Part shown: piece by piece, positions 1-64,000 of the stretch
Layout: each line of letters starts with the position of its first letter
Position numbering within the stretch: position 1 is the first letter of the stretch
Assembly: GCF_023913515.1 (NCBI RefSeq)
Contig: NZ_CP099391.1
Coordinates: 1,798,001-1,862,000, forward strand
Length of the DNA stretch: 64,000 nucleotides
Direction of reading: 5' to 3'
Source of the DNA: Natronococcus sp. CG52
GTDB lineage: Archaea; Halobacteriota; Halobacteria; Halobacteriales; Natrialbaceae
Translations under genes and position numbers: made by a program
The notes under the pieces: generated by a model
The model's input: only the letters and a program-made list of their open reading frames with translations
The model's database searches: none
What the model was told of the DNA's origin: nothing

Positions 1-1
1 C

Positions 2-346
2 GTGTATGACGGTTTCAACGAGGGGGATATCGACTCGGTCTTAGCGAGAATGGCTGACGACATTGAGTGGACCGAACCGGATGGCATCATGTTTGCCGGG
101 ACCTACCGGACCCCCACTGCGGTGCTGGAGAACGTTTTCCAACCAGCCATGAGAGAGTTCAAGACCTTCAGGGTCGAACCGGATCAGTTCATCGACGGCG
201 GTGATACGGTCGTCGCCCTGGGTATGTTCCGGGCCACGACCGAGGCGGACGAACAGATCGAAAGCCCGTTCGCGCACGTCTACGAACACCACGACGGCCG
301 GATTACCCGGTTCGTGAACTACACGGACACCGCGCTGTGGCAGTAG
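2..346 (+). CDS. NTF2-like / SnoaL-like domain protein, 5' end cut by window edge
   Basis: The 114 visible residues fit the SnoaL/NTF2-like alpha+beta barrel: a YDGFNEGDID helix, then DIEWTEP, a FAGTYRTP loop and terminal strands with alternating hydrophobic residues (VVALGMF, FAHVYEHHDGRITRF). The first in-frame GTG lies at base 2, and family members normally begin several residues earlier, so the gene probably starts outside the window. These small cytoplasmic proteins include ketosteroid-isomerase-like enzymes and ligand-binding proteins; nothing here identifies a substrate. Downstream lies a convergent gene after a 190-bp spacer. Confidence 0.8.
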   Translation: MYDGFNEGDIDSVLARMADDIEWTEPDGIMFAGTYRTPTAVLENVFQPAMREFKTFRVEPDQFIDGGDTVVALGMFRATTEADEQIESPFAHVYEHHDGRITRFVNYTDTALWQ

Positions 347-540
347 GCCGCTCACTTCTTAAACACCGTCTTTCGAGTGAACGCGATGAGGGATACGCGC
401 CTTCTATTCGATACGGCTCTACCGACATCACCGGCAGTCAATAAATCTACCAGCGTTAGGTTCGAATTCCTACGTAACAACCGTTTCAGACGAGATTACA
501 CCTGAAGAACGGCATTTCAAGAGGAACGGTTCGACCGTAC

Positions 541-1041
541 TTATCCGATCGCGATAACAATCCCTCCAGCGGCGAGGACGGCACCGATGCCGACCGCGAA
601 CAGGATGTAGTTCGCGACCGGGCTCTTTGCCGGTGTCACGTTCACCGTGTATCGCCGCCGGGAGATTGGCCAGAACGGGCGGATCCCCATGGGCGTCAGT
701 GCGTCCGCGAGGAGATGTGAGACGATCGAGAGCGCGCCGACGACGAACGCGAACGCGACGAACCCGACGTCGACGAGCGGCGACGCCGCGTCGACGAGAA
801 CGGCCGCGCCGGCGGCGAGTGCGGCACCGACGAGGAGCGCGAACAGGAGGGAGTGAGTCGGTCCGCGATGCTCGAGAAACGGCACTTGATGGTCGAAGTC
901 GGGTAGCGTCGAGAGGGAGACGCAGACGAGGCCGCCGACGATAGCAGCCGTCTCGTGGCCGGTGACGGCGACGGCGGCACCGAATGGCGCGTACGCGGCC
1001 AGGGACGCGCCGTAGTGGCCAACCTGATACATCCTAAACAT
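541..1041 (-). CDS. Membrane-bound metal-dependent hydrolase, YdjM/DUF457 family
   Basis: This 166-residue protein has about four transmembrane segments and the histidine/aspartate motifs of the DUF457 family: LPDFDHQ, HRGPTHSLLF and HLLADALTPMGIRPFWP. These residues are thought to bind metal at the membrane surface; the physiological substrate of the family is not established. The reading frame opens MFRMYQVGHYG, so translation may start at the first or fourth codon; homologues usually begin close to the MYQVGHYG segment. It stands alone, with a regulatory-gene remnant upstream and a convergent spacer downstream. Confidence 0.85.
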   Translation of the reverse strand: MFRMYQVGHYGASLAAYAPFGAAVAVTGHETAAIVGGLVCVSLSTLPDFDHQVPFLEHRGPTHSLLFALLVGAALAAGAAVLVDAASPLVDVGFVAFAFVVGALSIVSHLLADALTPMGIRPFWPISRRRYTVNVTPAKSPVANYILFAVGIGAVLAAGGIVIAIG

Positions 1042-1091
1042 GTACTCAGTGTCGTCTTATAAGTCCATCGCCCGAGAGGTACCCGATCTTG

Positions 1092-1307
1092 TAGGCCGGG
1101 TACTTCGACATCTTCCGTCGGACGACGACCGTGGAACTCGAGGAGCGGTTCGGCGTCTCGGACTCGGCCGTATCACGGCAACTGCGTCGCGGTCTCGCCA
1201 CGCTCGTCGATTCGACGGCCCGTATCGAGACGCGACCGGAGGACACTGCAGCCGATCCCGGCACCGGGCAGTCGAACCCTGCACCGAAGAGGGGTGACGG
1301 TGACTAA
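1092..1307 (+). pseudogene. Decayed C-terminus of an HTH-10 (Bat-like) transcription regulator
   Basis: In one frame the DNA reads AGYFDIFRRTTTVELEERF followed by GVSDSAVSRQLRRGLATLV, which is the typical helix-turn-helix end of haloarchaeal HTH-10 proteins. A TAG stop directly precedes AGYFD, the expected upstream residues (L-x-x-AY) are missing, and no sensor domains are found upstream, where the neighbouring DUF457 gene begins. The frame then runs to a TAA at 1305. I read it as the 3' remnant of a deleted regulator. A very short expressed HTH protein from a non-standard start is possible but less likely. Confidence 0.55.
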
Positions 1308-1345
1308 CCGCGGCGATTATGGTCGTTCATTTCTTCCGTACACCC

Positions 1346-1978
1346 GTGCAGAACGTCACCGACAGGACCAGCAACCCGTTCGGTATGCGACCGCCCTTCG
1401 ACCGAACCCCGCCCGGTGACCGGACCGCCGTTTTCGGCTACGGGGACGCCAACGCGGACTTCCACCTGATCGGCGATTACCCCGGCCGCCACGGCGGTGC
1501 CGAAACCGGCGTTCCGTTTACCGGATCCGACGCCGGCCGTGCCCTCCAGGACGTCCTCCGGGAGGTCGGCTTCGTGAGCGGTCCGTCGACCGAACCCGTC
1601 TGCGAGAACCTGTTCTGTAGCTACATCCAGATGTGCTGCCTGCCGGCGGATCGGACGCCGACCGAGGAGGAGTACGACGTTCTCGAGCGGTACTTCGACG
1701 CCGAACTGCGGGCGATCAACGCGCACGTTCTCCTGCCGGTCGGCGAGCGGGCGACGGATCACGTCCTCCGGGAGTACACGACCCAGCGACACCGCCTCGA
1801 ACTCGACACGGCGGCGCTCAACGCGACCGAGATCCGCGGCCGGGGCTTCCTGATCGTCCCGATCAGAGAGCCGACAGAGTGGGAGGATACGGAGCGGGAA
1901 GCGCTCGTCGCGCGACTCGAGGCGATTCTGGGCCGGGACTACCGCCAGACGAAGGGTGTCGCGACGATGGTCGGTTAG
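1346..1978 (+). CDS. Uracil-DNA glycosylase superfamily protein
   Basis: The protein carries the superfamily motif A as LIGDYPGRHGG followed by ETGVPFTGSDAGRAL, the equivalent of the GEAPG...G-PF-G-AG pattern of family 4/5 enzymes, and the central strand-helix region with NLFCSYIQMCCLPADR. Such enzymes remove uracil or other damaged bases from DNA, starting base excision repair. I prefer the GTG at 1346 (protein begins VQNVTDRTSNPFGM) to the in-frame ATG at 1319, because the extra MVVHFF residues do not look conserved. The gene ends 4 bp inside the convergent J-domain gene. The usual Fe-S cysteine arrangement is not obvious, so the exact subfamily is uncertain. Confidence 0.75.
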   Translation: MQNVTDRTSNPFGMRPPFDRTPPGDRTAVFGYGDANADFHLIGDYPGRHGGAETGVPFTGSDAGRALQDVLREVGFVSGPSTEPVCENLFCSYIQMCCLPADRTPTEEEYDVLERYFDAELRAINAHVLLPVGERATDHVLREYTTQRHRLELDTAALNATEIRGRGFLIVPIREPTEWEDTEREALVARLEAILGRDYRQTKGVATMVG

Positions 1979-3252
1979 CGGCCGAACCGCGTCCTGACCG
2001 TCGCCCGGAGCGGCAGACAGAGCGCACCGACCACCGGGACGAGCACGAACGCGACGAGATCGACGACGAGCGTGGCGTCTCCCGTTATCGCAGCGGCGAA
2101 CCCGACTGCGGGTGCCAGCACGGGGAGCACGTACAGGTAAGTGGGCGTCCAGCCGGATCCCTGCCTCGTCCGAAAGACGACGACGCCGAACAGCAGCGGC
2201 ATCAGTACCGTTCCGGCGAGCAGCGGTCCGCCGACCATCGCCGTCGCCGTGCCCGCGACGAGGGCGACGACGATGGTTTCGTCGATCGTCACCGGACGCC
2301 AGGTGTCGCCCGCGCGAACGAACCGTGCGACGAGCACCGCTGCGATCGTGGCGACGACGACGCCCGCCAACCCGCCGTACCACTGGATCGGCTCGAGCGG
2401 GGGCGCCACGAGTTCGGCGCCGGTCACGAAACCGACGGTCGTCTCGAGTCCGTACCGACCGCTCGTGAGCGCCGTCCGGAGCCCCTCCGGATCGGCGCCG
2501 ACGGCGGTTATCTCGGTCCGAAGGCGCTCGAGAGCGGCGACGTTCGCGCTGGCAAAGTGGCCGAGTCCCGCGACGTAGACGACCAGCGAGAGCCAGAGCA
2601 GCGGCAATCCGAATCTCTGGCGTCGCCACCAGCGGACGACCGCGCTTTCGGTCGTCGAATCGGCGCTCGTCGCGGTCTCGACGGTCGCGCCGGTCGCGCT
2701 TTTGTCCGCCGTCGCGGTGTTCGTTCCGCCGCTCGCTCTCGAATCGCGGGCCCCCGCGGTCGAACCTGCGGCAGTCCCGGCGCTTTCGGTGGCTCCAGCG
2801 GTCCGCGAGGAGCCACTCGTCGTCGACCCACTCGAGGCGGACTCGCTCGAGGTCGTCGCGCCGCTCGCCGATCCGGCAGCGGAACCGGTCGTCGACGCCG
2901 AGGAGGTCGAGCCACCGGTCGCCGAACTGCTGGCCGGCGACGCACCCGCCGCCGCAGTCGCCTCGGCGTCTGTCTCCTCGTCCTCGTCGCTCCGCCAGAC
3001 GTCGGGCGAGGGCAGTCCGCTGGTTCGCTTCGCGACGTAGGTCTCGTGGCCGAGTCGGTCGTAGGCCTTCCGCTCGACCGGATCGCCGAGGATGTCGTAG
3101 GCCTTCCTGATCGCCGTAAACTGCGCCCGTGCTCGCGAGTCGTCGTTGTGGTCCGGGTGATAGATTCGAACCTGTTCGCGGTAGGCGTCCTTGATCTCGT
3201 CCTGGGAGGCGTCGGAAGAGATCTCGAACAGATCGTAGAAGTCCTCTGTCAT
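1975..3252 (-). CDS. Membrane-anchored J-domain (DnaJ-like) protein
   Basis: Residues 1-66 form a canonical J domain with the Hsp70-stimulating HPD motif at residues 32-34 (IYHPDHND). A linker of roughly 130 residues follows that is almost entirely Ser, Thr, Ala and Gly, then about 200 residues with several hydrophobic membrane segments. There are no CxxCxGxG zinc repeats or C-terminal substrate domain, so this is not housekeeping DnaJ. It probably recruits DnaK to the membrane. The ATG at 3252 is chosen because it begins MTEDFYDLF, the normal J-domain start; the longer frame upstream has no family resemblance. Confidence 0.85.
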   Translation of the reverse strand: MTEDFYDLFEISSDASQDEIKDAYREQVRIYHPDHNDDSRARAQFTAIRKAYDILGDPVERKAYDRLGHETYVAKRTSGLPSPDVWRSDEDEETDAEATAAAGASPASSSATGGSTSSASTTGSAAGSASGATTSSESASSGSTTSGSSRTAGATESAGTAAGSTAGARDSRASGGTNTATADKSATGATVETATSADSTTESAVVRWWRRQRFGLPLLWLSLVVYVAGLGHFASANVAALERLRTEITAVGADPEGLRTALTSGRYGLETTVGFVTGAELVAPPLEPIQWYGGLAGVVVATIAAVLVARFVRAGDTWRPVTIDETIVVALVAGTATAMVGGPLLAGTVLMPLLFGVVVFRTRQGSGWTPTYLYVLPVLAPAVGFAAAITGDATLVVDLVAFVLVPVVGALCLPLRATVRTRFGR

Positions 3253-3372
3253 GTGAACTCGGGGACGGTACCGTTTACACCGTAGTTGTACCTGGGGGGT
3301 TATAATTTCAGTGTTACGGATATTCAACTTTGAATATACTCCGACCAACTCGTTTTGGTCGATCACGACGGC

Positions 3373-4752
3373 TCAACAGAAGTCCCCGAGCGAGGTCTGG
3401 CCGATCGGGCGACGCTCGTCGGTCGCCGTCCGCTCGTTCGGCTCGCAGTCGTCCGTTCCGCCGTTCACCGGTCGCTGCTGCTCGCCCGTTCTGTCACTGT
3501 CCGTTCCGCTGCTGTCCGTTCCACCGTCGCTCTGTCGCCGCTGCCCGTCCGCACTGCCGGCAGTTCGCCCCCAGCCCTCGAGGCTGGCCTGATCGGCGGC
3601 GGAGAACTCGAGGTTCGAGATTCTGACGCCGAGTTTCCGGACCGATTCGGTCTCGAACTCGGTGAAGAGATCCCGAGCGATCCGGTCGACGAGGTCGGGA
3701 TCGTCGATCGGTCCCGGCAACGACCGCTCGCGCGTGTTGACGTCGAACGGCGGCGTCACCGCCTTGACGCCGACGGTCCGGTAGAGCGCACCTCTTCGGC
3801 GAGCGCGATCGGCGACGGCCGCTGCGAGCGTCTCGATCTGTTCGTACTTCGGATCGGGTTCGGCGACCGGTTCGGCGAACGCCGACTCCCGCGAGAAGCT
3901 CTTCGGGTCCCCCTTCGGCTCGACCCGGCGGTCGTCTTCTCCGCGGGCGCGGTCGTAGAGCTCCCGCCCGCGCTCGCCGAACCGGGAGACCAGCGGCTCC
4001 GGATCGGCCGCCGCGACGTCGCCGGCCGTCTCGAGTCCCATCTCCCGCAACTCGCGGGCCGTCACGGGGCCGACGCCGTGAAGCAGGTCGACCTCGAGGG
4101 GGGCGAGGAACTTCCGGAGTTCGCCGGGACGGACCACCGTCAGTCCGTCGGGCTTGTCGTAGTCGCTCGCGATCTTGGCCGCGCTCATCGTAGGCGCCGC
4201 GCCGACGCTGACGACGATGCCGACCTCTCGGCGGATGCGGTCTTTCACGTGGCGGGCGAAACCGTCGGCGACCTCCCAGGCGGTGCGCTCGGTGACGTCG
4301 AGGTAGGCCTCGTCGATGCTCACCTCGCGAACGACGTCGGCGCAGTCGTGGAGGATCGCTTGAACCTCCTCGGCCACGGACTCGTAGTAGTCCATGTCCA
4401 CGGGTCGGTAGTGGCCGGTTTCGTCGGGCTCCCGCGGTGACTCGAGGTCGGAATCGTAGTCGCCCGCGTCGGGATCGAGCGCCGCGCGCCGGGGCAGCCG
4501 CTCGAGGGCGCTCGAGATCGCCTGCGCGCTCTCGACGCCGAACTCGCGAGCTTCGTAGCTGGCGGTGGCGACGGCGCCGACGGTCTCGCCCGGCTCGTAC
4601 CCCATGCCGACGACGAGGGGTTCGTCCTCGAGTTCGGGCTCGCGCAGTCGCTCGCAGGCGGCGTAGAAGCAGTCGGCGTCGACGTGCAGGATGATGGGGT
4701 CCTCGTCGTCCTCGTCGGCTTCGACGCCCGGAAGTCGCGGCCCGTCGGACAT
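3373..4752 (-). CDS. dinB: DNA polymerase IV (Y-family translesion polymerase)
   Basis: All Y-family hallmarks are present: the first catalytic aspartates in HVDADCFYA (Asp25, Asp27), SIDEAYLD with the catalytic Asp147-Glu148 pair, the helix-hairpin-helix LLHGVGPVTARELREMG, and a little-finger domain. The enzyme copies damaged DNA with low fidelity. About 65 polar residues follow the polymerase core and the protein ends QTSLGDFC, a PIP-box-like peptide that would dock on the PCNA sliding clamp, as in other archaeal Pol IV. A charged Glu/Asp-rich N-terminal extension precedes the palm. It is downstream of nothing obvious and upstream, on the same strand, of the J-domain gene. Confidence 0.95.
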   Translation of the reverse strand: MSDGPRLPGVEADEDDEDPIILHVDADCFYAACERLREPELEDEPLVVGMGYEPGETVGAVATASYEAREFGVESAQAISSALERLPRRAALDPDAGDYDSDLESPREPDETGHYRPVDMDYYESVAEEVQAILHDCADVVREVSIDEAYLDVTERTAWEVADGFARHVKDRIRREVGIVVSVGAAPTMSAAKIASDYDKPDGLTVVRPGELRKFLAPLEVDLLHGVGPVTARELREMGLETAGDVAAADPEPLVSRFGERGRELYDRARGEDDRRVEPKGDPKSFSRESAFAEPVAEPDPKYEQIETLAAAVADRARRRGALYRTVGVKAVTPPFDVNTRERSLPGPIDDPDLVDRIARDLFTEFETESVRKLGVRISNLEFSAADQASLEGWGRTAGSADGQRRQSDGGTDSSGTDSDRTGEQQRPVNGGTDDCEPNERTATDERRPIGQTSLGDFC

Positions 4753-4800
4753 TCAGTTGAGGATTCGACCGAACGGTTGTGAACGTTGCGCCCCAACCTC

Positions 4801-5045
4801 TTTTACCGAGATCCTCCCTCGTTCGTTTCACTCACTCGGTCGAACCCCGGTAAAACCCGTTGATGCTGTCAGAACGCGTTGCGTTCTGACTGCTAATCAG
4901 AACCGCTTACGGTTCTGATGATGCCAAAAAGCCGCCGTCGCGGGGTTTCACCCCGCTCCGGCGGTGTCGTTCGAAACGGCAGAGCCGTTTCGCGAGTGAG
5001 CAAACGCTTCGCGTTTGCGATCTATGCAAGACCGGAGGTCTTGCA
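4801..5045. repeat. Array of seven closely packed, unrelated perfect hairpins
   Basis: The 455-bp gap between dinB and the MaoC-like gene holds no convincing gene. It contains hairpins at 4801-4855 (ends TTTTACCG/CGGTAAAA), 4868-4890 (GTCAGAACGC, loop GTT), 4896-4919 (ATCAGAACCG, loop CTTA), 4932-4964 (nested CCGCC and GCGGGGT stems), 4972-4992 (CGAAACGGC, loop AGA), 5000-5018 (GCAAACGC, loop TTC) and 5025-5045 (TGCAAGACC, loop GGA). The six from 4868 onward have perfect 8-10 bp stems or nested stems and loops of 3-4 bases, and are only a few bases apart. The hairpin sequences differ, so this is not a CRISPR array. A related CGAAACGGC hairpin lies at 52997-53017. Confidence 0.8.
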
Positions 5046-5208
5046 GCATGCCGAGAAAGCGAAACTCTCTCGTAACAAACCGCTCGCGTTGCTCGCGGAT
5101 GCACGCTCCACCGCCGGGCGTTCCTTTCGCACCAGCAATAATCGAACGGGGTGTTTTAGTTTCGAATGGTTTTCTGGGTAGCGACAGCGTATCACGAGTT
5201 ACTGTCAC

Positions 5209-5607
5209 ATGACCCGACCGACCGAGGGCGAAACCCACACGTTCGAGCGCGCGTTCACGAACGACGAGGTTCGGCAGTTCGCCGACCTCTCGCGGGACAC
5301 CCAGTCCCGACACACCGATCCCGATCCGGAGGGACGACTGCTGGTACACGGACTGTTGACGGCGACGCTGCCGACGAAGATCGGCGGCGACCTCGAGGTA
5401 CTGGCCTCGTCGATGACGTTCGAGTTTCGCCAGCCGGTCTACACCGGGCAGTCGATCACGTGCAGGTGGCTGTACGAGGACGTCGTGAAGCGCGAGGACC
5501 GCTACGACCTGACCGCGGACGTCGTCTGCGAGAACGGCCACGGAGACACCGTTCTCACGGCGACCATCGAGGGGATCGTCTGGGACGACGGGTCGAACGA
5601 CGGTTGA
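5209..5607 (+). CDS. MaoC-like hotdog-fold dehydratase/hydratase
   Basis: The 132-residue protein has the single-hotdog MaoC organisation: an N-terminal FTNDEVRQFADLSRDTQSRH helix with the catalytic Asp/His region (DTQSRHTDP), a LLVHGLLTATLPTKIGG helix, and beta strands FEFRQPVYTGQSITCRW. Such enzymes hydrate or dehydrate enoyl-CoA-type substrates; the actual substrate cannot be read from sequence. No fatty-acid or polyhydroxyalkanoate genes are adjacent, so its pathway is open. It ends 22 bp before the convergent TFS gene. Confidence 0.8.
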   Translation: MTRPTEGETHTFERAFTNDEVRQFADLSRDTQSRHTDPDPEGRLLVHGLLTATLPTKIGGDLEVLASSMTFEFRQPVYTGQSITCRWLYEDVVKREDRYDLTADVVCENGHGDTVLTATIEGIVWDDGSNDG

Positions 5608-5628
5608 TAACGCCTCGAGAACGCGTCT

Positions 5629-5946
5629 TCAGTTGTACCCACGCCAGCGCTTTCCGCACTCGGTACACTTGAAAAAGCGCGTCGGCGGCTCGTCGGCCGA
5701 GGCCGTCTGCTTGAGCGTGTACCAGGCCTCCTGGTTGCCACACTCGTCGCAGACGACGTCGGTCGCCTTCGGCTTCCCCTCGAAGTTCGCGTCCTCGGTG
5801 GACTCGATCACGTCGTCGTCGATCTGCGATTCGGTCGAGACGAACTCGCTCTCGCTCTCGCGCTCGCTCGAGGCGTCGCAGTTCGTACAGACCATGCGGT
5901 CGCCGTCAGCTTTCATCATCGAGCCGCAGTCGTCGCAAAACTGCAT
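5629..5946 (-). CDS. tfs: Transcription factor S (TFS / TFIIS-like, RNA polymerase cleavage factor)
   Basis: This 105-residue protein has two zinc ribbons: an N-terminal CDDCGSMM...CTNC pair and a C-terminal CDECGNQEAWYTLKQ...CTECGKRW domain. The C-terminal ribbon contains the acidic SADEPPT tip, whose Asp-Glu pair is inserted in the polymerase secondary channel to stimulate transcript cleavage. A very acidic linker joins the two. The start at 5946 is chosen because MQFCDDCG is the conserved beginning; the longer frame runs into repeat A. Repeat A (6037-6161) lies about 90 bp upstream of its start, between it and the divergent histidine kinase gene. Confidence 0.93.
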   Translation of the reverse strand: MQFCDDCGSMMKADGDRMVCTNCDASSERESESEFVSTESQIDDDVIESTEDANFEGKPKATDVVCDECGNQEAWYTLKQTASADEPPTRFFKCTECGKRWRGYN

Positions 5947-6036
5947 GTCCGCACGTACGCACGCACAGCGACAAAACTCCCTCGTTCGTCGAACGCTCGA
6001 ACGTCTCCGTCTTACACCTGAACGTTCCGATCGCGC

Positions 6037-6161
6037 TATAGTACCAACTGAAACGGTTTCCACACCGATCGCACTGTGCGCGGTTCTCGCTTGCTTCGCT
6101 CGCTCCGACCCGCGCTCCCGTCGTGCGATCGGGTGTGCACTGACTTTCAGTGGCTACTATA
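6037..6161 (+). repeat. Palindromic intergenic repeat, copy A (125 bp)
   Basis: The element begins TATAGTA and ends TACTATA. Its left 38 bases match the reverse complement of its right end imperfectly (shared blocks: TATAGTA, CACTGA/AACTGA, CACACC, CGATCGCAC). The centre is a 20-bp segment (6087-6106) flanked by CGCGGTTC and GACCCGCG. Copy B (11423-11547) has the same length and nearly the same arms; reverse-orientation or degenerate copies are at 18717, 56463 and 56970. It has no open frame of interest. It resembles a MITE or a REP-like sequence, but I do not recognise a named family. Confidence 0.85.
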
Positions 6162-6228
6162 CTATAGTTTTCAAATTCCCTCACAGCACCTAAGAAGGGG
6201 GTGAATGCGCAATTTGCGGGGGAAGTTC

Positions 6229-6234
6229 TTATAC
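6229..6234 (+). promoter_or_regulatory. Putative TATA box for the 6259 histidine kinase
   Basis: TTATAC lies about 27 bp before the ATG at 6259, the spacing expected for a leaderless haloarchaeal transcript. Confidence 0.4.
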
Positions 6235-6258
6235 ATCTCGCCACAAACTGTGCGTTAA

Positions 6259-8577
6259 ATGACTTCCTCTCCTTACACGGATGCAGATTCGGCCGTTCAC
6301 GCTCGCATCCGTCAACAGGAGGTCGTTGCCGAACTCGGACAGCAGGCGCTCGAAACGGACGACCTCGACCGGTTGATGCACGACGCTGCGGTCGCGGTCG
6401 CCGAGACGCTCGACGTCGAATACGCGACCGTCCTCGAGTTGTCGCCCGGTGGCGACGAAGTCGTTCTCAGGCACGGTGTCGGCTGGCAGAATGAAGTCGT
6501 CGACGAGGCGACGATCCCGGCGACTCTCGACTCGCGAGTCGGATACACGCTCCACTCGGAGGAGCCGATCATCGTCACCGACTACCGTACCGAGGAGCGG
6601 TTCTCCGACCCCGATCTGCTCATCGAGCACGGTGTCGTCAGCGGAATCAGCGTCGTCATCGGTTCCGCCGAGGAGCCGCGGGGCGTTCTGGGAACGCATT
6701 CGACCGAGGAGCGGGAGTTTACCGAACACGACGCGAATTTCGTTCAAAGCGTCGCAAACGTACTCGCAACGGCGATCGAGAACAAAGCAGCACACAGCCA
6801 ACTGCGAGAGATCCACGAGCGGATCACCAACGGGGTCCTGGCGCTGAACGAAGAGTGGGAATTCACTCACGTCAACCAGCAGGCCGAGGAGAGCCTCGGT
6901 CACGACGCCGACGAGTTACTGGGTGCGAATATTTGGGAACTTTTCCCCTCGCTAGCGGGAACCGAGTTCGAAGAGCACTACCGAGAAGCGATGGACTCCC
7001 AGGAGTCCGTCTCGTTCGAGGGGTATTACCCGCCGTTCGACGCGTGGTTCGAGGAGCACGCGTACCCGTCCGAAACGGGCCTATCGGTGTACTTCCGCGA
7101 CGTCACCGAGCAAAAGCAGATCGAGGCCGAACTCGACGAGATTTACGGACGCATCTCGGACGCCTTCTTCGCGCTCGACGAGGAGTGGCAGTTCACGTAC
7201 CTGAACGAACGCGCTCACGAACTGATCAACCCCGAGGACCGAGCGCTAATCGGCGAGTCCGTCTGGGAAGCGTTTCCCGAGGCGACCGAACGAACGTTCA
7301 AATCCGAGTACGAGGAGGCGATGTCCGAACAGGAGACCGTCTCCTTCGAAGAGTACTATCCCGATCCGCTCAATACGTGGTTCGACGTTCGAGCGTACCC
7401 CTCCGAGACGGGACTCTCAGTCTACTTCCGAGACATCACTGAGCGAAAGGAGCGCGAAGCCAAACTCGAGAAAACGATACGCGAGTTGCGCGAAAGCGAG
7501 GAGCGGTTGCGTCTCGCACTCAAGGCCGGAGAGATGGGCACGTGGGAACTCGACCTGCAAACGGAGGAGTCGCCCGTTCGTTCTCCACACCACGATCGGA
7601 TCTTCGGCTACGAGGAACCGCTCGACGACTGGGACTTCGAGACCTTCCTCGAACACGTCCATCCGGACGATCGCGTGGATGTGGAACGACGGTTCGAGGG
7701 GGCCTTCGAGACGGGCGAGTGGGAATTCGACTGCCGGATCACGCGGGCCGACGGCGAGCAACGGGTGATCGCCGCTCAGGGAGTGTTCTACTACGATGAG
7801 GGCGAGCCGGTACGTGCAGTCGGGGTGGTACAGGACGTGACCGAACAGAAAGCGCACGAACGACAACTCGAGAAGTCCAATCAGCGGCTCGAGCAATTCG
7901 CGTACGCGGCTTCCCACGACCTACAAGAGCCGCTTCGCATGGTATCGAGTTACCTCTCCCTCATCGAACGCCGGTACGGCGGTGAACTCGACGACGACGC
8001 CGAAGAATTCCTCGAGTTCGCCGTCGACGGTGCGGATCGAATGCGCGAAATGGTCGACGGTCTGCTCGAGTATTCGCGAGTCGATACACAGGGTGATCCG
8101 CTCGAACCGGTCGATTTGGCCAGTCTCGTCGAGAACGTACGGGAAGATCTCCAAATGCAGATCGCGGAGAGCGATGCGCAAATCACGACCGAGGATCTTC
8201 CCCCCGTAATGGGTGATGACAGTCAGCTACGCCAGGTTTTCCAAAACCTCATCAGTAACGCGATCGCGTACAGCGGGACCGAGCCGCCTCGGATCCACAT
8301 CGAAGCCGACAGACGGGGACGGAAGTGGATGCTCTCGGTTCGCGACGAGGGTATCGGTATCGATCCCGATAACCAGGATCGCGTCTTCGAGGTGTTCCAG
8401 CGCCTCCACAGCCGCGAGAACCATTCCGGCACCGGGATCGGCCTCGCACTCTGCCAACGGATCGTCGAGCGCCACGATGGACGTATCTGGGTCGACTCCG
8501 AACCGGGCGAGGGATCGACGTTCTCGTTCACGCTTCCGGCAGTCGGAGAGCTCGATTCACTGAATTCGCCGTCGTAA
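6259..8577 (+). CDS. Cytoplasmic multi-PAS sensor histidine kinase
   Basis: The 772-residue protein has no membrane segment. In order it shows a GAF domain (about 20-175), three PAS domains (about 190-295, 295-405, 415-530), a HisKA dimerisation domain with phospho-acceptor His553 in ASHDLQEPLRM, and an HATPase domain with the N box (NLISNAI), the DEGIGID loop and the GTGIGLALC motif. Two of the PAS domains end with a distinctive YPSETGLSVYFRD signature that recurs in other sensors here. The signal is unknown; GAF and PAS domains often bind small molecules, haem or flavin. No response regulator is adjacent, so it is an orphan kinase. Confidence 0.93.
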   Translation: MTSSPYTDADSAVHARIRQQEVVAELGQQALETDDLDRLMHDAAVAVAETLDVEYATVLELSPGGDEVVLRHGVGWQNEVVDEATIPATLDSRVGYTLHSEEPIIVTDYRTEERFSDPDLLIEHGVVSGISVVIGSAEEPRGVLGTHSTEEREFTEHDANFVQSVANVLATAIENKAAHSQLREIHERITNGVLALNEEWEFTHVNQQAEESLGHDADELLGANIWELFPSLAGTEFEEHYREAMDSQESVSFEGYYPPFDAWFEEHAYPSETGLSVYFRDVTEQKQIEAELDEIYGRISDAFFALDEEWQFTYLNERAHELINPEDRALIGESVWEAFPEATERTFKSEYEEAMSEQETVSFEEYYPDPLNTWFDVRAYPSETGLSVYFRDITERKEREAKLEKTIRELRESEERLRLALKAGEMGTWELDLQTEESPVRSPHHDRIFGYEEPLDDWDFETFLEHVHPDDRVDVERRFEGAFETGEWEFDCRITRADGEQRVIAAQGVFYYDEGEPVRAVGVVQDVTEQKAHERQLEKSNQRLEQFAYAASHDLQEPLRMVSSYLSLIERRYGGELDDDAEEFLEFAVDGADRMREMVDGLLEYSRVDTQGDPLEPVDLASLVENVREDLQMQIAESDAQITTEDLPPVMGDDSQLRQVFQNLISNAIAYSGTEPPRIHIEADRRGRKWMLSVRDEGIGIDPDNQDRVFEVFQRLHSRENHSGTGIGLALCQRIVERHDGRIWVDSEPGEGSTFSFTLPAVGELDSLNSPS

Positions 8578-8684
8578 TCGCTCGACGATAGCTGTGGTAG
8601 GTGAGAGCGGCTGCTGAATACGCGCTCTGTTCGCAGACGAGAATATTCTCCTCCTGATCGACGGTTCCCTTCGACGCTTCGTGA

Positions 8685-9668
8685 CTATCGCCCGCTACCG
8701 GAGTCGATCTCCGCGCCGCTCGCCGCCGGCGCCGCGAGCACGACCGACCCCTCGAGTCCCCGACCCTCGAGCGCCTTCCGCGCGGCCGCCCTCGCTTCCG
8801 CGGCGTGGCGTCGATCCGTCAGCCCGTAGACGACGGGCCCCCACGACGACTGGCCGACGCCGGAGAGCACGGGACACCCCTCGAGCGCCTCGACGAGTTC
8901 GCCCGCCGGCGGGCGGAAGACGCCGCCCTGGGCGTCCGCGTACCAGGCGCCGTTCTTGCGGCCGATCTCGGCGACGGCGTCGCCGAACGCCTCGAGCCGG
9001 CCCTCGGCGGCCGCGGGAAGCAGCTTTCGGGTGACGACGCCGGCGATCTCGTCGGCGACGGCGGGGTCGGCTCGTTCGACGACGGCGCGCATGCTCGCGT
9101 CTTCGTTCTCGCCGCTGCGGCCGGGCTCGGCGTCGGGGACGACGACCAGAAACCGCCAATCGTCGGGCAGTCGGTGCCGGGCGACGACCGGCGGCACCGT
9201 CCAGTCCCCCTCCGCCGGCGGCTCAGTCGTGAACCGGTTCGTCGGGTGGCCCGCGTCGACGACGAAGCCGCCATCTTCGAACGTCGCGACGCCGACGCCG
9301 CTGCGTCCGCCCCGCCCCATCGCCGGCGCGTGCGGTCGAACCCGCGGCTCGAGGTCGTGTGCTGCTGCCGTCGCCGCGAACACGGAGAGCGCGATCTGGG
9401 TGCCGCTGCCGAGACCGACGTGGCGGGGAAGCCGCTCCTCGAGGGTCACGGCGACTCCGGAGACGTCGAGCACGTCGACGGCTCGCTCGGCGTACTCGCG
9501 AACCAGCGGATCGTCCGCATCGACGGTCGCTGCCGGCTCGGCGGTGATGGTGACCCGCGGCTCCTCAAGGCCGACCCCGATCCCGCCGTAGAGCCGTCTG
9601 CGGGCGAGCGAGAGGTTCTGAAAGCCGACGTGGATCCGCGCACCGGCGCTGACGGTTGCCGTCGCCAT
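8685..9668 (-). CDS. Beta-ribofuranosylaminobenzene 5'-phosphate synthase-like protein (GHMP-kinase fold)
   Basis: The protein opens VSAGARIHVGFQNL and contains the GHMP-type glycine-rich motif LPRHVGLGSGTQIALSV, then GGVFRPP and GQSSWGPVVYGL, all typical of beta-RFAP synthase. In methanogens this enzyme condenses 4-aminobenzoate (or 4-hydroxybenzoate) with PRPP, with loss of CO2, in methanopterin synthesis. Halophilic archaea use folate-type cofactors, so the role here is unclear. The ATG at 9668 gives 327 residues, close to family length. A 132-bp spacer separates it from the divergent CobW gene. Confidence 0.88.
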   Translation of the reverse strand: MATATVSAGARIHVGFQNLSLARRRLYGGIGVGLEEPRVTITAEPAATVDADDPLVREYAERAVDVLDVSGVAVTLEERLPRHVGLGSGTQIALSVFAATAAAHDLEPRVRPHAPAMGRGGRSGVGVATFEDGGFVVDAGHPTNRFTTEPPAEGDWTVPPVVARHRLPDDWRFLVVVPDAEPGRSGENEDASMRAVVERADPAVADEIAGVVTRKLLPAAAEGRLEAFGDAVAEIGRKNGAWYADAQGGVFRPPAGELVEALEGCPVLSGVGQSSWGPVVYGLTDRRHAAEARAAARKALEGRGLEGSVVLAAPAASGAEIDSGSGR

Positions 9669-9800
9669 GTCCGTGCTAGCGGTACGAACGCCCCCGGGAA
9701 GGGGGTTTCGACGCTGGCAACGCCTGACGGCGATCGCATCCCCGGAAGCGAAACCACCCGCGCCATTTAGTAGCCCGTCCGTCGTGGGTCGTGACATCAC

Positions 9801-10928
9801 ATGTCGAACACCGAAGTCGACCGGATCCCGGTCACCGTCGTTAGTGGGTATCTCGGCGCCGGCAAGACGACGCTCGTCAACCACCTGCTGACGAACGCCG
9901 CGGGTCGGGAGATCGCGGTCATCGTCAACGACATGGGCGAGGTCAACGTCGACGCGGACCTGATCGCCCGCGAGAACGAAGAGGAGGGGATCGTCGATCT
10001 CTCGAACGGCTGTATCTGCTGCCGATTACAGGGGGATCTCCTCGACGAAACCCGACGACTCGCGGAGAGCCGGGAGTTCGAGTACCTGCTCGTCGAGTCC
10101 TCCGGGATCAGCGAGCCGATCCCGGTGGCCCGGGTGTTCACGGAGGGGACCGAGGAGAGCGAGATCGATCCGACGGAGCTGTTCGAGCTGGATACGACGG
10201 TCACCGTCCTCGACACCTACGGCTTCTGGAAGGAGTTCGACGCCGGCGAGTCCCTGCCCGAACACGCCCAGCCGGACGAGCAACGGCCGCTGAGCGAGGT
10301 CCTCGTCGAGAGTATCGAGTTCTGCGACGTCCTCCTGCTGAACAAGACCGATATGATCCCCGACGACGTTCTCGAGGAGATCGAAGCCGTCGTGGATCGG
10401 CTTCAGCCCGGCGCCGAGCGAGTCCGCACGAGCCACTGCGAGGTCGATCCCGACCTCGTGCTGGGAACCGGTCGGTTCGACTTCGAGGAGGCGAAGCGGT
10501 CGCAGGGGTGGAAACGCGAGCTGCGCGGCGACGGTCACGATCACGGTGGACGCGCCCGTTCGCACGCCCACGACCAGCGCGCTGCCGACCTCCACGGCGT
10601 CTCGTCGTTCGTTTTCCGAGCCGACGAGCCGTTTCGTCCCGACGAACTGGGCGACTGGCTCGAGGAGTGGGACGGCTCGATCGTCCGGGCGAAGGGCGTC
10701 TGTCACGTCGCCGGCCGCGACGAGGTGATCGGACTCAGTCAGGCCGGTCCGTCGGTGCAGGCGGGGCCGATCGGCGAGTGGCGGCCGGACGACGACCGAC
10801 GGACGCAGCTGGTGTTTATCGGCCGCGAGATGGACGAAGCGCGGATCCGCGAGGAACTCGAGGCGATGCTCGTCGCGACGGACGAACAGGTCGAAGACCA
10901 GAACTGGGCCGATCCGTTCCCGCTATGA
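9801..10928 (+). CDS. CobW/COG0523-family GTPase, putative metallochaperone
   Basis: The 375-residue protein has Walker A GYLGAGKTT (16-24), the family's metal-binding CICC motif (Cys71, Cys73, Cys74), a guanine-specificity NKTD near residue 178, and a CobW C-terminal domain. A His-rich stretch (GHDHGG...HAHDQ) after the GTPase domain probably also binds zinc or another metal. COG0523 GTPases load metals into enzymes or handle zinc scarcity; the target cannot be assigned, and no cobalamin genes are adjacent. The last 6 bp overlap the convergent small gene at 10923. Confidence 0.92.
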   Translation: MSNTEVDRIPVTVVSGYLGAGKTTLVNHLLTNAAGREIAVIVNDMGEVNVDADLIARENEEEGIVDLSNGCICCRLQGDLLDETRRLAESREFEYLLVESSGISEPIPVARVFTEGTEESEIDPTELFELDTTVTVLDTYGFWKEFDAGESLPEHAQPDEQRPLSEVLVESIEFCDVLLLNKTDMIPDDVLEEIEAVVDRLQPGAERVRTSHCEVDPDLVLGTGRFDFEEAKRSQGWKRELRGDGHDHGGRARSHAHDQRAADLHGVSSFVFRADEPFRPDELGDWLEEWDGSIVRAKGVCHVAGRDEVIGLSQAGPSVQAGPIGEWRPDDDRRTQLVFIGREMDEARIREELEAMLVATDEQVEDQNWADPFPL

Positions 10929-11081
10929 TTCCAGTTCGTCGCTGAGTTCGTCCCAGGATTCGTGGAAGCCGTGGGTCGACTGGGAGGTCGCCGTCGCCGT
11001 AATGGCGTTCTGGTAGACGTCGTCGTACTCGAGCAACTGCCCCCAGCCGTCGGTGAACGAGTAGTTACAGTACTGGCACAC
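10923..11081 (-). CDS. Micro-protein with one CxxC pair, function unknown
   Basis: From a GTG at 11081 the frame encodes 52 residues beginning MCQYCNYSFTDGWGQLL and ending in an acidic tail (ESWDELSDELES). A TATA-like GTATAT precedes the GTG by about 25 bp, suggesting leaderless transcription. There is only a single CxxC pair, so zinc binding would need dimerisation or a partner. Its end overlaps the CobW gene by 6 bp tail to tail. I do not recognise the family; it could also be a non-coding frame. Confidence 0.45.
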   Translation of the reverse strand: MCQYCNYSFTDGWGQLLEYDDVYQNAITATATSQSTHGFHESWDELSDELES

Positions 11082-11236
11082 GGAGCGAGATAACACCGGA
11101 ATCGATATACGCCTTTCTGTCACCGCGTTCCTCGAGCGCTCGTCGCCGAAGGAATCGGCTCGATGGCCGATCCAAAAGTCCATAACGGTGCGCTACCGAG
11201 GGCGCCTACTCGACGGCACTCCGCCGAGAGACGATC

Positions 11237-11404
11237 ATGAACACGAAGCGAAACGGCGCGTACGTTGGCGGTACGACCGACGTAGTCGAACGCTCCTGTG
11301 ACCACTGCGACTGGCACGCAGTCGACGACACGTACCCCGGCCTGATCGAGCGGTATCAGGACCACCTCCGGGAGGCGCACCCGAAAGTCTGGCTTCGACG
11401 CTAA
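11237..11404 (+). CDS. C2H2-type zinc-finger micro-protein (55 aa)
   Basis: The ATG at 11237 opens a 55-codon gene with a C-x2-C ... H-x4-H pattern: SCDHCDW near residues 20-26 and YQDHLREAH near 40-48, so it should fold as a small zinc finger. The codon use is typical of the genome (GC-rich third positions). Two other micro-proteins in the window (20768 and 60607) share the CxxCDW start and H-x4-H end. Haloarchaea carry many such proteins with regulatory roles in the few cases studied; its own role is unknown. It lies alone just upstream of repeat B. Confidence 0.75.
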   Translation: MNTKRNGAYVGGTTDVVERSCDHCDWHAVDDTYPGLIERYQDHLREAHPKVWLRR

Positions 11405-11422
11405 CGAGTGACGTATACGTGG

Positions 11423-11547
11423 TATAGTACCAACTGAAACGGTTTTCACACCGATCGCACTGTCCGCGGTTCGGAGCGAGCGAAGCAAGCGAGAACCGCG
11501 CTCCCGTCGTGCGATCGGGTGTGCACTGACTGTCAGTGGCTACTATA
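11423..11547 (+). repeat. Palindromic intergenic repeat, copy B (125 bp)
   Basis: The arms match copy A almost base for base and the length is identical. The central 20 bp (11473-11492) are the exact reverse complement of the equivalent segment in copy A, and here the flanks are a perfect 8-bp inverted repeat, CGCGGTTC/GAACCGCG. It lies in the 270-bp gap before livH. Confidence 0.85.
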
Positions 11548-11643
11548 TTCCGTTAGCGGTTGAAAACACGCGCCGCCGACAATAACGGCCAAATCAGACT
11601 TATCCAGCCGTAACACGCTATTACCCTCTACTATCGCGTGGAA

Positions 11644-11653
11644 GTATTATTTA
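11644..11653 (+). promoter_or_regulatory. Putative TATA box for livH
   Basis: The AT-rich TATTATTTAC is about 25-30 bp before the ATG at 11675 and would give a leaderless livHMG transcript. Confidence 0.4.
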
Positions 11654-11674
11654 CGCCCCTAGCTAGTCAATACC

Positions 11675-12781
11675 ATGCCTTTCGCAGACTGGCGGCGCTC
11701 CCTCGCGGGGGTGACGATCGAACAGTGGTTTGGGGTGTTGCTCCTCGTGGGGCTGGGAGTACTGCTGCTCGATTTCGCGCGTCGCATCGTCCTCGGCGAC
11801 CTCCGGTTCGGCACGCTTTCGGTGTTTCTCTGGCGAGGGCTCGTCGACGGAGTCATCATCGCGCTCGCCGCCGTCGGACTGTCGATGACGTACGCTATTC
11901 TCAGATTCGCGAACTTCTCGCACGGCGATCTCGTCACTACCGGTGCGTTCCTGGGGTGGACTAGCGCCTACGTCGTCGGGGGACTCGGGATCGCCGAGTT
12001 CGGGTCGACCGTTCTCCTGAACGCCGACAGCGGGACCTCTGCCCGCGAACTCGACATGCACCTGTTCGGGGCACCGCTCGCGATCGTCGCCGGGTTACTC
12101 GTCGCGGCGATCGGAACGATCCTCGTCGCGCTGGCGATCGATCGATTGGTGTACAAGCGCATGCGAAACGCCGGCGGGATCCCACTGTTGATCGCGAGCG
12201 TCGGCATCGCGCTGGCGCTTCGGTACGTCATCGTGTTCTTCTACGGGGAGCAGACGCGCGGTGTGACCAGGAGTTCGCCGACGGTCGAACACGAGTTACT
12301 CTTCTGGACCGATTCGCTGGACGTCCACCAGTCTACCCTCGTCGTGATCGGCGTGGCACTGATGATCGCGCTCCACCTCCTGTTGCAGTACACGAAGCTC
12401 GGAAAGGCCATGCGGGCGATGGCCGACAACCGTGATCTCGCGCTGATCACCGGAATTCCGACTGAGCGAGTGATCCTGATGACCTGGATCATCGGTGCGG
12501 GGCTGACCGGAACGGCTGGCTATCTGATCGTCCTCGAACAGGAGACGCTCAGCTTCAACACGGGATGGTTCCTGCTCCTGTTGATCTTCTCTGCGGTCAT
12601 CCTCGGCGGTATCGGATCGATCTACGGCGCGATCGCCGGCGGGTTGATCATCGGGCTGGCGACCAACGTCTCGCTGGTCTGGATCCCGGGTGACCTGACC
12701 GAGGTTGCCGCGTTTACGCTCATGATCTTGATCCTCCTCTTCAGGCCGTCCGGAATCTTCGGGGGGGTGGAAACGGCGTGA
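11675..12781 (+). CDS. livH: Branched-chain amino-acid ABC transporter permease LivH
   Basis: The 368-residue protein has about eight or nine membrane segments and the LivH-family features: GLVDGVIIALAAVGLSMTYA near the N-terminus, RFANFSHGDLVTTGAF, the cytoplasmic coupling loop GKAMRAMADNRDLALITGI, and the GGIGSIYGAIAGGL end. Together with LivM it forms the membrane channel for leucine/isoleucine/valine or related amides. It is somewhat longer than bacterial LivH because of an N-terminal extension and a loop after the second segment. The livM GTG overlaps its stop by 4 bp, showing co-translation. Confidence 0.93.
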   Translation: MPFADWRRSLAGVTIEQWFGVLLLVGLGVLLLDFARRIVLGDLRFGTLSVFLWRGLVDGVIIALAAVGLSMTYAILRFANFSHGDLVTTGAFLGWTSAYVVGGLGIAEFGSTVLLNADSGTSARELDMHLFGAPLAIVAGLLVAAIGTILVALAIDRLVYKRMRNAGGIPLLIASVGIALALRYVIVFFYGEQTRGVTRSSPTVEHELLFWTDSLDVHQSTLVVIGVALMIALHLLLQYTKLGKAMRAMADNRDLALITGIPTERVILMTWIIGAGLTGTAGYLIVLEQETLSFNTGWFLLLLIFSAVILGGIGSIYGAIAGGLIIGLATNVSLVWIPGDLTEVAAFTLMILILLFRPSGIFGGVETA

Positions 12782-14160
12782 CTCGCGAACCGCCCGTCGC
12801 GCCGGACGGCGGCGAAGCCCCCGAGGAGGAGTTCGTGGGCGGTGCCGATCCCGGCGGCCGTCCCCGCTGGCTCGACGATATCGCCATCATCGCAACGGCC
12901 ACGCTCGTGGTGTACGGTCTCTTCATCGGCCTCGGCCTCGCGGCAGGGCTGGACTTCAACGGCATCGTCAGCACGCTCCAGCAGGTGACGCTGCTTGCGG
13001 CGTCGTTCGCCCTGGTCGCCCTGGCGCTCAACCTCCACTGGGGCTACACGGGGCTGTTCAACATCGGCATCGCCGGCTTTATGGCTGTCGGCGCCTACAC
13101 GATGGCGCTGGTGACGGCCGCACCGGACGCCACGTTCCCCGGACTCGGACTGCCGCTGTGGATCGGCGTTCCGGCGGGACTCGTGGCCGCCGCGCTCGTC
13201 GGCTTCCTGGTTTCGTTGCCGGCGTTGCGCCTCCGCGCCGACTACTTCGCGATCGTCACCCTGGCGTTCGCGGAGGTGATCCGGCTGCTGTACAACTCGA
13301 GCGCGCTCCGGGAGTTCGATCTGCTCGGCGTCGAGTTCGGGACCGGCGGCGGACAGGGAATGTCGTTCCCGAACCTGCGAAACACGATCTCGCGGCGGAT
13401 TATGTACGTCGACGGGGACCAGGGAGCGGGGCCTACCCTCGTCGGCCGGCCGTTCCTGCGGGCCGGGGACGCGCTGGAGCTGAGCCCGTCAGTCGTCGAG
13501 GGGTGGGTGTACACTGCCATCCTGGTGGTGCTGGTCGCGTTCGCGTTCGTGGTCATCACCTGGATTGGCAACTCCCCGTTCGGCAGGGTGTTGAAAGCCA
13601 TCAGGGAGGACGAACTCGCGGCCCAATCGCTCGGCAAGAACACCGATCGCGTGAAGATCAAGGCGTTCGTGGTCGGGTGCGCGTTCATGGGGCTGGCGGG
13701 CATGGTCTGGCAGGGCCGCCGGGGATACATCGACCCAAACCTGTTTCTGCCGATCGTCACGTTCTACATTTTCACCGCGCTGATCATCGGCGGCTCCGGG
13801 TCGAACACCGGGAGCGTCGTCGGGGCACTCCTGTTCGCCGGGTTGCTCTTCGAGGGGCCGCCGTTCGTCCAGCGCATCGTGGACGCCACCTTCGACCTGC
13901 CGCGGCCCCCGACGGTCTACGACGGAGTGGTCGCGCTCGGTGATCTCGACCCGATGCCGCTGCTTGGGTATGCGGTGGGCGAGCTCCCGAACCTCCGGTT
14001 CGTCCTCTTCGGCGTGGTTCTCGTCGTCCTGATGATCTACCGCCCGGACGGGATACTCGGCCACCGGAACGAACCCGCATCGCCGATCGACCTGACGAAA
14101 GAGCGACCGCCGAGCGAACGCGATACTCCCTCGCCGCAGGGAGGTGAGCCGAATGAGTGA
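12778..14160 (+). CDS. livM: Branched-chain amino-acid ABC transporter permease LivM
   Basis: The GTG at 12778 overlaps the livH stop. The 460-residue product has about ten membrane segments, the LivM-family LHWGYTGLFNIGIAGFMAVGAY motif, and the coupling-loop sequence AIREDELAAQSLGKNTDRVKIKAF. Extra residues occur in the extracytoplasmic part (about 175-240) and in the hydrophilic C-terminal tail compared with bacterial LivM. It is the second half of the transport channel. It overlaps livG by 8 bp, and GGAGGTGA just before that overlap is a good ribosome-binding site for livG. Confidence 0.93.
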   Translation: MTREPPVAPDGGEAPEEEFVGGADPGGRPRWLDDIAIIATATLVVYGLFIGLGLAAGLDFNGIVSTLQQVTLLAASFALVALALNLHWGYTGLFNIGIAGFMAVGAYTMALVTAAPDATFPGLGLPLWIGVPAGLVAAALVGFLVSLPALRLRADYFAIVTLAFAEVIRLLYNSSALREFDLLGVEFGTGGGQGMSFPNLRNTISRRIMYVDGDQGAGPTLVGRPFLRAGDALELSPSVVEGWVYTAILVVLVAFAFVVITWIGNSPFGRVLKAIREDELAAQSLGKNTDRVKIKAFVVGCAFMGLAGMVWQGRRGYIDPNLFLPIVTFYIFTALIIGGSGSNTGSVVGALLFAGLLFEGPPFVQRIVDATFDLPRPPTVYDGVVALGDLDPMPLLGYAVGELPNLRFVLFGVVLVVLMIYRPDGILGHRNEPASPIDLTKERPPSERDTPSPQGGEPNE

Positions 14161-14959
14161 ATCGGCCGTCGTCGACGGGGAGCGAGCGGAGACGGTCGTG
14201 CTCCGCGTTTCGAACCTCGAGAAGCGATTCGGTGGGATCGTGGCAGTCGACGGCGCCGGTTTCGAGGTCAAGCGGGGGACGATAACGGGACTTATCGGTC
14301 CGAACGGGGCCGGCAAGTCGACGGTGTTCAACCTGATCACCGGCGTCTACAAACTGGATTCCGGTCGGGTGATCTTCGAGGGCGAGGACGTAACTGGATT
14401 GCAACCACACCAGCTGGTGGATCGCGGGCTGGTACGAACCTTCCAGATCAGCCGGATGCTCAGCGGGATGACCGTGCTCGAGAACATGCTACTGGCGTTC
14501 GACGACCAGCTCGGCGAGTCCCTCTGGTGCACGGTCGTGCCCAGCGTTCGTCGATCGATCGTCGAACAGGAGCGAGAGTTGCTCGAGCGCGCCTGGGAGA
14601 CGCTCGAACTGTTCGAGATCGATCACCTGGCCCACGAGGACGCGTCGAACCTCTCGGGCGGGCAGCGAAAGCTCCTCGAACTCGCCCGGGCGCTCCTGAC
14701 GGACCCGGAGATGTTGTTACTCGACGAGCCGATGGCCGGCGTCAACCCCACGCTCGAGAAGAAACTCCTCGAGCGCATCCACGAACTCAGATCGCAGGGA
14801 TACACCTTTCTCCTCGTCGAGCACGACATGGACGTCATCATGAACAACTGCGAGACGGTGATCGTCATGCATCAGGGTCGGGTGCTCTCGCGTGGCTCTC
14901 CCCAAGAGATACAGGAGGACGAACGCGTCATCGATGCCTATCTCGGGGGCGAGATCTGA
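14153..14959 (+). CDS. livG: Branched-chain amino-acid ABC transporter ATP-binding protein LivG
   Basis: This is a standard ABC ATPase: Walker A GPNGAGKST, a Q-loop region, signature LSGGQRKLLELARALL, Walker B MLLLDEP and the switch histidine in LLVEHDMD. The LivG-type MAGVNP motif after Walker B separates it from LivF. I chose the ATG at 14153 because the GGAGGTGA upstream has proper spacing. It powers import through LivHM. A second ATPase, LivF, normally follows directly, but here the next gene is convergent livK, so LivG may act as homodimer or pair with a LivF encoded elsewhere. Confidence 0.93.
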   Translation: MSESAVVDGERAETVVLRVSNLEKRFGGIVAVDGAGFEVKRGTITGLIGPNGAGKSTVFNLITGVYKLDSGRVIFEGEDVTGLQPHQLVDRGLVRTFQISRMLSGMTVLENMLLAFDDQLGESLWCTVVPSVRRSIVEQERELLERAWETLELFEIDHLAHEDASNLSGGQRKLLELARALLTDPEMLLLDEPMAGVNPTLEKKLLERIHELRSQGYTFLLVEHDMDVIMNNCETVIVMHQGRVLSRGSPQEIQEDERVIDAYLGGEI

Positions 14960-15013
14960 TACTCGTCGCCGAGAGTTTCGATGCCTCGCTCGAAAAACGG
15001 TTGGCCGGCTGCC

Positions 15014-16252
15014 CTATTCCTCCTCGAAGTCGATCTGCTCGACCGCTTCGAGTTCGAAGTCACCGAACTCGAAGACATCGTACGTGACGGCTTGCATGTC
15101 GCCGTTGTCGTCGAACTCGACGGTACTCGAGGCACCCTGGTAGGAGATCTCCTCTCCCGCGGCGGCGAGTTCGATTCCCTCGGCGAGGTTCGACGGGCCG
15201 ACCGTCTCGCCGTTCGGGTTCGCGACGGCCCGCATCTCGTCACGGACGGCGGGACCGTCGTTCGAACCCGCACGAGCGTTCGCCAGGATCATGACGGCGC
15301 TCGCGTCGTAGCCGTGGGCGGTGAACACCCCCGGCCCTCTCCCGAACTCGTTCTCGTACAGTTCGGTGAACGTGTCGACGTCCGGACCGTCGGCGGCCGG
15401 AGCGGTCCCCAGAACGTTGTTCATCGGGTTGTCGACGTTCACCGGGAGGTCGTCCTCGATCAGACCGTCGGTGACGACGACGGGCAGTTCGGGGTCGAAG
15501 CCCGCGTAGAAGTCCCGGAAGATCTGGACGCCGCTGACGGGGAACGCGATCACGAGCAGGAAATCGGGCTCGTCCGCGAGCGCGCTCTCAAGGATGGAGG
15601 TGTACGACGGCTGCTCCGGTTCGAACGCCTCGGCAGCCGTAACCGTGCCACCGAGCTCCTCGAAGCTCTCCTCGAACACGCCCGCGAGCGCCTGTCCGTA
15701 GGCATCGTTCAGGGCGAGCACCGCCGCACTCTCCCACTCACGGTCCTCGTACGCGAGTTCTGCGATGACTGGACCTTGTAATGCGTCGCTCGGTGCGGTA
15801 CGGAAAACGAAGTCGTCGTCGGCGAGGTCCGTGATATCCGGGCTCGTGCTCGCGGGCGAACACATGACGACCTGATTCGGGACCGCGACCTCCTGGGCGA
15901 CTGGTATCGTTACGTCGGACGCCGCCGCGCCGGTGAACATCGGGAACCCGGCGTCGACGAGCGACTGTGCGGCACTGATCCCTGCCTCGGAAAGCGTCTG
16001 AGAATCTTCGCGCTGGACTTGGATTTCGAACTCACTTCCCTCGCCTGCGAGCTGGATAGCGGGGAGTTCGGCCCCGTCCGCGATCGGCCCTCCCAGTTCG
16101 CCCAAATCTCCGGATTCCGGCTGCAGGATCCCTAGCATGATCTCACGGTCCTGCACGCTGAAACTTCGATCGCCGCTGAGAGTACCCGCGAAGGACAATG
16201 CTCCTACGCCACCGATCCCAGTTAGCACACTGCGCCGGCTGATTCGAGCCAT
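15014..16252 (-). CDS. Branched-chain amino-acid ABC transporter substrate-binding protein (LivK/LivJ-like)
   Basis: The N-terminus (MARISRRSVLTGIGGVGAL) is a twin-arginine signal peptide, so the protein is exported folded; there is no lipobox cysteine. The mature part is a Peripla_BP_6 domain: GILQPESGDLGELG..., AAASDVTIPVAQEV..., PSDALQGPVIAELA. Substrates could be branched-chain amino acids, amides or urea. The gene converges on livG with a 54-bp gap instead of leading the operon, so it is regulated separately, although its proximity makes partnership with LivHMG likely. Confidence 0.9.
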   Translation of the reverse strand: MARISRRSVLTGIGGVGALSFAGTLSGDRSFSVQDREIMLGILQPESGDLGELGGPIADGAELPAIQLAGEGSEFEIQVQREDSQTLSEAGISAAQSLVDAGFPMFTGAAASDVTIPVAQEVAVPNQVVMCSPASTSPDITDLADDDFVFRTAPSDALQGPVIAELAYEDREWESAAVLALNDAYGQALAGVFEESFEELGGTVTAAEAFEPEQPSYTSILESALADEPDFLLVIAFPVSGVQIFRDFYAGFDPELPVVVTDGLIEDDLPVNVDNPMNNVLGTAPAADGPDVDTFTELYENEFGRGPGVFTAHGYDASAVMILANARAGSNDGPAVRDEMRAVANPNGETVGPSNLAEGIELAAAGEEISYQGASSTVEFDDNGDMQAVTYDVFEFGDFELEAVEQIDFEEE

Positions 16253-16625
16253 GGTAGTTGTAGGGAGTAATAAGCAAAAGAGTTTATCTAGGGCAGTGTT
16301 AGAGCTCTAATGTTGGTGATTTTGGTTAATTTATTGAATTTCATAGTAATACTCCGATACCACTGTTAACCCTCGTTCCGGGCCCGTTCAGGTGCTGGCC
16401 GATGTCATCCGATTCCGCCCATTTATCCGTGTTTCCCGGGTACAACGGTAACGAGAACCGACTATAACGTTAATTACCTTCTAGTGGGCTGGGAGATTCA
16501 GTTACCAAACTCGAACCGCGGTCAGGTTCGCCGCGGTACGGGTCCCGCGTAGTGCCACAATCCGCTAATATACTACCGACTGTTAACGACGCGTCTCTAC
16601 TCAAAGAAATTTGAGGACTTCGGGA
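16253..16625. other. AT-rich intergenic region upstream of the substrate-binding protein gene
   Basis: This 373-bp stretch has no plausible gene. It is clearly AT-richer than its surroundings, particularly 16260-16350. A TATA-like TTTATCTA (plus-strand view, 16282-16289) sits about 30 bp from the livK start on the minus strand. The rest holds nothing I can identify. Confidence 0.6.
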
Positions 16626-17792
16626 TCAGGGCTCGAGCAGAACCTTGATGACACCTTCTTCGCGGTCGTCGAACCGCTCGTACATCTCGGGTGCCTCCTC
16701 GAGGTCGACGCGGTGGGAGACGACCCAGCTGGGATCGGCGCGTCCTTCGATGATCATGTCTCGCAGCTTCCGGTTGTACTGCTTGACGTTCGTCTGCCCG
16801 GTACCCAGCTTCAGTCCCTTCTCGAAGGCCTTGCCGAAGTCGATTCCGAGCCGGCCCTGAGCCGCCATCTCGTCGGGCGCGCCGGGGTCCGTCGGGACGT
16901 ACAGTCCCGGGATGCCGAGCGCGCCGGTCGGTCGGACGGTCTGGATGAGCTGATTGAGCACGATCGCCGGGTTCTCCCGGGCCGGATCGTAGGCGTCGTC
17001 GCTCGGGTCCGTCTCGGGGTCGATCGCCTGGTAGCCGACGGCGTCGACGCCCTTGTCGACCTCGTCGCCGTGCTCGTCGATGATCTGTTCGACCGGATCG
17101 CCCTCCTCGAAGTTGATGGTGTGCGCGTCGCAGTGGTCCTCGGCCATCTCGAGTCGGCTCGGAACCCGGTCGACGACGTAGATTTCCGAGGCGCCCTGGA
17201 TCTTCGCGCTGTAGGCGGCCATCAGGCCGACGGGACCGGCGCCGTAGATCGCGATCGACTCGCCGGGCTGGAGGTTCGCCAGCCGGGTGCCGTGCCACCC
17301 CGTCGGGAAGATGTCCGCGAGCAGCGCGAACGCGTCCTCGTGCTCGTCGCCCTCCGGGAGTTTCAGGGCGTTGAAGTCGGCGTAGGGGACGCGGAGTTTC
17401 TCGGCCTGTCCGCCCTTGTACGGCCCCATCGCGACGTAGCCGTAGGCGCCGCCGGCGAAGCCCGGGTTAACGTTGGTACAGAAGCCCGTATAGCCGTTCT
17501 CGCAGTTCTGACAGAAGCCGCAGGCGACGTTGAACGGCATGACGACGCGGTCGCCTTGCTCGAGCGTCGTGACGGCGTCGCCGACCTCGCTGACGGTCCC
17601 CATGTTCTCGTGGCCGAAGACGATTCCCTCTTCGGCGCCGGTTCGGCCCTCGTACATGTGGAGGTCCGATCCACAGATCGCCGTCGTCGTGATGTCGACG
17701 AGGACGTCGTTCGGGTGTTCGATTTCGGGTTCGTCTACTTCTTCGATGGACACGTCGTGCGGTCCCTGGTATACGACAGCGTTCATTGACAT
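16626..17792 (-). CDS. fdhA: Glutathione-independent formaldehyde dehydrogenase (zinc-dependent MDR family)
   Basis: The 388-residue protein is a medium-chain zinc dehydrogenase. The catalytic zinc ligands are in ICGSDLHMYEGR and GHENMG, the structural zinc lobe is CGFCQNCENGYTGFC, and the NAD-binding motif is YGAGPVGLMAAYSA. The long insert after the Rossmann fold (DAVGYQAIDPETDPS...), GIPGLYVPTDPG and FGKAFEKGLKLGTGQTNV match the glutathione-independent formaldehyde dehydrogenase subfamily, which oxidises formaldehyde or dismutates aldehydes with bound NAD. It starts at 17792 (MSMNAV) or two codons later at 17786. It stands alone and probably serves aldehyde detoxification. Confidence 0.9.
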   Translation of the reverse strand: MSMNAVVYQGPHDVSIEEVDEPEIEHPNDVLVDITTTAICGSDLHMYEGRTGAEEGIVFGHENMGTVSEVGDAVTTLEQGDRVVMPFNVACGFCQNCENGYTGFCTNVNPGFAGGAYGYVAMGPYKGGQAEKLRVPYADFNALKLPEGDEHEDAFALLADIFPTGWHGTRLANLQPGESIAIYGAGPVGLMAAYSAKIQGASEIYVVDRVPSRLEMAEDHCDAHTINFEEGDPVEQIIDEHGDEVDKGVDAVGYQAIDPETDPSDDAYDPARENPAIVLNQLIQTVRPTGALGIPGLYVPTDPGAPDEMAAQGRLGIDFGKAFEKGLKLGTGQTNVKQYNRKLRDMIIEGRADPSWVVSHRVDLEEAPEMYERFDDREEGVIKVLLEP

Positions 17793-18089
17793 GCGGTATC
17801 AAGCCTCGAAAATTCTCACCACTATCTCGCTGGTAAAGGTTGTTGTGAACCAGAAGCCACGGATTATGAAGGTTTCAACGGGACCGTTTCCGGGGATAGA
17901 ACTGACGGAGGGCGACGAACGTCACCGAAGACACCACACAGGGTGGATCGAAACGACGTGCTCCGTGGACGCGCGGGCCGACAGACGATACGCATCGTGC
18001 TCGACCGTCGAGAGACTCGAGCGATCCCGTACGATCCCGGCTCGAGCGAAACCGGGCCCTCTTACTACCGGTCCGCCGTAGCTAGCGGC
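17793..18089. other. Intergenic region between divergent fdhA and mobA
   Basis: About 300 bp that must contain both promoters. I see no gene and no clear structured element. An in-frame extension of mobA upstream to 17943 lacks family similarity and is treated as non-coding. Confidence 0.5.
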
Positions 18090-18716
18090 GTGACGACAAC
18101 CGACTCACTCGGCGGCGTCGTCCTCGCGGGCGGCTACTCGACGCGCTTCGGCGGGGCCGACAAGGCGGTCGCCGACCTCGCGGGGACGCCGATGATCCGG
18201 CGGGTCGTCGACCGACTCGCCGTCGTGACCGACGAGATCGTGATCAACTGCCGCGAGGACCAGATCGACGCGATTCGAGACGCGCTGGCCGGCTGTGATG
18301 CGTCCATCCGCATCGCGACTGATCCGGTTCCCGACCGGGGGCCGCTGGCCGGTATCCGGGTCGGCCTCGAGGCCGTCGACCGGGAGTACGCCGCCGTCGT
18401 CGCCTGCGACATGCCGTTCGTCGATCCGTCGCTGCTCGAGCGGCTGTACGACAGTGCGCGCGGCCGCGACGGCGCGGTCGTCCAGCTCGAGGATCAGTGG
18501 TACCAGACGACCCAGGCGGTCTACCGGGCGGACGCGATGGCCGGCGCTTGCGCCGCGGCACTCGAGGACGGGGACGGACGGATTCTCGCGGCGCTCGAGC
18601 GACTCGACTACGCCGTCGTCGGCGAGGACGATCTCGAGGGCGTCGCCGACGAGACGTTCGAGAGCATCGACACGCAGGAGGCGCTTCGCGAGGCGGCGAG
18701 GCGACTCGGGGAGTGA
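18090..18716 (+). CDS. mobA: Molybdenum cofactor guanylyltransferase MobA
   Basis: The protein begins with the nucleotidyltransferase signature LAGGYSTRFGGADKAVADL and continues with DPVPDRGPLAGI and VVACDMPFVDPSLL, the MobA pattern. It transfers GMP from GTP to molybdopterin to make the bis-MGD cofactor of molybdoenzymes. The GTG at 18090 starts MTTTDSLGGVVLAGG with an N-terminus of normal family length; upstream residues look non-coding. At 208 residues it is typical. The stop codon is directly followed by repeat C. No other molybdenum genes are adjacent. Confidence 0.9.
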   Translation: MTTTDSLGGVVLAGGYSTRFGGADKAVADLAGTPMIRRVVDRLAVVTDEIVINCREDQIDAIRDALAGCDASIRIATDPVPDRGPLAGIRVGLEAVDREYAAVVACDMPFVDPSLLERLYDSARGRDGAVVQLEDQWYQTTQAVYRADAMAGACAAALEDGDGRILAALERLDYAVVGEDDLEGVADETFESIDTQEALREAARRLGE

Positions 18717-18790
18717 GTAGCCACTAAAGATCGATGTACAACCGATCGCACAGCTGCGCGATCGGCGTGTGAACCGTTTCAGCTGGTACT
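18717..18790 (-). repeat. Palindromic intergenic repeat, copy C (short, reverse orientation)
   Basis: Read on the minus strand, this 74-bp copy has AGTACCAGCTGAAACGG, then CCGATCGCGC and TGTGCGATCGG, and ends in TTTAGTGGCTAC, matching the two arms of copies A and B. The central hairpin segment is absent. It begins right after the mobA stop codon. Confidence 0.7.
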
Positions 18791-18892
18791 CCGGTCGCTC
18801 TCCCCGACCGAACGACCGGCGGGATCGGGCTCGCTGCCAGCAACGATTGAGAAGAAGGGGTGACTTATGGCCCCTCGATGCGAGAACCGACC

Positions 18893-20620
18893 ATGAGCAG
18901 CGAGGATCAGTTCGACCACGGAAAGGACGAGCGGTTGCAGAGCCGAGACGTGACCGAAGGGGCCGACCGCGCCCCCCACCGGGCGATGTTTCGGGCGATG
19001 GGATTCGACGACGAGGACCTGGGATCGCCGATGATCGGCGTCCCGAACCCCGCCGCGGACATCACGCCGTGTAACGTCCACCTCGACGACGTGGCGGCGT
19101 CGGCGCTCGAGGGTGTCGACGACGCCGACGGGATGCCGATCGAGTTCGGGACGATCACGATCTCTGACGCAATCTCGATGGGAACGGAAGGGATGAAGGC
19201 GTCGCTGATCTCCCGGGAACTCATCGCGGACAGCGTCGAACTCGTCAGTTTCGGCGAGCGCATGGACGGTCTCGTCACCGTGGCGGGCTGTGACAAGAAC
19301 CTCCCCGGGATGATGATGGCCGCGATCCGCACGGATCTCCCCTCGGTCTTCCTCTACGGCGGGTCGATCATGCCCGGCGAGCACGAGGGCCGGGACGTCA
19401 CCATCGTCCAGGTCTTCGAGGGCGTCGGCGCCTACGCCACCGGCGAGATGGACGCCGAGGAACTGGACGACCTGGAACGCCACGCCTGCCCCGGTGCCGG
19501 ATCCTGCGGCGGCATGTTCACCGCGAACACGATGGCCTCGATCTCGGAGGCGCTCGGGCTCGCCCCGCTCGGCAGCGCGTCGCCGCCGGCCGAGGACGAG
19601 GAACGGTACGAGGTCGCCCGACGCGCGGGCGAACTCGCCGTCGAGGTCGTCGAGGAGGATCGCCGTCCCTCCGACATCCTCTCTCGAGAGTCCTTCGAGA
19701 ACGCCATCGCCCTTCAGACGGCCATCGGCGGTTCGACCAACGGCGTCCTCCACCTTCTGGCGCTCGCCCGCGAGGCCGGCGTCGACCTCGAGATCGAGGA
19801 CTTCGACGAAATTTCGCGACGGACGCCGAAGATCGCCGATCTCCAGCCCGGCGGCGACAGCGTGATGAACGACCTCCACGAACTCGGCGGCGTTCCCGTG
19901 GTAATCCGGCGGCTGCTCGAGGCCGACCTGTTCCACGGCGACGCGATGACCGTGACGGGCCGAACCGTCGAGGAGGAACTCGAAGTCCTCGACGTGCCGA
20001 CCGACGACGAAATCGAGGTCGACTTCCTCTACCCCGTCGACGACCCGAAGGAAGAGGAGGGTGCGATCAAGATCCTGACGGGTAATCTCGCACCCGATGG
20101 TGCGGTGCTCAAGGTCACCGGTGACGACGAGTTCCACCACCGGGGTCCGGCGCGAATCTTCGAGGACGAGGAAGGCGCCATGCGATACGTCCAGGAGGGC
20201 GACGTCGAGAGCGGCGACGTGATCGTGATCCGTAACGAGGGTCCCCGCGGCGGACCGGGCATGCGCGAGATGCTCGGTGTGACCGCCGCGGTCGTCGGCG
20301 CCGGCCACGAGGACGACGTCGCGCTGATCACCGACGGCCGCTTCTCGGGCGCCACTCGCGGCCCGATGATCGGACACGTCGCGCCCGAGGCGTCCGTCGG
20401 CGGTCCGATCGGCTTACTCGAGGACGGCGACGAGATCACTGTCGACATCCCCGAGCGAACCCTCGCTGTCGACGCGAGCGACGAGGAACTCGCCGCCCGC
20501 CGCGAGGAGTGGACGCGACCGGAACCGGCCTACGACGCGGGCGTCCTCGCGAAGTTCGCGCGGGACTTCGACTCGGCGTCGAACGGCGCGGTAACCAATC
20601 CCGGCGTCAAACGGGAGTAG
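18893..20620 (+). CDS. ilvD: Dihydroxy-acid dehydratase
   Basis: IlvD catalyses the penultimate step of valine and isoleucine synthesis, converting 2,3-dihydroxy-3-methyl acids to 2-keto acids with an Fe-S cluster. The cluster cysteines appear in DITPCNVH, VAGCDKNLPG and CPGAGSCGGMFTANTM; the GRFSG and GPRGGPGMREM motifs of the C-terminal domain are intact. The ATG at 18893 (MSSEDQ) gives 575 residues and matches the usual start; ATG at 18878 is an alternative. It lies alone, without ilvBNC, downstream of repeat C. Confidence 0.95.
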   Translation: MSSEDQFDHGKDERLQSRDVTEGADRAPHRAMFRAMGFDDEDLGSPMIGVPNPAADITPCNVHLDDVAASALEGVDDADGMPIEFGTITISDAISMGTEGMKASLISRELIADSVELVSFGERMDGLVTVAGCDKNLPGMMMAAIRTDLPSVFLYGGSIMPGEHEGRDVTIVQVFEGVGAYATGEMDAEELDDLERHACPGAGSCGGMFTANTMASISEALGLAPLGSASPPAEDEERYEVARRAGELAVEVVEEDRRPSDILSRESFENAIALQTAIGGSTNGVLHLLALAREAGVDLEIEDFDEISRRTPKIADLQPGGDSVMNDLHELGGVPVVIRRLLEADLFHGDAMTVTGRTVEEELEVLDVPTDDEIEVDFLYPVDDPKEEEGAIKILTGNLAPDGAVLKVTGDDEFHHRGPARIFEDEEGAMRYVQEGDVESGDVIVIRNEGPRGGPGMREMLGVTAAVVGAGHEDDVALITDGRFSGATRGPMIGHVAPEASVGGPIGLLEDGDEITVDIPERTLAVDASDEELAARREEWTRPEPAYDAGVLAKFARDFDSASNGAVTNPGVKRE

Positions 20621-20767
20621 AGCCGTCGCCCTGCGAATGGCCGGCGCGGTCGTTCGCCATCCGCCGTTTTTAATTATCTTCGTTATACAACTGTCTCCGC
20701 TTCGGCTTTCGCTGGCTTGCAACGGGTTTTCCGTAGCTGGTCACTGACTCGTATACGAGCACGAGCA

Positions 20768-20923
20768 ATGTGTAAGTACTGCCTCGAGTGTGACTGGCAG
20801 CGGAGTACGGCCGACGGCTACACGGAAGAGGAGGTCTCGAAGCAGGCGATCGAACACTTCGTCGAAACCGGTCATACGGTCGACTCGCTGCACCTGCCAC
20901 CGCCTGCCGTCATCAAAAATTAA
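20768..20923 (+). CDS. C2H2-like zinc-finger micro-protein (51 aa)
   Basis: The ATG at 20768 opens MCKYCLECDWQRSTADGY, and the pattern C-x2-C ... H-x4-H (CLECDW, HFVETGH) suggests a single zinc site; Cys2 and Cys5 add a second CxxC. It is clearly paralogous to the 71-residue protein at 60607 (KYCLHCDW...AIDHFLDTGHAIDS). Function unknown. It lies between ilvD and the convergent lipoprotein gene; an AT-rich ATTATCTTCGTTATACAAC segment near 20675-20693 may hold its promoter. Confidence 0.75.
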   Translation: MCKYCLECDWQRSTADGYTEEEVSKQAIEHFVETGHTVDSLHLPPPAVIKN

Positions 20924-20965
20924 CTCGACCGGTTCCGCCCGTTCTCGCCGGCACAGCGGCCCGCG

Positions 20966-22327
20966 TTAGAACGGCGGCGAGTTCGGAATCTCGGAGTCGA
21001 CGTCGCCGGTCGGTCGGACGCCCAGTCCGTGGAAGTCCGGAATCGCGGGTGCGTCTTCCTCATCGTTCTGTGCGGCCTGAATCTCTTCGTCGTCGTACTC
21101 GTCGATCGGGTCGGGCTCGACGGTTGCGACGATCTCTCGGCTCTCGACGTCGAGCACCGAAAAGCCGGGCGTGACGCCGGTCGCAGCGTGCGGGTCGCCC
21201 GACAGCGGCGCGGGGCCACGCAGGGTGACGAACATGTACTCGCCATCCGGCGAGGACCACATGATGTCTGGCGCGTCGCGCTCGTCGGATTCGTCGGACT
21301 GGTGCTCGCCGTAGGCGTCGATCTCCTCGATGACCTCGTCGGTCTCGGGATCGACGACGGCGCCGTCGTTGGTCTCGCGATTCAGGACCCACAGCTCCTC
21401 GCCGTCGGGGGTAAACCAGAAGCCGTGCGCGTCGACGCCCTCGGTGGACTCACCGTCGACGACGACCTCGTCCGCCTCGGTGTCGTAGACGTAGTACTCG
21501 CCGACGCCGTCTTCGCCCTCGTCGGGGTCCGAGGGAAGGCCGGCGGTGAGGTAGAACTTCTCGTCCTCATAGTGGGGCATCGTCCCACAGTTCGTCGGGA
21601 TCTCCTCGCCGGAGTAGGCCAGTTCGACCTCGAACTCGTCGTGGTCGACGATGACGACGCCGGCGTCGTGGTAGCTCGGACCGAGCGTGTGGATCGAACG
21701 ACCCTGGTGATCGAACTGGTGACAGATCGGACTCGCGGACTCGATGCCCGCCTCTTGGACGGTTTCGTCGTCGGGGAGGACGAGCTCGTCGACCTGCTCG
21801 AACTCCTCGTTCTCGAGGTCGGCCTCGACGCGAGCGATCGTCTCCTCGGCGATGACGTCGACGTGGATGTACTCGTCGTCCGGCGAGAAGATGGCCATGT
21901 GGGAGCCGGGACCGGTTTCGACGTTACCGACGAGTTCGCAGTCCTCGGTCCGGAAGACGAGAACGCGCTCGCCGGCGGTACAGGCGATAGCGGCGTACTC
22001 GTAGTCCGAGCTGAAGTCGATCATGTGCGGGACGACGCCCTCCTCGGGGACGCCCTCGAGTTCGTTTAGCTCGATCGACCGCGTCTGGTCGAACTCGTCG
22101 TCGCCCTCGCCGGGTTCGTAGAGGTGGACGGTGTCGGTTCCCTGATCGAGCGCCCAGATCTCGTACTGACCGTCTTCCTGATCGTCGTCTCCGTTTTCAC
22201 TGTCGTCGCTCGTCTCGTCGTCGCTCGTCTCGTCGTCGCTCGCCTCGTCGGAGCAACCGGCAACGGCAACGATTCCGGCAGTCGCGCCTCCTGCAAGAAC
22301 CCGCCTGCGAGTTGGATTTGTCTGCAT
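20966..22327 (-). CDS. Tat-exported beta-propeller lipoprotein
   Basis: The signal (TRRRVLAGGATAGIVAVAGC) combines a twin-arginine motif with a lipobox, so the protein should be exported folded and anchored through Cys25. A repetitive acidic linker follows (DDETS repeats, encoded by a tandem 15-bp-type repeat near 22200-22245). The remainder has repeats such as HMIDFSSDYEYAAIACTAG, HMAIFSPDDEYIHV and MWSSPDGEYMFVTL, typical of YncE/WD40-like seven-bladed propellers. Many HxxxFSPD and CH motifs suggest possible metal or haem binding in the related nitrous-oxide-reductase-like propellers, but this is not demonstrable here. Substrate unknown. Confidence 0.82.
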   Translation of the reverse strand: MQTNPTRRRVLAGGATAGIVAVAGCSDEASDDETSDDETSDDSENGDDDQEDGQYEIWALDQGTDTVHLYEPGEGDDEFDQTRSIELNELEGVPEEGVVPHMIDFSSDYEYAAIACTAGERVLVFRTEDCELVGNVETGPGSHMAIFSPDDEYIHVDVIAEETIARVEADLENEEFEQVDELVLPDDETVQEAGIESASPICHQFDHQGRSIHTLGPSYHDAGVVIVDHDEFEVELAYSGEEIPTNCGTMPHYEDEKFYLTAGLPSDPDEGEDGVGEYYVYDTEADEVVVDGESTEGVDAHGFWFTPDGEELWVLNRETNDGAVVDPETDEVIEEIDAYGEHQSDESDERDAPDIMWSSPDGEYMFVTLRGPAPLSGDPHAATGVTPGFSVLDVESREIVATVEPDPIDEYDDEEIQAAQNDEEDAPAIPDFHGLGVRPTGDVDSEIPNSPPF

Positions 22328-22608
22328 ACCCGACGACTCCGAACTGGCTGTTCAAAAGCCTGCGGGTTTCAGCCTCTCTACCCGGCGAATTTTGGGTGTT
22401 GGCCGTCGGAAGAAGCAAAAATTGACTCGGATCGAACCGACCACGAGTTTGACAGGCGAACTGACGACAGTCTCCGTTCTCTCGAAAGGGTTAGCTCCCG
22501 TAGAAAATGCAACCGTTGCCGCTACCTGTGTTGCCGGCCGGAGATACCGCCCGTCAGAACAGGACGAGCGTTCGCCCAGCGGTGGCGACGCCGCTGCGGG
22601 CTCCCTCG

Positions 22609-23040
22609 CTAGCCGCGACGCTCGAGAATGCGGTCGATGATCAGCCGCGTCGACAGAAGTTCGTCGTCGCTCGCCGGTTCGCGTCCGCTCGCGCGCCGAA
22701 CGTCGCAGTCGATCCCGCGGTGCTCGAGTGCCCCCCGGATCGCGTCCGCGTCGTGGTGCTGGTCGTGGCCGAGTGCGATCACGTCGGGACCGATCTCCTC
22801 GATCGGCACGAAGATGTCCTCCTCGTGACCGAGCACCGCTTCGTCGACGGCCTCGAGCGCGGCGACGACGTCACGCCGCTGTGTCGCAGAACAGATCGGA
22901 TCCTCCTTGTGATCGACGTTCGACCTGCGCGCGACGATAACGTACAGTTCGTCACCCATCGCCGCCGCCTCCTCGAGGTAGTGGACGTGTCCCGGGTGGA
23001 GGATGTCGAAGGTCCCCTGTGCGATAACCGTCCGTGTCAT
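22609..23040 (-). CDS. ribL: Archaeal FAD synthetase RibL-like cytidylyltransferase-family protein
   Basis: The 143-residue protein has the nucleotidyltransferase signature [14 protein letters not shown] with the HxGH motif (15-18), [12 protein letters not shown], and STRLIIDRI near the C-terminus corresponding to the ISSTR-type motif. Archaeal RibL adenylates FMN to FAD. I start at 23040 ([12 protein letters not shown]), where the fold begins. It lies downstream of the JAMM protease gene on the same strand with a 94-bp gap, so the two may be co-transcribed. Confidence 0.85.
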
Positions 23041-23134
23041 GCTCGAGTCCTCTTTGCCGTTCTGGTCCATGCGTTCGTGTTCGGCGTCAGCGGCCGTCGG
23101 TACCGGTCTCGCGCCTCGAGGGGAGTCCGTCGCC

Positions 23135-23632
23135 TCATCGTCGCAGTTCCTCGTCGATGTCGGCCTGCGTAAAGTCGAAGAAGTCGTCGGTCTCGGGAAG
23201 ATCGACGTCGATCACGTTCAGGTTCGTCGGCCGCCCCTGCGAGTCGAAGGCCTTCCAGTCGTTTCGCCGGTAGGGAGCGCCGATGATGACGTGGACGCTC
23301 CCGCGACCGAACGTCTCGAGGTCCGCACTGCTCGGACTGATCACGCCGTTCGGGTGCGAGTGAACGCTGCCGAGCGCCTTCACGTCGTTCGGAATCTGGC
23401 TCGTCTTGACGGTCGCGCTGACGCTGTTGGCCTCGGTTCCCGGAACGACGAGCACGTCCGTGATGACGAGTCCGTCCCGATCGAGTCCCAGCTTGTCGGT
23501 CTCGGTCCCCCGGAGAAATCCCATGTACTCGTTCGGGTGGGACGCCTCCGAGGACTCGAGAGCGAACTCGAGCGTCTCCTCGGCGATCCCGAGAATCTCG
23601 CCCGAGCGAAACAGCGCGTCGAACAGCCCCAT
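23135..23632 (-). CDS. JAMM/MPN+ metalloprotease (Mov34/PAD-1 family)
   Basis: The zinc protease signature is complete: Glu35, His91-x-His93 (SVHSHPNG), Ser101 and Asp104 with exactly ten residues between His93 and Asp104. In haloarchaea JAMM proteins remove ubiquitin-like SAMP modifiers from proteins; whether this one is the active desampylase or the second, less characterised paralogue cannot be told from sequence. ATG 23632 gives 165 residues. It lies directly upstream of ribL and is divergent from the DHH/OB-fold gene, with a 117-bp shared promoter region. Confidence 0.88.
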
Positions 23633-23717
23633 ATCTCCCCATCCGGGCTTGCGGTTGCTAAACGTTCCGAAAGGCGACCCCCCCCGAGACTGTTCTACCA
23701 CTCCTTCTTAACAAGGG

Positions 23718-23723
23718 TTATAG
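23718..23723 (+). promoter_or_regulatory. Putative TATA box for the DHH/OB-fold gene
   Basis: TTATAG lies about 29 bp before the ATG at 23750, consistent with leaderless transcription. Confidence 0.45.
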
Positions 23724-23749
23724 GCGCCCATCCCAAACTACGTGCAAAG

Positions 23750-25654
23750 ATGACTGTTGAGCCCGCCGGAGAATCCGGCGAAGACGACGGGGATTCCGTC
23801 GTATACGATCTCGCTTCGGACTGTACCGAAACCGACGTCGAACAGAACCGGCCGTATCTCGCCGAAATTAACGGTATCGTCGACTACGGCGTCTTCGTCG
23901 ACCTCTCCGATTCCGTCTCCGGTCTCGTCCACGAATCGGTTCTCGAAGGTACCTACGCCGTCGGCGACGAACTCGTCGTCGAACTCGAGGCGGTCCGCGA
24001 CAACGGCGACATGGCGTTCGATCCCGTCGACGTCGAGGACTACACGCTCGAGTCCGTCTCCCACGACTACTCGCTGACCGGCACCGATCGCCTCGAGGCC
24101 AACGTCGGCGACCAGATCCACCTCGAGGGAGAGGTCGTTCAGGTCAAACAGACCGCCGGACCGACGATCTTCCACGTGGCCGACGAGCAGGGCGTCGTCC
24201 CCTGTGCGGCTTTCGAGGAAGCCGGCGTCCGCGCCTTCCCCGCCGTCGAGGTCGGTGACGTCGTTCGCGTCACCGGAACGCCGGAACACCGCGAGGGATC
24301 CGTCCAGATCGAGGTCGACGGACTGTCGACGCTCGATGGCGAGGACGCCGAGGAGGCCCGCGAGCGACTCGAGAACGCCCTCGAGGAGCGCGCCGAGCCC
24401 CACGACGTCGAACCGCTGATCGACTGGCCCGCCTTCGAGAAACTCCGACCGAACCTGAAGGAGGTCGCGAAGCTGCTCCGTCGGACGGTCCTCGAGGGGC
24501 GCCCGATCCGCGTTCGCCACCACGCCGACGGCGACGGGATGTGCGCCGCCGTTCCCGTCCAGATCGCGCTCGAGCGATTCATCGCCGACGTCCACGAGGA
24601 CGAGGACGCCCCGCGTCACCTCATCAAGCGTCTTCCGGCGAAGGCGCCGTTCTACGAGATGGAAGACGCCACGCGGGACCTCAACTTCGCGCTCGAGGAC
24701 CGCGAGAAGCACGGCCAGCAGCTTCCGCTCCTGTTGATGCTCGACAACGGCTCGACGGCCGAGGACGTTCCGGCCTACGAGACGCTGGCCCACTACGACA
24801 TCCCGATCGTCGCCGTCGATCACCACCACCCCGACCCCGATGCGGTAGGTGAACTGCTCGACGCGCACGTCAACCCCTACCTGCACGACGAGGACTACCG
24901 GATCACGACGGGGATGTGCTGTGTCGAACTCGCCCGGATGATCTATCCCGATCTGACCGACGAACTCCGCCACGTCCCCGCCGTCGCCGGCCTCTCGGAC
25001 CGCTCGAAGGCCGACGCGATGGACGACTACCTCGAACTCGCCGCCGAGGAGGGGTACGACGAGGAACGCCTGCAGGACCTGAGCGAGGCGCTCGACTACG
25101 CCGCCTTCTGGCTGCGCTACAACTCGGGCGACCAGCTGATCCAGGACCTGCTCCAGGTCGACGGCAGCGAGGAGGAGCGCCACCGCGAACTCGTCTCCTT
25201 CTTCGCGGATCGGGCCCGCGAGGAGGTCGACGAGCAGCTCGACGCCGCCATGCCCCACGTCGAACGCGAGGAACTGGACAACGACGCGCACCTCTACCGG
25301 ATCGACGTCGAGAACTACGCCCACCGCTTTACCTACCCCGCGCCCGGCAAGACCACCGGCGAGATCCACGATCGCAAGATCGAGGAGACCGGCGACCCGG
25401 TGATCACGGTCGGCTACGGTCCCGACTTCGCCGTCCTGCGCAGTGACGGCGTCCGACTGGACATCCCGCAGATGGTCTCGGAACTCGAAGAGGAGTTCCC
25501 GGGCGGCGGCGTCTCCGGCGGCGGCCACCTCGTCGTCGGCTCGATCAAGTTCGTCAAGGGTAAACGCGAGGACGTCATCGACGCCCTGATCGAGAAAATG
25601 GCCGACGCCGACATCGACGAAGAGCTCTCGAGTGCGGCGCTGATCGACGACTGA
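23750..25654 (+). CDS. DHH-family phosphoesterase with S1 and OB-fold domains (RecJ-like)
   Basis: The 634-residue protein has an S1-like RNA-binding domain (YLAEINGIVDYGVFVDL, about 35-95), an OB-fold (IHLEGEVVQVKQTAGPTIFHV, about 120-180) and then DHH nuclease motifs: HHADGDGMCA, LMLDNGST, AVDHHHPDPDAV and, at the DHHA1 end, GGGVSGGGHLVVGSI. Such archaeal RecJ-like proteins are single-strand 5' nucleases or CMG-helicase-associated proteins; haloarchaea have several. The two nucleic-acid binding domains before DHH suggest an RNA or single-strand DNA substrate. Starting at 23750 is supported by the TATA box. It is divergent from the JAMM-ribL pair. Confidence 0.9.
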   Translation: MTVEPAGESGEDDGDSVVYDLASDCTETDVEQNRPYLAEINGIVDYGVFVDLSDSVSGLVHESVLEGTYAVGDELVVELEAVRDNGDMAFDPVDVEDYTLESVSHDYSLTGTDRLEANVGDQIHLEGEVVQVKQTAGPTIFHVADEQGVVPCAAFEEAGVRAFPAVEVGDVVRVTGTPEHREGSVQIEVDGLSTLDGEDAEEARERLENALEERAEPHDVEPLIDWPAFEKLRPNLKEVAKLLRRTVLEGRPIRVRHHADGDGMCAAVPVQIALERFIADVHEDEDAPRHLIKRLPAKAPFYEMEDATRDLNFALEDREKHGQQLPLLLMLDNGSTAEDVPAYETLAHYDIPIVAVDHHHPDPDAVGELLDAHVNPYLHDEDYRITTGMCCVELARMIYPDLTDELRHVPAVAGLSDRSKADAMDDYLELAAEEGYDEERLQDLSEALDYAAFWLRYNSGDQLIQDLLQVDGSEEERHRELVSFFADRAREEVDEQLDAAMPHVEREELDNDAHLYRIDVENYAHRFTYPAPGKTTGEIHDRKIEETGDPVITVGYGPDFAVLRSDGVRLDIPQMVSELEEEFPGGGVSGGGHLVVGSIKFVKGKREDVIDALIEKMADADIDEELSSAALIDD

Positions 25655-25793
25655 AGGCCCGCGGATCCCGGATTCCGTTCGGTCTCCGTTCGGTCTCCGT
25701 TCGACCACGCTGCCCCTCACACCGACGTACCGATTCACCCGACAGCAGCCTCGATCGCTCGTTCGGATGGACGGTATCCGGAATGACCGAATG

Positions 25794-25799
25794 CTTATC
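25794..25799 (+). promoter_or_regulatory. Putative TATA box for the 25825 histidine kinase
   Basis: CTTATC lies about 28 bp before the ATG at 25825, the same arrangement as TTATAC before the related kinase at 6259. Confidence 0.35.
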
Positions 25800-25824
25800 A
25801 GTCACAACTACGAACGGTTCGTGA

Positions 25825-28614
25825 ATGAGTTCGTCTCGAGTTGAAGCTGAACTCCGCAAGCGCGTGAGCCAGCAGGAGGTCGTCGCCGACCTCAGTCAGC
25901 GGGTACTCGATACGGACGACCCCGATGAGTTACTGGCGGACGTTTCGGACGCCGTCCGCACTGCGGTCGATGCGGACGCCTGTCGCTTTTTCGAGCGGCT
26001 GCCACACGGTGATCGTGCCGTCTGTCGAGAGGCCGACGGCTGGACCGACGAACAGACACCGACGACGATCACGACCGATCCGGACGGGTCGCTCCTCGGG
26101 TACGCGTTGCAACACGAGGAGCCGGTCGTCGTCGACGATCTGCAGGCCGACGATCGGTTCGACCCTCCGGATCGGCTCCTCGAGCACGACGCCAGCAGTA
26201 GTCTCTGCGTTCCGATCGGTCCGGACGGCGAACCGTGGGGGGTCCTCGAGGCACACGGTGTCAGGCCCCAGGCGTTCGACGAGGCCGATACCGCGGTCCT
26301 TCGGACGATCGCGAACGTCCTGACTACCGCGTTCGAGACCAACGGTTCGGACCGCCGGCTCGACGGTGAGTGGTCTCTCAAGGAGCAGTTCCTCGAACGA
26401 AGCCCGGTTGGGATCACGGTCGTCGATACGGACGGAAAGATGCAGTTCGCGAACGAACGCGCAGCGGAGATCCTCGGACGGAGCCGGGAGGAGATCGCCG
26501 ATTTCACTCACGACGATCCGCGCTGGGGACTCATCGATACGGACGGAACCAGCCTGCCGGCCGGCGATCACCCGTTCGATCGCGTCTTCGAGGCCGGCGA
26601 GTCGACCACCAATATGGAAGTCGGCGCACACCGACCCGACGGGACGCGGATCTGGCTCTCGATCGACGGCGCACCGTTGCGATCCGACGGAAGCCTCATC
26701 GGCGGCGTCTTCGCGATCACGGACGTCACCGAGCAAAAGCGCCTCGAGAACGAGTTCGAGGAGATGATAGACCGGGTCACGGACGCCTTCTACGCACTCG
26801 ACGACGAGTTCCGGTTTACGCACGTCAACGAACGTGCCGAGGAGTTGCTTCAACACTCCGAGGCGGAACTCCTGGGTGAACGGCTCTGGAACGTCTTTCC
26901 GGAGGCAGCGACCGAGGAGGAAGTGTGGGACAGTTTCAACGCGGCGATGGAGACGCAGGAGCCGACCAGCTACGAGCTGTACTTCGAGCCGCTGGATTTC
27001 TGGGTCGAAGCGAACCTGTACCCGTCCGAATCGGGCATCTCGGTCTACTTCCGCGATATCACCGCACGGAAGGAACGCGAGCAAAAACTCGAGCAGTACC
27101 GGTCGTTGACTGAGGCCGCACAGGACGTCGTCCTGACGATCGACGAGGAGAGCACGATCCAGTCGGTGAACCCGGCGGTCGAAGACGTCTTCGGCTACGA
27201 CCGGAACGAACTCGTCGGCGAGTCGCTGACGACGCTCATGCCGGAACGGCTCGTGAACGGGCATCGACGAGGACTCGGGCAGTACCTCGAAACCGGGGCG
27301 CGGACGCTCGAGTGGGAGTACGTCGAACTTCCGGGTCGCCACGCAGACGGCTCGGAGATTCCGCTGGCGATCTCGTTCAGCGAGGTCGAGTACGAGGGCG
27401 GACGGTTCTTCACGGGTATTCTCCGCGACATCACCGATCGAAAAGCACACGAGCGACGATTGCGGGAGGAACGAGACCTCACGAACCGGATCGTCGAAAC
27501 CAGTCCGACCGGGATCATCACCGTCGGTCCCGACGGCTCGTTCGAGCGAGTCAACGAACGCACCGAGGAGATCACGGGCTACTCGGGGAAAGACCTCGAG
27601 AAACTTATCGGCGGAACAGCCGGTTTCGATCCCGTAAAGCCCGGCGGCGAGTCGTTTTCGGCGGACGAGATTCCGACGCAGCGTGTCCTTGCCGACGGCG
27701 AGACGATTCACGACCTCGAGATCGGGTTACTGCGAGCGGACGGCGAGCGGGTGTGGCTGTCGCTGAGCGGGACGCCGCTGTGGGACGACGGCGGGAGTAG
27801 CGGCGCGGTCTTTACGTTCGCCGATATCACCGAGCGCAGGGAGTACCACCAGAAACTCGAGGAAACGAACGACCGCCTCGAACGGGCGAACGAGCGGCTC
27901 GAACGCTCCAACGAACGGCTCGAGAGTTCGAACGAGCGACTGGAACACTTCGCGTATGCGACCTCACACGACCTTCAGGAGCCGTTACGGATGGTCTCGA
28001 GCTACCTCCGCCTCATCGAGGACCGCTACGGCGACGCGCTCGACGAGGACGGCGAGGAGTTCCTCGCGTTCGCCGTCGACGGCGCCGACCGGATGCGAGA
28101 GATGATCGACGGCCTGCTCACGTACTCCCGCATCGAAACGCGGGGACAGCCGCTCGAACCGGTCGCGTTGAACGACGTCGTCGACGCCGTTCGAACCGAT
28201 CTACAGCTCCAGTTCGACGAGAGCGACGCGACGCTTACGGCGGCAGACTTGCCCCGCGTCGAGGGCGATCCCAGTCAGCTCCGGCAGCTGTTCCAGAACC
28301 TGTTCGACAACGCGATCGAGTACAGCGGCGACGAGCCGCCGACGATCGAGGTTTCGGCCGAACGAGCGGGCGAGATGTGGGTCGTTTCCGTCAGCGACCG
28401 AGGTATCGGGATTCCGGAGGACGAGACCGCGGTCATCTTCGAGGTGTTCGAACGGCTCCACACGATCGACGAGCACGAGGGGACCGGCATCGGACTCGCG
28501 CTCTGTCAGCGGATTGTCGAGCGCCACGGCGGCGAGATCTGGGTCGACTCCGAGCCCGGCGAGGGCTCGACGTTCTCGCTTACGCTGCCGGCCGTGATGG
28601 ACGACCAGCCGTGA
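25825..28614 (+). CDS. Cytoplasmic GAF/multi-PAS sensor histidine kinase
   Basis: At 929 residues this is a larger relative of the 6259 kinase. It has a GAF domain (about 15-175), four PAS domains (about 190-310, 310-420, 425-545, 550-675), a Glu/Arg/Asn-rich heptad-like coiled coil (repeated NERLE), HisKA with phospho-acceptor His715 in TSHDLQEPLRMVSSY, and an HATPase domain ending GTGIGLALC. No membrane segment. The N-terminus (RVSQQEVVADLSQRVLDTDD) closely parallels the other kinase (RQQEVVAELGQQALETDD), showing recent duplication of the GAF and kinase parts, with PAS gain. The input signal is unknown and no response regulator is near. Confidence 0.93.
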   Translation: MSSSRVEAELRKRVSQQEVVADLSQRVLDTDDPDELLADVSDAVRTAVDADACRFFERLPHGDRAVCREADGWTDEQTPTTITTDPDGSLLGYALQHEEPVVVDDLQADDRFDPPDRLLEHDASSSLCVPIGPDGEPWGVLEAHGVRPQAFDEADTAVLRTIANVLTTAFETNGSDRRLDGEWSLKEQFLERSPVGITVVDTDGKMQFANERAAEILGRSREEIADFTHDDPRWGLIDTDGTSLPAGDHPFDRVFEAGESTTNMEVGAHRPDGTRIWLSIDGAPLRSDGSLIGGVFAITDVTEQKRLENEFEEMIDRVTDAFYALDDEFRFTHVNERAEELLQHSEAELLGERLWNVFPEAATEEEVWDSFNAAMETQEPTSYELYFEPLDFWVEANLYPSESGISVYFRDITARKEREQKLEQYRSLTEAAQDVVLTIDEESTIQSVNPAVEDVFGYDRNELVGESLTTLMPERLVNGHRRGLGQYLETGARTLEWEYVELPGRHADGSEIPLAISFSEVEYEGGRFFTGILRDITDRKAHERRLREERDLTNRIVETSPTGIITVGPDGSFERVNERTEEITGYSGKDLEKLIGGTAGFDPVKPGGESFSADEIPTQRVLADGETIHDLEIGLLRADGERVWLSLSGTPLWDDGGSSGAVFTFADITERREYHQKLEETNDRLERANERLERSNERLESSNERLEHFAYATSHDLQEPLRMVSSYLRLIEDRYGDALDEDGEEFLAFAVDGADRMREMIDGLLTYSRIETRGQPLEPVALNDVVDAVRTDLQLQFDESDATLTAADLPRVEGDPSQLRQLFQNLFDNAIEYSGDEPPTIEVSAERAGEMWVVSVSDRGIGIPEDETAVIFEVFERLHTIDEHEGTGIGLALCQRIVERHGGEIWVDSEPGEGSTFSLTLPAVMDDQP

Positions 28615-28636
28615 CCCGATCGAGCCCCGGCCCGTC

Positions 28637-28960
28637 TCAGAACTGGTAGCGGCGTTCGTCGTCCATACTCGGATACTGGTCGGCACCGGTCATCTCCTCG
28701 AACGTCATTCCCGAGAGGTACTCGTCGTAGGTGACGTCGTAGCTCGAGCGGAGCTGAAAGTCCAGCTTCCCGGTGTCGACGGTCGTCTGGAAGAGCATGT
28801 GGATCGCCCGGCGGACGAGTTCGTCCGTCTCCTCGGGCTCGAGCGCCGCTTCGAGCAGCGCGAGTTCGTTGCGAGTCTCCCGGTCGAGAGAGAGCGCTAG
28901 CTCGTCGCCGAAGTCGGCGTACGATTCCCGTACTTCGTCGTTGAGGTCGTCGAGACTCAT
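28637..28960 (-). CDS. Conserved haloarchaeal protein of unknown function (107 aa)
   Basis: The acidic 107-residue protein is predicted mainly helical (LEAALEPEETDELVRRAIHMLFQTTVDTG) with a C-terminal YDEYLSGMTFEEMTG segment. No catalytic or metal motif is visible. It lies between a convergent kinase gene (22-bp gap) and divergent mutY (about 120-bp gap). The helical core may be a dimerisation or nucleic-acid binding unit; this is a guess. Confidence 0.7.
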   Translation of the reverse strand: MSLDDLNDEVRESYADFGDELALSLDRETRNELALLEAALEPEETDELVRRAIHMLFQTTVDTGKLDFQLRSSYDVTYDEYLSGMTFEEMTGADQYPSMDDERRYQF

Positions 28961-29081
28961 ACGAGGGCGGACTCGAGCCCGGCAGATAGGCCTTTCGTGC
29001 TCGTCCCGGCACGCGTCGGTCGTCCTCGAGCCGGTGACGCGATCCAGTAAACGTAAGACGGCACGCTCGCTAGCTGGGGCG

Positions 29082-30008
29082 ATGAGTGACGCCGACGTCG
29101 ACGCGTGGTCGCTTCCGGACGATCTCGAGGCCGTTCGCGAGTCGCTGATCGCGTGGTACGAGGACGACCGTCGATCCTTTCCCTGGCGCGAAACGGACGA
29201 TCCGTACGCGATTCTCGTCAGCGAGGTGATGAGCCAGCAGACCCAGCTCGACCGAGTCGTCGACGCCTGGGAGGAGTTCCTCGAGCGCTGGCCGACGACC
29301 GCCGATCTGGCCGCCGCCGACCGGGCGGACGTGGTCGGCTTCTGGACGGGTCACAGCCTCGGCTATAACAACCGGGCGAAGTATCTCCACGAGGCTGCGA
29401 AGCAGGTCGAGAACGAGTACGACGGTGAGTTTCCGGAGACACCCGACGAGCTCCAGGAGCTGATGGGCGTCGGTCCCTACACCGCCAACGCGGTGGCGAG
29501 TTTCGCGTTCAACAACGGCAACGCCGTCGTCGATACCAACGTCAAACGCGTCTGTTACCGCGCCTTCGACGTCCCGGACGACGACGCGGCCTTCGAAGAG
29601 GCTGCGAACGAACTCATGCCCGACGACCGATCGCGGGTCTGGAACAACGCGATCATGGAACTCGGCGGCGTCGCCTGCCAGCAGACGCCTCGCTGCGACG
29701 AGGTCGGCTGTCCCTGGCGCGAGTGGTGTGGCGCCTACGCCAGCGGCGACTTCACCGCCCCCGACGTGCCGACGCAGCCGAGCTTCGAGGGGAGTCGTCG
29801 GCAGTTCCGCGGGCGCGTGATCGGGACGCTCCGGGAGTACGACGAACTCGAACTCGACGCGCTGGGCCACCGCATCCGGGTCGACTACGCTCCGGACGGA
29901 GCGTACGGTCGCGAGTGGCTCGAGGGACTCCTCTCCGACCTCTCGGACGACGGACTGGTCGAGCTCGACGAGACGGACGCGGAACCCGTCGCCCGACTCG
30001 AGCGATAG
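29082..30008 (+). CDS. mutY: A/G-specific adenine glycosylase MutY
   Basis: MutY excises adenine paired with 8-oxoguanine. The 308-residue protein has the FPWRETDDPYAILVSEVMSQQTQ segment with catalytic Glu48, the helix-hairpin-helix LMGVGPYTANAVASFAF and the catalytic Asp in VVDTNVKRV. The Fe-S cysteines read C-x5-C-x4-C-x5-C instead of the textbook C-x6-C-x2-C-x5-C. A C-terminal 80-residue domain replaces the bacterial NUDIX-like domain. I start at ATG 29082 (MSDADVDAW). Antisense to its end there are only weak frames. Confidence 0.92.
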   Translation: MSDADVDAWSLPDDLEAVRESLIAWYEDDRRSFPWRETDDPYAILVSEVMSQQTQLDRVVDAWEEFLERWPTTADLAAADRADVVGFWTGHSLGYNNRAKYLHEAAKQVENEYDGEFPETPDELQELMGVGPYTANAVASFAFNNGNAVVDTNVKRVCYRAFDVPDDDAAFEEAANELMPDDRSRVWNNAIMELGGVACQQTPRCDEVGCPWREWCGAYASGDFTAPDVPTQPSFEGSRRQFRGRVIGTLREYDELELDALGHRIRVDYAPDGAYGREWLEGLLSDLSDDGLVELDETDAEPVARLER

Positions 30009-30126
30009 TCGTCACTTTCCTACGCGGACTCCTCGCGTCGTCGAACGGCGCGTCCGTCCGGTTTGCGTCCGGTTCGATGTCGACGAACACCGCGAACAGC
30101 GCGCCGAGGAGCGTCCCGTAGAGCAG

Positions 30127-30306
30127 GTGCCCCACGAGGCGGCGGTTCCCCGTTCGAGCGCCGCCTTCGAGGACGGCTCGTTCGTCGATTCGAAACTCGA
30201 GGAGCGCGCCGCCACGCTCGGCCGTCGAGTCGTCCAGTACGCGACGATCGAACCGGAGCCGGACTCCTTCGAGAGCGACCGCAACGTCGGCGCCGAGGGC
30301 AAGTAG
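30127..30306 (+). CDS. Doubtful 59-residue frame in a region open on both strands
   Basis: From a GTG at 30127 the plus strand encodes an acidic peptide ending TIEPEPDSFESDRNVGAEGK. On the minus strand the exactly opposed frame stays open from 30312 past 30010 and contains GHLLYGTLLGALFAVFVD, a convincing membrane helix, but it lacks a start codon other than GTG 30135. By third-position GC the plus strand looks better after 30130 and the minus strand before it. Either frame could be a remnant gene; neither is securely real. Confidence 0.25.
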   Translation: MPHEAAVPRSSAAFEDGSFVDSKLEERAATLGRRVVQYATIEPEPDSFESDRNVGAEGK

Positions 30307-30312
30307 CGCGCG

Positions 30313-30957
30313 TTAGCCGCCGAGAACGCGCTGGAACCGGCGCTGGTGTGCGACGACCGCGAAGAGCCCGAAGGCGAGAACGGCCAGCTGAATCGTCTCG
30401 ATTCGGATCACGAGCGTCGTGATGCCGAGCGACAGCGGCGGCGTGACGATCGCCCAGTCGACGAACCAGGCCGACGAGAGCAACACTACCGCGCCGGCGG
30501 CCAGCAGCGCACCCGGGACGACCGACGCCAGCAGCTCACGGTCGGTCGACCAGGGCCGGAAGACGCGCTGTTCGAGCGAGAACTGGAGGACAAGGCCCGC
30601 ACCCAGCGCGACGGTCGCGACGAGCACGCCGACCTCACCGTCGATCCGCTCGGCGAGGAACAGCCAGACGAGCCAGCCGGTCGTGAGCGCGAGCGCGGCG
30701 CCGAGCCGACGCGGTTCGAGGGCCGTCTCGAGTTCGCCGACCGTCGCGCCGAAGATGCTCGTCCGCAGGAGCGAGCCGCAGAACAGCACTCCGAGCGCGA
30801 CGAGCGCCGTCGACGTGGTCCGCGATCCGACGACGAGCCAGAACCAGAGCCCGACGGTGACCGTTTCGACCGCGGCAGCCGAGAACGCCGCGGTCACTCC
30901 GACGACGCGCCGGCGTGTCGTCCGACCGAGAACGCCCGGTTGCCGGATGACGCTCAT
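30313..30957 (-). CDS. Six-helix integral membrane protein of unknown function
   Basis: The 214-residue protein has about six or seven hydrophobic segments and few charged loop residues; the segments include FWLVVGSRTTSTALVALGVL and LASVVPGALLAAGAVVLL. There is no motif of a known transporter or enzyme. The ATG at 30957 (MSVIRQPGV) is chosen; a longer start at 31005 adds a basic, non-hydrophobic leader that looks non-coding. It is divergent from the acidic membrane protein at 31204, with a 246-bp AT-richer spacer between. Confidence 0.7.
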   Translation of the reverse strand: MSVIRQPGVLGRTTRRRVVGVTAAFSAAAVETVTVGLWFWLVVGSRTTSTALVALGVLFCGSLLRTSIFGATVGELETALEPRRLGAALALTTGWLVWLFLAERIDGEVGVLVATVALGAGLVLQFSLEQRVFRPWSTDRELLASVVPGALLAAGAVVLLSSAWFVDWAIVTPPLSLGITTLVIRIETIQLAVLAFGLFAVVAHQRRFQRVLGG

Positions 30958-31203
30958 ACACGGTCGTTCGCGGGCTACCCGTTTCGTTATGTAATTCCTT
31001 CTCACTCGACTCGAGGTCGTCTCGTGTCAGAGCAGCGTCCACCGTCTTCCGCTCGACTGAGGGTGGTTCTGCTGTCGTCCGCAGTCGGTAGCGATTGCTT
31101 ATTCCGCCCAAATAATGGTTGAAACTCGTTTAATTCCTGATTTCCGAACGGGTTTCGAGAAACATTGGATAAACCTATGTGTGGGGATGTGGACGACCCG
31201 ACT

Positions 31204-31740
31204 ATGGCCGACACTGAACAGGAGCAGACACTGTCGGAACTCGTCGTAAAGGAACTGGTCGAACAAGGACTGGACTCCTCCATGCGGGACTCGATCCTCG
31301 AGGCCGTCGAGGAGTCCGAGGGCGGCGGTACCGGCGGATCGGGCGGTCTTCCGATGGCGGGAGCGCTGTTCGGTCTGGGCGCTGCCGTCGGCTACCTCGT
31401 TGGACGGGAGTCTCCCGAATTCGAGGACACGTCGCTCGAGGACGTCCAGGAGCCCGAAATCATCGAAGACATCACGAACGATTCGGAGGAAACCGAGGAC
31501 GCGGAAGCCGAAGCCGAGGAGCCGGAGTCCTCCTCGGGCCGTCTCCCGCGGCTTCTTCTCGTTCTCGGGGCCCTCGCGGGTATCGCGGTCCTCCGCCGTC
31601 GGTTCGCGAGCGGCGAGGACGAGGAGTGGGAACCGATCGAGGAGTTCGAGCCGGCGACCGATCTCGACGAGGACGAGACGGAAGACGACGAGGAGGGCGA
31701 GGAACTCGAAGCCGAGACGGACGACGACACCGAAGAGTAG
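31204..31740 (+). CDS. Acidic bitopic membrane protein, function unknown
   Basis: The 178-residue protein has a helical N-terminal domain (ELVVKELVEQGLDSSMRDSILEAV), a glycine-rich membrane segment (GALFGLGAAVGYLVG), an acidic loop of about 50 residues, a second membrane segment (LLLVLGALAGIAVL) and an extremely acidic Glu/Asp tail. The acidic parts fit a high-salt cytoplasm. It is a hypothetical protein of a type common in haloarchaea; no function can be read. ATG 31204 begins MADTEQEQTLSEL. Confidence 0.72.
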   Translation: MADTEQEQTLSELVVKELVEQGLDSSMRDSILEAVEESEGGGTGGSGGLPMAGALFGLGAAVGYLVGRESPEFEDTSLEDVQEPEIIEDITNDSEETEDAEAEAEEPESSSGRLPRLLLVLGALAGIAVLRRRFASGEDEEWEPIEEFEPATDLDEDETEDDEEGEELEAETDDDTEE

Positions 31741-31865
31741 ACTGACGGCTGGTTTTCGACGCCTCGAGGCAAAGACGTGCGCTCGAGGGGGTTCGTCCCG
31801 GTGTATCGTGACGCCGAGTCCCTTGACGAAGGAGCTAAGGGGGCGACGCCGACACTGTGCACCCA

Positions 31866-32924
31866 ATGGAGACGACCCACCGCGTCGTCGTCGGCGACGC
31901 CCGCGAACTCTCGCAGGTAGCCGACGAATCCGTCGAACTCGTCGTCACGTCCCCGCCGTACCCGATGATCGAGATGTGGGACGAGCTCTTCGCGGAGCTC
32001 GACCCCGCTATCGGCGACGCGCTCGAGTCCGGCGACGGTCGCACGGCCTTCGAAGCGATGCACGCCCAGCTCGAGCGCGTCTGGGACGAACTCGAGCGCG
32101 TCCTCGTCGACGGCGGGATCGCCTGCATCAACGTGGGTGACGCGACCCGGTCGGTCGACGGGAGTTTTCGCGTCTACCCCAACCACGCCCGCGTGCTCGA
32201 GGCCTTCGAGTCCCGCGGTTTCGACCCCCTCCCCGACGTGCTCTGGCGGAAGCCGGCCAACAGCGCGGCCAAGTTCATGGGCAGCGGGATGATTCCGCCG
32301 AACGCCTACGTCACGCTCGAGCACGAGTACGTGCTGGTCTTCCGGAAGGGGGGCGACAGCCGGTCGTTCGAGCCGGGCGCCGACCGGCGGTACGAGGCCG
32401 CCTACTTCTGGGAAGAACGCAACCGCTGGTTCTCCGACGTCTGGACCGAGGTTCGCGGGGAGTTACAGGCGCTCGACGGCGGTCACGGGGAGCTGCGGGA
32501 GCGGTCGGCCGCCTACCCCCTCGAGATCCCCTACCGGCTGTGCTGTATGTACTCGGCGTACGGAGACACCGTCCTCGACCCCTTCTGGGGGACCGGAACG
32601 ACCTCGGTGGCGGCGATGTGCGCCGGCCGGAACTCGATCGGCTACGAACTCGAGCCGGCGTTCCGGAAGGTCTTCGCGGACCGAATCGCGGACGTTCCCG
32701 CTCTCTCGCGCTCGGTCGGCCGCACGCGCCTCGAGCGCCACCGCGAGTTCGTCGCCGACCGACAGGAGGCGGGGAAGGAACTCTCGTACGACGCCGTCCA
32801 CTACGAGACGCCCGTCGTGACGAAGATGGAACGCGAGATCCGGTTTCGAGAGGTCGCGGGCGTCGAGCCGATCGCAGACGAGAACGGCTACCGTGCCGAA
32901 CACGAACCGCTGTCGGTCGAGTAG
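31866..32924 (+). CDS. Site-specific DNA methyltransferase, SPPY type (N4-cytosine class)
   Basis: Motif IV, TSPPYPM (about 28-34), comes before the AdoMet-binding motif I, DPFWGTGTTSVAA, giving the beta-class order typical of N4-cytosine (and some N6-adenine) methyltransferases; SPPY favours N4-cytosine. It resembles the nearly universal haloarchaeal orphan methyltransferase that modifies CTAG sites, but that match rests on memory and general features. No restriction endonuclease or specificity gene is adjacent, so it is an orphan enzyme. ATG 31866 (METTHRVVVGDARE) is the likely start; GTG 31857 is an alternative. Confidence 0.88.
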   Translation: METTHRVVVGDARELSQVADESVELVVTSPPYPMIEMWDELFAELDPAIGDALESGDGRTAFEAMHAQLERVWDELERVLVDGGIACINVGDATRSVDGSFRVYPNHARVLEAFESRGFDPLPDVLWRKPANSAAKFMGSGMIPPNAYVTLEHEYVLVFRKGGDSRSFEPGADRRYEAAYFWEERNRWFSDVWTEVRGELQALDGGHGELRERSAAYPLEIPYRLCCMYSAYGDTVLDPFWGTGTTSVAAMCAGRNSIGYELEPAFRKVFADRIADVPALSRSVGRTRLERHREFVADRQEAGKELSYDAVHYETPVVTKMEREIRFREVAGVEPIADENGYRAEHEPLSVE

Positions 32925-32995
32925 CTGCGCCCGATTCGTGGGGTGCTTTCACGTGGAAGGCGGACCGTCTTGCAACAGCGCGTCGAACGGTCGGT

Positions 32996-33427
32996 ATGAG
33001 CCGGCACGTTCTCGTCGCGATAGACGACTCCGAAGCCTCGAGATCGGCGTTCGAGTACGCACTCGAGGAGTATCCAGAGTCGAGAATCACCGCGTTACAC
33101 GTGTTCGACCCGACGCATCCCAACATCTACGCGGACGCCACGGGCGGGTCGGCCGAACAGTACGAGGAGTTCGAACTGGCCAACCGCGAGCACGGCGCGG
33201 AACTGCTCGAGGAGGCGACGGAGCTCGCCGCAGACCGCGGACGGGAGGTTCGGACGGCACTCGAGGACGGAACGCCGGCCGAGACGATCGTCGATTACGC
33301 CGCCGACCACGACATCGATCGCCTCGTCGTTGGCACCCGCGATCGAGCCGTTACGAGCCGCGCGTTGCTCGGGAGCGTCTCCAGAGCCGTCGCGAAGCGC
33401 GCGTCCGTCCCCGTGACGATCGTGTAG
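32996..33427 (+). CDS. Universal stress protein (UspA family)
   Basis: The 143-residue protein begins HVLVAIDDSEASRSAFEYAL, has a central ALHVFDP strand and ends DRLVVGTRDRAVTSRALLGSVSRAVAKRASVPVTIV. The G-x2-x9-G(S/T) ATP-binding loop is partly kept (GTRDRAVTSRALLGSVS), so nucleotide binding is possible. Usp proteins respond to stress as dimers in the cytoplasm. ATG 32996 is well placed. The gene lies between the methyltransferase and gamma-glutamyltransferase genes on the same strand, each with its own apparent promoter space. Confidence 0.9.
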   Translation: MSRHVLVAIDDSEASRSAFEYALEEYPESRITALHVFDPTHPNIYADATGGSAEQYEEFELANREHGAELLEEATELAADRGREVRTALEDGTPAETIVDYAADHDIDRLVVGTRDRAVTSRALLGSVSRAVAKRASVPVTIV

Positions 33428-33453
33428 CGAAACGGGACCCGAAGCCACCAGCG

Positions 33454-33460
33454 TTTTTAT
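33454..33460 (+). promoter_or_regulatory. Putative TATA box for ggt
   Basis: TTTTTAT lies 27 bp before the ATG at 33484. Confidence 0.45.
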
Positions 33461-33483
33461 CGCCGACGACTCGTACACGATCG

Positions 33484-35151
33484 ATGGACACTTCCGTCGA
33501 TCTGGACCGATTCGACTCGAGACGCTCGACAGCGTACGCAAATCGCGGCATGGTCGCGACGAGCCAGCCGCTCGCGGCGCAGGCCGGGGTATCAATCCTC
33601 GAAGCCGGCGGGAACGCCTTCGACGCGGCGGTCGCGACCGCGGCCGCGCTCAACGTCGTCGAGCCGACCTCGACCGGGATCGGCGGCGACGTCTTCGCGC
33701 TCTATCGGACCGCTGACGGCGAGGTTGGCGCGATGCGCTCCTGCGGCGGCGCCCCCGCGAACGCGACGATCGAGAACGTGAAGGGCGCGCTCGAGGAGGC
33801 CGACGACGTCTCGCAGTATTACCCCGAGTCGCGCGGCTACGCCGTCGACGGCGATGCGAGTGGCGACGCCCTCGAGATGCCCTTCCTCGGCCCCCACGCG
33901 GTGACCGTCCCCGGGACGGCCCGCGGCTGGGAGGCCACGGTCGAGGAACTCGGAGAACTCTCGCTTTCGGACGCGCTCGAGCCGGCGATCCACTACGCCA
34001 CCGAGGGCTACCCAGTCTCGCCGGTAATCGCCCACTACTGGCAGGGTGCCGAGGACCTCTTCACCGACGAACACGCCCGCGAGGCGTACCTCTTCGACGG
34101 CGAGAGTCCGGAGATCGGCGAGACCGTGACGCTGCCGCGACTCGGTGAATCGATGCAGAAAATCGCCGACGAGGGCGCCGACGCCTTTTACGAGGGCGAG
34201 ATCGCGGACGCGATCGTCGAGGAGATCCAGTCCGCGGGCGGCTTTCTGACCCGCGAAGACCTCGCCGACTTCGAACCCGAGTTCGTCGACCCCGTCAGCA
34301 CGAGCTACAACGGGACCGAGGTGTACGAACTGCCGCCGAACAACCAGGGCCTGCTCGCCCTCGAGGCGCTGAACATCGCCGAGGAAATCGGCGCGGGCGA
34401 GCACGAGTACGACTCGCCGGAGCGGGTCCACGCCTTCACCGAGGCGATGAAACTCGCGTTCGTCGACGGCCACCACTACGTCACCGACCCCGAGTACGAG
34501 CAGATCCCGCCGCTGGCCTCGAAGGAGTACGCCCGCGAGCGCGCCGCGGCGATCGGCGACTCGCCGATCCAGGACCCCGAGGTCGGCGTTCCGACGAAGG
34601 CGGCCGAGGACGCCGACACCGTCCTCCTGACGGTCGGCGACGAGGAGGGGAACATCGTCTCCTACATCAACTCCCGGTTCGCCGGCTTCGGCAGCGGACT
34701 CGTCGCGGGCGACACCGGCATCGCGCTCCAGAACCGGGGCGCCTCGTTCTCGCTCGATCCCGACCATCCGAACAGTCTCGAGCCCGAGAAGCGGCCGTTC
34801 CACACGCTGGTCCCCGCCGTCGCGAAACTCGACGAGGACGACTGGCTGGCGTTCGGCGTCATGGGCGGCTACATGCAGCCCCAGGGCCACGTCCAGGTGC
34901 TCTCGAACATCGTCGACTACGGGATGGACCTGCAGGAAGCGCTCGACGCACCGCGCTGGCGCTACCGCGAGGACGGTAGCCTTGGCGTCGAGGAGCGACT
35001 GCCGAACGCGGCGAAGCTGGCGCGGAAGGGCCACGACGTGGGCGTCCTCCCGCCGGTGATGTTCGGCGGTGCACAGGCCGTCCGCCGACGGGGTGAGACG
35101 CTGTCCGGCGCGACCGAACCGCGAAAGGACGGCTCCGCAATCGGTTACTGA
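33484..35151 (+). CDS. ggt: Gamma-glutamyltransferase
   Basis: GGT is an Ntn-hydrolase that transfers or hydrolyses gamma-glutamyl groups after self-cleaving into two subunits. The cleavage nucleophile aligns with Thr379 in ADTVLLTVGDEEGN, and the oxyanion region GGYMQPQGHVQVLSN is intact. The large subunit has GGNAFDAAVATAAALNVVEP and GIGGDVF. There is no signal peptide, so it probably acts in the cytoplasm, where it may recycle gamma-glutamylcysteine, the major thiol of haloarchaea (inference). The 555-residue length is normal, and the TATA box supports the start. Confidence 0.92.
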   Translation: MDTSVDLDRFDSRRSTAYANRGMVATSQPLAAQAGVSILEAGGNAFDAAVATAAALNVVEPTSTGIGGDVFALYRTADGEVGAMRSCGGAPANATIENVKGALEEADDVSQYYPESRGYAVDGDASGDALEMPFLGPHAVTVPGTARGWEATVEELGELSLSDALEPAIHYATEGYPVSPVIAHYWQGAEDLFTDEHAREAYLFDGESPEIGETVTLPRLGESMQKIADEGADAFYEGEIADAIVEEIQSAGGFLTREDLADFEPEFVDPVSTSYNGTEVYELPPNNQGLLALEALNIAEEIGAGEHEYDSPERVHAFTEAMKLAFVDGHHYVTDPEYEQIPPLASKEYARERAAAIGDSPIQDPEVGVPTKAAEDADTVLLTVGDEEGNIVSYINSRFAGFGSGLVAGDTGIALQNRGASFSLDPDHPNSLEPEKRPFHTLVPAVAKLDEDDWLAFGVMGGYMQPQGHVQVLSNIVDYGMDLQEALDAPRWRYREDGSLGVEERLPNAAKLARKGHDVGVLPPVMFGGAQAVRRRGETLSGATEPRKDGSAIGY

Positions 35152-35212
35152 GCCGTTCCCCGGAACGATCTCGGATACCGCTGTCCCGGGTTACCGCCTG
35201 AACCGTCGCGAA

Positions 35213-35220
35213 CTTTTTAC
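35213..35220 (+). promoter_or_regulatory. Putative TATA box for the 35243 regulator
   Basis: CTTTTTAC ends 23 bp before the ATG at 35243, consistent with a leaderless message. Confidence 0.4.
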
Positions 35221-35242
35221 GCACACCGTACGCAACGACGGT

Positions 35243-38200
35243 ATGGGTTCCGAACTCGAGCCCCCCGAAACAACGCCGATTCGCGTTCTCGTCGTCGGGT
35301 CGTCGTCCTGGACCCGGAGCGCCACGACGGTGCTCGAGGAACACGACGGTACCGTCACGGTCGAGGACCGCGTTCACGGTCTCGGCGACGGGCGGCCCGA
35401 GTCAACGGATTGCGTGCTCACCGACGAACGAGCGGTCTGCTCGACGGTCGGGGACCGCTGTCCGGTCGTCTACGCTGTCGACGACGTAACGAACGCCGAC
35501 GTCGACGAACTTCTCGCCGACGGTGTAGCCGACGTCATCGAGAAAACGGCGTGTGAAGACTCGACGCTACTCGAGCACCGACTCCAGCAGGCCGTCCGAA
35601 GTTCGTCGACGAAGCCGGCCCTCGAGCGGCGCGAATCGTGGTACCGATCGCTGATCGAGCGCTCGTCGGATTTACTGGTCGTCTTCGAGGAGTCGGGTCG
35701 GATGACGTACGTTAGCCCCTCAGCCGAGCGCGTCGCGGGACTCGAAGCGAACGAGTTGCTCGGGGAGCGCGTTCTCGACAGGATTCACCCCGACGACAGG
35801 GACGGCGTCGTCGAAACGTTCGAGGCCGTCTGTACCGATTCGTCGGGTGCGAGCAGAACCGTCACCTACCGCTATCCCAGCGGTGACGAATCCTGGAGGG
35901 TTCACGACGTCGTTCTCACCAACTTCCTGGAAGACCCCATCGTCGGCGGCGTCATCGGTTCGATTCGAGACGTTACGAAGTATCACAGTCTCGAGCGCGA
36001 ACTGAGCGAGTCGCTCGAGCGGGTGACCGACGCGTTCTACGCGCTCGATCCGGAGTGGCGATTCACGTACGTCAACAACCGAGCCGAGACGCTCCTCGGC
36101 TACTCGCGTGAGGAACTGCTCGGAAAGGACGTTCGGGAGATGTTTCCCCACGGGTTCCGATCGAATCTGTTCGATCGGTTCGGCCGGGCGATAGAACAGC
36201 AGGAATCCGTCTCGTGGGAGCGGTACTCGAAGTCGCTCGACATCTGGATGGAGATCCACGCGTACCCGTCCGAGACCGGCCTGTCGGTGTACTTCCGCGA
36301 CATCACCGAGCGGGTCGAGCGAAAGCAGGAACTGACCGAGCGAACGGAACGGCTGCAGGTGCTGGTCGAAAACGCGCCCGTCATTCACTACGTCATCGAC
36401 GACGAGGGAACGATCACGCTCTCGGACGGACGCGGACTCGAGAACATCGGCTTCGAGCCGAGCGAGGTCGTCGGCGAGCCGTTCTTCGAACGCTTCGAGG
36501 AGTACCCCGAAATCTGCGCCGACGCGAGGGCGGCTCTCGAAGGGACCCCCGTCCACAGTCAGCGACGGGTTCTCGACCGGGTGTTCGAGTCGTGGTACCA
36601 GCCGGTCACGGACGACGGCGAGGTCGACCGAGTAATCGGCATCGCCGTCGACATCACCGAACGCGTCCAGTATCAGGACGCGCTAAACGCCCTCCACGAG
36701 GCGACAACCCACCTGCTCACCGTCGACTCGAAGCGGGAAGCCGCCGAGTACATCATCGACATGGCCGACGACGTCCTCGACCTCGACGGCATCGTCTTCC
36801 GGTTCGACAAGCGACACAACGAGCTGATTCCGTTCGCGTACTCGTCCGCCCTCGAGTCGGAGATCGGCCCTCCCCCGCGACTCGGCCCGAATGGCAGCGT
36901 GGCGTGGGAGACGTTCGTCGCGGGATCACTGTCCGTCTTCGACGATGTCGGTGAGTTCGAACCGTGTCAGATCGAGGGGGTGGCCGTCCGAAGCGGACTC
37001 TGCGTCCCGCTCGGCGAATACGGCGTACTGGTGGCGCTCTCGACGGCCGAGCGACAGTACGACGACGACATCCTCGAGCTGGCGGAGCTGTTCGCCGCGA
37101 CGGCGGAAGCGGCGCTGGACCGAATCGGTCAGACCCGGCGGCTCCACGATCGCGAGCAGGAACTGAAACGACAGAACCACCACCTCGAGCGGCTGAACCG
37201 CGCGAACGAGATCAGACAGCGGATCGAGGAGCACCTGTTGCTGTCCGATTCACGAACGGCGATCGAACAGGGTATCTGTGATCGACTCGCCGATACCGAT
37301 GCGTGCTCGTTCGCCTGGATCGGCGAACCGGATCCGAGCGGGAGCCAGATCCAACCGCGAGTACACGCCGGTCTCGAGCGCGGCTATCTCGACGCGGTCA
37401 CCGCGACCACCGTCGACGACTCCGCCGCCGAGCCGACCGGTCGAGCGGTTCGCTCCCGGCGACCGATCCACGTCGAGAACGTCGCCACCAGCGTTCACGA
37501 CGGCGCGTGGCGGACCGACGCGCTCTCCAGGAGTTTCCAGTCGGTGTACACCGTACCGCTCGTCTACGATGGCTATCTCTACGGCGTGCTTTCGATCTAC
37601 GGCGACGACCGGAACGCCTTCTGTGAGGCGTTCCGGTCGATGCTCGCCGACCTCGGTGAAACCATCGCGTACACGATCGACGCGGTCAAGCGAAAGAACG
37701 CGCTCCTCGACGCGGGCGTCACCGAGGTCGAACTCGAACTCACGACCGACTCCACGCTGTGCCGATTCGCCGACCATCTCGAGGGTCGTATCTCGTTCGA
37801 GGGCGCGACGCTGCAGGCCGACGGATCGGCGCTCGTGTTCGTCGCCGTCGAACCGCCGATCGCCGACTCCGGAATCGACGCGAGTCTCGAGGGGATCGAC
37901 GACGTGGTGGTGATCGCCGAAACGGAGAGTCAGACGCTGGTACAGTTTCGGCTTACCGGTCCGTTCCTGGGGAAGATCGTCAACGACCACGGCGGCACGT
38001 TGCGGGAGTTCGTCAGCGAGGAGGGCCTGAACCGGGCGATCATCCACGTTCCGGACGGCGTCGAGATTCGCGAAGTCCTCTCGGATATCAACCGCCGCGG
38101 GCTCTCGGTATCGATGGTCGCCCGCCGCGAGCGGGCTTCGAGCGGCGTTTCGGCGCTCGACGCTCCCGCGCGAAACGCGATGCTCGAGCGTCTCACGACG

Positions 38201-38383
38201 AGACAGCAGGAGGTCGTTCGGACGGCCTACCACGGCGGGTTCTTCGAGTGGCCACGGCAGACGACGGGCGAAGAGATCGCTGGCTCGCTGAACATCTCCC
38301 CGCCAGCATTTCACAAACACGTGCGGGCCGTCGAACAGAAGGTTTTCAGGGCCCTGTTCGAAGGGATGACGACTGACGGTTAA
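35243..38383 (+). CDS. Multi-PAS/GAF sensor-regulator with HTH-10 DNA-binding domain (Bat-like)
   Basis: This 1046-residue one-component regulator begins with a receiver-like fold (RVLVVGSSSW...DCVLTDER) whose phospho-acceptor position is not preserved. It continues with three PAS domains (about 130-250, 255-370, 370-480), two GAF domains (about 490-640 and 665-815), the 'bacterio-opsin activator' GAF/HTH-associated domain (about 830-960) and a C-terminal HTH-10: LTTRQQEVVRTAYHGGFFEW and NISPPAFHKHVRAVEQKV. The second PAS has the YPSETGLSVYFRD signature. It should sense cytoplasmic cues and bind DNA directly. A HalOD1 gene follows 114 bp downstream, as at the second HTH-10 locus (57903). Confidence 0.92.
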   Translation: MGSELEPPETTPIRVLVVGSSSWTRSATTVLEEHDGTVTVEDRVHGLGDGRPESTDCVLTDERAVCSTVGDRCPVVYAVDDVTNADVDELLADGVADVIEKTACEDSTLLEHRLQQAVRSSSTKPALERRESWYRSLIERSSDLLVVFEESGRMTYVSPSAERVAGLEANELLGERVLDRIHPDDRDGVVETFEAVCTDSSGASRTVTYRYPSGDESWRVHDVVLTNFLEDPIVGGVIGSIRDVTKYHSLERELSESLERVTDAFYALDPEWRFTYVNNRAETLLGYSREELLGKDVREMFPHGFRSNLFDRFGRAIEQQESVSWERYSKSLDIWMEIHAYPSETGLSVYFRDITERVERKQELTERTERLQVLVENAPVIHYVIDDEGTITLSDGRGLENIGFEPSEVVGEPFFERFEEYPEICADARAALEGTPVHSQRRVLDRVFESWYQPVTDDGEVDRVIGIAVDITERVQYQDALNALHEATTHLLTVDSKREAAEYIIDMADDVLDLDGIVFRFDKRHNELIPFAYSSALESEIGPPPRLGPNGSVAWETFVAGSLSVFDDVGEFEPCQIEGVAVRSGLCVPLGEYGVLVALSTAERQYDDDILELAELFAATAEAALDRIGQTRRLHDREQELKRQNHHLERLNRANEIRQRIEEHLLLSDSRTAIEQGICDRLADTDACSFAWIGEPDPSGSQIQPRVHAGLERGYLDAVTATTVDDSAAEPTGRAVRSRRPIHVENVATSVHDGAWRTDALSRSFQSVYTVPLVYDGYLYGVLSIYGDDRNAFCEAFRSMLADLGETIAYTIDAVKRKNALLDAGVTEVELELTTDSTLCRFADHLEGRISFEGATLQADGSALVFVAVEPPIADSGIDASLEGIDDVVVIAETESQTLVQFRLTGPFLGKIVNDHGGTLREFVSEEGLNRAIIHVPDGVEIREVLSDINRRGLSVSMVARRERASSGVSALDAPARNAMLERLTTRQQEVVRTAYHGGFFEWPRQTTGEEIAGSLNISPPAFHKHVRAVEQKVFRALFEGMTTDG

Positions 38384-38497
38384 TTGATTAACCCCTTCTC
38401 AGCGAGGCTATTATACAGTTAACGACCAGCTTCTTTACGGCAAACCGAGAACGGGGTACTGTCTTCCCACCGACCGAACTGGGGGTGTGTACTACTA

Positions 38498-38797
38498 ATG
38501 ACAGAGATGACGCCGCGACAACGTTCCTCATCGGTAGAGGACTGCTACACAGTACAGTACGACCGACTCGGCGACGAGCCGCTCAGCGTGACGATCGCTG
38601 ATGCCGTTGCAACGCACAGCGGGACGGACGTGACGGAACTCGAACCCCTTCACTACGCGATCAACGCCGACGCACTCGAGCGCCTGTTCGAACCGCGATC
38701 GAACGGACTTCGAACCGGCGGTTCGGTAACGTTCGAGTACAATGACTGCACCGTTACCGTTACGGCTGACGGCGAGATCCACGTCGAATCTTCCTGA
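38498..38797 (+). CDS. HalOD1 output-domain protein
   Basis: The 99-residue protein contains the haloarchaeal HalOD1 domain: LSVTIADAVATHSGTDVTEL, EPLHYAINADALERLF and GSVTFEYNDCTVTVTADGEI. The domain is widespread in haloarchaeal signalling, and its biochemical role is not established. A free-standing copy next to an HTH-10 regulator suggests that it modulates or reports that regulator (inference). Start ATG 38498 or 38507. The promoter region 38384-38497 contains an AT-rich CTATTATACAG segment. Confidence 0.85.
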   Translation: MTEMTPRQRSSSVEDCYTVQYDRLGDEPLSVTIADAVATHSGTDVTELEPLHYAINADALERLFEPRSNGLRTGGSVTFEYNDCTVTVTADGEIHVESS

Positions 38798-38943
38798 GTG
38801 GCGCAGCGACGCTGCGAGTCCTCTCTGCTGCTCCGACCTATCGCGTTGTCGACCAGTTCCAGCCCCGAGTGATATAAACACATTATATTGTAATTATTCA
38901 GCAACCAAAACGGGTATGTACGAGCGGTAGTAAGCACGGTACC

Positions 38944-39045
38944 ATGGTAAAGGATACCGTACAAACGATGAAAGATGTGAACCACACGCCGCCAGAGGGT
39001 GAGTCGGTGACGAACGTCTGGCACCGCGGCGATCGCGACGAATAA
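38944..39045 (+). CDS. Candidate 33-residue micro-protein
   Basis: ATG 38944 opens MVKDTVQTMKDVNHTPPEG and the frame ends NVWHRGDRDE, TAA at 39043. A strongly AT-rich tract with ATTATATTG lies about 60 bp upstream. The composition looks protein-like and hydrophilic. It could be a real micro-protein; at this length chance cannot be excluded, and no family is recognised. Confidence 0.4.
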   Translation: MVKDTVQTMKDVNHTPPEGESVTNVWHRGDRDE

Positions 39046-39605
39046 CGTTCAGGTCCGCGTTCGCGGTCGGTGGGAGGCGCTCGACTCTCGCTCACCCTTC
39101 GCTTCCCGTTTTCCCGCGCAGTGTGTGTTGAACCTCGCCAGTACCGGGATCCGTCGACGCCCCACTGTCTGTGGCTCGTTGACGTACTTCGGTCGCTCTC
39201 GAGACGATGCCTCGGCTCCGCGTTTCCGGTATCGGCCCGCGTTGGATAGAAACGAGTCCCCTCGAGGACGCGCCGTCTCGTCGGTCGATCCTGATCCCAC
39301 TCCGGTTCGGGACTGGGAGTCGACCGACCGCAGCACCGGACCACACCCGACTCGATTCCGCAGCAAGGCGCCGACGAGTGATTCCCTATGAATCTCGACA
39401 TGGCTCACCGCACTGATATCGTGTTCGAATAGTACGAGTGCGGGCGAGTATCCGAATTTGTAATCGAGAAGGAAATCTCACTCCACGATCTCGACATCGC
39501 GATCACGACGGTCGCTAAAGAGCGACCGTCCGATCGAGCAAAAACCCATACGTATCCGGTAGAGCCGCTCTCAGATCTCGTCTTCTCCTGTCTGGTATCC
39601 GTATC
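39046..39605. other. Intergenic region with a hairpin; no recognised gene
   Basis: The 560 bp after the micro-protein contain frames on both strands but none with family resemblance. A plus-strand stretch at about 39440-39620 (..SEFVIEKEISLHDLDIAIT..) lacks a start codon and may be a remnant. A perfect 10-bp hairpin lies at 39507-39530. Confidence 0.45.
39507..39530 (-). terminator. Hairpin, possible terminator of the 39606 HalOD1 gene
   Basis: GACGGTCGCT and AGCGACCGTC form a perfect 10-bp stem around AAAG, about 75 bp beyond the stop of the minus-strand HalOD1 gene. Archaeal termination usually depends on T-tracts, not hairpins, so the role is uncertain. Confidence 0.3.
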
Positions 39606-39917
39606 TCAGCCATCTTTTTGAACGACGAGCTGCCAGTCGTCGTGTATCTGTACAGCATACCGGTGATCGTTATGAAGCGTCAGATCGACAGTGACGGTAG
39701 CAATATCGCCGTTGTTGGTGATGAGACGGTTGAGTGCCTCCGGATCTATGTGGTCGTAGAGTCTGATTCCCAGGTCTGTCTGGAAATCCGTCGGATCAAC
39801 GTCTTCGATGGCAGCGATGGCCTGCACGATGGCGGTACTGGGCGGTGTATCTGTGTCGTACTGGTGTTCAATGCGTCTCTGGTCGTTCGAATCGCTGAAG
39901 ATATTCGGCGAAGTCAT
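39606..39917 (-). CDS. HalOD1 output-domain protein
   Basis: The 103-residue protein reads STAIVQAIAAIEDVDPTDFQ, GIRLYDHIDPEALNRLIT and VTVDLTLHNDHRYAVQIHD, matching the HalOD1 domain and strongly resembling the neighbour at 40283. Asn, Gln and Thr are more frequent and GC content lower than in the flanking chromosome, suggesting acquired DNA. No sensor gene is adjacent. Function unknown beyond presumed signalling. Confidence 0.75.
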   Translation of the reverse strand: MTSPNIFSDSNDQRRIEHQYDTDTPPSTAIVQAIAAIEDVDPTDFQTDLGIRLYDHIDPEALNRLITNNGDIATVTVDLTLHNDHRYAVQIHDDWQLVVQKDG

Positions 39918-40282
39918 CAGTGTAAGTTAGATGCACCTCGCACGGAGAGAGACACGATCTCGTTGCACACACTCGCAGGCATTTCGATTCGAATTAGCCG
40001 GTGAGCATCACTGGTAGAGTACGTTCTCGCTTTCGGTCAGTGAACCGGATGATTGCCGATCCGTCTCGATACACGCGCCACCTGTACGTAACACGGTATT
40101 TTTTCGAAGTAGTTTGCACCGAAGAGCGGCAATTCGTTACCGATAGAGTGCGAACTGAGCACCAGATTCGTAATCGCCATCGGAGCTACTGCTGATCGAT
40201 TATCGGTTCGACTGTCACATCATATGACATTATCAGTCGGTATTTCAACGCGGTGTACTTCTTCCAGTAGTGAGGTTTGCCG
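39918..40282. other. AT-richer intergenic region between two HalOD1 genes
   Basis: The 365 bp between the two minus-strand HalOD1 genes must contain the promoter of the 39606 gene. No gene can be supported; the small frames on both strands lack recognisable features. GC content is visibly lower than in most of the window. Confidence 0.5.
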
Positions 40283-40597
40283 TTATCGGTCGCGGGAGCA
40301 GACGATCAGTTCATCACTTTCGAACCGAATTTGATAGCGGTCAATAGCGAAGGAGACGATGGCCTGTTCGGATCGTTGATTTCGTACGAGCACATCGAGC
40401 GCTTCCGGATCAACGTAATCGTAGAGAGTGATTCCGCACTCGGTTGTGAGTTCGGCTGGATCGACGTTCTTGACGGTTGCGAGAGCGTTAATTACAGCGA
40501 TACTCGGTTTCGTAGCCGACCAATCGTCCGTCCTCTGTACGTGGATAGAACTCGAATCAGAACTCCTCTCGGCCCCCGACTGGTCTCCCTCGTCCAT
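40283..40597 (-). CDS. HalOD1 output-domain protein
   Basis: The 104-residue protein has a polar N-terminal tail and then PSIAVINALATVKNVDPAEL, GITLYDYVDPEALDVLVRN and IVSFAIDRYQIRFESDELIV, a HalOD1 domain. It is a close relative of the 39606 protein, with the same strand and the same low-GC setting, so the pair probably arose by tandem duplication. Function unknown. Confidence 0.75.
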   Translation of the reverse strand: MDEGDQSGAERSSDSSSIHVQRTDDWSATKPSIAVINALATVKNVDPAELTTECGITLYDYVDPEALDVLVRNQRSEQAIVSFAIDRYQIRFESDELIVCSRDR

Positions 40598-40687
40598 GCC
40601 CCTCGTATGCTATCGAGCATCATAACGTTGTGTGATTTTTAGAGTGAATCTCGTACGGGCTTAGTCCGCCCGATTGCTGTCGAATCG

Positions 40688-40883
40688 CTACGTGGTCCCG
40701 TCGCCTTCCGGTTTCGGAAGATGGGCGTGCTCCAACTCGAAAATAAGCCGTTCGGTACGTACTGTCCCTCTGATCCGGGGAAGGGCACTCGGGACAGACG
40801 TGTTCGGTGACCCCACCCAGTGTTACGACGTTCTCCTCGCTGCCGATCAACCGTGTGAGGACCGATCGACGTTCTGATTTCAC
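40688..40883 (-). pseudogene. Frameshifted winged-helix-like (DUF7344-type) protein remnant
   Basis: From GTG 40883 the minus strand reads SERRSVLTRLIGSEENVVTL and GGVTEHVCPECPSPDQRDSTY. A shift to another frame then continues RTERLIFELEHAHLPKPEGDGTT and a stop at 40688. The order RR-x-VL-x-x-L, VTL-x-x-x-x-EHV, then HLPK is that of the small haloarchaeal winged-helix proteins that often accompany HalOD1 proteins. I infer a single frameshift. The family assignment is from pattern memory and only moderate. Confidence 0.4.
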
Positions 40884-41063
40884 GACCACTTCTCGAGTTC
40901 GGTATCGACCGTCCCGAGAGCGAGAGCAGTCCGCACGACGCGCCGATCTCCTCCAGGGTGGTGATCCTGTGAGACAACCGATCGTATGGTATCGTCGATG
41001 AGTGACGAGCCGAACGACCGTTTCACCCCACTTGTTGAATACCTTCGCTGAAGAGGATGCAGT

Positions 41064-41237
41064 ATGAGCGACGAACCTGATACTCGAATTGACCACCCAG
41101 AGAGGCTCTGCCATGCGATAGTTGCGGTTCTCGAAGAACTCGAGCAGGAAGAGATAATCGAGGAAGAACGAGCATCTGAACTGCGCTCTCAAATTTACCG
41201 CTCGATCAGTACCCGTGATAAATTCCCTGAGGAATAG
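41064..41237 (+). CDS. Small helical acidic protein (57 aa), function unknown
   Basis: ATG 41064 opens MSDEPDTRIDHPERLCHAIV and the middle is strongly helical and acidic (LEELEQEEIIEEERASELRS). The frame ends FPEE with TAG at 41235. A TATA-like GAATACC lies about 29 bp upstream. The charge pattern suggests a dimerising helix pair. It sits at the edge of the low-GC stretch, next to the tRNA-Met integration scar. No family recognised. Confidence 0.6.
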   Translation: MSDEPDTRIDHPERLCHAIVAVLEELEQEEIIEEERASELRSQIYRSISTRDKFPEE

Positions 41238-41364
41238 CCCGGGACACTGTTTCACCTCTGAGTCGACCGCCGACGCGGACTCTCGAGGATCTACGGGCTT
41301 GGAGCGAGCCGGCGCGCTTCTCGGTGTTATCGTTCGTCTCCGACTCGTGATGTCTGTGAAAAGC

Positions 41365-41392
41365 GTGCCCGGGGCGGGGAGGGCTCCGAACC
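41365..41392 (-). repeat. Partial duplicate of the tRNA-Met 3' end (possible attachment-site scar)
   Basis: Read on the minus strand this contains GGTTCGGAGCCCTCCCCG, identical over 18 bases to the T-arm and 3' acceptor strand of tRNA-Met, then a 5-base CCCCG insertion and GGGCAC. It lies about 140 bp beyond the 3' end of the gene. Between the two are short hairpins (for example 41429-41449) but no gene. Integrative elements commonly duplicate the 3' end of their target tRNA. Confidence 0.6.
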
Positions 41393-41532
41393 ACGGAAAG
41401 ACTCACTCCGTTCGTCTTTCCTGCCTTCACCTCGCTCCGCTCGGTGAAGACCACCGGGTTCGTCGCCCCATCCCGAGCACTGGGTTTCAGACTCGTCACT
41501 CACTACGTTCGTGACGTCGCGAAGAAAGCTAG

Positions 41533-41683
41533 TGCCCGGGGAGGGCTCCGAACCCTCGATCTCCGCATGTCCCAGGTTCGAGGCTCGGCAGTCCTCTAGG
41601 GACACGGAGGCTTCCAAGGCGAAACCGCACCGAATCTCTGAACCCTATGAGTGCGGCGCTATGTCCAGCTAAGCCACCCGGGC
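41533..41683 (-). tRNA. Elongator tRNA-Met (CAT anticodon) with intron
   Basis: The acceptor stem is GCCCGGG/CCCGGGC (41677-41683 with 41534-41540), discriminator A at 41533. The T-arm is GAGGG-TTCGGAG-CCCTC. The anticodon stem CCGCA/TGCGG (41652-41656 with 41563-41567) encloses loop CTCATAA, giving CAT. An intron of about 77 bases (roughly 41569-41645) interrupts the loop after position 37, as known for the elongator tRNA-Met of haloarchaea, where a splicing endonuclease removes it from a bulge-helix-bulge fold. Exact splice points could shift by a base or two. Confidence 0.92.
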
Positions 41684-41785
41684 TCGTCTTCTGGTAGTGC
41701 CGTCTGTTTCTTTAACCTTCCCATTCACCGCGGCCGTGCAACGTGGACCCACGGATTTATCACCTGCCCTTACCAAACCCGGCGT

Positions 41786-42853
41786 ATGACCGTTCCCGGC
41801 CTTGTACAGTCTGCTCTCGATGGTGAGGAGATCGTCACGCGAATCTCTATCGGCGGCGACGACGAGATTTTCGTGACTCCCTCGAGCAGTATCGTCTATC
41901 GGGCTGAAGGCCTTCTGAGCACGAGACGGATCAAACAGTTCTCCCACGACGCGGATCGGATCACGCTCTCGGAAGGGCGACGCAAGACCTCGTTCACGCT
42001 CGAGTACTCCCTCGACGACCCCGCGGAGTTTACGATTCCCGCGGGCAAGACCGAGGAGGTCCTCCGGCCGATCCTCGCCGGCGTGTTGAACGGAAACGGG
42101 ATCACCAGTCCCGACGAGACCGTCGTCAAAGTCTACCGGTTCAGCGAACTCACGCTGATCCTCACGAGCGACCGGCTCGTCAAGCACATCGGCGAGGCGG
42201 TCTGGGACGAAGACTACGCGGAGTACCGCTTCGACGACGTGACGAACCTCTCGTTCGAGGACGGAAGCGTCGCGACGCAGATCGTCCTCACGGTCGACGG
42301 CCGCCCGCAGCGGATCAAGGCGCCGAACGACGCGGCGGACGACATCCGCGAGCGGCTCCAGCGAGCGCTGTTCGCGTACCACGACGTCGAGTCGCTCGCC
42401 GAACTCAACGCGATCCTCGGTGAGGAGCAGGAGGACGACGGTGACGACGGGACGGTCGACTTCGGTGATGGCGTCGATCCGCTCGACGCAAACCCGCCCG
42501 AACCCGACGAGGGTGGGGAGGCGACCGCCAGCGCAGCGGGTCAGTCCCGGGCAGCCGATCAGATCGACGACGAATCCGGCGGTACCGACCCCCGATCGAA
42601 CCGATCCGAAGCGGAGTCGACGACGCTCGAGTCACGGCGGCTGATGGACGACCTCGCGGACGAGTCGGCACCCGATGCGGCGCAGCCTTCGGGGGAAGCT
42701 GGCGGGGCAACTGACGCCAGCTCGGATCCGAGTCCCGAAGTTCTCGAGCGCCTCGAGACGCTCGAGGCGGCGGTCGAACGACAGAACGAGCACCTCGAGA
42801 AGCAACAGCAGACGATCGAACAGCTGATTACCGAACTTCGGCAGGGTCGGTAA
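41786..42853 (+). CDS. Haloarchaeal conserved protein with PH-like repeats and coiled-coil tail (DUF7115-like)
   Basis: The 355-residue protein opens MTVPGLVQSALDGEEIVTRI and has two similar beta-rich units (FVTPSSSIVYRAEGLLSTRRI... and ILTSDRLVKHIGEAVWDEDY), reminiscent of PH-like/bPH folds. About 100 polar, acidic residues follow, and the C-terminus is a clear coiled coil (LERLETLEAAVERQNEHLEK...). It is probably a cytoplasmic scaffold. The DUF label is from recall and uncertain. ATG 41786 comes directly before the conserved part. Confidence 0.75.
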   Translation: MTVPGLVQSALDGEEIVTRISIGGDDEIFVTPSSSIVYRAEGLLSTRRIKQFSHDADRITLSEGRRKTSFTLEYSLDDPAEFTIPAGKTEEVLRPILAGVLNGNGITSPDETVVKVYRFSELTLILTSDRLVKHIGEAVWDEDYAEYRFDDVTNLSFEDGSVATQIVLTVDGRPQRIKAPNDAADDIRERLQRALFAYHDVESLAELNAILGEEQEDDGDDGTVDFGDGVDPLDANPPEPDEGGEATASAAGQSRAADQIDDESGGTDPRSNRSEAESTTLESRRLMDDLADESAPDAAQPSGEAGGATDASSDPSPEVLERLETLEAAVERQNEHLEKQQQTIEQLITELRQGR

Positions 42854-42880
42854 CGCCCTCTCGCCCGGTTCCGAATACGG

Positions 42881-43264
42881 TTACTCTCGGCCTGTAACCT
42901 TCCGAATACACGAGGAGCCGAACGGACCGAGTTCGCCGCTCTCGAGGTCGATGAAGTAGCCGGTCGAGAGTCCGGAGCCACAGCGCCGGCAGGAAAACTC
43001 CCCCTCCTTCGTGATGACGTCCTGATCGAACCGGACGTACTGGCGGCTCTTCGGACGGACGATACCGTCCTCGCGTTCGATGATGCCGCGAAGCTCCGCC
43101 CGGTCGAGGATCGTCCGGGTCACCGCGGGATCGCTGGTGACGGTCTCGATGCGATCGACGACCTCGGCGAGCGACAGCGACTCGTGCTCGAGTCGCTCGA
43201 GCAACGCCAGTCCGAGTTCGACCCGATCGTCGGTCGCGTCGACCGTGCCCTCGTCAGCGCCCAT
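42881..43264 (-). CDS. Zinc-ribbon/winged-helix haloarchaeal protein (DUF5830-like)
   Basis: The 127-residue protein combines a helical N-terminal region resembling a winged helix (LGLALLERLEHESLSLAEVVDRIETV, ILDRAELRGIIERE) with a C-terminal zinc site: FSCRRCGSGLSTGYF and FGSSCIRKVTG supply three cysteines, with a possible fourth ligand nearby. It may be a transcription regulator. The family name is from memory. It is divergent from the TVP38-like gene at 43358 and converges on the coiled-coil gene with a 27-bp gap. Confidence 0.75.
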   Translation of the reverse strand: MGADEGTVDATDDRVELGLALLERLEHESLSLAEVVDRIETVTSDPAVTRTILDRAELRGIIEREDGIVRPKSRQYVRFDQDVITKEGEFSCRRCGSGLSTGYFIDLESGELGPFGSSCIRKVTGRE

Positions 43265-43357
43265 CGGTCAAAGCTGTCGTGCCGGATCGAATAAACGTTG
43301 TGCTGGCCGACCCCGCGAGGCACAAAGGTTTCAACGGTCGCGAAAGAACAGCGGTCG

Positions 43358-44080
43358 ATGACGATGCCGACGGCGGCGATGCGAGCCCTCGCGGGGGCGC
43401 TCCTCCTCGGGATGGTTACGACCGCGGGCGTTCTCGTCCCGGCGTCGATGCTGGTGAACGCTGCCGAATCGGTGGCGGCCGATCCGATTCGCTTCGCACT
43501 TCTCGTCGCCGGTCTCTACCTCGTTCGGCCGCTGTTCGCCCTGCCGACGACGCCGCTCGCGGTCGTCGTCGGCTACGGCTACGGCGTCTCGTTCGGGGTC
43601 CCGATCGCACTCGTCGGTGTCGTCGCGACCGCGATTCCCGTCTTTCTCACCGCTCGCTGGCTCGGCGACGGTCCTCGAGCGGCGGAGCTACCGATCTTCG
43701 GGCGGGTCGGACGGCTCCTCGAGCGAACCGAGTGTGCGGTCCAGCGCTACTACGATACTGCGGGACCGATCCGCGGCGTCACCGCCTCGCGGCTCGCACC
43801 GATTCCCTCGGACGTCTCGACGTGTTCGGCGGCGGTCAGCGGTGTCCGACTTCGTCACCTGGTGATCGGCACGGCGCTTGGCGAACTCCCGTGGACGATT
43901 GCAGCGGTCGTCGTCGGCGCGTCGGCCGCGACGGTCACCACCGACGGATTCGGTGATTTGGGACTCGCTCTGACGATCGCGTGCAGTCTCGCCGCTGCGC
44001 TCTTGCTCGCGGGGCCGATATACGACTATCTGTGGGGACGACCCCCGGCCGAGGACTCGAGCCGCCCCCTGGACGGCTAA
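43358..44080 (+). CDS. TVP38/TMEM64 (DedA-related) family membrane protein
   Basis: The 240-residue protein has about six hydrophobic segments and the VTT-domain features VVGYGYGVSFGVPIALVGV, a ARWLGDGP loop, and SRLAPIPSDVSTCSAAVSGVRLRHLVIGTALGELPWT, whose R-x-x-P-x-P and G-x-x-P motifs are typical. Family members act in lipid scrambling or membrane homeostasis. ATG 43358 (MTMPTAAMRAL) is the likely start; Met at codon 8 is an alternative. Confidence 0.82.
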   Translation: MTMPTAAMRALAGALLLGMVTTAGVLVPASMLVNAAESVAADPIRFALLVAGLYLVRPLFALPTTPLAVVVGYGYGVSFGVPIALVGVVATAIPVFLTARWLGDGPRAAELPIFGRVGRLLERTECAVQRYYDTAGPIRGVTASRLAPIPSDVSTCSAAVSGVRLRHLVIGTALGELPWTIAAVVVGASAATVTTDGFGDLGLALTIACSLAAALLLAGPIYDYLWGRPPAEDSSRPLDG

Positions 44081-44086
44081 ACTCGG

Positions 44087-44263
44087 CTATCGAAACGGGT
44101 CGCTGCAGTCGATCACGACTCCGTGTTGGGGACAGACGTACTTGCAGTGCCGTTTGTACATCGGCGCCCGACAGTGCGGGCAGGTCGGAGCGCCGGACGG
44201 CTGGTCGCTCCGACCCTGCGAACCGCCGTCGCCGTCCGATCCCGCGTCGCCGTCACCGGTCAT
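44087..44263 (-). CDS. Zinc-binding micro-protein (58 aa)
   Basis: The ATG at 44263 opens MTGDGDAGSDGDGGS, a Gly/Asp-rich tail, then TCPHCRAPMYKRHCKYVCPQHGVVIDCSDPF. Five cysteines and several histidines (CPHC, HCKYVCPQHG) form a zinc ribbon-like knot. Such proteins are common in haloarchaea; the role is unknown. It ends 7 bp after the convergent TVP38-like gene. The gene is short but its codon use is typical. Confidence 0.75.
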   Translation of the reverse strand: MTGDGDAGSDGDGGSQGRSDQPSGAPTCPHCRAPMYKRHCKYVCPQHGVVIDCSDPFR

Positions 44264-44326
44264 ACGTTCCCGTTCCCGCGGAGCCAGCTAAGTGCTGGTG
44301 GTTTCGGGCCGCTCGAGCGGCTCCGT

Positions 44327-44644
44327 TCACTCGGAGTACGTAGCGATCCGGCGTACCCGCTGAGCCATCGCTGGCCTGGTGATCGCTCGCACGACCGTCG
44401 TCGTCGGTTTGTACGTAGTTTCCCCCGTCGGAGATTTCATCGCAGTAACCGTCCAGAACCCGGGCGATCGAAAGGTTAGCCGGCAGAGTCCCGTTTCGTC
44501 CGTCCGTGCTCTCTTCTGTCTGCTAACGATTATCGCCCCCTCGACCGGTTTACGCGACCGATCTCGTACGCGAAAGGTGACGGAGTCTCCGACTTTCACT
44601 TCCCCAGTCTCGGCCTCGAGGACGAGCGATCGTGTCCTTCGCAT
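44327..44644 (-). CDS. Ig-like/carboxypeptidase-regulatory-like domain protein (105 aa)
   Basis: The sequence LEAETGEVKVGDSVTFRVRD, PVEGAIIVSRQKRARTDETG and LTFRSPGFWTVTAMKSP follows the strand pattern of small beta-sandwich (transthyretin/CarbopepD_reg-like) domains. There is no signal peptide or membrane anchor, so location is unclear. The basic C-terminal part (VVRAITRPAMAQRVRR) is unusual for a haloarchaeal protein. It lies upstream of the zinc micro-protein on the same strand. Confidence 0.65.
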   Translation of the reverse strand: MRRTRSLVLEAETGEVKVGDSVTFRVRDRSRKPVEGAIIVSRQKRARTDETGLCRLTFRSPGFWTVTAMKSPTGETTYKPTTTVVRAITRPAMAQRVRRIATYSE

Positions 44645-44801
44645 GTGGGCCTTTCACACATGGCGGACAAAAAGCTGTTACCTGAACACGATGGTATCGA
44701 GTGTCGCGTGGTGATTCATCGACGCGTAGGTACTCGTCGGACTTCTCGTCAAAACAGCGCTCGGTCAAAAAGAGCGGACAGAAGCGCTCAGTGTGCGCTC
44801 G

Positions 44802-47800
44802 TTAACACTCGCTCCAGCCGCAGGACTCGCAGGTCTTGCAGCCTTCGGAGTAGTACAGCGAGAGCGAGCCGCAGTCAGGACACTCCGGCGACTCGCCGGC
44901 GTCGATGAGGTCCTGGACGGAATCGTCGTCGTCAGACGATGCACCGGCGGCAGCGGCCCCGCCGTCGGTCTTCGGTCCGTCGACGGTCGCGTCCGTATCG
45001 GCCGACTCTTCGAGCGTCTGCTGGGTCGGGTACGGCTTGTCGATCTCGTTCTCGAGGTAGCGGCGCATCGCGGTGCCGATGGCGTCCGGGATCGACTGGA
45101 TCTGTTCGCCCTTGTCCCAGGCGACCTTCGGCGAGCGGGTGCCACAGAGTTCGTCGACGATCTCCTCGGGGTCGACGCCCGAGCGCAGCGAGGTGGAGAT
45201 GACCTTCGCCAGCGCCTCGGTGAAGGAGTTCGTAAAGCCACCCGAGTGGCCGATGTTCGCGAACAGTTCGAACGGCTGACCCGTCTCGGGATCCTCGTTG
45301 ATCGTCACGTAGACCTTGCCGTAGCCCGTGTCGATGCGCTGGCTGACGCCCTGCAGCGCGTCGGGACGCTCGCGCTTCTCGGTGAAGTCGACCTGAATCG
45401 GCTCTCGGCCCTCGTCCTCTATCGTCGCGATCTCCTCGCCGAGGACGTCCTGGACGTCGTCGCTCTCGAGGAACGCCTCGAGACCGCCGAAGATCTCGTC
45501 GATCTGATCGACGAGCGCCTCGGCGGCTTCGGTCTCGTCGGCGAAGTCGGCGTTCTCGGCGCGCGTCGTCAGCACCTGCTTCGAGCGGGTGCCGTCGCGG
45601 TAGTAGGTGACGCCCTTGCCGCCGTTCTCGTAGACCCACTCGAAGACCTCCTTTGCGTCCTCGAGCGTGGAGTCGTTCGGCGCGTTGACGGTCTTCGAGA
45701 TGGCGGAGTCGACGCCCTTCTGGCAGGCACACTGGACGGCAGCGTGCTGTTTCGCCGAGAGGTCACTGGTGATGACGAACAGTTCGCCGATCGCGTCCGG
45801 CACCGTCGAGAGCCCCTCGACGCCTTCGAACTGGTTCGTGGCCATCTGCTCCTGGGCCTCCTCCTTGACGGCGTCGACGTCGATGTCGTTGTCCTCGAGG
45901 ACGCGCAGGAAGTAGTCGTCGAACTCGACGAGCATCTCGTCGCCCTGGACGTCGTCGGTGACGTTCTTGTAGTAAGCGACGTTGTAGATCGGCTCACAGC
46001 CGCCCGTCGTGTTGCCGACCATCGAGGTCGTGCCGGTCGGTGCGATGGTCGTTACGTTGTGGTTCCGGATCGGGAACCCGTCGGGGAACCGGTCGGCGTC
46101 GAGGCCGGTCTGGTGCTCGAACCACTCGCGGTACTCGGTCGGGTTCGCGTACTTCGAGTCGTCCCAGTCGTTGAAGGAGTCGCGTTCCTTCGCGAGTTCG
46201 TGGCTGGTCCACTTGGCCTCGTGGTTGATGTGGGTCATCAGCTGGCGGGCGACCTCGTTGCCCTCGTCGCTGCCGTACTTGATGCCGAGCTGGATGTACA
46301 GCTGGGCCAGCCCCATCACGCCGAGACCGATCTTGCGCATGTCCCGGACCTTCTCCTCGATCTCCTCGACCGGGAAGTCGGACATGGTGACGACGTTCTC
46401 GAGGAAGCGCGTGCCGTAGGTGATGCGCTCGTCGAACTCCTCGTAGTCGATCGCCTCCTCGAGGAAGGCCTCGACGGCCGCCGCCTGCGAGTCGTAGTCG
46501 TCGGCGTGCTCGTCGGCCCAGACGCGCCAGTCGGGCGCCTCCCGGTCGGCCAGCGTCGAGAGGTTGATGTGACCGAGGTTACAGGCCTCGTACTCCTCGA
46601 GGGGCTGTTCGCCGCAGGGGTTCGTCGCCAGGATCTGGTGATCCTCCTGCTTTTCGACGTCGAACGAGTGCTGTTTGTTCACTCGCTCGAGGTAGATCAC
46701 GCCGGGTTCGCCGTTCTCGTGAGCGCCGGAGACGATGCGCTCGAAGATCAGTTCCGCCGGGATGGAGAGCGGTTCGCCGACCTCGACGTGTTCGCCGAGA
46801 TCGTAGCGACTGTACATCTCCTTGGTCTCCTCGGTGGCGATGTGGGGCTCCTCCGTGCGCGGATTGGTGAAGGTGTACTCCTCGCCGTTCTGGACCGCTT
46901 CCATGAAGTCGTCGGTGACGCCGACGGAGATATTGAAGTTAGAGAGATGGCCCTCGACGGCGTTGCGCAGGTGTTTCGGAACGCGGCCCTCCTCGTCGAT
47001 GAGGCTGCGGGCCTCCTCGAGCGCCTCGGAGAAGCTGGTGTAGGTGTAGTCGTCGGGGTCGTTGAGCCGCAGACAGTGAGCCAGCGAGACGTCCTTGTTC
47101 TTGGCGTGGATGAACTCGATGACGTCGGGGTGAGAGACGCGCATGATCCCCATCTGAGCGCCACGACGGGTGCCCCCCTGGGCGATGGTCTCACAGAGCT
47201 GGTCGTAGGTCCGCATGAAGGTGATCGGGCCCGAGGCGATGCCGCCGGTCGAGCCGACGGAGTCGCCGTAGGGGCGGAGCTGCCAGAAGCCGTAGCCGAC
47301 GCCGCCGCCGGACTGGAAGACTTCCGCGGCCTTCTTGGCCGTCTCGTGGATGTCCGAGAGATCGTCGTCGGGGCTCATGACGAAACAGGCCGAGAGCTGC
47401 TGGAGTTCGTCGCCCGCGTTCATCAGCGTCGGCGAGTTCGGCATAAAGGAGAGCGTCTCCATTCCTTCAGTAAAGGTCTCGGCGACGTCCTCGACGTGCT
47501 CGCGGACCTCGTCGGGAAGTTCGGGAACGACCGTCTCGTAGGCGAACTTGTTGACGTTCTGCTCGCTCAGGACGGTCTCGGTGTCGTCGTCCGTCGTCGT
47601 TCCGGCACCGAAGACCTCCGCAGCGAGTTCGTCGCGTCGCGGGTGGCCGGGCTTGAGCTGGTCGGGCGTGACGGTGATCTCGAGGCCCTGCTTTTCGGCC
47701 TCGTAGACGGCTTCCGCCAGCGCGATGTTCTCTCCGACGCGCTCGAAGAGATCCTCCTGTCGTTCGGCGAGTTCGCCCTCGGCGTCCTTGCGGAGATAGC

Positions 47801-47915
47801 GTGCGGGCAGAATGTTGTGATAGGCGTTAGCCGTCAGGCGCTCCTCCAGCGTGTCGCCTTCGGTACGCTTGATCGGCAGCGTCAACTCTTCGGCGGAGAG
47901 CTCTGATTCGCTCAT
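44802..47915 (-). CDS. nrdJ: Adenosylcobalamin-dependent (class II) ribonucleoside-diphosphate reductase
   Basis: Class II RNR makes deoxyribonucleotides with vitamin B12 instead of a radical-bearing second subunit. The active site shows SACFVMSPDDD, NPCGEQPLEEYEACNLG (about residues 432-448, with the Asn, Cys and Glu radical residues) and IAPTGTTSMVGNTTGGCEP. The C-terminus carries a four-or-more cysteine zinc ribbon (CPDCGSLSLYY...CKTCESCGWSEC) that supplies redox cysteines. ATG 47915 (MSESELSAEELTLPIKR) gives 1037 residues; the longer upstream frame is unlike the family. TTTTATGAG near 48025 would give a leader of roughly 80 bases. Confidence 0.95.
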   Translation of the reverse strand: MSESELSAEELTLPIKRTEGDTLEERLTANAYHNILPARYLRKDAEGELAERQEDLFERVGENIALAEAVYEAEKQGLEITVTPDQLKPGHPRRDELAAEVFGAGTTTDDDTETVLSEQNVNKFAYETVVPELPDEVREHVEDVAETFTEGMETLSFMPNSPTLMNAGDELQQLSACFVMSPDDDLSDIHETAKKAAEVFQSGGGVGYGFWQLRPYGDSVGSTGGIASGPITFMRTYDQLCETIAQGGTRRGAQMGIMRVSHPDVIEFIHAKNKDVSLAHCLRLNDPDDYTYTSFSEALEEARSLIDEEGRVPKHLRNAVEGHLSNFNISVGVTDDFMEAVQNGEEYTFTNPRTEEPHIATEETKEMYSRYDLGEHVEVGEPLSIPAELIFERIVSGAHENGEPGVIYLERVNKQHSFDVEKQEDHQILATNPCGEQPLEEYEACNLGHINLSTLADREAPDWRVWADEHADDYDSQAAAVEAFLEEAIDYEEFDERITYGTRFLENVVTMSDFPVEEIEEKVRDMRKIGLGVMGLAQLYIQLGIKYGSDEGNEVARQLMTHINHEAKWTSHELAKERDSFNDWDDSKYANPTEYREWFEHQTGLDADRFPDGFPIRNHNVTTIAPTGTTSMVGNTTGGCEPIYNVAYYKNVTDDVQGDEMLVEFDDYFLRVLEDNDIDVDAVKEEAQEQMATNQFEGVEGLSTVPDAIGELFVITSDLSAKQHAAVQCACQKGVDSAISKTVNAPNDSTLEDAKEVFEWVYENGGKGVTYYRDGTRSKQVLTTRAENADFADETEAAEALVDQIDEIFGGLEAFLESDDVQDVLGEEIATIEDEGREPIQVDFTEKRERPDALQGVSQRIDTGYGKVYVTINEDPETGQPFELFANIGHSGGFTNSFTEALAKVISTSLRSGVDPEEIVDELCGTRSPKVAWDKGEQIQSIPDAIGTAMRRYLENEIDKPYPTQQTLEESADTDATVDGPKTDGGAAAAGASSDDDDSVQDLIDAGESPECPDCGSLSLYYSEGCKTCESCGWSEC

Positions 47916-48354
47916 GCGCGGGCCACCTCGTGGAGATCCCGTTGCCGTACGTCGATTCTGGCGTGGGTTCGAGTCCTGGATTGGTTCATTCGTGACGAAG
48001 GTTCGGTATTCATGCATCCCTCATAAAACGTGGTGTTGTTCTCCCACTCTTATTGAAGTAATGCAATTTAGGTTGTATAGATGTCACTGTACTCTTCGCG
48101 GTTCTTCAATGAGGGCCGTCGAAACGGCTGTCTCGAAGCCTACGTGTTGCTACGGGACCAACCGTCTTAACGATTTTCAGACCAAACTGATAGTAAACTC
48201 GAGCGTCGTATTTGCTGGCAAATCGCCCGGTACGCTCTTTCAGGGAGGTGCGAATGTGATTGGCCGAACATGTTCTATCCGTTGACTGTACTAGTATCGA
48301 ATTTGTCACAGTATCCAGAAAGATTACGTGCGTTCAGTGCGCGCTCTCGCGTGT
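47916..48354. other. AT-rich region upstream of nrdJ
   Basis: This 439-bp gap lies between divergent nrdJ and the small membrane protein. It is AT-richer than average and contains the nrdJ promoter/leader. A minus-strand frame at 48106-48309 lacks conserved features and is treated as non-coding. I find no riboswitch-like fold by eye. Confidence 0.5.
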
Positions 48355-48525
48355 ATGATCGAACCACTGACATCCGGATCGGCGGTCCTCCTCGTGCTGG
48401 CGGCGATTGCACTGCTGGCGGTCGTGATCGTCGCGATCCGAATCGCGATCAAACTCGCTATCCGCGTCGGAATCGTCGCTGCGATCGTGCTCACCGGACT
48501 GTACACCGTCGGTGTTATCGGCTGA
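48355..48525 (+). CDS. Small membrane protein (56 aa)
   Basis: ATG 48355 opens MIEPLTSGSAVLLVLAAIAL; nearly all of the protein is hydrophobic, with the centre IVAIRIAIKLAIRVGIV separating two membrane helices. A short hairpin membrane protein of this kind cannot be assigned a function. Codon use is typical and the frame has no alternative, so it is probably real. Confidence 0.65.
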   Translation: MIEPLTSGSAVLLVLAAIALLAVVIVAIRIAIKLAIRVGIVAAIVLTGLYTVGVIG

Positions 48526-48688
48526 CGCGACTGTCACTTCGAACGAACCGACGCTGAACCGCGTAGAACGGAGGGCCTCGCTGGCTCCATTCGGCACGCA
48601 GTGGTCACTCGCCGTCTCGGTCACAGCAGGCAGAAGGTATAGTCGTCGAGCGGGAACGCGATTACCGACCGAACGCGAACTACTCCGT

Positions 48689-49312
48689 CTACACCGACTC
48701 GAGGAAGTTTTCGATGACGTCGTGTCCCACGGCCGTGAGCACGCTCTCCGGGTGGAACTGGACGCACTCGATCGGGAACTCCCGGTGGCGGACGCCCATA
48801 ACGAGTTCTGCACCGGCGTGTTCTGCCGTCGCCGTCACCTCGAAACAGTCCGGGACCTCGGTCGCGACGAGCGAGTGGTACCGTCCGGCGCGAAAGCCCT
48901 GCTCGAGTCCCTCGAAAACGCCGGTCCCGTCGTGCTCGACCGCGGACGCCTTCCCGTGGATCGGCTCCGGAGCGCGACCGACCGTGCCGCCGTAGGCGTA
49001 GACTGCCGCCTCGAGTCCCAGGCAGACGCCGAGCGTCGGCACTTCGGGGCTGATCTCGCGCAGGACGTCCATCGAGACGCCGATGTCGCGGTCGTTCTTC
49101 GGGTGTCCGGGGCCGGGACTGACCACGATGGCGTCCGGATCGATCGCTCGAACGTCCTCGAGCGAGGCCGTGTTCTTCACCACCTCGGTCTCGGTTCCCT
49201 CCTGCTGGCTGACGTACTCGACCAGATTGTACGTGAACGAATCGTAGTTGTCGACGAAGAGGATTCGACGCGCGTCGGCCCGCTGCTGGCGATCCGCTCC
49301 AGCGGCGCTCAT
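48689..49312 (-). CDS. trpG: Anthranilate synthase component II (glutamine amidotransferase)
   Basis: TrpG releases ammonia from glutamine for TrpE in the first step of tryptophan synthesis. The class I amidotransferase triad is Cys97 in LGVCLGLEA, and His/Glu in CVQFHPES; SPGPGHP is also intact. The usual GHQ after CL is GLE here. ATG 49312 overlaps the trpE stop by 4 bp, so it is last in the trpDFEG operon. It has a short hydrophilic N-terminal extension (about 15 residues). Confidence 0.95.
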   Translation of the reverse strand: MSAAGADRQQRADARRILFVDNYDSFTYNLVEYVSQQEGTETEVVKNTASLEDVRAIDPDAIVVSPGPGHPKNDRDIGVSMDVLREISPEVPTLGVCLGLEAAVYAYGGTVGRAPEPIHGKASAVEHDGTGVFEGLEQGFRAGRYHSLVATEVPDCFEVTATAEHAGAELVMGVRHREFPIECVQFHPESVLTAVGHDVIENFLESV

Positions 49313-51021
49313 CGGCTCACCTCCGGCGGCGTCTCGACCGGGTCGTCCGCAGAATCATCGTCGTACTCGATCGCCTCGAGTGCTGCCAGGACCCCGCCCA
49401 TCTTCTTCTCGGTCTCCTCGTACTCGGCAGTCGGGTCGCTGTCGGCGACCAGTCCGGCGCCGGCCTGCACCGTGATCCGGTCGCGCTCGCGCTCATCTTC
49501 CACGGTAGCCGTTCGAATCACGATCGCGAAGTCGGCGTCCCCGGTCCAGGAGTAGTAGCCGACGCCGCCCCCGTAGAGGCCGCGCGGCTCGGTCTCGAGT
49601 TCGTCGATGATCTCCATCGCGCGGATCTTCGGGGCGCCCGAGAGCGTTCCGGCGGGGAACGCCGCCCGCGTCGCGTCGAACGCGTCGGGAGACGCTGTCT
49701 CCCGGGCTGCCGAACGCTGTTCGGCACCATCCGCACCGGAGGCCAGTTCGCCCGTTACCGTCGACTCGATGTGCTGGACGTGGCTGTACTTCAGCACGTT
49801 CATGAACTCGTCGACGCGGACCGAGCCCGGTTCGGCGACGCGGCGCACGTCGTTGCGCGCGAGGTCGACCAGCATCGTGTGCTCCGCGCGTTCCTTCTCG
49901 TCGGCCAGCATCTCGCCGGCCAGCCGGCGATCCTCGACCGGGCTCGAGCCCCGATCGCAAGTGCCCGCGATGGGGTTCGACATGACCTCGCGTCCGCGCA
50001 CGGAGACCAGCGTCTCGGGACTGGCCCCGACGACGGTCAGTTCGTCGTGCTCGAGGAGGTACATGTACGGCGAGGGGTTCACCTCGCGCATCGCCTCGTA
50101 GAATCCGATGGGATCGATCTCACCGGAGAGCTCCCTCGTGCGCGAGACGACGCCCTGATAGATGTCGCCGTCGAGGACGTGCTCTTTCGCCCGTCGAACG
50201 CTCTCTTCGTACGTCGTCTTCGATCCCGCAACCTCGTCCTCCCGGACGAAGCCGCCGGTCTCCGGCTCCTCGGCCGTTCCGAGCGTCTCCTCGACGGCGG
50301 TCGCTTCCGCCAGCAGCGCGTCGTAGACCTCGTCGGGATCGTCCCCGGCTTCGAGCACCGGCGTGAAGACCAGCGAGACGGTCCCGTCGCGCTCGTCGAA
50401 CGCGAGCGTCTTCGTCGTCAGGACGAACTGCGCGTCCGGGAACCGCGAGTCGGGGCGCTCGAGGCCGACCTCCTCGAGCCAGAGGTCGTAGACGGCGTCG
50501 TAGGCGAGAAAGCCGACGAGTCCGCCCTCCAGGTGCTGCCGATCGTGATCCGGGAAGTTCGCGAGGCGCACGTCCGGCAGCGCGGCCCGGAGCGCGTCGA
50601 CCGTGTCCCCCTCGGGCTCCGTCTCGAGCGACTCGAGGGGCGGATCGTCCGAGAGCGCCTCGACCGAGGTCCCCTCCGGTCCGACCGTCACGACGGCCTC
50701 GGGCTCGTAGCCGACGTAGGAGTACCGGGCGTGACGGTCCGTCTGCGAGGAGTTCGGCCGGAACGCTCCGTCGGGGTCGCTCGAGGCGGTTTTCTCCGCG
50801 CTCTCGAGCAGAAACGCGTACGGCGATCGCTCCTGATCGCTCGAACTCGAGCGACCGGTCAGCGCAGCGTATGCGGCGAGGGGCGACGTCTCGACGTCGA
50901 GCGTGGCGACGGCCCGAACGACGACGGGGCGGTCGCCGGAATCGCCGGCGTGTTCGCGAAACGCCTCTCGGTCGACGTCGAGCGTCGCCCGCTCCGCCGA
51001 CGATTGTTCCGGTTCGGTCAT
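49309..51021 (-). CDS. trpE: Anthranilate synthase component I
   Basis: TrpE converts chorismate and ammonia to anthranilate. The chorismate-binding motifs are clear: YMYLLEHDELTVVGASPETLVS, NPIAGTCDRG, FPAGTLSGAPKIRAMEIIDELE and YGGGVGYYSW. At 570 residues it is longer than many bacterial TrpE; there is a polar insertion near SGADGAEQRSAARETASP just before the GTLSGAPK block. It overlaps trpF and trpG by 4 bp each, implying coupled translation. Confidence 0.95.
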   Translation of the reverse strand: MTEPEQSSAERATLDVDREAFREHAGDSGDRPVVVRAVATLDVETSPLAAYAALTGRSSSSDQERSPYAFLLESAEKTASSDPDGAFRPNSSQTDRHARYSYVGYEPEAVVTVGPEGTSVEALSDDPPLESLETEPEGDTVDALRAALPDVRLANFPDHDRQHLEGGLVGFLAYDAVYDLWLEEVGLERPDSRFPDAQFVLTTKTLAFDERDGTVSLVFTPVLEAGDDPDEVYDALLAEATAVEETLGTAEEPETGGFVREDEVAGSKTTYEESVRRAKEHVLDGDIYQGVVSRTRELSGEIDPIGFYEAMREVNPSPYMYLLEHDELTVVGASPETLVSVRGREVMSNPIAGTCDRGSSPVEDRRLAGEMLADEKERAEHTMLVDLARNDVRRVAEPGSVRVDEFMNVLKYSHVQHIESTVTGELASGADGAEQRSAARETASPDAFDATRAAFPAGTLSGAPKIRAMEIIDELETEPRGLYGGGVGYYSWTGDADFAIVIRTATVEDERERDRITVQAGAGLVADSDPTAEYEETEKKMGGVLAALEAIEYDDDSADDPVETPPEVSR

Positions 51022-51677
51022 GATTGCAGGGCCGGCGTCGACGCGGTCTTCGCTCGCTCGACGAACGTTCGCACGGCGTCGGCGTCCTTGCCACCCTCGG
51101 GTGTCTCGACGCCGCTCGCGACGTCGACGGCGAACGGCTCGACCGTCCGCACCGCGTCGGCGACGTTCTCGGGCGTCAGTCCGCCGGCGAGAATCACTGG
51201 CGACTCGAGATCAGTTGTCGTCGTCCGGGTCCGGTTCCAGTCGTGGGTCTCGCCGGTACCGCCGCCGCCATCCTCGCCGGGCGTGTCGACGAGCAACCCG
51301 TCGGCGACGGCGTCGTAGCGCTCGGCGGTCGCCGCGGTCGCACCGCCCGCGTCGAGCGCCACCAGGAGCGTCGCGTCGATCCGCTCTCGTACCGACGCGA
51401 GTTCGTCCGGCTCGAGGGTTCCGTGGATCTGCACCGCGTCGGCCCCGACCGCATCCACCAGTTCGGTCGCCGCCGCCGGATCGTCCGGCATCGTCACGAG
51501 CACGGTCGTCACGAACGGCGGCGCGGCCGCGACGAGTTCGGCCGCCCGATCGGGCGACACCTCGCGGTGGGTGTCGACCGGCACGTCACAGATGACGCCG
51601 ATCGCGTCCGTTCCGGCGTCGACGGCCGTCTCGAGGTCGTCCTCGGTCGTTATTCCACAGATCTTCACGCGCGTCAT
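51018..51677 (-). CDS. trpF: Phosphoribosylanthranilate isomerase
   Basis: TrpF catalyses the Amadori rearrangement of phosphoribosylanthranilate. The barrel begins VKICGITTEDDLETAVDAGTDAIG with the catalytic Cys of KICG, has VQIHGTL in the middle and ends ILAGGLTPENVADAV and DVASGVETPEGGKD with the catalytic Asp. It overlaps trpD and trpE by 4 bp. At 219 residues its length is standard. Confidence 0.95.
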   Translation of the reverse strand: MTRVKICGITTEDDLETAVDAGTDAIGVICDVPVDTHREVSPDRAAELVAAAPPFVTTVLVTMPDDPAAATELVDAVGADAVQIHGTLEPDELASVRERIDATLLVALDAGGATAATAERYDAVADGLLVDTPGEDGGGGTGETHDWNRTRTTTTDLESPVILAGGLTPENVADAVRTVEPFAVDVASGVETPEGGKDADAVRTFVERAKTASTPALQS

Positions 51678-52702
51678 CGTGCCTCCTGTCCCGGGACCTC
51701 CGCTCGGTTCTGGCTGCAGAGCTGCTCGAGTTTCGCCGCCGCGTCGCCGGACTCGATCGCCTCGCGTGCGGCGTCGGCGCCCGCTTCGAGCGAGTCGGCC
51801 GCATCCGCGACGTAGATCGCCGCGCCGGCGTTTGCGAGGATGACGTCGCGTTTCGCGCCCGTCACGTCGCCCTCGACGATGCCGCGCATGTCGGCCGCGT
51901 TCTCCGCGGGCGAGCCGCCCGCGATGTCCGCGATCTCCTGTTCTCCGAGGCCGAGATCGGCAGCCTCGAGGGTGTACTCTTCGACGTCGGATCCGTTCAC
52001 TTCTGCAGCGACGGTCTCGCCGTGGATCGCGATTTCGTCGGTGCCGGCGCCGTGGACGACCAGCGCGCGCTCGACGTCCATCCGCGCGAGCGCGTCCGCG
52101 AGAACGGGCACGAGGTCGGGATCGTAGACGCCGACGACCTGGGCGTCCGCGCCGGCGGGGTTCGTCAGCGGGCCGAGCACGTTGAAGACGGTCCGCATCC
52201 CGAGTTCCTTTCGCGGACCGATGACGGCCTTCATCGCCGGGTGAAACACCGGCGCGAGCATGAAGCCGATCCCGTCGCGTTCGATCGCGTCCTCGACGGC
52301 CGGAGGTTCGGCCTCGACGCGGACGCCGACCTCCTCGAGAACGTCGGCGCTCCCGGACGAGGAGGAAACCGAGTAGTTGCCGTGTTTGGCGACCGGCACG
52401 CCCGCTCCGGCGGCGACGATCGCGCTCGTCGTCGAGACGTTGATCGTATCGTAGTCGTCCCCGCCCGTCCCGCAGGTGTCGACCAGCGGTTCCCCGTCGG
52501 GCTCGATCGTTCGGGCCGCTTCGCGCATTCCCTGCGCGAAGCCGGCGATCTCGGCTTCGGTCTCGCCCTTTGCACGCAGCGCCGCGAGCAGCGCACCGAT
52601 CTGTGCCTCCGTCGCGCCCTCGAACACCGCTCTCGAGGCCGCTCGAGCGTCTTTCTGTGTGAGATCCTCCCCGTCCGTAACCCGTTCGACGAACTCCTGC
52701 AT
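51674..52702 (-). CDS. trpD: Anthranilate phosphoribosyltransferase
   Basis: TrpD attaches phosphoribose from PRPP to anthranilate. The PRPP-binding DTCGTGGDDYDTINVST and the KHGNYSVSSSSGSADVLE loop are intact. ATG 52702 (MQEFVERVTDGEDLT) is the family start; a longer frame upstream to 52816 is not similar. It is the first gene of trpDFEG. Upstream on the minus strand, TTGTAAGAC at about 52727-52735 could be a TATA region. trpC, trpA and trpB are not in the window. Confidence 0.95.
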   Translation of the reverse strand: MQEFVERVTDGEDLTQKDARAASRAVFEGATEAQIGALLAALRAKGETEAEIAGFAQGMREAARTIEPDGEPLVDTCGTGGDDYDTINVSTTSAIVAAGAGVPVAKHGNYSVSSSSGSADVLEEVGVRVEAEPPAVEDAIERDGIGFMLAPVFHPAMKAVIGPRKELGMRTVFNVLGPLTNPAGADAQVVGVYDPDLVPVLADALARMDVERALVVHGAGTDEIAIHGETVAAEVNGSDVEEYTLEAADLGLGEQEIADIAGGSPAENAADMRGIVEGDVTGAKRDVILANAGAAIYVADAADSLEAGADAAREAIESGDAAAKLEQLCSQNRAEVPGQEAR

Positions 52703-52885
52703 AGTGAACACCAATGTACGTAGTTGTCTTACAATGTCCAAATCAGTACATCGACTTAAGCGTGTCGGAGGATCGTGGTTCGGACTCGCGTACGGCGGTC
52801 GATTCGAAACCTTCAATTACAGTGGGCAGCAACGATTGAGTGTAGTCGAGGTGGCGACGGACGCCACGGAACGCAAAACCAGGTC

Positions 52886-52960
52886 GGGTTGGTGGTCTAG
52901 TCTGGTTATGACACCTCCTTGACATGGAGGAGGCCGGCAGTTCAAATCTGCCCCAACCCA
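52886..52960 (+). tRNA. tRNA-Val (GAC anticodon)
   Basis: The 75-base cloverleaf has acceptor stem GGGTTGG/CCAACCC with discriminator A at 52960, anticodon stem CCTCC/GGAGG around loop TTGACAT (anticodon 52921-52923), and T-arm GGCAG-TTCAAAT-CTGCC. There is no intron and no encoded CCA. A T5 run follows immediately (52961-52965). Its 3' end is duplicated about 200 bp downstream. Confidence 0.97.
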
Positions 52961-52996
52961 TTTTTCGAGCGACAAATTGTGAGGAGCGGAGTCGTT

Positions 52997-53017
52997 CGAA
53001 ACGGCTTCGCCGTTTCG
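52997..53017. repeat. CGAAACGGC hairpin, related to the 4972 hairpin
   Basis: CGAAACGGC and GCCGTTTCG form a perfect 9-bp stem with loop TTC. Together with the preceding GTCGTT, it matches the hairpin at 4972-4992, which has loop AGA. Confidence 0.6.
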
Positions 53018-53142
53018 TGATGACGAAAGACGCGCCGCGTTTTTCGAACCACGACGAACACGTCGCTCGAAAATTGTTACGGGGAGATTTAAACCAGACG
53101 AGTCGCAGCGCCCGAACGCAGTGAGGGCGACCGTCTCGGCGT

Positions 53143-53168
53143 AGTTCGAATCTGTCCCAACCCGTTTT
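53143..53168 (+). repeat. Duplicate of the tRNA-Val 3' end (possible attachment-site scar)
   Basis: This 26-bp sequence starts AGTTCGAATCTG and ends CAACCCGTTTT. It matches 52939-52964 (T-arm, acceptor strand and T-run of tRNA-Val) at 23 of 26 positions. The 178 bp between contain no gene. It looks like the distal end of an element that once integrated in the tRNA gene. Confidence 0.65.
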
Positions 53169-53299
53169 GACGGAATAACTCCGACGAGCGACCCGTGACG
53201 CTATAGGCCACGGGATCGCGAACGATAGCGCCGAACACGGCGAGACGACCGTCGCACTGGGTTTAGATCTGGACGGTTGCTCGCTCTGTTCTCGAGGAG

Positions 53300-53485
53300 T
53301 CAGAAGACGATGTCTTCGGTGAGTCTATCGCATCGACGTCTCATTTCGAAGGATTCAGCTAGTCGAGTATCATCTACGAAACTGGCGATCTGATCGATCA
53401 CCGCAGTAGTACTACAAGGTGCAGGGAAAAGCGTAACTGACGCCTGAGCGAACTCACTAGGAAATGGACAGTGAACCGTCCGCAA
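53300..53485 (-). CDS. Uncertain small protein or remnant (61 aa)
   Basis: The minus-strand frame ends TTAVIDQIASFVDDTRLAESFEMRRRCDRLTEDIVF, which reads like a genuine helical C-terminus. The only ATG, 53485, overlaps the start of the divergent DUF4177-like gene by 22 bp, and the N-terminal part is unconvincing. GC at third positions is lower than normal. It may be the end of a truncated gene next to the tRNA-Val scar. Confidence 0.3.
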   Translation of the reverse strand: MRTVHCPFPSEFAQASVTLFPAPCSTTAVIDQIASFVDDTRLAESFEMRRRCDRLTEDIVF

Positions 53486-53658
53486 ACTGGGAGTACAAAG
53501 TTATCGAGCCGCCGAGCGAGTTGACGAAACGCGAATCCTCGAACCCCGAGAGGCGGCTCAACGAACTAGCTGCCGACGGATGGCGACTCGTCGAGACCGT
53601 CTCGTACGACGGCGGCGGTACGAAGTTTTTGATCTTCGAGCGCTCGCTCGAGGACTGA
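53464..53658 (+). CDS. DUF4177-like small protein (64 aa)
   Basis: The protein reads NWEYKVIEPPSELTKRESSN, then RRLNELAADGWRLVETVSYD and TKFLIFERSLED. The WEYK-V, L-NELG-x-GWELV and L-x-F-x-R positions are those of the DUF4177 alpha-beta fold, for which no function is known. The downstream membrane protein begins 15 bp after its stop, so the two are probably co-transcribed. Confidence 0.8.
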   Translation: MDSEPSANWEYKVIEPPSELTKRESSNPERRLNELAADGWRLVETVSYDGGGTKFLIFERSLED

Positions 53659-53673
53659 CTCTCGAGCCACACG

Positions 53674-54675
53674 ATGAAGGATCTCTCGACCGACGACACG
53701 ATGCGGGAGCGAGCCGACGAGAACCGCTACAAGCTCTGGGTACTGCTCAATGCGAATCGATGGCTACTCTCCGGGGTGATGGCGGCTGGCGTTTTTTTCG
53801 CGTTGATGCTCTGGGGCGTGTCGCGGCCGCCGTCGGCTCACCATGTAATGGCGACGACCGACTGGGTCAAGATGTCGTTTCAGGCGTTGATCGGTGCGCT
53901 CATCACGGGAACCACACTCGTCGTCTCGATCAATCAGCTGGTTCTCTCCCAGGAGATCGGACCGCTCGGCAGCCAGCGCCGTCGGATGGACCTCGCGATG
54001 GACTTCTACAAGAACACGGACGACCTGCTCGATTTTCCGAGCCCCGCCAACCCCGCCCTGTTCCTCAAGGAGCTAATCGATGCAAGCAGCGACCGGGCCC
54101 GCGCGTTCGAGGATACGGTACAGCGCAGCGACGACGAAGATCTCCGTACGCACGCCGAGGAGTACGTCGAGGACCTCCGCGAGAACGCGCAGGTAGCGAC
54201 GGACGATCTGGAAAACGCCGATTTCGGGTCGTTCGACGTGATGAAGGCGGCGCTGAACTACAACTACGATCGGAAAATGTACGACCTCCGCTGGCTGTTG
54301 AACGAGTACGAGGGGAGTCTCACGAGCGAGCAGCGCGACGCGGGTACGGAGACGCTGACGGCGCTCACGATGTACGGACCCGCGCGTGAATACATCAAGA
54401 CACTCTACTTCCAGTGGTCGCTCGTCAAACTCTCACAGGGAATTCTGTATCTCGCGGTGCCGGCACTCGTCGTCGCTGGTGGAATGGTGATGCTCGTCGA
54501 TGGAAGTACGTTCGTCGGCACCATCCTCGGCGTCGATGTCTGGTTGTGGGTGATCAGTGCCGCGTACACGATCTGCGTGCTTCCGTTCTTGCTGTTCGTC
54601 TCGTACATTCTCCGTCTGGCAACGATCGCGAAGCGAACGTCCGCCATGGGTCCGCTCGTTCTCCGCGGAGACTGA
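53674..54675 (+). CDS. Four-helix membrane protein of unknown function
   Basis: The 333-residue protein has two N-terminal membrane segments (LLSGVMAAGVFFALMLWGV and ALIGALITGTTLVVSI), a hydrophilic helical domain of about 160 residues and two C-terminal segments (LYLAVPALVVAGGMVMLV and VLPFLLFVSYILRLA). The cytoplasmic domain contains QEIGPLGSQRRRMDLAMDF and ALNYNYDRKMYDLRWLL. No transporter or enzyme motif is recognised. It follows the DUF4177-like gene. Confidence 0.75.
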   Translation: MKDLSTDDTMRERADENRYKLWVLLNANRWLLSGVMAAGVFFALMLWGVSRPPSAHHVMATTDWVKMSFQALIGALITGTTLVVSINQLVLSQEIGPLGSQRRRMDLAMDFYKNTDDLLDFPSPANPALFLKELIDASSDRARAFEDTVQRSDDEDLRTHAEEYVEDLRENAQVATDDLENADFGSFDVMKAALNYNYDRKMYDLRWLLNEYEGSLTSEQRDAGTETLTALTMYGPAREYIKTLYFQWSLVKLSQGILYLAVPALVVAGGMVMLVDGSTFVGTILGVDVWLWVISAAYTICVLPFLLFVSYILRLATIAKRTSAMGPLVLRGD

Positions 54676-55003
54676 GATCGCGACGATCGCTGAATCCTCG
54701 CCCCGCTTCCCGCTATTGTCCGCCGAAAACTCCCGATCGAGTTCCGTCCAGTCTCGTGCCACATGTTACTCACTTCCGCTCTCCTCACCCACAATCCGGG
54801 AGTACTTACGTGCGGAGTGCTGTTGTTTATCTAACCGAAAGAGGCGCTGTCCCTGGCACAGCTGGGACTGAACGTTCGTTTTTGGAATTCCCAAGAACGT
54901 GACCGAGACGCTTGCTCACGTTGCCGAACGTTTGCGTTCTCACGCGAGCGGCCACTCCGGCCGCGAGGCTGTGTTCTCCGGACTGCTATGATCGGATCTA
55001 CCA
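54676..55003. other. Intergenic region and possible long leader of the RNase J gene
   Basis: No gene is supported in these 328 bp. TTTATC at 54826-54831 is the best TATA candidate; if used, it would give a transcript leader of about 150 bases before RNase J. The leader would hold self-complementary segments (GTCCC/GGGAC near 54850-54870, GCGGCCACTCCGGCCGC near 54949-54965). Confidence 0.4.
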
Positions 55004-56344
55004 ATGGAAATTGAAATTGCGACGATTGGCGGCTACGAGGAAGTCGGCCGACAGATGACCGCTGTTCGCGCCGGTGACGACATCGTGATCTTCGACATGG
55101 GACTGAACCTGTCGAAGGTCCTGATTCACGACAATATCCGAACGGAAGGGATGCACAGTCTCGACCTGATCGACATGGGTGCGATCCCCGACGACCGGGT
55201 GATGAGCGACCTGGAGGGTGACGTGCAGGCTATCGTGCCGACGCACGGCCACCTCGACCACATCGGCGCCATCTCGAAACTGGCCCACCGATACGACGCA
55301 CCCATCGTCGCGACGCCGTTCACGATCGAACTGGTGAAGGACGAGTTCGACGACGAGCAGAAGTTCGGCTCCGACAACGAGCTGATCAAGATGGAGGCCG
55401 GCGAGACGATGTCGATCGGCGACTCCGACGAGGTCGACCTCGAGTTCGTCAACGTCACCCACTCGATCATCGACGCGATCAACCCGGTTCTTCACACGCC
55501 CGAGGGCGCCGTCGTCTACGGACTGGACAAGCGCATGGACCACACGCCGGTCATCGGCGATCCGATCGACATGGAGCGATTCCGCGAGATCGGCCGCGAA
55601 GGCGTCCTCTGTTACATCGAGGACTGTACGAACGCGAACAAGAAGGGTCGGACGCCCAGCGAGAGCGTCGCCCGCGAGCACCTCCGCGACGTCCTCTACA
55701 GCATGGAGGACTACGACGGCGGCATCGTCGCCACCACCTTCTCCTCCCACATCGCCCGCGTGAAGAGTCTCGTCGAGTTCGCACGAGATATCGATCGACA
55801 GCCGATCCTGCTCGGCCGCTCGATGGAAGGGTACTCGGGAACCGCGAAGCGACTCGACGTGGATTTCCCGTCGGATGTCGAGATGGTCGGCTACCGCCAG
55901 TCCATCGAGCAGACGCTCGGACGGATCATGAACGAGGGCAAGGAGAACTTCCTGCCCGTCGTGACTGGCCACCAGGGCGAGCCGCGCGCGATGCTCACCC
56001 GGATGGCCCGAGGCGAGACGCCGTACGAACTCGACGAGGGTGACAAGGTCGTCTTCTCCGCGCGAGTGATTCCGGAGCCGACCAACGAGGGGCAGCGCTA
56101 CCAGGCCGAGAAGCTCCTCGGCATGCAGGGCGCCCGCATCTACGACGACATCCACGTTTCGGGTCACCTCTGTCAGGAGGGCCACTACGAGATGCTCGAC
56201 GCGCTCCAGCCCGAGCACATTATCCCCGCCCACCAGAACATGAGCGGCTTCTCGGGATACGTCGATCTCGCATCCAATCAGGGATACAAACTCGGACGCG
56301 ATATTCACGTCACCTCGAACGGAGATATCATCGAACTAGCGTGA
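55004..56344 (+). CDS. Archaeal ribonuclease J (metallo-beta-lactamase/beta-CASP)
   Basis: RNase J is a 5'-3' exonuclease, sometimes an endonuclease, in RNA turnover. The metallo-beta-lactamase HxHxDH motif is [11 protein letters not shown] (His81, His83, Asp85, His86); [19 protein letters not shown] and the beta-CASP parts ([46 protein letters not shown]) follow. It lacks the bacterial C-terminal domain, as archaeal enzymes do. At 446 residues length is normal. A perfect hairpin follows the stop. Confidence 0.94.
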
Positions 56345-56349
56345 GGTAA

Positions 56350-56370
56350 CACTCACCGTTTCGGTGAGTG
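56350..56370 (+). terminator. Hairpin just after the RNase J gene
   Basis: CACTCACCG and CGGTGAGTG form a perfect 9-bp stem with loop TTT, 5 bp after the stop codon. No T-run follows, so it may protect or process the 3' end instead of terminating. Confidence 0.4.
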
Positions 56371-56462
56371 GGATACCAGTAGCGGAGTCGCTGACCCGCC
56401 GTTTTCCGGCAGCGGTGCTGAACGTTGGAAACGTCTTGCAGGAGTGCTCTCGTGGCCAGCGC

Positions 56463-56580
56463 TACAGTAGCCACTGAAAGTCAGTGTACAGCCGACCGAC
56501 GTCACCTCGAGGTCGACACCACCGACCTCGCCCACGACGGGTGTGCGATCGGTGTGTGACCCGTTCCAGTTGTTACGATA
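56463..56580 (-). repeat. Palindromic intergenic repeat, copy D (reverse orientation)
   Basis: On the minus strand the arms read CGTAACAACTGGAACGGG, CACCGATCGCACAC at one side and GTACACTGACTTTCAGTGGC at the other, as in copies A and B. The centre is different: CGAGGTCG and CGACCTCG form their own hairpin. The rest of the 376-bp gap (56345-56720) holds only the RNase J hairpin and no gene. Confidence 0.75.
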
Positions 56581-56720
56581 ACGGTCAGATCGCAAGTGAC
56601 CGGTGAAAGTACCGGAGTAATCGCGTTCGCCCGTCCGGTTGTCAGGTGCGACAACGAATGCGAGCGTCGTTTCCCTCAGCATGGAGCTTCATAGGGGAGG
56701 TAGCCAACGGTCGAGGAGTG

Positions 56721-56915
56721 TTACTCCTCTTTGGCTTCCTTGCTCTCTTTGATATCCTGTAGCTGTCCGATCAGATCGTCGGCCGAGCCGCCGGTCTCGA
56801 GTGTCATTTCCCCTTCGTAGTCGTTTTCGTGGACGTTTACGGCGGCGTCTTCGTCGTCTTCGTCGGCCACGTTTTGCTGCTGCTGCTCGGACTCGTCGTA
56901 GCTACCAAAACCCAT
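56721..56915 (-). CDS. Small acidic haloarchaeal protein (DUF5786-like)
   Basis: The 64-residue protein opens MGFGSYDESEQQQQNVADED and ends DDLIGQLQDIKESKEAKEE. It is strongly acidic with a short helical C-terminal half, and belongs to a family I recall as DUF5786, found only in haloarchaea; function unknown. It is bracketed by copies D and E of the intergenic repeat. Confidence 0.8.
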   Translation of the reverse strand: MGFGSYDESEQQQQNVADEDDEDAAVNVHENDYEGEMTLETGGSADDLIGQLQDIKESKEAKEE

Positions 56916-57362
56916 AGTAGGAACTGAAACGCCCAGATATATAGCTCCCGTGGTTCACTCGCTCGCACCGTACCGACCGAAACGATTCACACCCGATCGC
57001 GCGACGGCTGTGCGACGAGCGTGCATCGGCTTTCAGCGACTCCCCTTCTCCGGGCAGTACTCGAGACTGTATCCGTCCGACGAGCGACCGGCGCCGAGCG
57101 CGAGACCGTTTCCGGGAGGATACCCGGAGTACGACGACCGGTTCCTGCGGACGGACTGAACGGCGAGGTTTTCGCCTCGAACGTCCCGTAACCGCGCGAG
57201 AGCGACGAACGCGGCGATCTCTCGAGGGCGGGTATCAGTCTAGCGCCCGGCTCGAGGGGCGCCTAGCGTCATGCCCGATTTGTACTTTCGTCGACGGCCG
57301 TTCTAGTCGAGTGCAATGTTCGAACCAGGACTTCTCACGACTTCGAAGGGGGTGTCCCGATA
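56916..57362. other. Intergenic region containing repeat copy E
   Basis: The 447 bp contain a degenerate repeat copy (56970-57043) and no supportable gene. A frame at 56950-57159 coincides with the repeat and is not credible as a protein. Confidence 0.5.
56970..57043 (+). repeat. Palindromic intergenic repeat, copy E (degenerate, short)
   Basis: GTACCGACCGAAACGATTC, then CACACCCGATCGCG and GTGCGA, and the end CTTTCAGCGACT recall the arms of copies A and B in the same orientation. It lacks the central segment and has several mismatches. Confidence 0.5.
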
Positions 57363-57734
57363 ATGGCGTGGCAGGACTTCGTCTTCCTCGCGGGCAGTCT
57401 GCTGTCGGTCGCGTTCCTGTTCCCGACGTTGCGCGATTCGGCCGCCTGCGTTCCGCGAGCGACGAGCGTGCCGTCGATGGTAATCGGCGCAGTCTACTCG
57501 TTTACGTTCCTCACGCTCGGCATGTCGTTCTCCGCGTTCGGCGCGTTCGCAGCCTGCTCGATGTGGTCGCTCATCGTCTGTTTCCGCGCGCCGGGAACCG
57601 ATCTGGTGGACGCGATCGCGACGCGAACCGGCGGTCGATGGTCGCTGCTCGTCGACGACTGCTACCGGTGGACGCGTCGGCTGTTCGTCCCCGCTCGGTA
57701 CTCGAGTGACCGATACGTGAACGCGTTCGAGTAA
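57363..57734 (+). CDS. Small membrane protein (123 aa), function unknown
   Basis: The protein opens MAWQDFVFLAGSLLSVAFLF and has a second hydrophobic stretch (FTFLTLGMSFSAFGAFAACSMW), so two or three membrane helices, and a basic C-terminal third (YRWTRRLFVPARYSSDRY) that is likely cytoplasmic. No family motif is seen. Resemblance to small membrane proteins of viruses or proviruses is only superficial. Confidence 0.65.
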   Translation: MAWQDFVFLAGSLLSVAFLFPTLRDSAACVPRATSVPSMVIGAVYSFTFLTLGMSFSAFGAFAACSMWSLIVCFRAPGTDLVDAIATRTGGRWSLLVDDCYRWTRRLFVPARYSSDRYVNAFE

Positions 57735-57902
57735 CGCCGCCGAGCCGGACTCGTGCGACCGTATCGACCTCTTCTCGCGGATTCTCGCGCTCGCTTTCGC
57801 CGCGGCGAGCGAGTACGCTCGTGGCAGTGCTCGGTACACTGCGGTACATTGGCTTTCTCTGCCGGATAAAGAGCCAAGGCCATAGCCGGCGGATGAGAGA
57901 AC

Positions 57903-60011
57903 ATGCCGTCTTCGCCACCCGCTCCCGAGCGACACTTCGAGACGATCGCACAGTGTGCTCGAGACGGGATCATTACGATCTCGCCCGATCTGACGGTGCG
58001 GTACGCGAACCCCGCGGTCGAGGAGATCTTCGGCTACTCGCCCGGCGAACTCGAGGGAGAATCGCTGGCCGGGGTCCTGTCGGAGGACCACGCGAGCGAC
58101 CTCGAGGAGTGGATCGAGGGATTCCTCGACACCGGCGAAGAACCCGTCGACTGGGGTGACATTCGGCTTCAGGGGCGTCACAGCGACGGACGAACGGTTC
58201 CGCTCAGCCTTTCGCTCACCGACTTCGAACAGGACGGCCAGCGATACTTCAGCGGTATCGTTCGAGACGTGACGGAACAGGAGCGACGGGAGGCCCGACT
58301 GACGGGACTGAACCGGCTCGGACAGGAACTGAACGACGCGGAGTCGACCGGCGAAATCTGCGACCGGACCGTCGACGCCGCTCGTACGATACTCGAGCAT
58401 CCGATAGCGGCGATCGGCCTGTACGACGACGAGGGCGGGCGGATCGAGCCGTGCGCCTGGACGCCGGAGGTGGACGAGATCGCGGATTCGGGACGGCTGT
58501 TCGCGACCGACCGATCGGTGCCGTGGGACGTATTCGTCACCCAGGAGCGACGCGTCGTGAACGACATCCTCGCCGAAACCGACCTCGAGGCGACCGACAC
58601 GCAACTCCGGAGTGCGGTGTTCCACCCGATCGGCACCTACGGCGTCTTCGTCGCCGGAGCGACGGAGACGGACGCATTTCACGACGACGTCGATATCACG
58701 AGCGTGCTGGTCGGGAACGCGTACTCGTCGATGGAGCGCGTCGACCGGGAGCAAGCGCTGCGCGAACAGCGAAACGAACTCGCCGAGAAGACGGAGTCGC
58801 TCGACCGTCTTCGCCGAATTAACGACGTGATCCGGGAGCTGACGACGGCTCTGACAGAGGCGACGGGTCGCGACGAAATCACGACGGAGGTCTGTACGCA
58901 GCTCGCGGAGTCCAATCCGTACCAGTTCGCCTGGTTCGGATCGCGCGATCCGACCAGCGGCGAGGTCGTTCCGGAGGCGGCCGCCGGCGGCGAGAGCGGG
59001 TATCTCGAGGCGATTACGGTCACCGACAGCGATGACGAGCCCGCGTCGGATCCGACCGGCCGCGCGGTACGGACCCAGACGGTTCAGATCGAAAACGAGA
59101 TCTACCGAAATCCGCCGTTCGAGCCGTGGCAACAGGAGGCGATCCAGCGCGGCTACCGGTCGAGTATCGCCATCCCGATTATCCACCAGGAGACGCTATA
59201 CGGCGCCCTCACACTGTACGCGGCCGAGGAAGACGTCTTCGACGCTCTCGAGGTGTCAGTCCTACAGGAGCTCGGAGAAACGATCGCGTACGCGTTGAAC
59301 ACGGCCGAGCGCAAGCAGGCGTTCACCAGCGAGCAGTCCGTCGACCTCGCGTTCGAGATCGGCGAGCGCGAGGGTTCGGTCCTCGCAATCGCCGACGAAC
59401 TGGGTGGGCGGTTCGAACTCGAGAACCTCGTCGAGCGGAGCGACGGATCGACGACCATGTTCTTCGCCGTTCGGGGACCGGACTCGGACGCGGTCGTCGA
59501 ATGGGCGAAGCAACGGGCGCAGCTTCACGAGATCCAGCTGCTGGCCGATCGAGACGAGGAGTACCTGTTCGAGTGCATGCTCGAGGAATCGACCGTCTGG
59601 TCGCAACTGCAACAACGCGGAAGCGTGATTCGCGAGGCGGTCGCAACGCCCGACTCGGCGCGGATCGTTATCCGCATCCCCCGAAGTGCGGATCCGCGGT
59701 CGTTCGATGCGCTCCTGGAGGAAGCGTTCGGAGCCGTCGAACTCGTCGCCCGTCGAGAGCGCGACGAACCGGTGATGACCCCGGAGGAGTTCGAGGCCGA
59801 GTTCAGGGACCGACTGACCGACCGCCAGGACGAAGTGCTCCAGACGGCGTACTACGCGGGGTTCTTCGAGTGGCCGCGGGAGACGCAGTCCGGCGAGCTC
59901 GCCGACATCCTCGGAATCGCTCAGCCGACGGTGAGCCGTCACATCCGCTCCGGCGAGGAGAAGTTCCTCTCGATGCTGTACGAGGACGAGGACGAAGACG
60001 AGGATCGGTGA
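57903..60011 (+). CDS. PAS/GAF sensor-regulator with HTH-10 DNA-binding domain (Bat-like)
   Basis: The 702-residue one-component regulator has an N-terminal PAS domain (about 10-130: ARDGIITISPDLTVRYANPAVEEIFGYS), two GAF domains (about 140-290 and 310-470), the 'bacterio-opsin activator'-associated domain (about 475-625) and C-terminal HTH-10 with LTDRQDEVLQTAYYAGFFEW and IAQPTVSRHIRSGEEKFL, then an acidic tail. It shares architecture with the 35243 regulator but has fewer PAS domains. A HalOD1 gene and two zinc micro-protein genes follow on the same strand. Confidence 0.92.
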   Translation: MPSSPPAPERHFETIAQCARDGIITISPDLTVRYANPAVEEIFGYSPGELEGESLAGVLSEDHASDLEEWIEGFLDTGEEPVDWGDIRLQGRHSDGRTVPLSLSLTDFEQDGQRYFSGIVRDVTEQERREARLTGLNRLGQELNDAESTGEICDRTVDAARTILEHPIAAIGLYDDEGGRIEPCAWTPEVDEIADSGRLFATDRSVPWDVFVTQERRVVNDILAETDLEATDTQLRSAVFHPIGTYGVFVAGATETDAFHDDVDITSVLVGNAYSSMERVDREQALREQRNELAEKTESLDRLRRINDVIRELTTALTEATGRDEITTEVCTQLAESNPYQFAWFGSRDPTSGEVVPEAAAGGESGYLEAITVTDSDDEPASDPTGRAVRTQTVQIENEIYRNPPFEPWQQEAIQRGYRSSIAIPIIHQETLYGALTLYAAEEDVFDALEVSVLQELGETIAYALNTAERKQAFTSEQSVDLAFEIGEREGSVLAIADELGGRFELENLVERSDGSTTMFFAVRGPDSDAVVEWAKQRAQLHEIQLLADRDEEYLFECMLEESTVWSQLQQRGSVIREAVATPDSARIVIRIPRSADPRSFDALLEEAFGAVELVARRERDEPVMTPEEFEAEFRDRLTDRQDEVLQTAYYAGFFEWPRETQSGELADILGIAQPTVSRHIRSGEEKFLSMLYEDEDEDEDR

Positions 60012-60099
60012 CCGGCTATGATGTTAGCCCCCGCTGTGCGGCGGTGATATCCTGATACTGGCAACGCCTACCCGGCGAGGGCTACAAGGAGTGAATACG

Positions 60100-60417
60100 A
60101 TGACTCACTACACCCCGACGGAGTTCGGCGCCGGTGAAGCCGAATCGATGCCGGTCAGCCAGCGCGTCGTTCGCGCGGTCGCGGCCGAGATTGGCGCCGA
60201 CCCGCTGGAGATGGAGCCGCTCTACGGCGCGATCGATCCGGAGGGCCTGAACGCGCTCTTCGAACCGACGAGGTCCGGTCTCACCCGATCGACGGGAACG
60301 GTGACGTTTCGGTACGCGGACTGTACGGTGACCGTCCACGCCGACGGCGGCGTCGAGGTTGCCGCGGAACGCACGAATTGCTCGGTCTCGCAGACCGATC
60401 CGAACGCGGTGAACTGA
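60100..60417 (+). CDS. HalOD1 output-domain protein
   Basis: The 105-residue protein has PVSQRVVRAVAAEIGADPLE, MEPLYGAIDPEGLNALFEP and GTVTFRYADCTVTVHADGGV, and is closest within the window to the 38498 protein. ATG 60100 has an AAGGAG ribosome-binding sequence at suitable distance; GTG 60091 is an alternative. It follows the HTH-10 gene by about 90 bp and precedes the next gene by 6 bp. Confidence 0.85.
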   Translation: MTHYTPTEFGAGEAESMPVSQRVVRAVAAEIGADPLEMEPLYGAIDPEGLNALFEPTRSGLTRSTGTVTFRYADCTVTVHADGGVEVAAERTNCSVSQTDPNAVN

Positions 60418-60423
60418 TTCGAG

Positions 60424-60591
60424 ATGACTACCCACGGGACGACGAACGCGCTCACACGGTGCGATCAGTGCGGTGACGCCATCGAAACCGCGACGTGGCA
60501 TCCCGCCGTCCTCGACCGGAACGGCGAGCGGCGGCTGCTCACGTTCTGCGGGCCGGCGTGTCAGGAACGCTGGCAACGACGCCACCGATAA
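60424..60591 (+). CDS. Zinc-binding micro-protein with CxxC and CGPAC pairs (55 aa)
   Basis: ATG 60424 encodes MTTHGTTNALTRCDQCGDAI and later LTFCGPACQERWQRRHR. The pairs CDQC and C-x3-C (with CGPACQE resembling TRASH/treble-clef type zinc sites) predict a single zinc fold. It begins 6 bp after the HalOD1 stop and is followed 15 bp later by another zinc micro-protein, so it should share their transcript. Role unknown. Confidence 0.75.
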   Translation: MTTHGTTNALTRCDQCGDAIETATWHPAVLDRNGERRLLTFCGPACQERWQRRHR

Positions 60592-60606
60592 CCCCATACG
60601 ACGACC

Positions 60607-60822
60607 ATGAAATACTGTCTTCACTGCGACTGGTACGCCAGTCGAACGGACGGCTTCGATGCACACGAACAGTCTCGAGAAGCGATCGACCACTTCCTCG
60701 ATACGGGCCACGCGATCGATTCGATGCCCGAACCGTCGAACGCCGAACCGAATCCCTCTCCGGAGTTCGACGCCGAGGGAGCGACGCGGATTCCGGTGAC
60801 CGGCGTTCGAGAAGGCGAGTGA
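60607..60822 (+). CDS. C2H2-like zinc-finger micro-protein (71 aa)
   Basis: The protein opens MKYCLHCDWYASRTDGFDAH and continues AIDHFLDTGHAIDS, giving a C-x2-C ... H-x4-H zinc site, then a flexible tail ending IPVTGVREGE. It is a paralogue of the 51-residue protein at 20768. It is last in the cluster of the 57903 HTH-10 regulator; a role in the same pathway is an inference from position. Confidence 0.78.
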   Translation: MKYCLHCDWYASRTDGFDAHEQSREAIDHFLDTGHAIDSMPEPSNAEPNPSPEFDAEGATRIPVTGVREGE

Positions 60823-60923
60823 CGACCGGTGTCGGTTCCACCGCGGCACCTGTAAGCGATCGACACCGGTCACGATCTGCCTGGACCGAACGGTAGAAAA
60901 GTCCGGATCGACTCCACCGGGAT

Positions 60924-61832
60924 ATGGAGGTTCTCGGCCGGCTGCTGGCGATGCTCGCGGTGTTGCTACTCGGTACCGGATTGCGCTCGTCCGGCCTGTT
61001 GAACGCGGCCAGAACCGCGAAATTGAACGCCACCGCCTACTACGCCGCCCTCCCGGCGCTCGTGTTCGTCGCGACTTACGATCAGTCGATCGGCGAACTC
61101 CTCTCGGCGGAGCTGCTCGCCGGGTCGCTGATCGTCGTGTTTGCAACCGGCGGAATCGCCTGGCTCGCCCACCGAAACCGGTTCTCGAAGGGGCGCCAGG
61201 GCGTCGCGATCATCCAGTCCTATCACTCCAACCTCGGCTATCTCGGACTGCCGCTCGTCGCCGCCACGTTCGACGCGCGAGTGACCGCCATCGCGAGCGT
61301 AATCCTCGGGTTCGTCACGCTGGTCCAGTTACCGCTGACGATCGTCGTCCTCAGCACGTTCAGCGGTGCGGACGCCGCGATCGGCCGGGAACTGCGAAAC
61401 CTCGCGACGAATCCCGTACTGGGTGCGCTGGTGGCCGGGCTGGCGATCGGTGCGTCCGGACTCTCGATTCCGGCACCCGCAGCGGCGGGACTCGACGCCC
61501 TCGGTGCCCTCGCGCTTCCGATCGCGTTGCTCTGTGTCGGCGCCGCGCTGCAGGTCGACTCGCCCTCGTTCAGCCTCGAGGCGACCGGTTCGGTCGTGGC
61601 GATGAAACTCGGCTGCATGCCGCTGCTCGCCTGGGTGGTCTTCTCGCTACTCGCCGTCGACGCCGCGACGTTCACCGCGAGCGTCGTCATGCTCGGGATG
61701 CCGACCGCGGTCTCGACGTACGTCTACGCGAACGAACTCGGCGCTGACGCGGAGTTCGCCTCGCTGAACGTCTTCGTCACGACGGTCGCGTCCGTCGCGA
61801 CGCTGTTCGTGCTCATCACGGTGATCGGATAG
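60924..61832 (+). CDS. AEC (auxin efflux carrier) family transporter
   Basis: The 302-residue protein has about ten membrane segments. The N-terminal half contains LNATAYYAALPALVFVATYDQS and the family's QSYHSNLGYLGLPLV motif; the C-terminal half has ALPIALLCVGAALQ and MLGMPTAVSTYVYANELG. AEC proteins export organic acids such as malate or malonate in bacteria; the substrate here is not identifiable. It is monocistronic. Confidence 0.9.
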   Translation: MEVLGRLLAMLAVLLLGTGLRSSGLLNAARTAKLNATAYYAALPALVFVATYDQSIGELLSAELLAGSLIVVFATGGIAWLAHRNRFSKGRQGVAIIQSYHSNLGYLGLPLVAATFDARVTAIASVILGFVTLVQLPLTIVVLSTFSGADAAIGRELRNLATNPVLGALVAGLAIGASGLSIPAPAAAGLDALGALALPIALLCVGAALQVDSPSFSLEATGSVVAMKLGCMPLLAWVVFSLLAVDAATFTASVVMLGMPTAVSTYVYANELGADAEFASLNVFVTTVASVATLFVLITVIG

Positions 61833-61864
61833 TGCGGCCGCGAAACCGCGCTAGGTGATCCCGT

Positions 61865-62611
61865 TCACCTCGAGAAGAATCCCACGAGACGGCCGAACAG
61901 GCCGCTCTTGCCGTCATCGTTCTCGCCGTCTCCGTCGTCGCCGTCGTCGCGTCCGATCGATCCGGCGAGCGGTCCGGCGTCGGAAGAGCCGCCGCCGATA
62001 GCGGACTCCGAATTCTCGAGATCGTCGACGCTCAGTTCGATCTCGTCGATCTCCGGCGTCGTTTCGCGGCCGTCGCCGGCTTCGGCCGCTCGGACGTCCG
62101 CACCCGTGACCGTTCCCCGCTCGACGCGGGCCTCGAGGTTTTCGAGCGGCTCCGCCGACGTCTCGCTCGGAAGCGACGCGGCCGCGTCGTCGACGGAGGA
62201 AGACGAGTTCGCCTCGGTGTCGGCGTCCTCGTCCCGTCCGTCGGCGTCGGCAGTCGGCTCGTTCGTCTCGTCGGCCGCGGTCGTCTTCGCCGCCGAGTCG
62301 TCGGTCCCGCCCGGTGTGGTCGCACGGGACGATCCGTCCGTTCCGTCTTCGACTGCGGTCTCGGTCGTCGCGCCCTCGCGAGTCGCCTCGCGTTTCCGTT
62401 CGTCCGCGTCGTCCGTCTCGGATTCGATCGTCGCGGTACTGCTCGAGGACTCCGGCTCCGAGTCGTCCAGCGAGTCGAGAATGTCGTCGACGCTCCGGTC
62501 GGAGACGACCCGCTGCGGGCCGCCGCCGGGTTCGAGGTCGTCACCGGAGTCGGCGCCGTCGGCCGACGCGCTCGAGTCGGAAGCCGACGAGTCCGTGAAT
62601 CGGTCGCTCAT
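61865..62611 (-). CDS. Long acidic low-complexity protein with an amphipathic C-terminal anchor
   Basis: The 248 residues are dominated by Asp, Glu, Ser, Ala and Thr, without a globular core. Short conserved-looking islands are VVSDRSVDDILDSLDD and EIDEIELSVDDLENSES, and the protein ends SGLFGRLVGFFSR, a basic-hydrophobic amphipathic helix that could dock on a membrane. It may be a disordered adaptor. It is downstream of the YihY-like gene on the same strand, about 95 bp away. Confidence 0.65.
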   Translation of the reverse strand: MSDRFTDSSASDSSASADGADSGDDLEPGGGPQRVVSDRSVDDILDSLDDSEPESSSSTATIESETDDADERKREATREGATTETAVEDGTDGSSRATTPGGTDDSAAKTTAADETNEPTADADGRDEDADTEANSSSSVDDAAASLPSETSAEPLENLEARVERGTVTGADVRAAEAGDGRETTPEIDEIELSVDDLENSESAIGGGSSDAGPLAGSIGRDDGDDGDGENDDGKSGLFGRLVGFFSR

Positions 62612-62706
62612 GGTGGAGGTGTGTCGCTGCCGACGGCATAATCTTTCCCCATGAAACCGGTTCGAAGAACGAACGGTTGACGCACCGCTGAACGCCGTTT
62701 GCCCTC

Positions 62707-63507
62707 TTACTCAGGTTCTTCCGCCAGAGTTGGATGCGAGCGGACGACGTTGATGACGGCACCTACGAGGATCAGTATGCCGGCGAAGTACAGCCAGGTG
62801 ACGAACAGAATGACGGCACCAACGGCGCCGTAGGCGGCGTACCGGCCGGCGTTCGCCGCGTAAATCTGGAAGCCGGCCTGGAGAACCGTCCAGCCGACGG
62901 CGGCGAAGATCGCACCCGGGAAAACCTCGCGGACGGTGACGGAGATCGGCGGCAGCACGTAGTAGATCGGCAGGAAGACCAGAACGAGCCCGATCAACAG
63001 CGTCACCCAGCTAAGCAGGCCGGCGAACGGGATCACGCCGGCCGCGATACCGAGCAGCGTTCCGACGACGATCATCAGGACGATCGCACCCGTTCCGGCG
63101 AGGATCACGGTGAAGCCGTCCCGGATCTCGTCGAGCAGCGTATCCTCCGCAACCTCGTCGTAGACTCTGTCGAACGCGAGGCTGAGTCCGCGAAAGACCT
63201 TGAGGGCGCCCCAGGAGGCGACGCCGAGGGCGACGACCGTCGCCTGCGTACGGCCCGACTCCGTCGTGAGCGCCTCGGTCACCAGCTCTTCGCCCGCGGG
63301 CGGAAGAAAGTCACCGGTGACCAGTATCAGCCGCTCGGCGGCCGCCTGTCCGCCGAGCAACGAACCGACGACGAGCGCGAGCAGGACCAGCGGGATCAGC
63401 GAGACGAACGCGTAGTAGGCGAATCCGGCCGCGAGAAAGGAGACGTCGCGGTCGCTCGCCGTCCGGTAGATCGAAACGACCGTCTCCGACAGCTCCGTCG
63501 TATCCAT
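62707..63507 (-). CDS. YihY/BrkB family inner-membrane protein
   Basis: The 266-residue protein shows the YihY pattern: FLAAGFAYYAFVSLIPLVLL in the first membrane helix, RVYDEVAEDTLLDEI after the second, and YAAYGAVGAVILFVTWLYFAGILILVGAVIN near the C-terminus; six helices in all. The family is of unsettled function; it was once wrongly called ribonuclease BN. ATG 63507 begins MDTTELSETVVSIYRTASDRD. Confidence 0.9.
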   Translation of the reverse strand: MDTTELSETVVSIYRTASDRDVSFLAAGFAYYAFVSLIPLVLLALVVGSLLGGQAAAERLILVTGDFLPPAGEELVTEALTTESGRTQATVVALGVASWGALKVFRGLSLAFDRVYDEVAEDTLLDEIRDGFTVILAGTGAIVLMIVVGTLLGIAAGVIPFAGLLSWVTLLIGLVLVFLPIYYVLPPISVTVREVFPGAIFAAVGWTVLQAGFQIYAANAGRYAAYGAVGAVILFVTWLYFAGILILVGAVINVVRSHPTLAEEPE

Positions 63508-63594
63508 ACGGGGTTCTACGCGAACGAGAACCAAGAGTCTTCGACTTGCTTACAGTACAGAACCGCTGACGGGCAGCCCGATATTCGGCAATCC

Positions 63595-64000
63595 TTACCA
63601 CTCGTGACAGAAGTTGTGCGTCGCGAAGACGCGGCCGTCGTCCTCGAGGACGATCCCGACGCCGCCGCGGTCCCAGGCGTGGGGGACGTTCTCCTCTAAG
63701 ATCGCCTCCCGGTGATCGGTGGAGTTCATCCACTGATTGACGAGCCCCTCCGCCAGCCCCTCCGCGGTCTGGTACTCGACGGTTCCGTCGTCGCCGGGCT
63801 GTTCGACCGGTCTGTCGATCCAGGTCATGGCGATGTTCTCGCCGTAGCCCCGGCAGTAGTTGTCGACATCGTTAAACCGGTCGTAGGGTTGCTCCCCGTC
63901 GGGGTTCGTGTGAGCGAAGTACTCGCGCTCGGCCATGTCGCCGCTGTGTGCGCGCGAGACGGAGGCGACCGTCCCGTCCCACTCGAGCGGCTCGAGGCCG
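63595..64000 (-). CDS. CAP (SCP/PR1-like) domain protein, 5' part beyond window edge
   Basis: The frame remains open to base 64000 and reads LEWDGTVASVSRAHSGDM, then FAHTNPDGEQPYDRF, YGENIA, a WMNSTDHREAIL helix and GVGIVLEDDGRVFATHNFC. These are the CAP-domain histidines and glutamates plus the conserved W-x-S-x-x-H-R block. CAP proteins are usually secreted; the signal or anchor region would be outside the window. An internal ATG at 63936 would remove the first helix and is not the true start. Confidence 0.88.
   Translation of the reverse strand, partial: GLEPLEWDGTVASVSRAHSGDMAEREYFAHTNPDGEQPYDRFNDVDNYCRGYGENIAMTWIDRPVEQPGDDGTVEYQTAEGLAEGLVNQWMNSTDHREAILEENVPHAWDRGGVGIVLEDDGRVFATHNFCHEW

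Follow-up and report, generated by a model that had tools for sequence, protein, structure and literature searches.

Rare but apparently repeated inversion of hairpin loops in a MITE-like transposable element of haloarchaea

The window we analysed is a stretch of 64,000 nucleotides from Natronococcus sp. CG52 (contig NZ_CP099391.1, positions 1,798,001 to 1,862,000), a Natronococcus-like haloarchaeon whose genome comprises 4.74 Mb on three contigs. It holds two 125-bp copies of a repeated element on the forward strand, copy A at 6037-6161 and copy B (L001) at 11423-11547. Copy A lies upstream of a gene for a PAS/GAF histidine kinase, and copy B lies upstream of a gene for a branched-chain amino acid permease. 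As read from the sequence, TATA-like boxes near 6233 and 11648 are located outside A and B, so that the loops discussed below appear to lie outside the core promoters and a function as a switch is not apparent. Judged by a neighbouring CobW-like GTPase, the nearest named relative is N. pandeyae (88%). Synteny with this and other relatives ends beside A and B (window positions 5989-8682 and 11410-16619); those relatives lack, or have other sequence in place of, copy A with the sensor kinase and copy B with the branched-chain amino acid transport region. A third, more diverged family member on the reverse strand (56463-56580) has a different centre, which is closer to those of L060 and L072 than to the 20-nt hairpin of A and B.

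The inner loop of A, TCGCTTGCTTCGCTCGCTCC at 6087-6106 on the forward strand, is present in B as its exact reverse complement at 11473-11492, as a sequence-only reading of this DNA had described. Up to three mismatches, A and B are the sole matches to this loop in the window, where shuffled sequences lead one to expect 0.02. When both loops are read in the same direction none of the 20 positions is equal, which excludes that the loop of B arose by substitution. Outside the loop, 101 of 105 positions are identical in the same orientation, bearing out the earlier claim that the flanks had not turned. The loop is enclosed by an 8-bp inverted repeat, which is perfect in B (CGCGGTTC at 11465-11472 and GAACCGCG at 11493-11500) and carries a single mismatch in A (CGCGGTTC at 6079-6086 and GACCCGCG at 6107-6114), again as had been noted. 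The inverted identity between A and B is 35/36 with the stem included and falls to 36/40 ten bases further out; this fading past the stem places the breakpoints of the flip inside the 8-bp arms. An outer stem, CCGATCGCAC at 6065-6074 and GTGCGATCGG at 6123-6132 in A, and at 11451-11460 and 11509-11518 in B, bounds a 48-nt interior that is itself inverted in other copies.

Both copies belong to a non-coding, multicopy, MITE-like transposable element with terminal inverted repeats, built as nested imperfect hairpins. Its basic form is 84 bp long and has the 10-bp stem CCGATCGCAC/GTGCGATCGG, which closes a loop of 7 nt; the 125-bp form has an extra hairpin within the region of the 7-nt loop, consisting of the stem CGCGGTTC/GAACCGCG and the 20-nt loop. 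Folded as a single strand, the complete element is much more stable than shuffled sequence. The genome carries about 70 copies (67 right ends at three or fewer mismatches, and 68 paired copies in a looser scan of the fetched loci). The element was matched in about half of 40 sampled relatives, nearly all from the same family (Natrialbaceae); exact-pattern copies were present in 38 of 125 Natrialbaceae genomes, and the element is also found on plasmids of several haloarchaeal families. There was no match in the phage collection, no Rfam family across window positions 5900-11700, and no paper naming this haloarchaeal repeat in the literature searched. In the sister genome G001, the copies L230, L244, L251, L252, L253, L256, and L258 have far longer interiors, bringing the element to as much as 348 bp. 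They consist of CGCGGTTC/GAACCGCG hairpin modules that recur along the interior, which looks as though successive template switches had extended the centre.

With its ends drawn as C-TA-[TAGTA...TACTA]-TA-G, the element apparently inserts with a duplication of TA at CTAG, and the empty site C-TA-G is kept in two relatives (L254 compared with L123, and L433 compared with L226). When the ends were drawn at TATAGTA instead, target duplications were no more frequent than in shuffles. A TA duplication at CTAG is the target reported for IS630 in papers cited in PMC2170065. In the search for an autonomous partner, genomes G000 and G001 contained IS630-type genes without matching ends and G099 contained none; as the search yielded no transposase gene flanked by such ends, we call the element IS630-like only. 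Genome G099, in which no DDE_3 (IS630) match was detected, holds about 20 near-identical 84-bp copies from a recent burst (L419-L438), with an altered terminal repeat, GCTCTTGAA, that matches on both arms.

Inversions are observed at three nested levels: in a loop of 7 nt closed by the 10-bp stem, in the 20-nt loop closed by the 8-bp stem, and in the interior of 48 nt as a whole. The stems are unrelated in sequence, and flips occur at both CCGATCGCAC and CGCGGTTC stems. In this genome, nine of the 84-bp copies have a 7-nt loop resembling AGCCGTC and 14 have one resembling GACGGCT, and both orientations are seen in several genera. The 39 classifiable 125-bp copies of this genome and G001 comprise 28 in which both the interior and the inner loop have the common orientation, as in A (outer+/inner+), six in which only the inner loop is inverted, as in B (outer+/inner-), and five with the entire 48-nt interior inverted (outer-); additional copies with divergent ends are inner- (L007) and outer- (L013). 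Once turned to a common direction, one 48-nt interior is identical to the letter in all three states: outer+/inner+ (L058, L079), outer+/inner- (L001, L002), and outer- (L091). Another interior subfamily, marked by a GACCC stem, is likewise found in both outer orientations (L012 and L014 versus L017 and L089). In G001, L242 is identical to L235, L243, and L245 at all 77 of 77 arm positions and has the 7-nt loop in the opposite orientation. The inverted inner loops are of differing subtype (C-type in L005, T-type in L001), and an inner-inverted copy is also present on a Natrinema plasmid (L268). All six inner-inverted copies have a perfect stem, compared with 16 of the 28 others; this excess agrees with a dependence on the stem, but is borderline and no proof (p 0.055, with copies that are not independent). 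The common inner state is also that of G001; the derived state is thus most likely the one in B.

The sequence-only reading had considered ongoing switching, against which it would have counted orientations fixed by descent and an absence of mixed reads. In 26 comparisons of the same insertion site between strains or species the orientation never differed, so that by that reading's own standard ongoing switching finds no support. Seventeen of these comparisons involve plasmids of Haloarculaceae and Halostella/Salinibaculum and say little about slow rates, since many are between nearly identical strains; the other nine compare genomes within a further Natrialbaceae genus, one that includes Natrinema. 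In G099, from the same genus, one of about 20 near-identical copies (L446) is flipped, and the recent burst in that genome, whose roughly 20 copies have a damaged stem, includes no flipped copy. The stability of the fixed sites, the flipped L446, and the lack of flips in the burst together indicate that flips are rare at any one site, yet were apparently repeated over the history of the family. The mixed orientations probably result from rare, repeated flips in the history of a multicopy transposon. For A and B themselves no same-site copies were present in the relatives searched, N. pandeyae among them, because synteny is interrupted at each locus; the one site shared between G001 and this genome (L063 and L235) is occupied by different elements. 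The phylogenies required four parsimony changes of inner state for six minority copies, and five of outer state for five (AU test p 0.117 and 0.166), but, limited as they are by 105-125 columns, they are no proof of independent flips. The independence of the flips is suggested mainly by the differing stems, loop subtypes, and genera, with the trees suggestive and not significant.

We consider it probable that the loops are flipped by template switching at the hairpin stems, and that B, or the copy from which it derives, carries a single inner inversion. During replication or repair, the growing strand would change template at a hairpin stem, copy the loop off the complementary strand, and then switch back, leaving a loop that is inverted but of unchanged length, and arms that may have become identical. 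As the family spread, repeated flips of this kind would have affected the loops of 7 and 20 nt as well as the 48-nt interior; the inner inversion may have arisen in B or in the source copy from which B was transposed. Homogenised arms are observed directly: L450 has a left arm that is nearly the reverse complement of the right one (28/30), and the right end of L350 has acquired the left-end sequence. The inversion of spacers together with arm homogenisation has been ascribed to template switching by DNA polymerase at inverted repeats in yeast (PMC8604942), and the same two signatures have been ascribed to template switching in rRNA and microRNA hairpins (PMC8794818). Because loop inversion and arm homogenisation are seen here at any stem and length, they fit template switching and disfavour a site-specific invertase. 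Of the mechanisms that the sequence-only reading had offered, a flip across the short inverted repeats stands, and template switching is the best supported by the unrelated stems, the three loop sizes, and the homogenised arms; a site-specific recombinase is disfavoured by unrelated stems and 7-nt loops. We infer that the flips are neutral.

An alternative explanation is ectopic gene conversion. The stems are inverted repeats, so that two copies could align in opposite registers and one could acquire the loop of the other in inverted form, and a few original flips would then have been shuffled through the family. The roughly 70 similar copies per genome would provide partners, and the orientations are scattered over the arm subfamilies (20 changes of outer state on the tree of the arms versus 22.7 when shuffled). 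However, the homology offered by a stem is just 8-10 bp, 7-nt loops are flipped between arms that are unaltered at all 77 positions, the inverted loops belong to distinct subtypes, and some original flips would still be required. We regard this explanation as unlikely. It is also rather doubtful that loop flipping is coupled to mobilisation, for example via a hairpin or single-strand intermediate, although such coupling would be compatible with stable fixed sites alongside mixed orientations between copies. If this were the case, then loop orientation would be a record of how each copy was transposed in the past, and the nested hairpins would be part of how the element moves.

The loop might also be inverted when an extruded cruciform or hairpin is cut and rejoined by repair nucleases or Holliday-junction enzymes. 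This process would likewise act on any stem, and the element forms strong single-strand folds; alone, however, it does not account for the homogenised arms of L450 and L350, and we think it quite improbable as the explanation. Exchange between copies and cruciform cutting possibly contribute. Very improbable is a phase-variable switch flipped by a site-specific recombinase. The exact inversion between inverted repeats, and the position of both A and B upstream of genes, would be expected of such a switch, but unrelated stems around segments of 7, 20, and 48 nt offer no single conserved pair of recognition sites, no same-site comparison revealed a difference, and the putative TATA boxes lie outside the elements. 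Ordinary recombinase synapsis also needs more than 7 nt. Three further possibilities are ruled out: independent point mutations, by loops that share none of 20 positions; an assembly artefact, by the recurrence of the inverted state in other genomes and in about seven copies of this one; and a hairpin inserted in either orientation, by the junctions TGTC and CTCCCGTC, which are the same in both states.

The inversion is real, rare, and apparently recurrent, and represents a new archaeal, transposon-borne case of a known mutational process. Invertons are invertible promoters driven by recombinases. They too consist of a segment inverted between inverted repeats; in contrast, the segments described here have no visible core promoter, are enclosed by several stems of unrelated sequence, include loops as short as 7 nt, and show no orientation differences at fixed sites. 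The small inversions in plastid hairpin loops, for example those of 4-24 bp in Lauraceae plastomes, are similar in that a loop between short perfect arms is inverted at constant length and recurrently on trees (PMC6824564), but here the host is an archaeon, the stems are nested in a multicopy transposable element, and the inverted segment reaches 48 nt. The yeast, rRNA, and microRNA cases have loop inversion and arm homogenisation in common with ours (PMC8604942; PMC8794818); their loops are mostly 2-8 nt long and lie in genes, whereas ours are 7-48 nt long, between 8-10-bp arms, in non-coding mobile DNA. With IS630/Tc1-mariner-type MITEs and the small mobile repeats of Haloquadratum (PMC3119063) the element shares its shortness, lack of coding capacity, terminal inverted repeats, and many copies, and with IS630 the TA duplication at CTAG; it differs in its nested, variable hairpin centre, and the search for an IS sharing its ends came up empty.

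Each clade holds a large number of almost identical hairpins whose loop orientation can be read off, and together they amount to a natural counter of template-switch errors in archaea; in the literature searched we found no earlier report of such errors from this domain. Nested flips in repeats of this kind also mislead alignments and phylogenies, as one event mimics up to 20 substitutions. Two arrangements of copies in genome G000 deserve mention. On contig C2, copies at 4894-5016 and 362154-362276, and also at 11726 and 368986, are equally spaced, suggesting that a segment of several kilobases was duplicated; the loop orientation is unchanged between the copies. On contig C1 (596341-597802), L003 and L004 are near-identical inner-inverted copies in opposite orientation, about 1.2 kb apart, that may bracket a composite unit.
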